Made by a program: the position numbers and the translations under genes
Shown here: positions 1 to 64,000 of the stretch, in pieces
How the letters are laid out: each line of letters begins with the position of its first letter
Numbering within the stretch: the first letter of the stretch is position 1
Notes under the pieces: model-generated
What the model saw: the letters and a program-made list of their open reading frames with translations, nothing else
The model's database searches: none
Told to the model about the DNA's origin: nothing
Source: Siphonodentalium dalli
Taxonomy: Eukaryota; Mollusca; Scaphopoda; Gadilida; Siphonodentaliidae
Reading direction: 5' to 3'
Assembly (NCBI GenBank): GCA_032622095.1
Contig: CP136067.1
Coordinates: 94,664,707 to 94,728,706 of the forward strand
DNA length: 64,000 nucleotides

Positions 1-226
1 CCACTCAATTATAAAAGTATAAATTGGATTGATCTATTATTCAATTGGAGGGATGTAAAGGATATATGAACAGACAACAGCATGACAAAAATGATAATAC
101 AAGTGTGCAGAAGAATTCATATTCATTGGTGGGAAATGTTAGATAATAGTCATTTGTTAAAGTTATTATCTAAACATTTCCTACGGGGACTACTCATCAA
201 TGAGTATTTAGTATAGAAAGGGTTAA
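1..226. repeat. TTAA-type MITE, family P (3' part, cut by window start)
   Basis: Ends in TATAGAAAGGGTTAA at 212-226. The same family with both ends occurs at 30715-30991, starting TTAACCCTTTCTATACTAA. It contains the inner inverted pair around 140-180, where a stretch with GTTAGATAATAG is answered by TTATTATCTAAAC. Its left end is before position 1. Confidence 0.8.
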
Positions 227-382
227 TTGTTTGCTAATAATGGATGCTTCATATGGTTTGAAAAGAGTCACCCATGTTTGTGATTTAATAACTTATTTTG
301 ACTTTCTGCAGATTAATGCACAGATATTTTTACAATATCAAGAACAAAAAAACTAACAAAGCATCTTATTCGTTTGTCTCAA

Positions 383-713
383 TATGGACATTGAAACCAT
401 TCCTCATGTATTTTTCAGATTTGGACATTGAAACGAAACCATTCCTCATGTATTTTTCAGATTTGGACATTGAACCGAAACCATTCCTCATGTATTTTTC
501 AGATTTGGACATTGAACTGAAACCATTTCTCATGTATTTTTCAGTTTTGGACATTGAACCCAAACCATTCCTCATGTATTTTTCAGATTTGGACATTGAA
601 CCGAAACCATTCCTCATGTATTTTTCAGATTTGGACATTGAACCCAAACCTTTCCTCATGTATTTTTTAGATTTGGACATTGAACCCAAACCATTCCTCA
701 TGTATTTTTTTAG
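383..713 (+). repeat. 42-bp tandem array of eight 3' splice sites before exon 1
   Basis: Units of the form CATGTATTTTTCAG followed by ATTTGGACATTGA and a 15-base spacer repeat with 42-bp spacing. AG dinucleotides end at 418, 460, 502, 544, 586, 628, 670 and 713, the last step being 43 bp. Each unit copies the polypyrimidine tract, the AG and the first 13 bases of exon 1. The unit is free of stops in the frame it would be read in if spliced, encoding 14-residue DLDIEPKPFLMYFS-like repeats. Confidence 0.95.
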
Positions 714-860
714 ATTTGGACATTGATGATGATGATACAATGGATGCTATTGAAGAAATGTCGGGTGATGGATCAGAGAAGAAAGAATATTTACCAGATA
801 ATCTTGACAACATTCTCGATGTCGACAAAAATTTAAATGTGGAAGCAATCCTGTCTGAAG
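714..860 (+). CDS. KMT2C/D: KMT2C/D exon 1 of window, acidic segment
   Basis: The exon opens with two bases finishing a split codon, then reads [15 protein letters not shown] and continues through an Asp/Glu-rich stretch ending VEAILSE. The acceptor AG is at 712-713, the last of eight near-identical acceptors in a 42-bp array. The donor is AAG|GTATTT at 861. One base is left over, which completes a Gly codon with exon 2. Using this last acceptor keeps the frame open. The upstream ones run into TGA at 724-726 because the last repeat unit has one extra T. No catalytic motif is visible. The acidic composition is compatible with a linker before the HMG-box region. The exon is supported mainly by frame continuity with exon 2. 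Confidence 0.75.
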
Positions 861-3800
861 GTATTTACCTGCCATGATAGGGAGAGGGCGCAGGAACATT
901 AGCTGACTAGTTCCTCTTATCATATCACGCAGCATCAATTCTATAGATACCAACAATCAAGCCTTGAAATAGGGTGTCTGTAATTTGCAGAATGAGGTTC
1001 CCAGAGGGTGAATTTGGTGATGCTAGCCTGCTTAGCAGGGTAGCATAACTAAATTCACCCTCTGGGGACCTCATTCTGCATATGACAGACACCATATTTC
1101 AAGGCTTGCCAACAATATTATACTGAAAACTGTAAAAATGTGTCAATGATACTTTATTGGGTGATATTTTACAAAATAAAATACATGGAGGCTGTCAACT
1201 AACTAATAATGACCATGGACTACTGAAGCTAAACCCAGAGCTAGCCGATCCATGGGTGCATTACTTCATTGCTGTGTGCCCCAGAAATAAAAAGTTAAAT
1301 TAAGAACCGTGTACATTTCTTTTTTATATTAGTTCTCTATATTCCGAAATTGGTAGACAACATTGCATAATCGAGGTTCCCAATGGGCGTACATCACAAT
1401 ATTCACCATTTGGGAACTTCAATCTGAGTCTTTGTCTCCCATAGCAGATGAGGCCATGAAGAATGAGGTTCCCAGAGGGTGAATTTGGTGATACTAGCCC
1501 GCTCTGCAGGATAGCGTCACTGAATTCCCCCTCTGGGGACCTCATTCTGCAAATGACAGACACACTAAACTCAGGCTTGGTATGAAGTTACCTCTGGCTA
1601 ATATCTCGGCTGCAAGCCTTGAAATAGTGTGTCTCATTTGCAGAATGAGGTCCCCAGAGGGTGAATTTAGTGATGCTACCTATGCGGGGTAGCATCACCA
1701 AATTCACCCTCTGGGGACCTCATTCTGCTTACACCTCAGCAGAATGAGGTTCCCAGAGGATGAATTTGGTGATGCTAGCCGCATAGCGGGGTAGCATCAC
1801 TAAATTCACCCTCTGGGGACCTCATTCTGCAAATGACAGACACACTATTTCAAGGCTTGCTCGGCTGATTTCAAATTAATTATCGCCATCTCTAGCACTC
1901 AGGCTTGCTGCAGACTGGTATCTTCAACTTAGTCAGTGAATCATACAATTCATGCTTTCTATTTCTTCTATAGGACTAGCACAGATCGATGGTAAAACAG
2001 TTGAAGATATAATAAAAGGTGTGCTCTCTGGATCAGAGGCAAACCAAAACAGCGCCGGTAACTCAGGTAAGAGACGTATGTACTAAATCGTTTCAAACTC
2101 TCGTGTCAGTTTTTGGAAAACAATTCATTTCATTTTTACTTATTGAGAAACAATAAATACAATATACAAAAGAATACCCAACATTTGCACATATTTCGAT
2201 TCTGCGTAGCCGAAAGTTTAAAGACATATTATGTACTTGTTCGTGTGTGTTAAACTGATAAGTTAGTATTCAGGTGCTATGTCAATTGGAGGAATGTAAC
2301 ATTCTACTAACATTGCCGAAAATCTTAAGCAAATCAACTGTGCCACTCCACAGAAAACATGTCTGAACTATGCTCAATTGTAAATATTTACTACTCGATT
2401 CGGGACGCATCAATATATCGGCGATAAACTAATGAAAACAAATTCGCCATCGAGACTCACTGCATTTAATTAATATAAAATAATGACGATGTGTGTTGTC
2501 AATTTGGACATAATATTTGTAAAAATAACTATACCTTGAACAAGATTATTCTCCATTTCTATTTGATCACCCTACAGGAGTGTTTCACATCACTTTAATG
2601 TCACTTTATTATTTTAACATAATTTGTTGAAAATTTTTGCTATGTTGCCCATAAAACATTCTGGGCATTGAATAATTATAGAGAGAATCTTCAGGGCTTT
2701 GTGGGACGGGGGCCTTAAACAGCGTGAATGCTCTTGAATTCAAAAATGTTCATTTGAGGTCTGGAATGTGTTTTAATAAACTTGCAGAGAAATGGCCTTC
2801 AAGTTCATAGTATAATGTCTTGGAAGTTCTTCGAAAATGGATTAGAATTTCTATGATTCTTATGGTAAGTTTAATTTACTATAGGTAACCAGTTCCAACT
2901 GCCGATGCAAGGAGCGATACCAAGACCACAAGGAGCCCAGTCTGGTCTACCGCCTCATCAAGGCGTACCACCAGGTGGTATGGACTTGTCGGGTATGCCA
3001 CCACGAGGTCCAGGCATGCCTCGTGGTCCACCAATGCCTCAGGGCCCACCGATGCCTTCACCTGACGGCCAAGTCCCCGGTCCACAATTCCAAATGATGC
3101 AGCAACAATTCAACCCGAACTTTAGGTATGTATTCCTATTCAAAATAGGCAGAGAGGGTTTTGGTCCATTTGTATAGCAAACTCCATGTATGGTTTGATG
3201 ATTGATAGTGGGCTTCCATCCATTTTACCCTGTGCCAATGCATTCTCTTATATATGCGAGTCGACCATAGGTCGCCTCGCATATATAAGAGAATGCATTG
3301 GCCTAACAATTTTTTTACAATTTTAATAATTTTTTCTTGTATTCTTTAACAATTTTATAATTTCACCCATACAGAGCCCCAGACAAACATCAGCAGACGA
3401 CACTCTTCTATATGCTTCTATATATGTGTGGGGCTCCCTGCAGGGTAATGGATGTTTTTTATTTTATGTCCTAAAAATTGTAAGAAACATTTATTTAAAA
3501 AAAATGATAAAAAATTGTTGGCCAATGCATTCTCTTATATATGCGAGGCGACCTATGGTCGACTCGCATATATAAGAGAATGCATTGGCACAGGGTATTT
3601 TAGGCTGTTGAAGTTCCTCTGTATGTTCTTGTCATGAAATAAGTGTGATAACGTTAACAACTTAAACCAATTTTTACAAAATTTCAGTGTCTGAGAAACA
3701 GAACATTAATGGAACTTTCCTCAGCTGTCAATCAAATAATTATTAGCAGATTGCAGATATATTCTACCAATCAGATACCTACCCAGTAGTTTGTTGCAAT

Positions 3801-6800
3801 GGAAATTCTATGGTCACCCTAATTTTGATATCCGCACTAACTTTCAGTGTTAAATTGCCTATATTCAAGCATCCTTTTTGTTGTCAAATCATAATGTACT
3901 GAAATTTCTATTAACGCCATGATGTTGGAAATTCATCCATGATTATAAGGACAACATACAGAAAATAATTCATTTCTCACGGATCGCCACATTACCAAAA
4001 AACGTGCGCCTTGAACGTATTTATGACTTTCCATAATTAAATAAATATATAAATACCGTCCATCCCCAATTCATTGGATGGAAGATTTGACTGTGAAAGA
4101 CTATTGTCACACGTTTAGTAAGTTTATTTTGTACGGCATTACATTATTTGCAGGCCTCCACACATGACACCTGGAATGCCAGCCGAGATGGTTTCCCAGG
4201 GTTCCCAGTGGACAGGATTCGATGATGATCCTCAGGCTGAAACCGGACCAAGCAGACGTAATATACTGAAGTGGGAGGCGGACGAAGCACTCGGGCTAAA
4301 TGCGACAATTTCCCCAGTGCTGTATGCTAACATCCATTTTCCAAATCTTGTAAAAGATTATCCAGGTATTTCCCACATGACTCTTGGGCTAACCTGTCTG
4401 TTAAACCTGCAGCTTGAATAATTTACATCAGTGACAGAAAGCTTTGTGCGAAAAATAACAACCTTTGACTTTACATGGTGAAACTATTAGCCTTGATAAA
4501 TAGACCATTTCATTGGCCATTATTTATAGAAACTATTATAGAATGGATCAGACGATGTAGTATATAAACAATAACAAATAGACCACTGACAAATGACTGA
4601 TTTAAAAAATAAAATTGATTATGTTTCACCTTGTCTTCCAAGTTTTCCTGACTCATTTTTTGAAATGCCAAAAACATTCTACGATATACAATGCCTGATC
4701 TTCATTTTCATCTCATACATTGTATATTGATATTTACTCTACCAACTCAGTGTAAATTATTTCGTTGGATGTTGATTTCATTATTGTACAAAAACATGAA
4801 ATCAACAAATTATAGATACATCCTAAATAACATTTTCAATTTGTTTTCAGATTGGACTGAGCGAGCTAAACAAATTGCCAAAGTGTGGCGGAAGTTATCT
4901 CCGGAGGAGAAAGCCCCGTTTCTTGTGAGTAATTAATTCCATTACTAACATTGTGTAATTGATGTTGCCTAAAGTAGAGATTTTTGTTTAATTTTATATC
5001 CACATGTTCAGTACGCAGTTCCCAACTTATATATGAATTACATGCAGAAGGAATCATCATTTATTCAAGGATGAGTCTGACTGACTCTTAGTCAGTTAGT
5101 AGCATACCAACGTTACAAATTTATCACAATAATCAATATTTTATTACTCAGTTTTCTTTGATTTGAAAGTCCTTCTTGGGGTGTTATTGTTTTTTCTTTT
5201 CTTTTTAGATCTGTTCGCAGTTCATATAATTTGTTCATTTCATCTTTAGTATTTTCCTCATTAAACAGCTGCACTAAAGTAAATTATTTGAGCTTCCAGC
5301 GATATCTCGTTTTCCTCTGTTATATCCACCTGCAATCATTTTGTCTCAAGTTCACTTCACTACATAATATGTCTTCAATATTTTACAGACAAAAGCAAGA
5401 AAGAACAGAGCAAGTACCCGAGTTCAAAAAGCTCAGAAGGTTAGTCCCATCATCCTACTTCAAAACTTTTCAACACAGTTTGTGGATTTAATTTTTATCT
5501 CTGACTGACCAATACCCTTTTTAGCATTGTTGTGGCCAGCAATTACAATTTTCCAGTCACAATCATGAATTGCTGTGGATATAACAGAACCCGAACTGTC
5601 TAATTAATGTGAAAACTTAACAGTCTTTAGATTTTGAGGCACGCTTACATTTACTAGACAAGGCATCAAATTGTAATGAGCTGTTTATAGAGCGCCTTCA
5701 GTTTTCAAAATTGAAAGACTGGATAGAACAGACCAGCAATAGCTCACTTCTAAGAAATCCATTACGTGTGCAGTGAATTTATATAGAGCCAGGAACCTAC
5801 ATCACTAATCAAGTCTCTAACCCAAATTTGGTTAAAACATATATAAACGTTTTTATTACGTGATCCTACTCTTATTTCATTCAATAAGCCCGTTCTTTAA
5901 ATTTTGATATTAAACATTTGTTTAACAACAGGAAATAGTGCCGGGTTACCTTGACTTCCAGATTGTCGTCTGTTTACATTCCGTATGCTACATCTCAAAA
6001 TACTATGGCTTTCAATATTTTTCCAACAAACTATAATGAATGAAGAGTTTGAAAAGTTATGTCATTTAATATATTCCATTAAATACGCCAAAGAGTATTT
6101 ATTTATCTGAGACTATTTCTTTAAGTGGCCAAACAATGTATAGTTACTTTAAACGTCATCGCATGCCTCATAGAAGCCGATGTTAGTTTCTCATCCGATT
6201 TGTTGATTTAAGTAAATTTTGTCAAGGTTTTTTATCATGTAATAAATAGAATCTACAACTCGTCCCCAGTTTATAGAAGAATTTACAAAAACCCGTCCAG
6301 TAAATTAGGTCTAATTAGACCTAATTTACTGGACTCGTTTTTTAAATTCCGCTCTAAACTGGGGACTCGTTGTAGATCGTCTGTCTGACAGATAAAGTAG
6401 TACATGTATATGAGCTGTGGAAATTCACAATGGTTATTAAAAATCAGTACTCGTTAAAACTCATATTTATAACTGACATTTACAAGGACAATAGGTATCA
6501 ATTGTTTCTTGATTTTGAACATCAAACGCACCTCAACCATTTAAAAGATGTTCGTAAAATGCGTATAACCCCTTTCAGTTGTAAGTATAATAACTCCGGC
6601 AAACAAATGTCCAGATAGCAGCTATCCGAACATCTGAAATGACGGTTTAGAGATTACATTAGAGGCGTACATTCATGGCCCTGAATGTCTGAAGTGACCG
6701 TTATATTACATTAGTGACATATGTTCCTGAATGTCTGAAGCAGAGGTTTAAAGATTACATTAGTAATGTATGTTCCTGGCCCTGAACATCTGAAGTGGAG

Positions 6801-9800
6801 GTTTAGAGATTACGTTAGTGGCGTACATTCATGGCCCTGAATGTCTGAAGTGACTTGTTATTTTATATTAATGATGTAGGTTCCTGACTCGGTTATTTGC
6901 ACATTTAACAGGAAAATAAAAAGAGCAATCTAGTAACTATTGCTCTCCTCTTGTAGAACCACCCTCTTCCTTTGAAATATTTCTCCTTATTTAGGCCAAA
7001 TAAATAAAAAAATCTTGGGTTTCAGGCATCTTCATCTTCACTTAACCCTTTCAGTGCCAAGTCCGATTTTTGTATCAACCCATATTTCCTTGATCATTTT
7101 TCAAATTTATTGATTATAATAATGTGATACATTGATGGAAGAGCTCTTTCCATCAATGTATCACATTATTATAATAAATAAAGTTTAAAAATGATCAAGG
7201 AAATATGGGTTGATACAAAAATCGGACTTGGCACTGAAAGGGTTAAATTTCCTTTCAAAAAGCCTCGCAATGTTTTTCAATATTTTCTGTTAGAAATAAT
7301 GGATTTGAACAATGATAACTATTTTCTGTATATTTGGGGAGTATTTTTTTAGAAAAAAAATTAAAATATATAACCTCCCTACTTCATCTCAAAATTGAGA
7401 TCTAGTTGCCTACAGATATTTTATATTAATCGCCTTACCATCCAGTCTTCCTCACCTAGAATTTGGCTAGAAAGCTTTTCTTCCTTCCGCCAAAGCACCT
7501 CTCACAGTTATAACTAATGTAAACACTTCTCGCTATCTTCAAATAATACCAGTTTGTCCTGCTTACAGCCAGCTTAAATGACTAATGTTTCCTTCCTCTT
7601 TGAATAGTTCGATCAATTAATGTCGTGTCATGATATCAGTTTGACCAGCTGTTGTTAATGCATGCTATATAATTCTTCCCCGCTAACTGCATGCGTCTTC
7701 AATATTGTTACTAAAAGATCCGTTTGAACTATAGTTATATCCACTTCATTCTCAGCAGTATTTTTCCTTTGGTTTCCTAAATTCTATTGTATTTAAAGTG
7801 ATGTGAAACACTCCAATAGGGTGATCCAACAGGAAATGGAGAATAACCTTGCTCAAAGTAGTTATTTTTACAAATATTAATCCAAATTTATAACACACAC
7901 ACCGCCATTCTTTTTATTAATTAAATGCAATGAATTTCGATGGCGCAATCATTTGCATTTTTATAGCTGATAGTTGCATCCCGAATGATATGTAAATATT
8001 TACAATTGAGCGTAGTTATGACGATGTTTCCTATGGAGTGGTATGGTCAATTCCTTTGAGATATTTGACGATGTTAGTAGAATGTTATATCCCCCAGTTG
8101 GCATATTACCAATTTATTAGTTTCACGTACCCGAACAAGTCCATAATATGTTTTTAGGAATTTTGTCATGGCAACACGTGTGACATAGCGGGAACGTAGC
8201 TACAAATTTCCCAATATTTAACATTATTTCCAACTCAAAATGCACTTTTAAGTTTGATAATTTCACTGAGATATAATAATAAGTAATAATCTCGATTTCC
8301 TAATATAATAACACAGTTTAACTTTAAGGGTTGAGTTTTTATAAGTATGATGCCTTTAAAGGCATGGATGGCTTTCGCGGTGTGTATTTCTGTTAAAATA
8401 GTCACCTCCGTTAAAATCGTTGTAAACAGAAAGAATAGTAATATATAGACAGATTTTATTCTTATACCAATTATAGATAAAGCATAAGTAGTATGTTATT
8501 GTCAGGTTCCTATGCTTAGTTGCATAAACAAAAGCCAAAAATGTTATAGAACTTGGCTTTTGTTTACATAATACAGCATACCAACTTGACAATAACATAC
8601 TATGTACTTGATATTTATGATTGGTATAAGAACAAAATATGCCTATATTTTAATATTCTTTATGTTTTGGCAGTTTTAACAGGTGTGACTATTTCAATAG
8701 CAATAACCACTGCAAAGGCCAACCATGCCTTTAAATGTGTAAAAATATATTTAATATATGGGATATCTTTCCATTTTATAATGCATGGGTACACTATTGG
8801 GCTCATTATTTAGCATATGAGATATTTTTGAATTCTTTTATAATTAGGCAGAATAAATGGGTGTATTATTGGGATCATCTGGTATCTAATATATGGGACA
8901 TCTTTACATTCTTTCATAATATTGTACTTTCCATTCTTTTACAATGTGTGGGTACACTATTGGGCTGAAATATTTGTTATATGGGATATATTTCAACTCT
9001 TTTATAATGCTGGTACACTATTCAGCTGATTTAAGTGATATATTATGGGATATCAGGATACCTTTCCACTCTTTTATAATGCATGGGTACACTATTGGGC
9101 TGATGAAAATGATATATGAGATATCATTCCACTCTTTTATAATGTGTGGGTACACTATTGGGCTGAAATATTTAATATATGGGATATCTTTCCACTCTTT
9201 TATAATGCATGGGTACTCTGTTCGGCTGATGTAAATTATATATGGGATATCTTTCCACTCAAAACTGCATGGGTACACTATTGGGCTGATGAAAATGATA
9301 TATGGGATATCTTTCCACTCTTTTATACTGCATGGGTATATTATTGGGCTTGCATGAACTCACGTGAAGCATGTTTTGTTGCAGCCCGATGAGGGGTCTC
9401 AGTCTGCTTCATTCGACAATGTTGTGGTGAGTCTCAAGTGATCTTGTCTGTTTAACACGCGACTTTAACTTAGTTAAACTAACTCAATTTTTGTGTGAAA
9501 TTAAATATATATTCAAGGCCTCGAATGTCTCACTCTAATCACTTGGATGCAATTTGGTGCCACATCACATTCTCGGTAGTCTCTTTCTCAGTGTGCATTT
9601 TTTTAAATTGACTTTGCATGACCTAAAGTTAATTGATACATCAGCAGAGATAGCTATTTAGAATTTGAGTTAAGAACAAACAACATTTTGTAAATTTACA
9701 TTCAATGTACCTAGAACAGGTGTTGCTAAATTTGACAATAATTGAAAGAAGGTCTTCAATTAAGATACTTTATGACACGCAAAGTAAATTTCCTGTTTGT

Positions 9801-12800
9801 CAGGCCTGTGTGCATGGTCCCGGAACTCTGCGCATATAACCATTTTATTCGCGTTCAATCCTTCGGGGAATAGTTTTAATTGGTGCAATATAATTGCAGA
9901 ACATTTTTTATACAAACACCACAGAATTGAGATCGAACAGACCCATTTCCCAGTTAACATTTCCAATTCATTTCTGTAATTGGTAACTAAGTTCAAACAT
10001 TTGTTAAACATGTGATAGATTACGACTGCAATCTCAGTAAAAAATACATCGGTTATACTTTAGAGAAAATACATCGTTATACGTTGGTTATATGTCGGAG
10101 AAAATACATCGGTTATACGTTGGAGAAAATACATCGCTTATACATTGGTTATACGTTGAAGAAAATACATTGGTTATACGTTGGTTATACATCGGTTATA
10201 CATCGGAGAAAATACATTGGTTATACGTCGGAGATAATATATCGGTTATACATTGGTTGTACATTGGTTATACATCTGAGATTTATTGCTTCGTTGGCTT
10301 GTGCCATAGAAATAAAAAAAAATGTTTTTTTTAATTTGGCCTGAGAAATGTGAAATGTGACTTGGCATGGCCTTACTGATGAGATACTATAATAGTCTAA
10401 AAAGGATAAGTCTTTAATTTTAAATATTACCTTGAATCCCAGCTTGACTAACACTACTAAGTACTAACACACTTAACCCTTTCATGACTGGAGTTTCCTG
10501 AAATTTTGCGAAAGTACTGTGCTAATGCTTTCTCTTATATCCTTGCATATATAAGAGAATACATTGGCCTAACAATATTTACCTTGTCCTTGTAAGCCAG
10601 TGCATTCTCTTATAAATGTGAAGATCCCTATGTGAGACGCGAATATATAACAATGCACTGGCACAGGATCTTTAATGCTGCACCAGCAAGGCTCCCGTCA
10701 TGAAAGTGTTAAAATTTCTGCATTATTAGTTATATCCCCACTTTTCAAAGAAAAATTGGCTTTGTTTGTCTGCTTTCCATCTGTCAGCCATGTGTTATCA
10801 GATCTACAGTAATGCTCTAAGTAATCGACTCCTTAACCACAGCAGAATTATGGGTGACTTTTCAGGATTTAGTCACCCATAATTCAGCTGTGGTTAAGGA
10901 GTCGATTACTTAGAGCATTACTGTAAATGAAATTTGGTGTGGATGTTTGCTTTCAAAAGAGGAGCAAATACGTTGTTGGCATCAACATTATTCTTCGTTT
11001 ATTTGTATATCTTTGGGGGTTTTGGTTTGGGCATAGATATCTCAGCCATGGGCTATCATATCTGAATGAAATTTGGAATGGAGGTTCGCCATCATGACTG
11101 CTTTCAAAAGATTGTCTAATGGCATTGCTTGCATTTTCTGTGCTAGAGTTATCCTACTTTGTTAATTTTGCATTTGGGTTCCTTTCTGACCATTTTTCAA
11201 TTTGTATACCACCACTCAAGGATCAAGGAGTTTGATTTAATGACACACTCCTTTATCCATGATTCCCAACAGACCTGAGAATATGCTGCCAGACATATCC
11301 AGAATGACGTCCCCAGAGGGTGAATTTAGTGATGCTACCCCGCATGGCTGGCTAGCGTCGCCAAATTCATCCCCTGGGACCTTTTTCTGCATGGCCTCAT
11401 CTGCTATGGGACACCTAGACTCAGATTTAAGTTCCCAGATTTCCAGGTGGTGAATATTGTAATGTCCACCTATTGGGCACTTCGATTATGCAATATGTCA
11501 TTTGACAATTAGGGGATATAGAGAAATTAAACTGCAAAAGAAAAAGAATCTTTGTGAAGAAGTTTTAAAAGAATTTGATTATAATTATACTTTCCAGAGA
11601 AGTTCAAAGTAGAATGAGGTCGACAGAAGGTGAATTTAGTGATGCTAGCATGCTGTGCGGGGTATTGTCACTAAATTCACCCTCTGGGGGACCTCATTCT
11701 GCAAAAGTCCGGCACCATATTTTCAGGCCTGATTCCCAATAATTTACAGAACTCAATCCCACAAAACCTTTTTATCTGCATGAGTAATGCTGAGATATTG
11801 TGAATTGTCAATTCTTATCAGGAAAATCAAAACATAAAATTGATGCTCATTATTCTTATACAATAAAGAAAATAAGATTAATTTTCTTCATTCTAAGTTG
11901 ACATTTTCCATCAGTTCATTGATATAATTGAGCATTGTTATGTAACTATCTCATATAGGTGTGGGTTTCCGAGATCTGTACGCAGGTTGAGGTACCTTTG
12001 CTGTATATTGACAAGTCTGCCACAATGAGTCAATTCAAGCCTAAATATAGCCTAAATATAGTGTGTCTGACATTTGCAGAATGAGGTTCCGAGAGGGTGG
12101 AATTAGTGATGCTACCCCGCCCAGTGGGCTAGCATCACCAATTTCACCCTCTCGGAACCTCATTCTGCTTAGACCTCAACTTCTGGGAAGTGTCTATAGT
12201 CTCAAATTAACATTGTTTTTAGTTACTTTTTCCCTTCTGTTTCAGAAGATAAAATACATAATGGAAGTGACTAATGGGTGAACATGAACTTCGACAGGGA
12301 ACTTCAATCTGATCCTAGGTCTCCCATTTGAGGCCTCAGCAGAATGAGATTCCCAGTGGGTGAATTTGGTGATGCTAGCCCACCATGTTGGATAGTGTCA
12401 CTAACTTCGCCCTCTGGGAACCTCATTCTGCAAATGTCAGACACGTTATATTCAGGCTTGCTATACATGCATTACTGTAACATCCTTCCAGATGAATAAT
12501 AGACAGTTCTAATGTCTAGTTTTATAACTGAAGCCATTTAGTAAAGAGAGGATTAAATGTTAGATGAACTTAAACACAATCTGCTCTATATTACAGCAAG
12601 TTACACAAGATCTTCTGAGAAGACGGCAGCAGGAACAACAGGCCGCAGACGCTGCTGCTATGCCCCCGCCCCCTCCTCCACCACCACTTTCTCAAACAGG
12701 ACCAATGCTGAGTGATTTCATGCCAGGAATAATTCCTCCCGGGAATCTCAGAATGCCTTCTCCTGATGGTAAGCTACAGTAATGCCCTAATTAATCAACT

Positions 12801-15800
12801 CCATAACCACAGCAGAATTATGGGTAATTTTCAGGATTTAGTCGGAAATATGGCTTGTTGCCATTCATCGGAAAGCTCTCGGGGAGAGCTTTCCGATGAA
12901 TGGCAACAAGCCATATTTCCGACTAAATCCTGAAAAGTTACCCATAATTCTGCTGTGGTTATGGAGTCGATTAATTAGGGCATTACTCTATGCACTTACC
13001 CCTCTGCCAAAACAAACGAGGGAATATGAACGATAATTTCACTATTGAATTATGTCACTTAAAGGCCCACTTAATGTTCGAACCCTCAGATCACATATAT
13101 AAAATATATGCCATATTATATAAAATTTGAAAGAGGAAGCTCCAAAACATTGTATTATCAACTTATCCGGTGTAATAAACTGTGAACATGTTGTTTTGGT
13201 TGAGTTACCAAGGTGTTTTTGTGCTTAAGTTTCATCTCAGTTGCAGTGCAAAGTGTATTATTTTCAATGGAGGGGATTAACTCTATATCTGAAAGATAGT
13301 GCTATTCCCCTTTCCTTTGAAAATACATTTTTAGTTTGAATTCTGTTACATTCTGGGAGCAATAACGGGGGAAATCTTTCTATGGTTTGAGCATCTTCGC
13401 AAGCACAGACATTTCGAATGGTGATGAATTATAGTATTTTAATAATATTTTATGGCATAGATTGTTATTAAAACCGTATATCAAGGTAGTATTAAAAAAA
13501 AATAATCGGTGCCTCGAAAATTAAGTGGACCTTTAAACTAGTGCCTTATGCATGCATACTCGCTATCAAAATTTATGTCTTATGGTTATAGTGGCAGTAT
13601 TATTCAGATTTCTGGTAAATCAGATGTTTATATTGGAATATAATAAACAGAATAATCACTTGATTGAACTGGTGACATAAAATAATGCATTCGAGCCAGG
13701 GTCTATTTTGTAAAACACTCGAGCGCACTGCCTCTCATGAATGGTTTCACGTCACTCACCAGTTCAATCAAGTGAATACTCTCTTTTTATTATACCCCCA
13801 CTTTCGAAGAAAATGGGGCGTATACTGGATTGACTGCGTCCGTCCGTCACGCTTTCTCCGTCCGTTTGTCCATCCGTCCATCCGTCCGTCCGTCCGACCT
13901 CATAACTCAAACAACTATGAACCGATTTCAATAATTTTTTGTATGCAATCTCCTTAGGACGGTCTCTCCGCATGATGCTAATTGCGGTTCGGTCCGACTT
14001 AATAACTTTAACAAATATGAACCGATTTCAATAATTTTTGGTATGCATGCTTCTCACAATACCCTCTCTACATGATGCGGCTATGGATTGGCTCAGACTG
14101 TTTTTCGTAATATTACACCTCATTTTCGACTTATTCTGTCTGACTTAATAACTTTAACAAATATGAACCGATTTGAATAATTTTTTCTGTACAAGCTTCT
14201 TGTGACACCATATCGATATTATTAGTCCGAATTTTTCTTTAAAGTTAAAAATCTTTTTGGTTGAGTTTACGGATAATGCGGGTTGAATTTGCCACGGTGG
14301 GGGTATGCTAGCACTCGAGTGCACACCTCTTGTTTGATTTTGTGATCCTCATTAGGATGCAGTATAAAATAAAAATTTCTTGATTTGCTTTTAGGAATTG
14401 ATCCAGGTCTATTATCGCCAAGAGGTGATGGTACTAGTCACATGCCTGGAGGGATGTTATCACCGAGAAGTGATGGCCCTGGCCTAATGCCTGGAGGGAT
14501 GTTGTCCCCGAGAACTGATGGCCCCGGTCTTATGCCGGGAGGGATGTTATCACCGAGAAGTGATGGCCCTGGCCTAATGCCTGGAGGGATGTTGTCCCCG
14601 AGAATTGATGGCCCCGGTCTTATGCCGGGAGGGATGTTATCGCCAAGAATGGATGGCCCTGGGCATATGCCTGGAGGGTTGCTATCACCGAGAAGTGACG
14701 GCCCTGGCCTTATGGCTGGAGGGATGTTATCACCTAGAAGTGATGGTGGTGGTCACATGCCTGGAGCAATGCCACCCACCAGTCCAGGTAAGTGTTGTCT
14801 TGCCGACGCAACTGACTTCCTTTGCAGTCAACACTTGTCTACAAATGATTCTCTAGATATGTAATACGTTCTTGTTACAGTTAATAAATCCCACGTGACC
14901 ATCCATCTGTCTGGGGGTCCGTTCGTACATCTGGGCAGATATCTCCACCACCGTTTGTCGGATCTCAATGAAATTTGGTACAGATGTTCACTACTAATTG
15001 TGTGTTCAAACGTTTTGTTTGGGTTTTCTGTTCTAGAGATATTCATCTGTGTTTGTCCATCTCCCTGAGTATCTCAGACATACAGTAATGCCCTAAATAA
15101 TCAACTCCTTGACCACAGCAGAATTATGGGTAACTTTTAAGAATTTAGTTGGAAATATGGCTTGTTGCCATTCATCGGAAAATATTTTACAATACAGCAC
15201 TCTTAAGCATAAGTAAATTTGCAAGTTCCTGCTATCTGATATAATTATTTTTAGGTCACACAATGGAACTGATGGGACAACGGGTTGGGATGATGCAGCC
15301 CGGACCTATGTCATCAACATCCGTCTCATCTCCGACTCAATCACCATGCTTGGATCCATACAACACTCAGCCAGGAACGCCTCGACCCGGAATGAATATA
15401 TTCGGACAGATGCAGGAAGGCACAATTAATTCACCGAGTCATTCTCCAAGAACACCTGAACCCTTCCGATCACCAACTGAGAGACCATTCCTATCACGGT
15501 ATGAGAAACAAACCATTTTCCATTACCACTTTCTATACTATATGGATGCTCCCACCCAGTTATAACAGTATATATTGGAATGGTCTATTATTCATTTGGA
15601 TGGGTGTTCAGGAAAAATGAGCAGATGACAGACAGACAGTAGAAATGCAGAAGGATTACTATTCATTAAATGGGAAATGTTCAGATAATAAGTTCAACAA
15701 ACGACATTATACGGACATATGATCTCAGGGAACTACTCGTCGATACGTATTTAGTTTTATCTTAACCCTTTGAGTGCCAGGTCGATTTTTGTATCAACCC

Positions 15801-18800
15801 ATATACCCTGTGCCAATGCATTCTCTTATATATGCGAGTCGACCATAGGTCGCCTCGCATATATAAGAGAATGCATTGGCCTAACAATGTTTTATTTTAT
15901 TTTTTTACAATTTTAATAATTTATTCTTATATTCTTTAACAGACTTATTTTGTAGGTTTAGGGCCGATGAGATCGGCCCCTGGTACTCAAAGGGTTAAAT
16001 TGCACAGTCGATGTGGTCAGAATTTTCAATAATCTTAGTTGATTGCTAGATATCTTGAGATAGTGTTTAGTTACTAGCTTATCAGTTTTATTCACTGTAG
16101 TAAGTCCATAATATGTCTTTAACCCTTTGAGTGCCACGGGCCGATCTCATCGGCCCTAATTTACGGTGTGTAAAATCGGCCCTAAATTTTTTTTTTCGGG
16201 TATGCTTAAGCATGCTATAGCGAATTTAAAAACAAACTGGATAACACCTTAGGGGCATGTTATAACTCAAAACTATCACCAAGTATTCATAGTAATAATT
16301 TTGATGCCCATAAAAAAAACATAAGATTCCCTGGAACTAAACCTACTAAATATACCTGTTAAAGAATATAAGAAAAAATTATTAAAATTGTCAAAAATAA
16401 TAACAAATGATGAAAAATTGTTAGGCCAATGCATTCTCTTATATATGCGAGGCGACCTATGGTCGACTCGCATATATAAGAGAATGCATTGGCACAGGGT
16501 ATATGGGTTGATACAAAAATAAATCGGACCTGGCACTGAAAGGGTTAATGCTTTGTTACTGCAGTTCCAACAGCCAAGAAGCTCTTGCGGCTGGACAGCA
16601 GCCTGGATCTCCAGTTTTTAAACCGCGAGAGTTTGACCACACCACCGGGATTGTTAAGACGAACACATCAGCACAGAATGAACAGTTTGGTCCACAGATG
16701 CCAGTGTCACGACCACCGTCATCTCCGATGAGTCCACAGTTATCTCGACCACCATCATCTCCGATGAGTCCACAGTTATCTCAGCCACCGAGCATCCAGA
16801 GGCAGCTTGATCCATTCGGCCATCCGCCAGGTCAATCAAGGTAAGACATCGATCCACTAGGTCAATTAAGGTAAGATATCAATCCACCAGGTCAATCGAG
16901 GTAAGAATTCTAGGATGGGTGGCATGTAATAAACAGAGAACAACACTTGTATTAATGTGTTTGTTGCGTTAGCACTCGTGCCGTATCAACAAACCATTAA
17001 CACACTCGTGTCGTTCTGTGAATATATTTAACTCATTACCGTAACACTTCAATTCTCCCTGTGGATCGCATCTATTTAGGAGTTGTACTATTTTCTACTA
17101 TTTTTGTACCAATGGGTCCGAATTTAAATAACGAGTAAGGAATTTAAAATTTTCATCCGTTGTCCAGTAAACAGTTAATGGCATTATATGCGCTTTGTGT
17201 GATGATTTTGTAGATACTTACAGGAGACTCTGATCTAGCTTGTATATAGCTATTGATCATTTTTAATTATTTAGGCATGTGCTGAAGGAATATGGACCCA
17301 ACATGGATATGGAACATTATGGTCAGCATCCAAGAGCACCAAGGCCCGAAGACCTTTACGCCCAGCAACTTCACACTCCGAGACCACATCTGGAAATGGG
17401 CATCGATCCAGGTAACTGTCGTTTCCATAGTGATTTTCCATTTCGAATACAGAATTGTCTGTATCAAAAATTATTTATCGTATAACCCTTTGCTAACTGG
17501 ATACTCACTACCAGCATCATGTCAAATCAGCAGGACCCACCAACATCATAGCAAATTAGCAGAACCACTTGACCAGGGGTGTAGATGGATTGTAGTGGTA
17601 TATATTTGATCTAACTAGTTAGATATAGTTGACAAGCCTGCAAATAGTGTGTCTGTCATTTGCAGAATGAGGTCCACAGAGGATGAAATTCATCCTCTGG
17701 GGACCTCATTCTGCTTGGGCCTCATCTTCTGAGAAGTATCTAGTTTCAAATTAAAATTGTTTTTAGTTACTTTTTCCCTTTTAGGAAGCTTCTATATCCC
17801 CTAATTTGCAGAAAATATACATAATCGAGGTGACTAATGGGTGAACATTACCTACTTCAACTGGGGAATTTGAATCTGATCCTAGGTCTCCCATAGCAGT
17901 TGAGGCCTAAGCAGAATGAGGTCCCCAGAGGGTGAATGTTGTGATGCTAGCCCACTATGTGGGATAGCATCACTAAATTCACCCTCTGGGGACCTCATTC
18001 TGCAAATGACAGGCACAATAAACTCAGGTTACCTCTGGCTGATATCTTAGCTGATATCAAATTAATTATCACCATCTCTAATAGCACTACGATTCTGCTA
18101 ATGTAATAATAATAATTATGGTTGTATATAGCGCTTAGCTAATTACTTGCGTTAGATGCTTTTAAACATTACTATTATCCCAGTCATTGTACAGTGTATT
18201 GAATGTAACATATTGACTTTGCGATTTCCGAACAGGAATGCGGCCTCGTATGAGGTTTCAGCCTCCAACGTCAATCGGTCAAGGCCCTCCTCCCCCTCGT
18301 GGATTTCCTGGTATGCCGCCACAACAAATGAGACCAGATTTGCCAAAGCCGTCACTTGCACCACCAACATCATTATCACAAACTCCTTTGCGAAGTTCTT
18401 CATCAACGCCGATGGCGCCTAGCGATGAGATATTCAGACCACCATTTTCGAGGTCTGTAAGCTTCCCCGACGCACCGTCTCCTACCCAGAGCTCGGCAGA
18501 ATCGGGAATGGTGAGGGCGTCGTCACTCGAGAGCATGGATAGAGCACTTATGGACAAACGGCAGATGGAACCATCTGTGGTAAGTTTCTGTTGTAAAATA
18601 TTGTCCAATTTCTAGATGTTTAATTAACTGTATATTAGCTAGGCTTTGCATACTCACTAGCTGTATTTAATATCGATATGAAATGCATTTAATTTCAGGC
18701 TTAAAAATTTTAAATTTCCCTTGTCACACGGAGAGAGAGCCTCATTTAAGACTTATTTTTAATCTTTGTGAAATTGGGCATTTTAAAAATGATGTTGTTT

Positions 18801-21800
18801 AACTTATCAGCTTGATTCTCTGAAATGAGCACATAATATGTCCTTAAATAGAGAATAATTATTTGGCCAATGAAATAAAAATTCAGTGTTCTCAGGCACC
18901 TCCTGCGCCACTGAAATTTTCTTTTAAAAAGCCTCATTAAAAAAAAAAAATTATATTAGAAATATTGGATTTGAACAATGAAAATGATTTTATTTTGTTT
19001 CTGGGGTATGTTTTTCAGATTTTGAGAAAAAAATAAAAAATAAAAAGCCTCCCTCCCTCATCTCAAAATTGAGATATAATAAAATAAATTGAAATTTCCA
19101 GCACCTCCCTTGTCAATGGAGAGAGAGCCTCATTTACAATTCTCTGAACCAGGTATCAATATACGGACATTTGCAGAATGATGTTCCCAGAGGGTGAATT
19201 TAGTGATGCTACCCCGCACAGCGGGCTATCCTCACCAAATCATCCTCTGGGCGCCTCATTCTGCATGGCATCATCTTCTATGGGAGACCAAGACTCAGAT
19301 TTAAGTTTCCAGATGGTGATGTGCACCAATTGGGCATAATGAAAACAAAATAACATTAGGACTTGTTTCAAACTTTGTTGATTTATTCCCACTTGACAAC
19401 ATTTCCTGGTCTGAGGTTTCTCTTGTCTTGTCTTGTTCCCGTAGATACATTTATTTTCAAAACAGGCTATCAATTTATGTCTTGTGTTGAATTTCCCAGG
19501 TCCAAAAGGGTTCAACTTTAAGTGATATTTCTGTATATTAATTAAAAGAGCTTTAAAATTCAGCCACATCATCATCCAATGCTGACTTTTATAAAAGAAT
19601 GGTCAATCGATTCGGTTGATCCTTCCATGACTGGAGTTTCCACAATTGTTTGCAAAAACCCTTTGCCACCGCATTCTCTTATATTATATATGTGAGTCTC
19701 CCATAGGGATGCACTGGCACAGGGTCTTTAATGCTGCACCCTTTTGTGGAAGTGTTAATTATGTTGATATCCAGACAATAAATGTGAGAATTTTGCAAAT
19801 TTATATTTATTATAGCCTTTTTTTTTCTCCTCAAAAACTCAGTCCTTTCTTGATCCAATAGCTTTGGAAAGCACAAGAAAACACTATGGCTGATAACTAT
19901 TCTGTCGGAGGGGAAATCTCTTAATATCACGAACTCACTTTATTAGATAACCCTTTCTATACTAAATACTCATTGACGAGTAGTTATCTCATTAACCATT
20001 CTATACTAAATACTCATTTATGAGTAGTTATTCCTCAGGAAAAGTTCAGATAATACTAAATAATCATTGATGTGTAGTTCTCTTAGGAAATGTTCATATA
20101 ATAAGTTCAACAATGTCTTTTGTTGAGCTTATTATCTGAACATTTCCCATCAATGAACATAAATCATTCTACGCTTGTATTATCTGTTTTTCTGTCTGTC
20201 GTCTGCTTTATAAACTGAACACCACTTATAATGAATAATAAACCGTTCCAATGTATAGTTTTATCAAGCATGCAAATAGCGTGTCTATCATATGCAGAAT
20301 GAGGTCCCCAGAGGGTGAATTTAGTGACGCTATCCTGCACATCAGGCTAGCATCACCAAATTCACTCTTTTGGAACCTCATTCTGCTTAGGCCCTCAACT
20401 GCTATGGTAGACCTACGATCAGATTGAAGTTGGTGATGTTCACCTTTTGGGCACCTCGATTATGCATTTTATCTTTTGCAAATTAGGGGATATAGAAACT
20501 TCCCAGAAGGGAAAACGAAACTCAACAATGTTAATTTGAGACTAGTTACTTTCCAGAAGATGAGGCCAAAGCAGAATGAGGTCTCTAGCGGGTGAATTTG
20601 GTGATGCTATCCTGCTATGCGGGATAGCATCACTAAATTCACCCTCTGAGAGGACCTCATTCTGCAAATTACAGACACGTTATTTGCAGGTTTGAGTTTT
20701 ATAACCGATGGGAGAAACCATTCAGTGTAGAGAGGGTTAATTGCACAAACTTTATGTGGGTACATATTTTTTTTTTTTAAACTGGAAAAAAAATGTTTGT
20801 TCTAAATTTGCATGTTTTGGGCATTAAAAATGATTAGTTGATTAAAGTTTTCATCATGAAAATGACTGGGATAATTTGCACTTTAGATTATATGACTCCT
20901 GATTCCCACTTTCTCTGTGTAAACTATATGGTGTTATTATGTTTTAGCTCGTTTCTCTACTGAAATTCAATAAAATGGTATGATTTTGAGGTGCTTGGGT
21001 AAAACGTTTCGGTTTTCTTCTGCTTTCCCCCACTTTATTGTTTTTTTTTCCCAAGCCTTGAAATAGTGTGTGTGACATTTGCAGAATGAGGTCCCCAGAG
21101 GGTGAATGTAGTGACACTATTCCGCACTGTGTGCTAGCGTAACCAAATTCATCCTATGGCGACTTCATTCTGCTTAGGCCTCAGCTGCTATGGGAGACTG
21201 GGATCAGATTGTATTTCCCCAGTTGAAGTTGGTGATGTTCGCCCATTAGTCACCTCGATTATGACTTTTATCTTCTGCAAATTAGGTGATATAGAAACTG
21301 AACAGAAGGGTAAAAGTAACTAAAAATCTTGTTAATTTGAGACTATAGATACTTCCCAGAAGATGAGGCCTAAGCAGAATGGGGTCCCCAGAGGCTGAAT
21401 TTGGTGATGCTAACCCACTGTGCGTGATAGTGTCACTAAATTCACCCTCTGGGAACCTCATTCTGCAAATGACAGACACACTATTTCAAGGCTTGTCTTT
21501 TTCAATTATCCTCCAATATTGCTTCGTGTGCATTGTTTGTATTTTTAAATTTAGGATTTTTAGAATGGTACATATTCATGGCTTTAACCCTTCCATAGCT
21601 GGAGTTACCTGAAATTTTGCGAAAACCCTAACACTATTTACCTTGACCTTGTAAGCCAGTGCATTCTCTTATATATGCGAGGCTCCCTATGGGAGACTCA
21701 TATATATAATAAAATGCACTGGCACAAGATCATTAATGCTGCACCAGCACAGCTCCCGTCATGAACCCCATAAAGTGTTAAGTTGGTTTTAAAGATGGTC

Positions 21801-24800
21801 TTATCTATTCCCAGCATGTTTTATAAAAGCTTCTATTAATTAATATAAATTTTATTTAGAATATCTTTTGACATTAGTGGTACGGTTTTAGGAGCTATTT
21901 TTAGAACAGAAATCCATGCGAGAATGTTTGGAGCATAACAAGAGAGCACTCTATCTTGTTAGACCTCTCAATCAAGGCAAATTGCATTTCAGCTAAAATA
22001 TTTACCATGATCTTATGATCGAATAAACCACTTTATTATGGCTTTATAGACAAATAATATATTTTGCATCTTCAGTTGTATCTGTAATTTATTCACAAAT
22101 TAGCTATCTACTGTTTTGAAATCGCGATTTATATAAACTGTTTTTATACCCCGACTCTCGAAGAGAATGTGGGAGTATACTGGATTGACCTCGTCCATCT
22201 GGACATTTATCTATATGTCCATCCGGGTAGATATCTCAAACACCCGTTGTCGGATCTGAATGAAATTTGGTATGGATGTTCATTACTACGAGGGCATTCA
22301 ATGGAGTGTTGAATCTTTTTTTCCCCTAGATTTTCCGTTCTAGTTATTCATAATTGTTTATCTGTAAATTGTTTTTTTATTCGTCTGACCAGATATCTCC
22401 TCCACCTATTGACAAATATCAATGACATTTGGTATGGATGTTCACTACTTTGAGGGCACCATTCTAGACCCCTCGATCCTTGACCTCTAGCAGATTTATA
22501 TTTCCCAAAGTTGTGTCACCTCCTTCTGCTTAAGATAGTCCATTGAGGTGTTTCGTTACTTTGTGACTTTTTATATACAAGTATTGGTTCGTAATAATTT
22601 CCTCACTGAACGTCCCAAAACATAATGCAAATGACACTTTTAAATCTTACTGACACTCATAGTCGCATTTAAAATAATTATTGCAAGTGAACGATTACCT
22701 CCATAGCTGGAAATTGTGTCCCACCCCCTTCGCTCTCCGGGGTGCCATGTGGAACACATTTGATTACTCCCCTTGCACCACAGTATTTTGCCGCATGCTA
22801 AATATCTCGGTCTCAATGCTAGTTCCCAAAAATACTTTCCTCTATAGTATTCACAGTACAAATATACATTTTTCTATTCTGATTTCATTTACCCATTCAA
22901 TTTTACAATATAATCAGGTTTAATCGGCCAAAATATGACGTGCAGGGCCATGATGAATTGATAAATTACATGGTTTGAATTTAGCATATAAACTAACAAG
23001 ATTGAGCAGTGTAGAAGTGCCACTGCACCGATAATTAATTTGCTTTTGGGTAGCATTCCTCAAGCCAAGAGGCACATGATTACAATTCGTTGAGTTTGTC
23101 TACCAATATTCCCATGACTATTACCATCAGAATTTAATTACGCCTTAATTGACTAGATATTCAGTTGTTTTCATGGACATAAATTTACCACACCGACTAC
23201 CAGCCCCATTCCTGCAACTGCTAGCAAAACCCCATAATTCATCTCTGCTATATTTAACACTGTGTTGCTATGTAGCTATTAGTATTAAACAGATATTTTG
23301 AGGCTTTGATGGAATAAAGAACTACAGCTCTGATTTCTATTTTCACATTTTTCCTTTTTGTTTGCTTGGCAGTTTTTAATGTGGTGATTGGGTTTAAAAA
23401 AAAAAATTATGAAAAAATTTAACTAATCATCAACTCCTAACTGGAATATTGTTGCTTAAATCAAAATGGTATGTTTTCACTTGTACCTGCTGATAATTTG
23501 TGATCTTAACCACATATTTGCCAAACTTGGCTAATAGCCTGGTTTAGTCAGGTTTTCGTCTCACTTACCACTTCAAACTTTAAATGATTATGATGTACAT
23601 GAAAAATGCAGCTGAAGTGTTGATAACATTCTGTGTTCAAATGCGAGATCTGTGTATGTGGTGGTTGCATACAATCAGACTATTGCATCATGTGCCAATG
23701 CATTCTCTTATATATGCGAGTCTCCCATAGGGAGCCTCGCATATATAAGAGAATACATTGGCCTAACAATATTTACCTTGACCTTTTAAGCCAGTGCATT
23801 GTCTTATATATGCGAGGCTCCCTGTGGCACATGATCTTTAATGCTGCATGAGCTCGAATGGAGTTATACCCGTTTATTCGACTTAGAAATGATCTTAATC
23901 TCATTGGGACAGTCCCGCCTCTAGTTTAACTTGCCAGTTGTGTGTGAATATAAGGATTGAATTAACATTTTTTTGCATCGGATTATATTTGCAATTTGTC
24001 TGTCATTGCTATGGTTTATGCGTTTCATTGCTGAACATTAGACCAATTTGCATCTATACCCATGTATCGCAATGAAAATCAGCATATTTAAACAAAAACA
24101 ATAATTTGGCAAAATATAATCTGCTTATAATGAAAAGAATGATAAATTAAAATTTATTTGGCTGAATAGTTTCTTTTTGGCAATTTTAGGGAGATCTTAC
24201 TTTCCTCTAGTTAGAATTTAGGTTAGGAAATAATGGATTCTCCTACTCAGTCATAAAAGAATATATTGGAATGGTCAAATAGTCATCTGGAGGGGTGTTA
24301 AGAACAAATAAGCAGACAAAAGTTAATACAAGTACAGAAGGATTATTGAAGGGAAATGTTCAGATAATAAGTTAAACAAACAACCTATTATTATCTGAAT
24401 ATTGCCTCAGAGATAACTACTCGTCAATGGGTATTTAGTACAAGCATGAGTTTGGTGTGCATCACTAAATTCACCATCTGGGGACCTCTTTTTGCTTAGG
24501 CCTCAACTTCTGGAAAGTTTCTTTATTAAATTCCTATAGAAACTTCTTCACATAGGTTATATTTCTTTATAGCTGAGTTTCTCTATATCCCCAAATTGGC
24601 AGACGACACATTGCATAATCGAGGTTCCCAATGGGTGTACATCACAATATTCACCATTTGGGAACTTTAATTTGAGTCTATGTCTCCCGTAGCAGACGAG
24701 GCCATGCAGAATGAGGTCCCCAGAGGGTGAATTTGGTGATGCTAGCCCACTATGGGGGATAGCGTCACTAAATTCACCCACTGGGGACCTCATTCTGCAA

Positions 24801-27800
24801 ATTACAGACAAACTAAACTCAGGCTTGATTTTGGTATCGAAAGGGTTAAATAGTTTTTAGAAATAACCTGAAAACTAGAATTTTGTCCTGCGCTGTATAC
24901 ATGTGAATCGCGACAGACACAATCATGACTGCAGATGTCATCCGGTTATCTGAGACCTTTTTGAATGTCAATAGAAATCTCTCGAACTATAGAATATTGT
25001 CTCGCTGACGTGAGCATTGTTGATATTCAAGTCTGGAAATAGTGCCTCTAGACATTTGCAGATTGAGGTTCCCAGAGGGTGAGGTGAATTCATCCTCTGG
25101 GGACCACCTTCTGCATGGCCTCATCTGCTATGGGAGACTTAGATTCAGATTTAAGTTCTCGCAATCCTGAGAGTACTTCCATCTGTGTGAGGCTCACTGT
25201 GGGTTACCTAAAAAGCATTATTTATAAAAAGGTTACTTCACTTATCTGATTATGAGCAAGGCTAAGCTTGGATATAGAGTGTCTGACATTTGCAGAATGA
25301 TGTCCCCAGAGGATGGATTTAGTGATGCTATCCCACACGGCAGGCTAGAATCACCAAATTCACCCATTGGGAATCTCATTTGGCTATGGGCGACCTAGGA
25401 TCAGATTGAAGTTCCCCAGTTGAAGTTCACCCATTAGTCACCTCGATTATGCATTTAATCTTCTGCAAATTAGGGGGTATAGAAACTGAACAAAGGGGAA
25501 AAGTAACTAAAAACAATGTTATTTTGAAACTATAGATATTATCCAGAAGATGAGGCCTTAGCAGAATGAGGTCCCCTAAAGGGTGAATTTGGGGATGCTA
25601 ACTTGTTGTGTGGGTTAGCCTCACTAAATTCACCCTGTGGGGACCTCATTCTGCAATTGTCAGACACATTATTTGAAGGCTTGATTGCTCTAACTCCTGT
25701 TATATGCTTTCATTCCCTGTTCTGCTTTTTAAAAAGTAGGAAAACAATCCTTTAGATCATTTAATAGTGTTTTATGCTTGTCTTGATTGTAATATTTAAT
25801 CCATCTATGACTGGAGCTTCCTGAAGTTTTGCAAAAACCATGTGCCTATGCGTTCTCTTATATATGTGAGTCTCCCATAGGGAGCCTCACATATACCGGT
25901 ATAAGAGAACACATTGGTCTAACAATATTTGAATACCTTACCTTCTGAGCCAGTGCATTTTCTTATATACATATATGCAAGGCTCCCAATGGAGACTCGC
26001 ATATATTAGGGAATGCATTGGCACAGGGTCATTAATGCTGCACCAGCTAGGCTCGCATCATGAACCCCGTCATGGAAGGGTTAACCCTTTCAGTGCCAAG
26101 TCCGATTTTTGTATCAACCCATATTTCCTTGATCATTTTTTATCAAATTTATTGATCATAATAATGTGATACATTGATGGAAAGAGCTCTTAGAGCTCTT
26201 TCCATCAATGTATCACATTATTATAATCAATACATTTGAAAAATGATCAAGGAAATATGGGTTGATACAAAAATCGGACCTGGCACTGAAAGGGTTAATA
26301 GTGTTTTATGCTTGTTTTGATTTGTAATATTGCTTGTAGATTTAATGCTAAAATAGAACGGCAAGCCAATTTACTGTTAATAAAATAAAATCGTCAGTCA
26401 TATTGACAACTGTGTTATCCAAATTTGCATCAAAACACGACATAGGGGTGCACAATCCATATATTGGCATCTCTGACATAATTATTGAATGAAACATAAA
26501 TGTATGACCTCCTTATAGTATTTTGACTGAAGCTGTACTTAATTTTCCCCTGCAAATGAAATCATTTTGTTATGTCATTTTTGTTTTTAAATAGATTTTA
26601 GTTTTCTTTGATTGTATTCTGCAAAGGTGGTGGATATTGTGGCTTTGATATTGTGCAATTTGATTGTTTGCCTGTAAATATGTAACAGATAATAGTAAGT
26701 TGGCTTATGAACATTCATTAGACAACATTAAATTTCCTTGTGAATATTCATTAGACAATATTAAATTGGCTTGATAACATTAGACAGTAAGTTGGCTTGT
26801 GAATGTTCATTAGATTAAATTAAATACTTTTGAATATTCATTAGAATACATTAAATTGGCTTGTTAATATTTATTAGATAACATTACATTTGCTTGTGAA
26901 TATTCATTAGATATTAAAATTGGCTTGTTAATATGTATTAGATATTGTAGTCTTTGATTCATATATTAAAACCGGATTGCTTCTGATGAAATCCTCTTTG
27001 GTTCCACTGCATCTTGGTCAGAAACCATGTTGTTTATATTGTTCTGCATGGAGAGTATATTAATACCAGCCTGTTTATAACAGATTAGCAGAAATTTGTT
27101 TTGGGGCTAAGATATATATAGCAGTTTACATGTCTTGTGGCTTGTCATATCAATAATGTATTTTTTTATTAATAGGCTTCTAAATGCAATAATGCCATTA
27201 ATAATGCCAATGCACTGAGCACAGCTCCCATCATGAAAGGGTTATACAGCACGATTTCTGACTTGAATCCAAAAGAATAAATGGGGAAAAGTGTCAGAAG
27301 CAATTTGGAATGAAAATTTAATCTGAGTCTCTTCTCACATGCTCTGATCGATGAATTGTGCTATGACTCACAGTTAGAGTTTTCTATTTCCAATTGGGTG
27401 GTCCAGTCCTAACTGATAATATAAATCACTGTATACAGGTACTCAATCAACAGGGTTAGGACACGCAAATCAGTTCTCGCATGCATGGTCCCGAAACCTC
27501 ACACTTGCAAACTTTTTATTCGTGTTTTATATGTCAGAAAAAATTATAATCAGTATAAAATAATTGCGTTATATTTTTATACAAACTTGCTCTGAACTGA
27601 TATCGAACATATCTGTTTCCGTATTCAAATTTCTAATTCATACAGTAATGCCCTAAGTAATGGACTCCTTAAACACAGCAGAATTATGGGTAACTTTTCA
27701 GCATTTAGTTGGAAATATGGCTTGTTGCCATTCATCGGACATGACCACCGTGATGATTTGTACATGACCACCGTGATGATTTGCATCTTCAAACTCTGTA

Positions 27801-30800
27801 AAAAATGTGTCCATGATAATTTATTAGGTGATTTTTTAACGAAATAAATCACATCTGTCTTCTAACTTTTATTGACATTAAGCTTGGGTAATAACGGCCA
27901 TGGGAAACAGACATTAAACCCAGAGCTAGATGATCCAGGGGTGGAATACATCATGGCATGTGCCTCAGACAAGCCTGAGTTTAGAATGAGGTCCCCAGTG
28001 GGTGAATTTAGTGATTTGGGAACTTCAATCTTAGTCTATGTCTCCCATAGGAGATGGGGCCATGCAGAATGAGGTCCCCAGAGGGTGAATTTGGTGATGC
28101 TAGCCTGCTATGCGGGATAGCATCACTAAATTAACCCTCTGGGGAACTCATTCTGCAAATGACAGGCACCTTATACTCCGGCTTTGGTGGAATGCTTCGT
28201 TGGTATGTGCCTCAGAAATAAAAAAGAAATTTTAAAAACCATGTGATGGCATGCATTTCAAAATAGTTTTTTTTTGCCTTAGAAATGGAAATTGATTTGC
28301 ATGGCCTTGTTTGTAACATATGTAAAGAGATATTCTGGAATTCAGGCACATTATGATGAAAACTGTTTTTTTTCTTGTTTGGAATGAGAAGTGTTACTTG
28401 AAAGACCCTACTATTTCAATATTGAATATTCCACCCATTTATCTCATATGGTTTCATTGTTTTTGATGGACACAAGTAATTATATTGTAAAGTTTTCAAT
28501 AAAAAAGTGCCATTCTTATCTATAAATTGGGTTAAATTTATGTCATGTTTTGTTTTCAAAATTTTGTCAGCGTTACGTAGCAAACCCCCTGTTAATTGTG
28601 ATTGAGTATGTTGTTGTAACTGGAGGTTTGGAAGCCTGAATACATCTTGAAACATCGACATTAATTATGGAACACATTCGTATTGTCAGAAGAGACTCAG
28701 AGTAGTTAGGCCATAAAACTAAATAACTAGATTATCATCACCCCCCCCCTCCCCCCGCTCTATATTTCGGTCTGCCTCATATTTTTGTTTTGTTATATAT
28801 AGTAATGCCATAAATAATCGACTCCTGTATGCATGTATAAAATATGGACTTTCCTAAGTCACTGAATGATGCACAGAAAGAATATAAATAATAAAATCCT
28901 TCCCCTACTCCAATCCCCCCCCCCCCCCCCCCCTCCCCCCAAAAGAATGCGATGATAATATAGGTATTTATTTTTGTTGGTGTTAGTATGTTATGATGTG
29001 ACTTCTGACATTTTGTTACTGTTGTTTGGTAGCTTCAGCGTTTAATCAACACCCGACCTTACTATTCTCGTGGGGCTGGTTGGTCGACTTACACAAACAC
29101 AAACCCCTACATGGTAAGTATGTGTTTCCAATTCCACTCCTACCTTACTTGTATTGAGATTTGATCTCTCATCATCGATTCCACTACTACCTTACTCATA
29201 TTGCGATTCACACAGTACTGTACTGCCCAAATTAAATGACTCATCGAACCAGGGTGGCATCCATTTAGACCACATTTTGGTTAGACTTTAAACGTGGTTA
29301 TAAACTGCAATATAACCAGAGGATTGTGTGGTTGTTAATACGCATATAATCATCATCTTGTATGAAACAGTAACTTCCAGTATTATTATGGCTCCAAGAA
29401 ATTTATATATATCATAGAAATGGAACAGTCAGCAGTTAGCTACAGTGTATCGCAGCAAGTATAATAACCAGGGTTCCTTTACGCATTTAATCGCGGTGCC
29501 ACAGCATTCACAGGACCCTTAATTGTTGTGCAGTTATAAACCCATAGGATAGGATAGGATAATTTTATTTACAATACACATATGAATAGTACAATAAATT
29601 AACATATAACTAGATAATAATTCAGTATATTGCTGGGTGAACATAGCCCTGCTGGGCTGTCTTCCTGTTTCCCCCATAACAAATATCATTACACAAATAA
29701 TTTATCAGATAGCGTGAGTATTATTCATATTCATATCGACGTACACGTACAGACTAATCGTATATATAACAAATAATATAAGACAAAATGTTCAGGTCAT
29801 TTTTTACAAAAACTGTTTATATGTTTGTGAGCCAATCCAGATGAGTGATCACTATATCGCTTATCTCTCCCCGGAAACATTATGTTCTTGTCACATGTTC
29901 TAAAATATGAGAAGTTTCTGCATGTCTTAGTTTCAAACGAAGATTGAGAGAATAGCGCACACATAATAACCCCAGTTACTGGGTCAATTACTTAGAGTAG
30001 TGCAGTAAGTAATTGACCCAGTATAAACTGGAGTTCTTCGTTTATAACTGCTGTAAAACGGTTAAATGCTGTAAATAAACTCTGACTGCTGATACACTGT
30101 AGCTAACTGCTCAGCGCTCAGTGGCAAATTTCATTTCTATGATATATATAAATTTTATGGAGCTGCAATTGTACCGAAAGTTAGTTTTATACCAGTTGAT
30201 GATTATATCCATATTAACTACACAATTCTCTGGTTGTCACATGGTTCTAACCAAAATATGGTTTAATTGGGGAGCTACCCCGTTTCGATGAGTCTTTTAA
30301 CACTTAGGTCTGTACATTACTTTTTTTTTTTGCACACCCATTGGTCGTAAATGTAAAAATTGATCAAAATATTGTAAAACTCGAGAGTTTAGCCCAACAA
30401 ATAGGAAAAATAAATGTGTTTGTGTGTTAACCTTTCCATGACTGGAGCTTCCTGAAATTTTGCGAACACCCTGTGCCAATGCATTCTCTTATAGGGAGAC
30501 TCGCATATATAAGAGAATACATGGGCCTAACAATATTTACCATGAACTTGTATGCCAGTGCAGTCTCTTATATATGCGAGGCTCCCTATGGGACTCTTGT
30601 ATATAAGAGAATGCACTGGCATAGGATCTTTAATGCTGCACCAGCACACCTCACATCATGAAAAGGATAACAATTATCTTCTGCATGTGTTGTACATTTA
30701 TATTATGCCGGTCATTAACCCTTTCTATACTAAATGGACTCTCCCATCCAGTTATAAGAGTAAATATTGGAATGGTCTATTATTCATTTGGAGGGGTGTT

Positions 30801-33800
30801 CAGGAAGCAGATAACAGTAAGATGAAAAGCTAATATAAGAGCATAAGTATTCATATTCTTTTTTTGGGAAAGGTTCAGATAATAAGTTCAAACAATGACC
30901 TGTTTGTTTGTTTGGTTGTTTGTTGAACTTATTATCTGAACATTTCCTAATGAACAACGTATCAATGAGTATTTAGAATAGAAAGTGTTAATTTATATAA
31001 CTCCCCCGTATGTAGCCTCACATGGACCCAAGCAGGCCAAGCCATCAGTGCATCATTCTCTCTGCCTGGGGCTCCATAGAGGTGTCATCAACTAGAAAGG
31101 GTTAAATATTCCTTCAGGTACGAACTGTCACTGTAGCGCACACAAATTCAAAGTGGGCGAATTTAAAACTAAGCGAAAAATAATTTTGCGTGAATTAAAA
31201 AATGAGTAAGGTACCATACCTGTCTTCAAAATTGTGTTATCTCAAATTTGTGCACTTAAATTTTGTTCACCTCAAAATAATGTCACCCATAACGCCCCTT
31301 TAGACACAGCACACATGATACATATGTCAACATGAGACAGCCACATTTGCTGGCATGAAAGAGTTTTTGGGTGACATAACAGTGTATCGATTGATTTGGT
31401 ACAGGCCTGAGTTTACTGTGCCTATCATTTTGCAGAATGAGGTCATCAGAGGGTGAATTTAGTGACGCTATCCTGCATAGCGGGCTAGCATCACTAAATT
31501 CACCCTCTGGGGACCTCATTCTGCATGGCTTCATCTTCTATGGGAGACACAAGACTCAGATTGAAGTTCCCAAGTGGTGAATATTGTGATGTACACCCAT
31601 TGGGAACCTCGATTATGCAATGAGTTTGAAATTTGTTCAGAACTGAAATTCATGCTTGTTTGGTTGCGGTTTAATGTCATTTCAGCCAATAGGCCATATC
31701 ATGATGAGCTGAAATTCTTCCACCTATATTTGCAACTGCATGAATTTTAAATAGGAGGAGGGTTATTTAACCCTTTACCCAACAAACCGGCCAAATAAAG
31801 CTTCAACAGCCTAAAATATCTTCGGTCTGTCTCAATAGAACCATACAAATATGGATATCATTGGAACCGGCTCCTTGACCACATTGTGATAGTTACAGTT
31901 ATGCCCTGTGCCAATGCATTCTCTTATATATGCGAGTCGACCATAGGTCGCCTCGCATATATAAGAGAATGCATTGGCCTAAAATAAATCCTTTTTTAAC
32001 ACTTTTTACCATTTTTTCTTACATTCTTTAACAATTTTATAATTTTTAATGTGTTAATTAAGCCAATGCATTCTCTTATATATGCGAGGCGACCTATACT
32101 CGCATATATAAGAGAATGCATTGGCACAGGGCCGTTCTGTTGGGTAAAGGGTTAAGAGGAGGAGGGTTATTTAAGAGGAGGAGGGTTATTTAAGAGGAGG
32201 AGGGATATTTAAGAGGAGGGATATTTAGTCAACTATGGAAATGATGGATTCACAAGACTTTTTTAACCAACCAAACATTTCATTTGATCCCGACCAACTC
32301 CGAAAATGTCTCTGGTAAAGTTAAAAGATGTCGTTAGGGCAGAAACAAAATGTCAGAAATCACGTTATACATACAATTTGCCCAAAATTATTTAAAAAGT
32401 GATATTGCCTTTGGTGTGAGCAAAGTTGCATGTGGATGGAAATTTTTGTGGCTACATTCCTACCCTTTCAATTTGCCTAACTCCAACAAAAGGCTTTGGG
32501 TGTTTGTTTTCAGGAGATTTTTGTCAATTATTGGATAATTTCTCAGTTCACGGAAAGCTTTTGATATTATGAAAATGTATTTGTATGAAATTAATGTTTA
32601 ACAAAAGAGAATTTTGCAGACATAGGTTCGTGGCACAGACATTTTATTTTAAAACCTGGAAACTATAAAAACAGTGGTAATCCTAACGACATCTATAGTA
32701 TATATAAATTACAGATGGCTACTATCACCTATCTATAATATAACAAAACCATACACTTAAGGTGAAATAAATGCCTCATTTCATTATTTGGTATTTTGGA
32801 CAACGTTTCAAAAGTGTATTTCAGAAATAAAGCTGTATACACATGTACCTGTAGCTGATAGTTTCAATAAAAATTTGAATAAATCAATGATTAAGACTTG
32901 TGAGCTAATTATGACTTGTGAATTTCAAGTCATTTGCTTAAAATTTCCAGCAGTTGAGCTGAGCAGTTGAGAACTGTGATGGTCATAAAATTAGTTATAT
33001 CAACACCACCTCAAGTTATGGCATATCTAACAGCTCTTTCACCCAGATCATCCACTTTCACTGTATAAAATTATTGCTAAAACTTTACATCGATGCATTT
33101 CTTTCATACTTCAAGTTAATGAGATATTTTTGGGTAATCCCCATTTGCTTTCACATTCAAATTATTTATTAAAGACATATGAATTATTGGGCATCAGCCT
33201 TACAGCAATGATTCAGCCAACAATAGCCACTGCATGTAATTCGTACATAACAATGATGCTATTTATTTATGAAAATATCTTATTTTGGCATGACTCTTTT
33301 ATTATTCATTTCTGAACAGCTCAGCAGAGTGTTTCACATCACTTTAAATACACATAGGTCTTTAAATATCCTGTGCCAGTGCATTCTCTTAGATATGCGA
33401 GTCTCCCATAGGGAACCTTGCATATATGAGAGAATGTAATGGCTTACATGGTCAGGGTAAATATTGTTAGGCAAATGTATTTTATATATGCAAGGCTTCC
33501 TATGGGAGACTCGCAAATATAAGAGAATGCATTGGCACAGGGTTTTCGCAAAAATTTCAGGAAGTTCCAGTCGTGAAAGGGTTAAACATTATCTCTCGAA
33601 ACAAATTCCATGAAAGTTTAATAACTACAGTAATGCCCTAAATAATCGACTCATTAACCATGATGAATGGCAACAATCCATATTTCCGACTAAATCCTGA
33701 AAAGTTACCCATAATTCTGCTGTGGTTAAGGAGTCGATTGTGGGGCATATATTGCATGTGCATGCGATTGTGTGTTGAACTTGTTTGCTGCACAAACATA

Positions 33801-36800
33801 AAATAAAAAAAACTAATGTTATACTTTCTGATTATCTAACATACAATGTCCATCAAATAATTATTAGCTGATAATTTCTACCAATCAGGGACTTAGCCGG
33901 TGGCTTGCTGCATTTAAATTTCTTTGTTTACCCTAGATTCGATTTCCACACATACTTTTAGTATCAAATTGCCTATTTTCAAACATTTTAATTGTCAAAT
34001 CATAATGTCATGAAATTTTGATTTGTGCATTGATGATGATAAAGATTGATTGATAAAGACCCTGTGCCAATGCATTGTCATATATATGCCAGTCGACTAT
34101 ATGTCGCTTTGCATATATAAGAGAATGCATTGGCTTAACAATTTTTTTTATCATTTTTTATAAATTTTTCTTACATTCTTTAACAATTTTTATGTTTTCT
34201 TACATTCTTTAACAATTTTTTTTTATTTTTTATAATTTGTTCTTAATTCTTTAACAATTTATCATTTAAAAAATAATATAAAATTTGTTAGGCCAATGCT
34301 TTCTCTTATACATGTATATATTAGGCGACCTATGGTCAACTCGCATATATAAGAGAATGCATTGGCCTAACAATTTTTTATCATTTTTTTTAAATAAATC
34401 ATGTTTCTTGAAATTTTTAGGACATAAAATAAAAAACATCCATTACCCTGCAGGGAGCCCCACACATATATAGAAGCATATAGAAGAGTGTCGGTGTTAT
34501 TTAAGGATCAGGGGATGTCGTTTGCTAAAAACCTTCCCTGGCCGGTGGTAGGTCAGCCCAACATGCAACTCCTGTTGGTGTCACAATGCTGTAGCACAAT
34601 TGCTTGGGTTGTGACTGGACAAGATCAGTGGCAGCTTATCCATTGAGTGGTATGGGCTATCCCCCCCCCCCCCCCCACCGGCTGGGAGTAATCTTGAGTA
34701 ATCTCCAATTATCCACCTGTATTCCTTGACATAGAGGAGTTGGGATTTGCTGGGTGATTTTATTGGGCATGACTTTGTGGAGAATATATGTAAACAGGAA
34801 ATTTTACAGTCATAAATTTGACACAAATGCATATTTTTGAGGCTCAAAATTACCAGCTATAATCTTTTTCTAGCATGTATGATAGGTACCCAGGTGCAAC
34901 TTAAATCTGGTTGTTAGAAGATGATTTCTTTGCCAAATTTCTGAAAAATCGACGTCCCGTGATCCTTAAGAATAGTAAAACTTAATGTGTAAAATCAGCC
35001 TTAACCCAGCTTATTTAGCAGTCTCTTCGACCCTTTCTATACTAACTGGATTCTCCCAATCGGTTATAAAAGTATACATTGGAATGGTCTATTGTTCATT
35101 TGGAGGGGTGTTCAGAATAAATAAACAAGACGACAGATAATTAAAGAGTAAAAGGAGTCCCAAGTTATTATTTACTACAATTTTCCCACGGATAGCGAAA
35201 CAACAAATTTTTTAATACAGGCGAGATACAGTAATGCTCTAATTAATCGACTCCTTAAACACAGCAGAATTATGGGTAACTTTTCAGGATTTAGTCGGAA
35301 ATATGGCTTGTTGCCATTCATCGGAAAGCTCTCCCCGAGAGCTTTCCGATGAATGGCAACAAGCCATATTTCCGACTAAATCCTGAAAAGTTACCCATAA
35401 TTCTGCTGTGTTTAAGGAGTTGATTAATTAGAGCATTACTGTATATTTACAATTCTCATCACAATCTCGGAGGCTTTATCTTCGAGTTTGTATCAGCCGA
35501 TGATATTTATTACTGGCTATTTGTTCGCATTGTTTTTGTTTCATAACAAATACTAAATACTACAATTCTCACAAACATTTTCTGCACCAAGCATGCGCCT
35601 CATATTTGGGAACACTTTATTACGTCGTCTTGGGGAAAGTTCCGTCATTACCGGTATAGAAATAGGATCTGAAGATGAATCAAGTGACATAAATATGATG
35701 TCGCCTGCTTTCTAAAGAGAATGCGGATATTTTATTTTTGATAAATTGAAAATAAAAAATAGCACTTTGGCCATCAACATCACGGACCTGGCTCCAGTCG
35801 GTTTATACAAAGCAGTGATTGACTGGTAATTCGGTTTGCTAAGTTTGTTACCAATATTGTTTCAGAACTCAGGTGGCTCCGTGGAGGAGGCGGGTGACGT
35901 GCCTCGTCATGTTCGAGATGTGCTGGCTCAACAGACAAAAAATCGTCAAATGATGAAGGTTCAAGGTGATCCCGATCATTTACAGCAGCCGTGGGTTTCT
36001 GAAGCCGGCGTGCAGAGAGCTCCAGGTAATTTTATTCCTAGATGATAAACTAGTGATGTTGCCACCTTCTATTGTATGGTGTCTGTATTGGAACGTGTAA
36101 TTAGAAATTTTAGAACTGTTTTGTGCAATAAAATGGCACCTACATGATTGAGAGATATCATTTAACATGTTGTTCTGGACCCCATCGACTGACAGTTTAG
36201 AACATACATGAACCTTTAACTACATTTCAGTGGATTGTCTCAATGTTCCGTACTGATAGGTCTGGAACCATCATACTTTGTTTGAGAAGCCTGCAATGCA
36301 ATGACAGAAAGTGCATTTACATTCAATTTTGGCCACATTTCTTTGTTTTGGTTGATTGATTGATTGGGGTTTAATGTCGCTTTCAGCAACTAAGGCCATA
36401 TCACAACATTGCCAGTTTTAGTGATGGAGGAAATCTGCACTCTTATGGCTAATCTATCAGTGATTTTAATGGCTGATTAACTCGTAGACCATGTGCGGCA
36501 AAGGACTGGCCATCGGCGAGTAACTGGCAACTCCAACATATAACGATTTTGAGTTACAAAGTCCATGATGGAAACATGTGGATTTAAACCCTCATCGCCA
36601 GCGCTGGAGGGCAAAACCACTTGGAGTTGTACCCCTAACCGACTGAGCTACTGAGGCCCCTCTCCTTATTTTGGACACAGCATTTACCGACTTGAAGTTG
36701 GGGGAATATAAAGGCCTTTGTAATTGTGAAAATTATGACAAGTGTCATGCAAAATGAAAAACTGTTGTAATCATGGATGGATTTCCAACGTTATAGATCA

Positions 36801-39800
36801 AAATCTGAATTTCCCTATTGACAGTTGTGGAAAGGTCTATAGGATACAGCTTGGTTAAATGCCTACTTAATTTTCGAACCCAGAGATCACATTATATAAA
36901 ATATATGCCATATTATAAAATACCATTTGGAAGCTGCAAAAAATTGTATTTACAACTTATTCGATTTAATAAACTGTGAACATGTTGTTTTTTTTGTGTT
37001 ACAGACATCAGTTCTATGCTCAAGTTTCTGAACAAAGTCTATTATTTTCACTGAAATAACTCAATATATTTTGATATGCAGTTATTCGTTCTGTTGCATT
37101 CTGGAAGCCATAACTGGGGGAAATGATTTTATAATTTCAGCTATTTTCTATTACTCTATGGGCACCTTCAAATGGTGATGAATTATAGTATTTTAATCAT
37201 ATTGTATGGCATAGATTGTTATTAAAACTGGATATCAAGGCACTATAAAAATATTATTCGGTGACTCGAAAATTAAGCGGGGCCCAAGCCTTGAAATAGA
37301 GTGTCTGTCATTTGCATAATGAGGTCCCCAGAGGGTGAATTTAGTGATGCTACCCCGCATATCGGGCTAGCATCACCAAATTCACCGTCTGGGAACCTCA
37401 TTCTGCTTACACCTCCGCAGAATGAGGTTCCCAGAGGGTGAATTTGGTGATGCTAGCCTGCTATGCGGGGTAGCATCACTAAATTCACCCTCTGGGAACC
37501 TCATTCTGCAAATGACAGACACTCTATTTCAAGGGTTGAGTGGGCCTTTAACTAGTTATATTTTTACAGAGAGACCTCCTATTGAAGGTTTACCAACAAG
37601 CGAAGGAATGGTACGATCTCCTTGTCATGGTGACATGATGCGACCACCAGGTCCTGGTGAAATGATTCGACCTCCAAGCGAGATGACTCGACCTTCAGTT
37701 CCAGGGGAGATGATGAGACCACATGGACCTGGAGAGATGATCCGTCCGCATGGTCCAGGAGAAATAATGCGACCCATAGGGGGTGGGGAGATGATGCGAC
37801 CGCTCGGAGAAATGATGATCCGAACACCTGGGGACATGATTAGAGCAGCGGGGGACATGATCCGGGCAGGAATGATACGACCGGGAGGAGAGATGATGCG
37901 AGCAGGGATGGTGGGAATCATGAGAGCTCGTATGCCACCACCTTATCAGGCTCAGATGCCGATGCGTCCCAGAATGCCACGCCCACAAGCTCCCCAGGTC
38001 TGTATGCATTGGTACTTTCCCTCCTTATTAACCTTTTTCAACAATGAATACATTGGAACAGTCCATTCTATTGTTGTAGGGATCTTTAGATACTATGAGC
38101 AGACAACAGGATGAAACAAATAGCTGCACATTTGTGAAGAAAGGTTGAAAACAATCCTACGGCTATTGAATTAATGCCACACGGTAGTTTGTGCACCAAA
38201 ATACATCTTATAATATTCAATTTTGAATTTTCCCGGTATCGAAATAGCTCAATAAATACCTGAGCAATCTTTCTATGAGCATTATATGTCACATGTATAC
38301 ACATTGAAGTCATACAAATTACAACTTCGAACACAATGATTAGGCCCAATCATTATTGTGACCAAGCCTTGAAATAGTGTGTCTGTCAATTTCAGAATGA
38401 GGTCCCCAGAGGGTGAATTTAGTGACGCACCAAATTCACCGTCTGGGAACCTCATTCTGCTGAGGTGTAATCAGAATGAGGTCCCCAGAGGGTGAATTTG
38501 GTGATGCTAGCCTGCTATGCGGGGTAGCATCACTAAATTCACCCTCTGGGGACCTCATTCTGCAAATGACAGACACACTATTTCAAGGCTTGATTGTGAC
38601 ATTTGTATTCATTGCTATTCTGCAATCAGAATCAGAATAACGCGCAACTTCCAGAAAGGGTATATTGCGTTATCTTAACATGAAACAATTTTAAAACTTC
38701 ACGCACTGCTTTCTCTTAATTTTAATCGTCAAAAGTATGTAGTACCATAAACGTTTCTGAGCGGAGATAGCTGCAGATGTTCTTCCCATGGTCTACATGT
38801 GCAATTTTTATGTGACCGCTGGTTAAAAAACTTGAACCGACACAAACAAAACAATTTCAAATTTATCGAAAGATTTTCAGCGCTTTAACAATGAATTTGT
38901 TCTGAAATCTTCTTCGTATGTATATTTTGAGATAACTTTGTATACATAATTCTGGGATTCGAATGAGCCATGTTTGCTTAAGATTCCTACAAAGTAATAC
39001 ACGGAAATTCAACTATCTACTCATAAGTCATCAAAGGGTTAACCCTGTCTATACTAAATGTGACCCGCCATATCAAATCCAGTCGTAAGTCGGGATTTTT
39101 TTTACCCTGTGCCAATGCATTCTCTTATATATGCGAGTCGACCATAGGTCGCCTCGCATATATAGGAGAATGCGTTGGCCTAACAATTTTTTATCATTTT
39201 TTTTAAATTAATGTTTCTGGCAATTTTTAGGACATAAAATAAAAAACATCCATTACTCTGCAGGGAGCCCCACACATATATAGAAGCATATAGAAGAGTG
39301 TCGTCTGCTCATGTTTGTCTGGGGCTCTTTATGGGTGAAATTATAAAATTGTTAAAGACTACAAGAAAAAATTATTAAAATTGTAAAAAATTGTCGGGCC
39401 AATGCATTCTCTTATATATGCAAGGCGACCTATGGTTGACTCGCATATATAAGAGAATGCATTGGCACAGGGTAAAAAAAATCCTGACTTACGACTGGAT
39501 TTGATATGGCGGGTCACAAATACACATTAACAAGTAGTTATCCCTTCAGATATGTTCAGATAATATGTTCACTATTGGTTGTTTGTTGAATTATTATCTT
39601 AACACTTCGCATTCAATAAATAGTATTCCTTCGATGCTTGTAATATCTGTCGTCTGCTTATTCTACCTGAACATCCCTCTAAATCAATAATAGATTATTC
39701 CAATGTAAACTTAACAACATTTACCATAACCTTGTTAGCCAGTGCATTCTCTTAGATAAGCGAGGCTCCCTATGGGAGACTTGCATATATTAGAGAATGT

Positions 39801-42800
39801 ATTCAGATAATAAGTTCTATGGTCGGTTGTTGAACTTATTATTTGAACATTTCCTAAGGGAACCACACATCAGTGAGTATTTTATTTAGTATAGAAAGGG
39901 ATAAATGGTAATTTTCATTCCTGTTTAGAGGACTTTGCCTCTTGCTGAGCATATATTGATTTCTAAAATTCTTGGAAATAAATATAGCTTCCCTCCCTCT
40001 TCATATAAAACTTTTCAATACTAGCTTCATTCTATGCCTACATGACTTCTTCCTTCCCTAATCACATAACACCCTTCAATTCTAGCTTCATTCTATGCCT
40101 ACATGACTTCTTCCTTCCCTAATCACATAACACCCTTCAATTCTAGCTGCATTCTATGCCTACATGACTTCTTCCTTCCCTAATCACATAACACCCTTCA
40201 ATTCTAGCTTCATTCTATGCCTACATGACTTCTTCCTTCCCTAATCACATAACACCCTTCAATTCTAGCTTCATTCTATGCCTACATGACTTCTTCCTTC
40301 CCTAATCACATAACACTCTTCAATACTAGCTTCATTCTATGCCTACATGACTTCTTCCTTCCCTAATCACATAACACCCTTCAATTCTAGCTTCATTCTA
40401 TGCCTACATGACTTCTTCCTTCCCTAATCACATAACACTCTTCAATACTAGCTTCATTCTATGCCTACATGACTTCTTCCTTCCCTAATCACATAACACC
40501 CTTCAATTCTAGCTTCATTCTATGCCTACATGACTTCTTCCTTCCCTAATCACATAACACCCTTCAATTCTAGCTTCATTCTATGCCCACATGACTTCTT
40601 CCTTCCCTAATCACATAACACCCTTCAATTCTAGCTTCATTCTATGCCTACATGACTTCTTCCTTCCCTAATCACACAACACCCTTCAATACTAGCTTCA
40701 TTCTATGCCTACAGGACTGCCTCCCTCACTCTTCACATTGATTTAAACTTATTTTAATTATTATTATGTACAAAGAATGCATTATATATAAGGGATTGGA
40801 GGACAAGTTCTGTAAAACTTGCATGATTCTGTGCTCCCTACAGATGATACATAAACACATGAATATCACAATTTGTTTTGGATTTATATCAGGTTTAGGT
40901 GGGACGGGTGGAATATATATACAGATGATACATAAACACATGAATATCACAATTTATTTTGGATTTATATAATTTTTAGGTAGGACGGCCAGAATATATA
41001 TACACTCTTCAATATTAGTTTCATTCTATGCTTACAGGATTTTGCCTCTTGGCCCGATGCTCAGAAGCTTCAATTTCTAAGGAAGATGAAGGAACATATG
41101 CAAGGCGCCGCAGAGTTATCGGCAGCTCAGGGCGGGGCGCCTGGTGGTGGTCCACAAATGTCACCACACCCTCAACATCAGATGCTACAAATGTCTTCCC
41201 ATCGTGGAATACCACCCCAGATGGCTCAGAGACCACCACCACCACAAGGGTTCCAATTGCAGCAAGTTATACGAATGCCACCATCTTCTCAGGCGGTCGC
41301 CGGGCCTAGTCATGATGCCGTTCCGAGATCGACTACCGATGCTAGGCCAATGGATGTGGACGACGCATCTAAAGCCAGCGATAGTGTGAAATTAGTGGCT
41401 CGACCACAAGACAGACATAGATCAGAAGTGCCCTTAGAAGATATTAATCCCGATGAAGGATTCGATCCATTTGACCTTCTAAGTGAGTTTCGTTATAGCC
41501 TTTTAGTAATCTTGTATGGGTCAATTTATATTGCAATCTCAAGCACAAACTCGAAGCCGCGATGTTGTTCAGACAATATTATTTCGGCTGATATCGGTTA
41601 CTATAAACAACAATCCGGGTTTCCCATCTCTGCAAAATGTCATCAGAGTATGTTGTCATGTGCTGGCATGCACAGTATCAACCAATGGTGCAGTTTCTAA
41701 CACGTTTCTTTCGGGAAAATGCGTTTTTAATCACATTTGGGGGGAAAAGTATGAATGGCTAAGAGCTGTGAAAAGAAAATAAGTATAAAGTGTTCACTTT
41801 GCAAGAAAGAGGTAGACCTGAGCAAGCCTTGAAATAAGGTGTCTGTCATTTGCAGAATGAGGTCCCCAGAGGGTGAATTTAGTGATGCTACCCCCGCATA
41901 GCGGGCTAGCATCACCAAATTCACCCTCTGGGAACCTCATTCTGCTGAGGTGTAAGCAGAATGAGGTTCCCAGAGGGTGAATTTGGTGATGCTAGCCCGC
42001 TATGCGGGGTAGCATCACTAAATTCACCCTCTGGGGACCTCATTCTGCAAATGACAGACACCTTATTTCAAGGCTAGGACCTGAGTTCTGGAGTTAATTT
42101 AACCTCTTTGAACACTGTAAACTGACACAGTAGGAATTTATTTTCCTCATACCATAAAAAATAAATACCTGAATTATCATCAGCCACCTATCCGATATTT
42201 GGTCCCGCGTTGGCTTAATTTTTTTTTTATTCTTTACACAAGATCACCCACAACTTGATCATAGTTTTAACAATGGATTGTGGAATTCACAGATCTCACA
42301 AATAAGTTCCACAAAAATAATGTCCAAAGATGGTAATCCAATTAGCATAGCAGCAGTTAGAAAGTTAACCCTTTCATGACGGGAGCTGCACTTGCACAAC
42401 AATAAAGACCCTGTGCCATTGCATTATTTTTATCATATTTTCTGACATTCTATAACAATTTTTATCATTTTAGATAATTTTTTCTTACATTCTTTAACAA
42501 TTTTTATAATTTTTTCCAATTTTTCTTACATTCTTTAACAATTATAAAAAATAATATAAAATTAGTTAGACCAATGCATTATCTTATATATGCGAGGCGA
42601 CTTATGGTCATACTGTTGAGTATCGGAGCATGTTCTGATCAAACTAGAGCAGCGCCTGCAATGGCTGCAGCCGGTTCATTGGTTGGCTATTACAAATGAC
42701 TGGGATAATATTGTAATGTTTAAAAGCGTGTTAGAGCAAGTAGTTGGTTAATCGCTATATAAAACTCATTATTTACGTATCTAGAGAAGGACTTTTCTTG

Positions 42801-45800
42801 GTTCCCCCTCCCCAATTTTCCAAGAATATCTGATGTTAATATAGGTAATTGTTTTTGATGGCCTAATGCTCAATTATTAATGTTAATTCAGGTGCTGATG
42901 GGACTTTTGATATCCTCAAATACGCCGACCCAGAACTTGAGTTTGAGCTGACTAATGATGGCAAAAGCATTCTCGAGGAACATATCGAATATGAAAGTGG
43001 CAAGACAAAAGAAGACGGCAGTGAGAGTACTAGTCAAGGGAAACCGGAGAGCGAAGTGGAAATAAAAAAAGAAGCTACGACTCCAAAATCAGAAACCGGA
43101 CCGAAATCGGCTGAATCGGCAGCTGGAAGTAGCGATAGTGATGGGAAAACAAAACAACCATCAGACTATCAATCACAATTCTTAGAATTCAGTCAGAAAA
43201 AGGAACCAGGGACCGACGTAAAGGATTGCGCTGTCAAAAAAGAAGGTAAAGTTGTCTTTTCCATTGTTCTTTAAGTGAAGTGATACTTTCCGCTGCGGTG
43301 TTGAAACAAACAAATTTGCTCAATGCATGTTATTTTCCTGGAAATAAGCCTGAGAATATTGTGCCGGACATTTGCAGAATGAGGTCCCCAGAGGGTGAAT
43401 TTAGTGATGCTACCCTGCACAGTTGGCTACCATCACTAAATTCACTCTATGGGGACCTCATTCTGCTTTCTGCCTCATATGTTATAAGAGACGTAGCCTT
43501 TTAAGATCCCATTTGAAAGAGATTTTTATGTCCTTTATGTTGATGCTTTGGTCAAACTCTATTTTTCATTAAGATCTCCCGGACAATCCAAAGAACTTTG
43601 ATATTTGCAGAATGAGGCCCACAGAGGGTGAATTTAGTGATGCTACTAAATTCACCCTCTGGGGACCTCATTCTGCTTAGGCCTCATCTTCTCTGGAAAG
43701 TTTCTTTATAATCAAATTTCTATAGAAACTTTTTCACATAGATTCTATTTCTGTTTTAGTTTAGTTTCTCTATATCCCCAAATTGGCAGACAACACATTG
43801 CAAAATCGGGGTTCCCAATGGGTGTAATTCACAATATTCACCATTTGGGAACTTCAATCTGAGTCTATGTCTCCCATAGCAGATGAGTCCATGCAGAATG
43901 AGGTCCCCAGAGGGTAAAAATGGTGATGCTAGCCCACTGGGGATAGCATCACTAAATTCACGCTCTGGGGACCTCATTCTGCAAATGACAGGCACACTAA
44001 ACTCAGGCGTGTTAGTAACATGTGTAAAATTAATCCTTTCTTTACTAAATACTCATTGATGAGTAGTTCTCTTAGGAAAGTGTTCAGATAATAAGTTCAA
44101 CAAGCAGTTATTGGCAGATTGTTGAACTTATTATCTGAACATTTTCCAAGGCCTTTATTTCCTTAACATCCTCCAGATGAATAATAGACTATTCCAATGT
44201 TAACTTTTAAAAGTGATGGGGAGAATCCATTCTTTAAAAAAATGGTAAATTATTGTTTACATTAAAGGTGCTGCATGTTCTGAAGTTACTTCCGAGTCAG
44301 GTATTGTGGACAAGACACGAATGGTTATACAGAATCAGTCTTCACCTACGATCAGGGCGACGTGTTCCCCATCTGTCGGACAGAAATCTCCCATCAAGCA
44401 GCCGCCGCAGGTCATGTCTCCACGGAGCTCCCATACGTCTCCCATGACTCCCGGACTGCAGTCGCCATTCAACCCAATACCTGGTGTTCACAGTCCGCTA
44501 AGCATGCCACACACACCAAGGTCGCCGTTCAAATCAATGTCATCACCAGGTGTAATTTCAGCTCCGACGTCGCCTTTTGGTGGACCAGGCATCCGGACTC
44601 CGGGATCCTCTGGAGTTCACTCCCCCTTTGCGCATTCTCCTGGGGGTAAACCAATGATGGGCGGGCATTCGCCATTAGGTGAGTAGCATTTGTGAGTAGC
44701 AGTCTGGACTATTGGACAGTTTGCTGTTTGGCTGTAAACAGTCTATCAGGGTCATGAAGTACTCCATATTTCAACCATTGTTTCATAAGTTTAATTGACA
44801 TATTACATCTCTCCTATTTTCGTTCTATAGTGACCACTGATCAGTTTCAATTTTGTAGACTCATTTCGCCCTAGAAAATGGCCACTTCGCCTTATTTTTG
44901 TGGTAGAACAAAAATCTGGTCTAGGCTGGTCCCTGTTCTGGGGACCTCATTCTGCTTAGCCTTAGGCCTCAACGGCTATGAGAGACCTAGGATCAGATTA
45001 AAGTTCCCCAGTTGAAGTTGGTGATGTTTTCCCATTGGGCACCTCCTTGATGCATTTTATCTTCTGCAAATTAGGGGATATAGAATCAAAACTGGACTGA
45101 AGGGTAAAAATAACTAAAAACAATGTTAATTTGAGACTATAGATATTTCCCAGAAGATGAGGTCTAAGTGGAATGAGGTCCCCAGAGGGTGAATTTGGTT
45201 ATGCTAGGTCGCGGTGTAGGATAGCGTCCCTAAATTCATCCTCTGTGGACCCTCATTCTGCAAATGTCAGACACACTAAATCCTGACTTGATAATAGGGT
45301 AGCAAATACCATTATTTTGGTATCCAACTACTAGTCAGCCACCCACTTATCAATAATGGTTAAATCCCTACGATTATGCATTTTATGTTTGGCAAGGGGG
45401 GTATAGAAACAGAAAGGAAAAAGTAACTGAAAACAATGTTAATTTGAGACTTTAGATACCTCCCAGAAGATGAGGCAAGCATATAATAAATTATTATATT
45501 ATATTATTAGGTGGATTTTCAAACAAGCCAATCCCGTCGACGCCACCTGGAGATCTGACTCCGACAGTCAGGACGCAGTCCACAAGTGAGATCGATATAC
45601 TTCTAGCTACGGAAATTGTTGCAAATGATCAGAGAACATCGACGTCTGTTTCATCGCCAGTAGGTTCACAACCAGTTCCACAAGATCTGATTGAGCTACG
45701 GCATGATCCATCAGTGGCTGCCAGCATGTCGCCGCTTCACAGTCCAAGAATTCCACCGCAACCCGACGCACAGATGTCACCCGGTTTGCGAATGATGAGA

Positions 45801-48800
45801 CCTGCAGGTCCATTTGCAAACTTTCTACCTCAAAGTCCTCGGCCATTTGTTCCAAACATCCCTGGGCAGCAAGGAATGCGACCACCGTTCATGACTCAGT
45901 CATCACCAGGTCCTGTTATTAATGTCCCGGCAGATTTACCTGGTGGAATGCGACATCCTCTCCTTCATGAGCAACCTCTACTTATTCAGGACTTACTTGA
46001 TAAGGTATTTATTGTCATTTAAATAAAAAATTATTTCACCAGCGCCATATCTAATATTTGTTTAATTGTCAGCAAGTTTGAATTTAGTGTGTCTGACATT
46101 TGCAGAATGAGGTATTCTGAGGGAGAATTTAGTGACGTTATCCCGCACAGCAGGCTAGCATCACCAAATTCACCCTATAGGAACCTCATTCTGCTTTGGC
46201 CTCAATTACTATGGGAAACCAATGATAAGATTGAAGTTCCCCAATTGAAGTTGGTGATGTTCACTCATTGGTCACCTCGATTATACATTTTGCCTTCTGT
46301 AAATTAGGGAATATAGAAAGTGAACAGAAGGGAAAAAGTAATAAAAACAATGTTAATTTGAATTTGGTGATGTTAGCCCACCGTGTGAGATAGCATCACT
46401 AAATTTACCCTCTGGGAACCTCATTCTGCAAATGTCAGACAGACTAATTCCAGGCTTATTTATCAGTACTCACTAAAGCACAAGCTCAGTATATTCTATA
46501 CAACGTAACGCCATATAAGGCCACTAAAATAAAATACCTTTGCTATGCGGGGTAGCATCACTAAATTCACCCTCTGGGGACCTCATTCTGCAAATGACAG
46601 ACATTCTATTTCAAGGCTTGTCTCAGATTAAGCCCAAGACTTTATTCACACAGAATGCATCAAAATTCAAAACTAAGATAGAGTTATTCCACTTCCATAA
46701 TAATAATAATAATAATAGACTGGCAATACAGTCCAGATAAAAATTAAGCAGAGAACACACGTCGGTACCTTGACAAAAACAACATGTTCACAGTTTATTC
46801 AACCGGAAACTGGGGGAAAAACCTGACTGTTTCCCATTGGGACTGGGTCCATATTTGTGCCATATTTCCCTTTATAAAAATTTTCTTGATGTAAATGGTA
46901 TTGCCATAATGGACTTAGCCCTTTCATGACGGGAGCTGTGATGGTGCAGCATTAAAGATTCTGTGCCAGTGCATTCGCCTTATAGTTGCGAGTCTCCTGT
47001 AGGGAGTCTCCATATATAAGAGAATGTACTGGCATGCAAGATCAAGGTAAATTTTGTTAGGCCAATGTATTCTCTTATATATGCGAGGCTCCCCATGGGA
47101 GTCTCCATATATATGAGAATACATTGGCACAGGGTTTTTGCAAAAATTCAGAAAGCTCCAGTCATGGAAGGGTTAACAGGGAAGTTTAGATTACAGTAAT
47201 GCCTAAAGTAATTGACCACTTAACCACAGCAGAATTATGGGAAATTTTTCAGGATTTAGTCAGCCATATTTCCGACTAAATCCTGAAAAGTTACCCATAA
47301 TTCTGCTGTGGTTAAGATGTCAATTAATTAGAGCATTACTGTAGGTACTTCTGAGCTTGTGCTTTTGAGTCTGAATGATTGCGTGTCCACAAGTTTTTCT
47401 GCCTGTGGAATCGACCAAACAGTTTTCAAATGTCTATTAACCCTTTCTATATACTAAATGGACTCTCCCATTCAGTTATAAAAGTATTCACTGGAATGGT
47501 CTATTTTTCATCTGGAAATGATTTTCATGAAAAATGAGAAGATGACGAATAATAAAGTTCACAGATAATCTGTTCAACAAATGACTTATGGTGTTGAACT
47601 TGTTATATGAACATTTCCTTTGGGAACTACTCCATGGTTCCCACTCTTTTGAGAAGTACTTGAATATCAGACCCTTCCTTGAAAAGTGCTTAAATTCATT
47701 TTCTTCCTTGGATAGCGCTTGATTTTCACCCATCACCCTGAAAACTGCTTGAATTTAGTCAAATTGAGTATTTTTGAACAAGCTATTCTATCAAATCCCT
47801 CTAAAAAAAATTATGTGATCATTTTCTTTGAGCCATATTTTGCACTGTTTCTTTCAGTATTATAAGAAAACAAAAAATTTCATATGAAAAGAATGTCTGC
47901 GTGCCGTTTTAGGATAGCATCAAAATATGATGGTCTACTACAATTGTCCTTGAATTTTATCAATGCAGTCCATGAAAAGTGCCTGAATAGTTCTTAAATT
48001 TGGATAGGAGAAAAGAGTGGGAACCCAGTACTCGTCAATGAGTATTTAGTACAGAAAGGCTTAATCACATTTAAAACTGGACAATCTGAATCACCAGAAT
48101 ATCTGATTTGAGGACCTCCTACTTCTGTTTAACAACGCAACAATTTTATTTCAATCAATGTGTAAGTCACTTATCTCAAAATACTCCTTTCTATGAAATA
48201 GTAGAAAGGCATCCAAAACTTGAATCAGGACTGAAAATATGGTGGCAGACATTTGCAGAATGAGGTCCCCAGAGGGTGAATTTAGTGGTGCTACCCCAAA
48301 CAGGGGGCTAGCATCACTAAATTCACCTTCTGGGGACCTCATTCTACTGCCTCAACTTCTCTGCAAAGTATCTTTATTATCAAATTAACAAGTTTTTTAG
48401 TTTCTTTGGAAACATCTTTTTTAGTTTATTTCCTCTACATGTATATCCCCAAATTGGCACACGACACAGGTGGCCAATGGTTGCACATCACAATTTTTAC
48501 CATCTGGGAACTTAAATCTGAGTTTAGGTCTCCCATAGCAGATCAGTCTATGCAGAATGAGGTCCCCAGAGGATGAAATTGGTGACACTAATGGCACTAA
48601 ATTCACCCTCTGGGGACCTCATTCTGCAAATGTCTGGCACCATATATTCAGACCAGCCCCGAGAGCTTTCCGATGAATGGCATCAAGCCATATTTCCGAC
48701 TAAATCCTGAAAAGTTACCCATAATTCTGCTGTGGTTAAGAGGTCTATTAATTAGAGCATTACTGTAGTCGTAATGAAAATAAACTGCTAGATGAAGTCA

Positions 48801-51800
48801 CTGATTTGAAGTGAACTCTCCATGTACATTACAACTTTTAGTGTTTAGTCCTCGTCCATTGAAAATATAAAAACAGGTGATTTCAAATCAGATTTTCCAG
48901 CCATAAATATACTGTCGCACTTGCCATTAACTGCACCAACATTTGGTTATTTATTAACATTCTTTTTTTTTCATCAAAAGCAACAACAGTTATTGTTTCC
49001 CTGTCCTCAGTATCCAGATAATGAAAAATGTGGATATACAGGCCTTGAAATAGGGTGTCTTGTCATTTGCAGAATGAGGTCCCCAGAGGGTGAATTTAGT
49101 GATGCTACCCCCGCATAGTGGGCTAGCATCACCAAATTCACCCTCTGTGGTCCTCATTCTGCTTACAGTACTCCTTTAAAATTACAGGTCAGACATGGTC
49201 ATTGACATGATAAAATATTTTTTTAAATCAGATTATTTCTCATTATGTGTCTGAACCTAATAAAGATGGTATTCGATCAGTCTCAGAAATACTGAAACTA
49301 AAGCTAATGATTTTCACGAAGTCTAATGATTAAATGTGAATTAATTAGAGAACAAGAGTCTTCGACATATTTGATAATGTGACAGTATTTTGTATTTGTT
49401 TTAGTTAAGTTTAATCCACCGTCCATTCTTTTACATATAATTTGTGTGAAGTTTGGTCCATTGATGCATCAGAAATTTGATGAAAATTATTTCCATTTTA
49501 TCATACTATAAATAGTCCCTAAATGTTGGATGTTCTCTGAGAATAATGAAAAATCTTTTCATACCATAGATATGATATGTTAAATTTTGAGAATTATCCA
49601 AATTTTCTGGAACTATAAATAGTTCCTTAAGGATAATGCCATTTTTCACACCATAAACATGATACCCTGTATGTCGAATTTTGAGAATTATCCAAATCTT
49701 CTGAAGTTCTCGCACTTTAACTAGTTAAGAAATTTGTTCATACCATAAATATGATACCCGGTATGTCAAATTTGGAGAATTATGCAAATTTATATAGTCC
49801 CTTCAGACTATTCAATAATGAAATTTGTTCATACCATAGACATGATATGTCAACTTTTGAGAATTATGCAAATTTTCTCGTACTGTAGATAATACCAGAT
49901 AACGAGGATGAGGTAAGATCGTATGGAGTTATGTAGTCGACAGTAAAACGTCCTTAACATCTTCATTGTAGCTGTGTGAACAACCCTACTTATTCAATGC
50001 AATCTGTTAGAATTTATTACGGCTTTTCCTGTTTGTGTAGACATCATCATTGTTAAGTAGATATAGGCAGAACTCAACATGTATAGGAATTGGGGAAGCT
50101 TTTCCTGTTTGTGTAGACGTCTCATCATTGTTAAGTAGAAATAGGATTCTTATACTGTCGAATCGTGTATTTATTCTGTATTTTGCGAAAACCCTGTACC
50201 AATGCATTCTCTGATATATGCGAGTCTCCCATAGGGAGCCTCGCATATATATGAGAATGCACTGGCTTACAAGGTCAAGATAAATATTGTTAGGCCAATG
50301 TATTCCCTTATATGCGAGGCAACCGTATGGGAGACTCACATATATAAGAGAATGCATTGGCACATGGTTTTCGCAAAATTTCAGGAAGCTCCAGTCATCA
50401 AACTGTTAATATTTAGAACATGAAAAACATCAATATAATTCTTGTTTTTTCTCTATTCATTTGCAGTTTATTTTCTTGTTTGAAGGCCTTCCATTACTTG
50501 GAGGAATTGCTCCTCATCATCACATACTTATATTTCATTAAAGATGGATTATCTCTTCATATAACAATTTTGAAATACTTTCTTAGGTATAAAATAATAA
50601 ATATGAATTGAAGACCCATGTCTGGAAACTCTTCTATAAATTAATATTGATTTTATTTCGAAAATTTTATTATAAAATGAGATGATAAAGTGTGACCTTT
50701 ATTGTTCTATTTTTAGAACAGTCCATTTAGGCGATACCATATAGTGATAGAGATCATTAGGGTGTTCCCATAGCAATGCTCCGAACGTCAAATGTCCCAG
50801 ATTGGTTGTTTGTATTGTTGTGTTACATAGTTATATGCGGTAATGAGTCTAACATTTATTTGTGACAAAATTACACAATAAAATTTCTGGTCTCTTTTAA
50901 CAGTAACCACTATTTTTCTTTAGCTAAACAACCATATGTTTGTAGACTGGAAAATATTCGAAATATAACCAATTTTAATTGATAGAAGAATTTCTGGACA
51001 GGGAACTTCGATTCATATCTAATATTTCATACCTGGGTAACTATATAACACATGTCTACAAAGAGGTAGACCATCTTTAAGACGTGCACTCATAATAAGC
51101 AAAATTTTAGTTTTACTTCAGAAAAATAATAAAAGTTGACGTAACTTTTACGCTACTTTATTTTTAGGGCAATTGCATGCTTTTATGTCACTTTTTATGT
51201 TCCCTATTTTGAGTGACTTGCATGCCATATCATATGCTTTAAAGATTACAGCAATTATATACATGGTATTCACACAACTTACGTTCAGTTTTTTCATTGG
51301 TGCTTAACTTCTTATTTTTATGATTATTAACAATTATTTTGGCATTAAAGGGGGACTGTACACTAAATCCGGCCATTTATGCGACCATTTCCTATTATAT
51401 TCAACAGAATATATGCAACAAATGAATGAATTGAGCCATCAATGAGTGCAAAATACACTCATGATCTATGAACGTTGTAAACAACACAGTAATTATTTAA
51501 CATTATGAAAATGAGTTTATGGCTTGAGTCATTAACTCATTTTAATTATAATTACCATGTTGTTTACATAGAGCACATGAGTGTATTTTGTACTCATACA
51601 TGGCTCAAATTCATTCATTTATTGCATATATTCTATTGAGTATTATAGGAGGTGGTCCCATAAATGGCCGGATTTAGTGTACAGTCCCACTTTAAGTTTT
51701 ATATTTTGGGCCGGTTCATATGATGCAAGAGACACATGCTGCACGTTCCTGTAAGACAACATCAATTAACCATTTCTGTACTAAATGGATTCTCCCAGTC

Positions 51801-54800
51801 AGTTACAAAGTGTACATTGGAGTGGTCTATTATTAATTTGGAGGGATGTTTAGGTAATAAAAGCAAACGACGGATAAATAAAAGTGCAGAAGGTGCCCTA
51901 TTTATTGAGGGGAAATGTTTTGATAATAACTGAACTGATAATAATATCTGAACATTTTCTGTGGGATAACAACTGAGAACTCATTAACGATGCTTTAGTA
52001 TCGAGAGGGATAATATCCTGGTTTACGAACACATCCCACACTTTTTTTTTCAATGTTGAAATTTTTTTTACTTTTTAGTCATTGCTTCGGAACCAAGCCT
52101 GAGTTTAGTGTGCCTGTCATTTACAGAATGAGGTCCCCAGAGTGAATGTAGTGATGCTAGAAAATGTTCAGATATTATTATCAGTTCAGTTATTATCAAA
52201 ACATTTCCCTCAATAAATAGGGCACCTTCTGCATTTTTATTTAACTGCTTTTAGTGGGTCCTGTGTCTTGACATTACCTGTGAACTGAGCCGTTGGACAG
52301 TTCTGTCTCGTTGTTTTGTTCCGTTAGCCATTGGACAGATCTGTCTCGTTGATACTATCAGAGCAATGATATAAAATTTTGCTTGACATTAATTTTAGTC
52401 ATCTTTAGCAGAACATGTGAGTAGAGCTGTGAGAACCCTTGTCCCTGAACGTAACCCTCATGGCTGGTCCATGTTTCCTCTGTCTCTGTTTACTCACGGG
52501 AAGACTGAGATGTTTTTGTTTCTCATCTTAACACAATTTATTCCCAGTTATTTTTAAACTTATGCCCGGTTCGATGTGTTTTCATCTTATTTATCGTTGG
52601 AGAACTTCTAAAATGTTGTATTCCCCAAAAATGAAATACACATGTATTATAGGAGGAAATAAAAACACTATACAACAAAAATTCATATCTCAGTGGTGTC
52701 AGTGGATAAGCCTGATGACGTTGATGACTAACTTGTAGGTGAAAATCGCGGTTATATGACATCTTTCCTTATTGATGACGTTTATTGAAAAATTCAAAAT
52801 TTGATATCTGTAAAATTGCCAAAAAAATTAGCTTTTGTACCCCCAAAAAAAAAAAAACACAAAATTGGCTTAATAATATAGTATTCATTTTAGAAGCCCG
52901 CCGACAAATAAATAGGCTGAATATAGCATTTTAGAAGCCCGCCGACATGATGCTCTTATAATTTTCAGAGCATGTACAGAATAATGGGGCAGACTGGGAG
53001 ACCATCCTATGAAGAAAACAGCTTAAAACAGGTGTTAATTTATGTGTTATATGTTACTAAAGTTTAACCCCTATTGAAAAGTGGGTGGCTGACTAGCAGT
53101 TGGATACCAAAATAACAGTATTGGCCACCCTATAATCAAGCCTGTATTTAGTGTGTCTGACATTTGCAGAATGAGGGTCCCAGAGGATGAATTTAGTGAT
53201 GCTATCCTGCACCGTGGGCTAGCATAACCAAATTCACCCTCTGGGGACCTCATTCTGCTTAGACCTCATCTTCTGGGAAGTATCTATAGTCTCAAATTAA
53301 CATTGTTTTTAGTTATTTTTGCCCTTCTGTCCAGTTTCGATTCTAAATCTCCTAATTTGCAGAAGGTAAAATGTATAAATGAGGTGCCCAATGGGTGAAC
53401 ATCACCAACTTCAACTAGGGAACTTCAATCTGATCCTAGTTCTTCCACAGCAGTTGAGGCCTAAGCAGAATGAGGTTCCCAGAGGGTGAATTTGGTGATG
53501 CTAACCCGCTGTCATTCTATTTGTTTATATTCCCGACAAAGTGTCATAAATCTTAAAATATGGGGAGAGCAATATAAACCAAATGTTGGTTCCTATCTCT
53601 GAAGACAGAGGAAACATGGTGCGTCACAAACACAGTGTATGTTATGTCCTGGTATGAGTCCCACACAGATAGCAGTGTGTATTGCCAAGTGTCGTCTGCC
53701 CGTGTCTCTGAGGGGCTCCCAATGGGAGAATGGGAGGCATCAATATTACTAAATTACAGACTAATGTACATATAGGTATAATGACACAACTGTGTAAACT
53801 GATTAATGTTATTAAGTTATGTTATTATACCCCATTTTTTTTAAACTTAAAAAAAGTAGGGTATGCTGTTTTGCACCTGTTCGTCCATGGGGGCGTCCTT
53901 GTATTTGCCTGTGCATCTGTACGTCCGTTCCGATGTTTGTTCATGTCATAACCTGAACAGTAGTGCTCTGATCTCAATGTAATTGTATGGATGTTCATAT
54001 TCCATTCTAGAGTTATTCATCTTTGTTTAACAGGAAATGTTGGTTTTTTAGTTCGTCTGTTGTCTTTTCATGTCATAACTTGAACATTATTGCTTAGGTC
54101 TCAAATGGATGTTCACCACTATGAGGATATTCAATGGCGTTTTCAATCGTTTTGTTTAGGTTTTTCATTCTATAGTTATTAATCTTTGATTATTTGAAAA
54201 TGCTTATTTTTGGGTCCATCTGTCTGAGAATATCAGTCATGGGTTATAGGTATGCCCACACTAGGTGTTATGCCACAAGTGGGCATGCACCAGACGACAT
54301 TCCAGCAAGAAACAGAGTTGTACCTCGCGGCATCTCAAATGATTGCAATAACTAGTTTATATGTCACTGTAGTGTTCTATGTTTATATCACACCCAGAGA
54401 CTGTAGACTGCAGAACACAAAATTTTGTGTTGGTACTACCCATTTGGAGCCCCATCGAGAGGTGAGCAGACGACACTCAGCAGTACATTCTCCTATTAAT
54501 TTGAGGCTATCGACAGGATGTACTCACTATGTCATGCTCTGTAATCACTTGAATGCGGTTCCATGCCACATCGGATTGTCGGTAGTCATACATGTACTTC
54601 CCATTCTCAATGTGAGTTTTTTCAAAGCTGTCAAATTTCAAAACAAAATATTTCAGTCATTCTACTATTTCTTCACGTCATCAAGCTCGCCAGATACCAG
54701 TCATAGTGTTATCGATAGCAATGGAGCTTAGTTATTATGAGAAAAGTGTCGCACAAAACACACATGGTAAGAATTTCATTATTTTCTTTTTTGGCGTCAC

Positions 54801-57800
54801 AGCAAGAGTTTTCTCTTAATTTATTGTTGGGTGGCATTAACCCTTATATGACAGTTGCTTCCTGATTTTTTGTGAAAACCCTGTGCCAATGCATTCTCTT
54901 ATATATCTGAGTTGACCATATGTCGCCTCGCATATATAAGAGAATGCATTGGCCTAACAATTTTTTAATTTTTTATAATTGTTAAAAAATGTAAGAAAAA
55001 AAGAAAAAAATTGTTAAAGAATGTAAGAAATAATGATAAAAAAATTGATAAAAAATGTTAAAGAATGTAAGGAAAAATTATAATAATTAATAAAGTATGT
55101 AAGAAAAAAATGATAAAAAATGGTAATTATTGTTAAAGAATGTAAGAAAAAATGATAAGATTGTTAAAGAATATAAGAACAAATGAAAAAAACCTGTTAT
55201 AGAATGTAAGAAAAAAATTATAAAAAATGATTAACACGACGTCTACATTCCATTTACATTGATAACATTATGACTGAATATCTGGTCTACTTGATTAAGT
55301 GGAGAGATACTAGAATTACTTTTAAGTATGATCCATGTTGTGTTGAAAATACACTCCGAGAATGGGATGTATGACTACCGAGAATTGTGATGACCTTGAC
55401 CCGCATTCAAGTGACTACAGATCGTGTATGTGCTACAGCCACAATGCTTTATGATTGGACCTTGTGGTACAGCATGCCAGAATGTTTATATTCTGTTCTA
55501 TTGTAAGTTTAGAGTGTGGATAAATAATTTATTTATTTATCTCTGTACGCTGGCCTGTAAATATGGTGCCAGACATTTGCAGAATGATGTCCATAGAGGG
55601 TGAATTTAGTGACGCTACCATGCACAGCAGGCTAGCATCACTAAATTCACCTCACTCACTTCTCTGGAAAGTATCTTTTTTATCAAATTAATGAGTTTTT
55701 TTAGTTTCTTTAGAACATTTTAACTTTTTTTATTTAGTTTCTCTGTATCCCTAAATTGGCAGATGACATAATTAATAATTGAGGTGACCAATGGGTTCAC
55801 ATTCCATCTTCACCATCTGGGAAAATAAATCTGAGTTTAGATTTCCTAGTCGAAGATGAGGCCCAAGCAGAACAAGGTCCCCCAGAGGGGGATTTTCAAT
55901 TTTTTTTAGCATCACTAAATTCACCCTCTGGGGACCTCATTCTTCAAGTGTCCGCACCATATTTTGAGGCCTGTCTGTACTGTACGTCTATCTGCCTGAA
56001 TGATTCTATTCTTTTTCTAAATCCCCAGATATTAAAACAAAAAAACTTTCCCATTGTGTAGTTTAGTAAAATGTTAGATGAACATTTTGTTCTGTCTGTG
56101 TTTGTGTTCTGTTTTTCTGTTTTCGTTGTGTTTTTTGTTAGTAGCGACGTTCAATGTCCTTGTTTATGTTGTGTTTTATTTTGTTGGTAGTGAGTGACCT
56201 TCAATTTTATTGTTTATTTTATGTTTCGTTGTTAGGGACCTTAATTTTTTCTTTCTTAAAAGATCTTTGGTTGCGATTATACATAGAAATATTCACTGTA
56301 TTTGTGAACAACAAAATTACAGTATGACTTGGATACGAATGTCAAAAGACATGACAAAGTTAAAAAAGGCTGTCCTGTGATTTATATAATATTTTTTATA
56401 CTCAGATAACTATTGGCATATTTCGCTTATCGACAATCATAGTTTTGATTTAATGTTTTATTGCAGATTGTGCACCTTTTGAGGAGCACATAATATATAT
56501 AGTTTATTATTCACTTTGGGCTAGTCTCACCGTCCTCATAGTGGAAAAGCCATACGTTGAAAAGTGATGTGACTTGCTATGCATGATGTCAATTAAGTTG
56601 GATGTTTTTTACACTAGTACTAGGTGTTCATATGAACAGAAAGTTATATTTTCTGTAAGCAAAGATATTTCTGATGGAAATAAAGCAATCATCTTTTGGA
56701 TTGCAATCTTTACCAAGATCATTATAAAAATTAGTTAAATGAAATTATAGTCTGGAAGATATTTGATTCCTTGTATAAAGGCTCATTATTTGCTGCAATC
56801 CTTCACAAAATGTTCATGTGTCGTACATGGTCACAATAAATAAATTTCTAGATCCTTATCCAACTTATTTTTCCAATTACATACTCCGGGCCTAATGTAA
56901 TCTCTGAATCGTCATTTCATATGTCCACGGCCAGGAACCTACGTCACTAATGTAATCTCTAAATCGTCGCTTCATACATTCAGGGCCAAGAACCTATGTC
57001 ACTCTAAGCTGTCGCTTCATACATTCAGGAACCTACATCACTAATGTAATCTCTAAATCGTCGCTTCTTATGTCCAGGGCCAGGAACCTACGTCACTAAT
57101 GTAATCTCTAAACTGCCACTTTATACATTCAGGAACCTACATCACTAATGTAATCTCTAAACCGTTGCTTCATACGTTCATGGCCAAGAACCATGTCACT
57201 CTAAATCGTCGCTTCATACATTCAGGAACCTACTTCACTAATGTAACCTCTAAACCATCGCTTCATATATTCAGGAACCTACTGCACTAATGTATCTCTA
57301 AACTGTCGCTTCATACGTTCAGGAACCTATGTCACTAATGTAATCTCAAAACCATCGCTTCATACATTTAGGAACCTACGTCACTAATGTAATTTCTAAA
57401 TCGTCACTCCAGACATTCAGGAACCTATGTCACTAATGTACAGTAATGCTCTAAGTAATCGACTTCTTAACCATAGCAGAATTATGGGTAAATTTTCAGG
57501 ATTTAGTCGGAAATATGGCTTGTTGCCATTCATCGGAAAGCTCTCGGGGAGAGCTTTCCGATAAATGGCAACAAGCCATATTTCCGACCAAATCCTGAAA
57601 AGTTACCCATAATTCTGCTGTGGTTAAGAAGTCGATTACTTAGAGCATTACTGTAATCTCTAAACTGTCACTTTAGACATTCGGATAGCTGCTATCCAGA
57701 AAGCATGCAGTGGATGAGCTAGATATTTGTTGCAGGAGTTGTTGTTCTTAAGAGCGAAATTGATTATGTGCATTTTACGAACATCTAAATGGTCGATGCG

Positions 57801-60800
57801 TGCTAGATACTCAAAATCAGGGCATGATCAATGCCTACTTTCCTTGTAAATGTCAGTTATAAATGTGAGTTTTTAATGATTACTAATTTTTGAGTGCGCT
57901 CTGTGAATTTCCACAGCTCATGTACTATTTTATCTCGTTAAACAAATGCTTAAAGTGATGTGAAACACTCCTGTAGGGTGATCAAATAGAAATCTTGCTC
58001 AAAGTAGTTATTTAAAAAAATGATCATATCCAAGTTGACAACACACACCGTCATTCTTGTATATTAATTAAATGCAGTGACTCTTGGTGGCGAAATTATT
58101 TTCATTAGTTTATCACCAATAGTTGCGTCCCAAATCGAGAAGTAAATATTTACAATTGAGCGTAGTTCAGACAATGTTTTCTATGGAGTATGGAGTGGAA
58201 CGGTCGATTTGCTTGAAATTTTCGGCGATGTTAGTATAATGCTACATTCCTCCAGTTAACATAGCCCCTGAATACTAACTGATCAGTTTCACGCACCCGA
58301 ATAAGTCCATAATTTGTCTTTAAATATGTTTTAAACAAATTTGAAAGCAAACCAGCTTTGAATTTATAGAGACTTGATCGGTGATGTAGGTTTCTGGCCC
58401 TTATACTTTTTTTTTTCAATTACACACTGTAAAAGCTGAGGGTAATTAATCTCTGCTCCATGGTTAAAAGACTGACACATTTCAGGGAGATGATATCTCC
58501 TAACTCGCCTCTGTGAACGTTATCTCTGCATGTTGCGAACTATTTTCTTTTTGTCTATTTCAGGAAAAGAAAGAGCAAGAGCGACAGATACATCATGTAA
58601 TGTTACAGGGACCTGTTAGACCCGAGGTTCTTATACCCCCCAGTCCCAGGCCAGGTAAGTCACTCGGTAAATGGATACATCATGTAATGTTAAAATAATA
58701 AATATGAATTGAGGACACCCATCTGGAAAAGTTTCTATCAATTAATATAAATTATATTTATAATTTCTTATCATATCAGCAGGACAGTTTCATGGGCTAT
58801 TTTTAGAACAAATCCGCACAAAAACATTCTGAATTTCCAAAAAAGAGAACTCTTTAACTTTGTAGCAACCTTAATCACGTCTCATTGCATTCATTTTCAC
58901 CATGATCTTACGATTGAAACAAACCACATTATGCCTTTATAGACAAATAATATACCAAATCTTCAGTTGTGTCTGTATTTTATAGCAATTTGTAGTCTTG
59001 TGATCGGGATTTATAAAATTTATGTTGTTGTAATTGTGGCCCGGGAGAGATGGACCATCTTTAAAATTTGTTATTTGTTTCATTCTAGCAGTTGGGCCTG
59101 GAATGGTCCCCAATATGCCAACAACACCGACCAAAGATTCCAGCATTAGGCTGACTGGTCCCCCGACTCCCGGATCTCCAGGACAACAAGGCTTTTCTCA
59201 AAGGTTCCCAAACAGACCACCCATGCCCCCCGGTCAGCCGGGAATGCCGCCACATTCTATGCCTGGTCAAGGTCACATGCCGATGCGCATGTCGATGATG
59301 GTCCCGGGTCAGCCAGGAATGGCGGGTATGCCTGGAATACCAGGTCAGCCAGGAATGCCGGGTCCACCAGGTCAGCCAGGAATGCCGGGTCTGCCAGGAA
59401 TGCCAGGTCATCCAGGAATGCCTGGTCTACCAGGAATGCCGGGTCTGCCAGGAATGCCAGGTCCGCCAGGAATGCCGGGTCTGCCAGGAATGCCAGGAAT
59501 GCCGGGTCCGCCAGGAATGCCGGGTCCGCCAGGAATGCCAGGTCAGATAACATTGCCAGGACAACCACCCATGAGAGGACCTCCACCACTTCCGGGTCAG
59601 CTTCAAATGCCTGGACAGCCTCCGATGCCCGGGCAGCCACCGTTGCCAGGTCAGATGCATCCTGGGCAGCCACCTATGTTCCCGTCGATCGCCATGCCTC
59701 CTCCAACACCCCCACACCCTGGCAAGTATCCTTATGTCTATGCCTTGAAATAGTGTCTGTCATTTGCAGAATGAGGTCCCCAGAGAATGAATTTAGTGAC
59801 CACCTTGCACATCAGGCTAGCTTCAATAAATTCACCAACTGAGGACCTCATTCTGCTTAGGACCCCTATCTGGGAAGTATCTATAGTCTCAAATTAACAT
59901 TGTTTTTAGTTACATTTTCCCTTCTGTTTCTATATCCCCTAACTTGCAGAAGATAAAATGCATAATCGAGGTGACTAATGGGTGAACATCACCAACTTTA
60001 ACTATGGAACATTAATCTGATCCTAAGCAGAATTAGGTTCCCAGAGGAGGAATTTGGTGATTCTATCCCAGTGTGTATATGAATATAAATGTGAAATTTC
60101 TCATTTGATCTGAAGATAAATAATTTTTTAAGGTTTCTTGGAAGCAGAAATGAGCCCTTAGAAGCGAAGAAATAGCTTCTTTTGATGTCAAATTAAAACA
60201 AAATTTCTTGCTACAATTGCGGCCTTGTGGTCCATGGTCTGCTGCTTTGTGCACTAATTAAAGGCCCACTTAATTTTTGAACCCTCAGATAATTTTAAAT
60301 AAAATATATGCCATATTATATACCATTTGGAAGAGGAAGCTCCAAAACATTGTATTATCAACTTATTCCATGTAATTAGCTGTGAACATGTTGTTACTGA
60401 CTTGTGTTCTGTGCTCAAGTTTCTTTATTTTCAATGGAAGGGGAATAACTCTATATCTCGATATCTTAAGATATAGAGTTATTCCCCTTTACATTTTTTG
60501 CTTGAATTCTGCATTCTGGGAGCCATAATGGTGGAAATCTTTCTATGATATCAGCTGTTTTCTAATTCTCTATGGGCATCTTCTGAGACACAGACATTTC
60601 AAATGGTGATGAATTATAGTATTTTAATCTTATTTTATGGCATAGATTGTTATTAAAACCGTATAATAAGACACTATAAAAAAAATAATCGTGACTCGAA
60701 AATTGTAAAGATTATATGCCGTTTAAGTCAATTTCATAAATTAACTGCTTTATTTACAGACGAGACAGGACCAGAGGCGGAAAAAAAGCATATGAAGTAT

Positions 60801-60914: not shown

Positions 60915-60922
60915 GTATGTAT

Positions 60923-62281
60923 TAGTGCTGAAACGGATATCCGGATATCCGGTTAACAACCGGCTACCGTCGGCAACCGGTTGAACTACGATCAACCGGT
61001 TAACCGCTATGTATTACACACATGCAATGCCACTGATAAAAACTAACGTATTCAGGTCCTTAATCGGCATAGACTGATAACAGTAGCTTTTAAACATGGG
61101 TACTTTATCAATTTTGCTACAAGCGTTATCACTCAGGGGGTATACATTCGAAATTACGCATATTAAAAGTAAAAATCTGGTGCCAGATCAAGTCTTCCAT
61201 GAATGGCATATTACATAGTCTGGCATTAGCCGGTAAACATCAAAGATGCATGACGTCATCTTTGACTTTGATGTTCCGATGTCTGGTAAAACATATGCAC
61301 TGACGCCACTGGGTCATCGGCAAAGATCAATACAATCGTTTTCACTGCAGTATTAGTATACGGCGTGGTCATTTGACATCTACTCTCCGACTGACTACTT
61401 GTAGATAGTATCATGGATACCAAAGATATTAGTAAATCAGATGTCTGGGCACATTTCAAAGAGAAATTGGCAGAATGCAAACTCTGAGAACCAACCCTAT
61501 TTACATACGCTCGGTCTATATACTTCTAACATTACTGAGTTTGAGTAATCTCAGTTGATGAAATTCAAATGAACTCGAATCAAAATGGTGTTCCCCTGCA
61601 GTCGGACTTATTTGCATCCTAATGACTAATTCTCAGCATTTGATTGTCTTCTAACAGAAAACAGTGTTTTTAGCAGGTTTTCAGCTGTTTTTTTAAATTT
61701 TCATTTGTTAACTACATAAAGTTCACAAACTTCATAATTGTGTTTATCGGTCGTCAGTCATCGTATCTATCTCAAATCGCCAAAGAACACCCAGCGGTTA
61801 GAATACCTGAGTCACATGACTTAATAATCGGCCAGTCCCGCAATCGCTATAATGGCAATACAAAACTGTCGATATTTGCATGTATGAACATGTATATAGG
61901 TCACACAATATTCTTCCCAAAATGAGAACGATAACAAGTCAGGTAGCAGTCGCAACTGCAGTACTAATAGGTCAAGCATGACATGTCTATTTATAAACAC
62001 TGCGAGTTTTAGTTCACTGTCATCTGCCAAGTTGTCAACACGTGGCTTTGTTACGTTCGTGTTTGGTGATTTACATTCGTTTAATACAAGCTCTGTCTGT
62101 GTAAACATTACGCGAGTTTGCCATACAGTTAATAAATCAAATTATGCTGATATATGGGTACAAATTATAGTATAAATAATCAGTATAAAGTCATAGGTTG
62201 AAAATAGCGGATAACCGGTTATGATCCGGTTACACGTCGCGGTTAACCGGCTACAAAAATAGGTCAACCGTTTCATCACTA
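60923..62281. mobile_element. Non-autonomous hAT-type DNA transposon inserted at the exon 23 donor
   Basis: Terminal repeats are TAGTGCTGAAACGG at 60923-60936 and the complement of TAGTGATGAAACGG at 62268-62281. Direct repeats GTATGTAT (8 bp) are at 60915-60922 and 62282-62289. TIR sequence, length and 8-bp TSD fit the hAT superfamily. Subterminal CCGGTTAACC-type motifs recur at both ends. A short frame at 61413-61487 (SDVWAHFKEKLAECK) looks like the start of a BED zinc finger and is cut by a stop after 24 codons. No transposase remains. Confidence 0.93.
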
Positions 62282-62297
62282 GTATGTATCACATTGG

Positions 62298-62345
62298 TGC
62301 CAGAAACAGTCAAGTATGAATCTCATTGGTGCCAGAAACAATCAT
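62298..62345 (+). repeat. 32-bp tandem copies of the exon 23 donor region
   Basis: TGCCAGAAACAGTCAAGTAT at 62298 and TGCCAGAAACAATCATAGTG at 62330 repeat the end of exon 23, TGCCAGAAACAGACAGGTAT (from 60899). Before the hAT insertion these three would have lain head to tail. Confidence 0.9.
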
Positions 62346-62438
62346 AGTGTTATTGATACAAATGGAGCATAGATGCCCTTATGAGAAAATGATGTGGCAA
62401 CGAACCCCTTATTATCAAAGGCTGATGTCTAAATCATG

Positions 62439-62605
62439 TACAGTAATGCCCTAAATTATCAACTCCTTAACCACAGCAGAATTATGGGTAATTTTTCAGG
62501 ATTTAGTCGGAAAAATGGCAACAAGCCATATTTCTGACTAAATCCTGAGAAGTTTCCCATAATTCTGCTGTGGTTAAGGAGTCAATTATTTAGGGCATTA
62601 CTGTA
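62439..62605. repeat. Family C palindromic MITE, shortened
   Basis: Starts TACAGTAATGCCCTAAATTA and ends TATTTAGGGCATTACTGTA. The centre is partly lost. Confidence 0.92.
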
Positions 62606-62749
62606 TTACAGATTTATGGAGGCACAGACTCAGTGTGTTCATTGATTAAAATGTTTTTGTTGAACAAATTCTCATTTCTTATCGAAATGCCATGTATTGA
62701 TCTGAATGCCACATTGAGCTGTCCCTGAACTAAGATCAAGCTTGAAAAT

Positions 62750-63010
62750 CACTCCCTATTTTCGGCCATGTTGGGGTTTGAACCCACGCCAACCTCATCT
62801 AGCCCAGAGTGTGGTGATCTAAGTCTAATCGCATCCAAAACAATCTGCAAGTTTATTCAAGCATTCATCGTCATTACCATGCGTTAGGCCTAAAGAGGCA
62901 TATATGTTCATAGTCCAAGTCTTCTTGTACTAAAACCAGCTAAGATATTGGGATGGCGATGCTGGCGTTTAGTCCAAGACCGCCCTATATGCTCGCTTAT
63001 GACACGGCTT
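62750..63010 (-). mobile_element. Possible tRNA-derived SINE
   Basis: On the minus strand GGTTCAAACCC (complement at about 62774-62784) fits a pol III B box. An A box is not clear. The rest up to 63010 is unassigned. Weak call. Confidence 0.35.
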
Positions 63011-64000
63011 AAGCGTTAGTGACCCGCTCAAATAAAACCACAATTATATGAAATAAAATATCACAATTGCGACAATAAACGGATATTTTCCGCAGAAGAC
63101 ATGCTATTTTATCTGAAACCCACATCAGTTGTGAATTTAAAACGGTAATTTAATGCGAAAAGAGACATTTACCTCAATGTTTACAATTTTTTAAAAGTAT
63201 GCGAACTCGGTTGACCTCGCGAACTGTGTTCGGCATTTTCCGTTGAAAATATTCCGTAGATTTTGGACAACAACGCAAATTACGAAGAATTCTCCATTGT
63301 AATCGTAATTATGTGTGTCAATAAATAAAATAATAAATAGATTAATTAAACATTGAAGATATAAATGTAATACATTAAATAAATTACGGGGAATTACAAC
63401 CCTCTCAAAGTTTAAAACAGTGTAAACACAACGAGTATTAGAATAAATAATATGGTGCTACATTTCCCACATTTGGTGGACTTCGGCGAAATTAAGATAT
63501 ATACTAAGCGAACAGAGCAATATACTGCTCTTGTTAAGCACACAAAAAATCAAACAAAATTTGTATAAATTTTTAACCTTAAGTTTGAAAAGTCCCACTA
63601 AAACGGAAGAACTATATTTCGAAACTGTGTGATTCGGTTCTCCGATTATTTTATCAACACAAAAGTCAAAATGCACATGGATGAAAATCACACGCATCCA
63701 TGGCAAGTCAGACACAAGAGTTCTAATTTGCTCCAATTTTGACAAGTTGCTTGCGAAAATTGTCAACAAAACTACCGTTCTGATCCTCCATTATGTCATT
63801 AAGTTTTTAGTGCGGGAATTGTTCTGAAAGCACATAGAAAACTGGACTTTCGGGCGATCGGTTTTCGTCATTTTTGTTCGGAAAACCCGCGCTATATATA
63901 GAAACGGAAAGTAGAATTCTCAGAACAAACAGCGGATTATGCCGAACTTATTCGGACCACTTCGGCTTTCGGTTAAAACGTAAACAAACAGAGAAACAAA
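63010..64000. other. Intron 23 or beyond, unassigned
   Basis: No exon of the methyltransferase seen. The last 250 bases have more CpG than the rest. A TATATATAG motif near 63893 and a 22-codon minus-strand frame starting at 63791 are noted but not called as a gene. Confidence 0.4.

Follow-up and report, generated by a model that had tools for sequence, protein, structure and literature searches.

A hAT-like element at a 5' splice site of a KMT2C/D-like gene in the scaphopod Siphonodentalium dalli, with a target-site duplication coinciding with intron positions +1 to +8

The window analysed here is a 64,000-nucleotide stretch of the 2.23-Gb genome of Siphonodentalium dalli (C7:94664707-94728706; the genome has nine large contigs), and it carries part of a large gene on the plus strand. 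The exons flanking the insertion described below presumably resemble those of KMT2C/D. A genome search, which reported two FYRN places, found a FYRN domain at C7:94776107-94776289, on the same strand as the gene and 47 kb beyond the window. Given this domain and the likeness of the exons, the host gene is probably a relative of KMT2C/D, i.e. a large histone-methyltransferase-like gene. The coding exon of interest (exon 23, 60760-60914, plus strand) has a frame that is open to ..INARNRQ at 60914 and ends in phase 0; its borders, like those of the other exons, were read from the sequence and not from RNA. Searched against Pfam it gave no match, and against the PDB a single match at chance level. 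The downstream exon, AKKNGLEMNPTDATELDRLSQDLGVLQKQLDQLRKQ.. (AKKNGLEMN..), begins at 64750 in window numbering, just outside the window, after TTCCAG. Position +1 of the intron between them is 60915, and the intron measures 3835 bp with the element and 2468 bp without it. The preceding intron has an apparent GC donor, CTG/GCAAGTAT, at 59722 (59721-59724), which would keep the frame when spliced to the exon beginning at 60760. The exon of the same gene at 59094-59721 encodes collagen-like repeats (Pfam Collagen, E = 2.5e-14).

The 5' splice site of exon 23, CAG/GTATGTAT, occupies 60912-60922 on the plus strand (positions -3 to +8). Its intronic part, GTATGTAT at 60915-60922, is repeated exactly at 62282-62289, and the 1359 bp between the two copies (60923-62281, plus strand) form a non-autonomous hAT-like element. 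The first-pass annotation had described the target-site duplication (TSD) as the first eight bases of the intron, with an element starting at +9 and a second copy about 1.36 kb downstream, and these coordinates bear it out in full. The left terminal inverted repeat, TAGTGCTGAAACGG (60923-60936), is the same end as in the family copies described below, and the right one, CCGTTTCATCACTA (62268-62281), departs by a T from the family end CAGCACTA, in place of which the window copy has CATCACTA. Compared as inverted repeats, the 14-base ends (TAGTGCTGAAACGG and TAGTGATGAAACGG) match at 13 of 14 positions. The short terminal inverted repeat motif of hAT elements is YARNG, and TAGTG at both ends of the element fits this type. 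When the window was scanned for 14-bp inverted repeats (one mismatch or none) flanked by 8-bp direct repeats, 19 pairs came up, the present insertion among them, against none in 20 Markov resamples; with two mismatches allowed, there were 27 pairs in the window and one pair in one of the 20 resamples. Many of the 19 pairs are other repeats with AATGCATT inside their own ends. In a six-frame Pfam search of the element, no intact transposase was found. A broken, possible remnant of a BED zinc finger, which would derive from a transposase N-terminus, lies at 61413-61529 on the plus strand (zf-BED, E = 0.091, 13.2 bits, under the cut-off of 20.6 bits), and the one remaining match was to DUF7944 (E = 0.16). 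Since the BED match falls under the cut-off, membership of hAT rests on the length of the TSD and on the ends.

The locus contains its own empty-site control. The donor sits inside a tandem array of 2.5 copies of a 32-bp unit that runs across the exon end (60899-60922, then 62290-62344). Unit 1 is split by the element into 60899-60922 and a remainder, CACATTGG, at 62290-62297; unit 2 (62298-62329, 32 bp) is identical to the rejoined unit 1 at 28 of 32 positions; and unit 3 (62330-62344, 15 bp) is partial, all on the plus strand. Unit 2 includes a decayed donor-like site, CAA/GTATGAAT, at 62314, with a U1 duplex energy of -4.0 kcal/mol. Array units do contain GTATG(T/A)AT, and the second GTATGTAT could accordingly be read as part of the pre-existing array instead of a target duplication. 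Unit 1, however, measures 32 bp when the element and one GTATGTAT are removed and 40 bp when both copies are kept, and the family produces 8-bp duplications elsewhere. On this register and these TSDs, the array reading was rejected and strikes us as scarcely credible. Because the 32-bp register appears only with one GTATGTAT removed, the array is older than the element, and 8 bp were duplicated on insertion. We found no paralogous empty site in the assembly, where the only full match to the right flank (62282-62438) is its own locus; three short matches in other places all fall within query positions 50-109. Directly beyond this flank, at 62439-62605, lies a fold-back element of two 81-bp arms separated by 5 bp, with many relatives in the window.

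The element belongs to a family with many ends across the genome. Exact TAGTGCTGAAAC ends number 1071 in the 2.23 Gb, versus 107 for a reversed-pattern control. A genome search for copies, in which 40 of 1170 candidates were scored, gave at least 42 matches including the window copy, and 38 stretches were fetched, covering 39 of the 41 others. Both ends with matching 8-bp TSDs are present in 26 of these 38 (22 exact, four with one mismatch); the other 12 were left out as an end was missing, the flank was altered or, in one case (L030), the repeat had been read one base off register. Together with the array register, these duplications support the earlier description of a hAT-like element with a true 8-bp TSD. 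The window copy differs from the majority of 27 aligned copies by 1.19%, in a range of 0.82-3.06%, and is thus among the less diverged of them. The left end combined with the subterminal motif had no exact match in the viral and prokaryote collections.

The two copies of GTATGTAT differ in their donor contexts. In a simple model of U1 pairing that ignores other factors, the exon donor at 60915 forms a duplex of -10.2 kcal/mol, and only eight of the window's 6561 GT sites (both strands), itself included, are as strong or stronger. From -3 to +8 this donor and its energy are identical with the element present and in the rejoined empty site. The claim that the working donor had been kept and the landing had done no damage thus stands at the level of sequence. 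The second copy was described by the first-pass annotation as a second donor by which exon boundaries could shift. It does retain +1 to +8 of the donor, but it is preceded by CTA rather than CAG (CTA/GTATGTAT), its duplex reaches -3.7 kcal/mol, and 1740 of the 6561 GT sites on both strands are as strong; it is not an equal donor. Splicing from it would lengthen the exon by 1367 nt, change the reading frame and bring in a stop after 13 codons (VCISAETDIRISG), so that a boundary shift of this kind would be damaging. We therefore rejected the reading in which the second copy serves as a donor and the element moved or duplicated a functional exon boundary, and consider it most improbable in view of the weak pairing, the frame shift and the early stop. 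The strongest other GT of the intron inside the window, CAG/GTAGCAGT at 61943 (-7.7 kcal/mol), lies within the element. A candidate donor of the same gene at 3126 also reads GTATGTAT (TAG/GTATGTAT), and the 8-mer therefore looks ordinary as a donor in this gene.

The position of the insertion was compared with its neighbours by in-silico insertion at 19 offsets (-6 to +13, with no zero). Insertion before +1 destroys the upstream donor, and at +1 to +7 it yields two strong donor copies; at +8 and beyond, the upstream donor stays whole and the copy downstream is either weak or missing. In this model, the actual insertion is at the first harmless offset. The statement that an insertion here would normally disrupt splicing was too strong for an element at +9, which is outside the -3 to +8 pairing window, and other family ends lie at +15 and +21 behind apparent exons (see below). 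Models of local pre-mRNA folding with and without the element showed no clear change in donor pairing; much of the donor is in a hairpin in both, and folding thus gives no sign of an open donor.

These observations are consistent with the following sequence of events. A non-autonomous hAT-like copy would have inserted once at the start of an existing intron of the KMT2C/D-like gene, through a staggered cut spanning +1 to +8. Repair would then have duplicated the 8 bp, one copy staying on the exon as an unchanged strong donor and the other coming to lie after the element, where exon context is lacking. In the usual staggered-cut chemistry, gap filling would resynthesise the GTATGTAT that stays with the exon. 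The idea that the TSD restores the splice signal is fair as a mechanism to this extent. Splicing would presumably continue from 60915 to the acceptor before 64750, and the element would be removed as part of an intron lengthened from 2468 to 3835 bp. The insertion, which appears to be neutral, may be tolerated because at +9 it lies immediately beyond the bases paired with U1. The fit of the TSD to the donor is most likely chance among about a thousand family ends and the other families that duplicate 8 bp.

An alternative is that hAT elements prefer donor-like targets in the +1 to +8 register, which would make donors natural, donor-safe landing sites. In excerpts of published work, the target motif is nTnnnnAn for Hermes (PMC10368747) and GTNCGNAC for hobo (PMC3276498); as far as these excerpts go, hAT motifs agree with the donor consensus at +1/+2 (GT), +5 (G) and +7 (A). 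The present TSD fits nTnnnnAn, and at this donor +8 is the only one of the 19 scanned offsets to do so. Among 16 candidate donors of the window, picked by our coding score and U1 energy, five (this one included) carry the motif in the +1 to +8 register, the highest count of 21 offsets, at a base rate of 6355 in 63993 window positions. GT also begins 11 of 52 symmetrised family TSDs, compared with 5.2% GT in the window. Nevertheless, the motif recurs at +14 in four of the 16 donors and at +5 and -1 in three, and a mere three of the 26 distinct TSDs of the family fit it, which is about the base rate. As the family TSDs do not follow nTnnnnAn, the target-motif idea was lowered. A matrix built from the 26 TSDs prefers the donor +1 to +8 register 1.6-fold, but the offsets -4, +5 and +12 score about equally or higher; by the same matrix, the present TSD is in the top 18.1% of window 8-mers. 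In an extended form of this idea, the hAT integration motif would coincide with the 5' splice site consensus in a single register, with GT at +1/+2 and A at +7 in common, so that hAT elements are pre-adapted for harmless landing on donors. This register would be the nearest to the exon in which an 8-bp duplication keeps the original donor dominant over a weak downstream copy. The extension as a whole seems to us decidedly doubtful. If it were true, pre-adapted hAT landing would let introns grow unnoticed from their donor ends.

The family as a whole bears on the same question. The donor-like string GTRNGTNN stands directly before an exact family end at six places in the genome, against none in the control, which provides the comparison with other copies proposed in the first-pass annotation. 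Donor-like targets do occur, but a recognised coding exon precedes one of the six, the window copy (CAG/GTATGTAT, with 86 open codons). Another copy (L052) has the identical GTATGTAT on both sides, preceded by TCG, with at most 36 open codons and no Pfam match, and a short exon there is possible. The same holds for a copy with 51 open codons and no Pfam match (L050), whose site, GCA/GTGTGTTC, is poor (-3.1 kcal/mol). The remaining three have at most 37 open codons. With the exon bases included, CAGGTRNGT precedes an exact end by no more than 30 bases at five places, the window copy among them, and in the control at none; a scrambled motif of the same make-up likewise has no place within 30 bases of an end. 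At one of these sites (L063, near position 1503), the end is at +15 with GCCAGTAC duplicated on both sides, and a 34-codon frame resembles a 2OG-Fe(II) oxygenase (E = 0.00023, under the family cut-off). Two more ends, at +21 in near-duplicate loci separated by 126 kb (L059 and L060, reverse strand, near position 1503), stand behind a 61-codon frame that is lectin-exon-like (Ricin_B_lectin, E = 0.016 for the last 40 codons, under the cut-off). A further end, at +33 (L062), has frames of 33 and 37 codons; the 33-codon frame, the only one searched, had no Pfam match. The related AAGGTRNGT adds one place, with an end at +28 (L064). Ends at +15 and +21 behind apparent exons indicate that an element can sit close behind a donor without having duplicated it.

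Family ends therefore lie near donor-like sites more often than in the single scrambled control. At 31-60 bases before an end, CAGGTRNGT occurs at no place and AAGGTRNGT at four, so that the two together give six places at 0-30 bases versus four, about as many, at 31-60, and family ends do not pile up at donors. The converse query, a right end followed by donor-like letters, returned 22 places against 22 in the control, the query being too short. These counts fit chance combined with tolerance, and a weak target preference is possible; favoured landing in the +1 to +8 register we judge to be unlikely. The suggestion that the locus reveals a route for landing on donors likewise goes too far: a single case speaks for tolerance, the modelled bias is 1.6-fold, and the same TSD occurs in L052, where no exon was recognised.

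On the assumption that the genome has 200,000 donors and the family 500-1000 copies, some 0.05-0.15 exact hits would be expected for this one family. The coincidence is thus not trivially expected for this family, and chance becomes comfortable only when other families are counted. Weighing all of this, we regard a chance insertion at an existing donor, tolerated because it falls outside the U1 pairing, as the best reading of the locus and very probably the right one.

Ds-type elements are deletion derivatives within the hAT superfamily. Spliced maize Ds insertions are exonic and rely on splice sites that the element itself contains. Removal of a hAT element by splicing would be common to both systems, but here the host donor would suffice. 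Introners, reportedly treated by Huff et al. in 2016, are a further comparison. According to excerpts of Gozashti et al. (2022; PMC9860276), they are likewise DNA transposons whose TSD contains the 5' splice site, but they give rise to a new intron, whose splice sites they supply or co-opt. The putative donor at 60915 coincides with the duplicated 8 bp here, but it existed before the insertion, and the acceptor before 64750 is outside the element. Membership among the Introners, as a new intron in coding sequence, was rejected, since the donor, the 2468-bp intron and the acceptor all remain when the element is removed. With non-autonomous hAT elements, for which Hermes and hobo serve as references, the present family shares an 8-bp TSD, a short terminal inverted repeat beginning with TAG and several hundred copies, and it may share a BED remnant; it differs in that no intact transposase was found and in its TSDs, which fit nTnnnnAn at about the base rate (three of 26).

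Among titles and abstract openings from the literature on hAT insertions and splice sites, we recognised no report of a hAT TSD equal to donor positions +1 to +8, although one may exist. The locus adds a new example to a known class, that of hAT-like elements inserted in introns, and its internal control for the empty site is unusually good. It offers a clean case of a transposon beside a splice donor with no apparent harm, the tandem array being the built-in control. As a single case, probably owed to chance, it leaves accepted ideas unchanged and does not amount to a novel means of shifting exon boundaries. The general question that it raises is whether hAT insertions pile up at donor +1 to +8 compared with neighbouring offsets. 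Six other elements with 8-bp duplications, chosen among the 27 pairs that the window scan gave, are all 332 bp or more away from candidate donors. The window holds six copies of another short family, with ends like CAAGCCTTGAAATA and exact 8-bp flanking repeats, at 950-1116, 1605-1867, 11262-11739, 20257-20702, 38355-38600 and 41815-42085.
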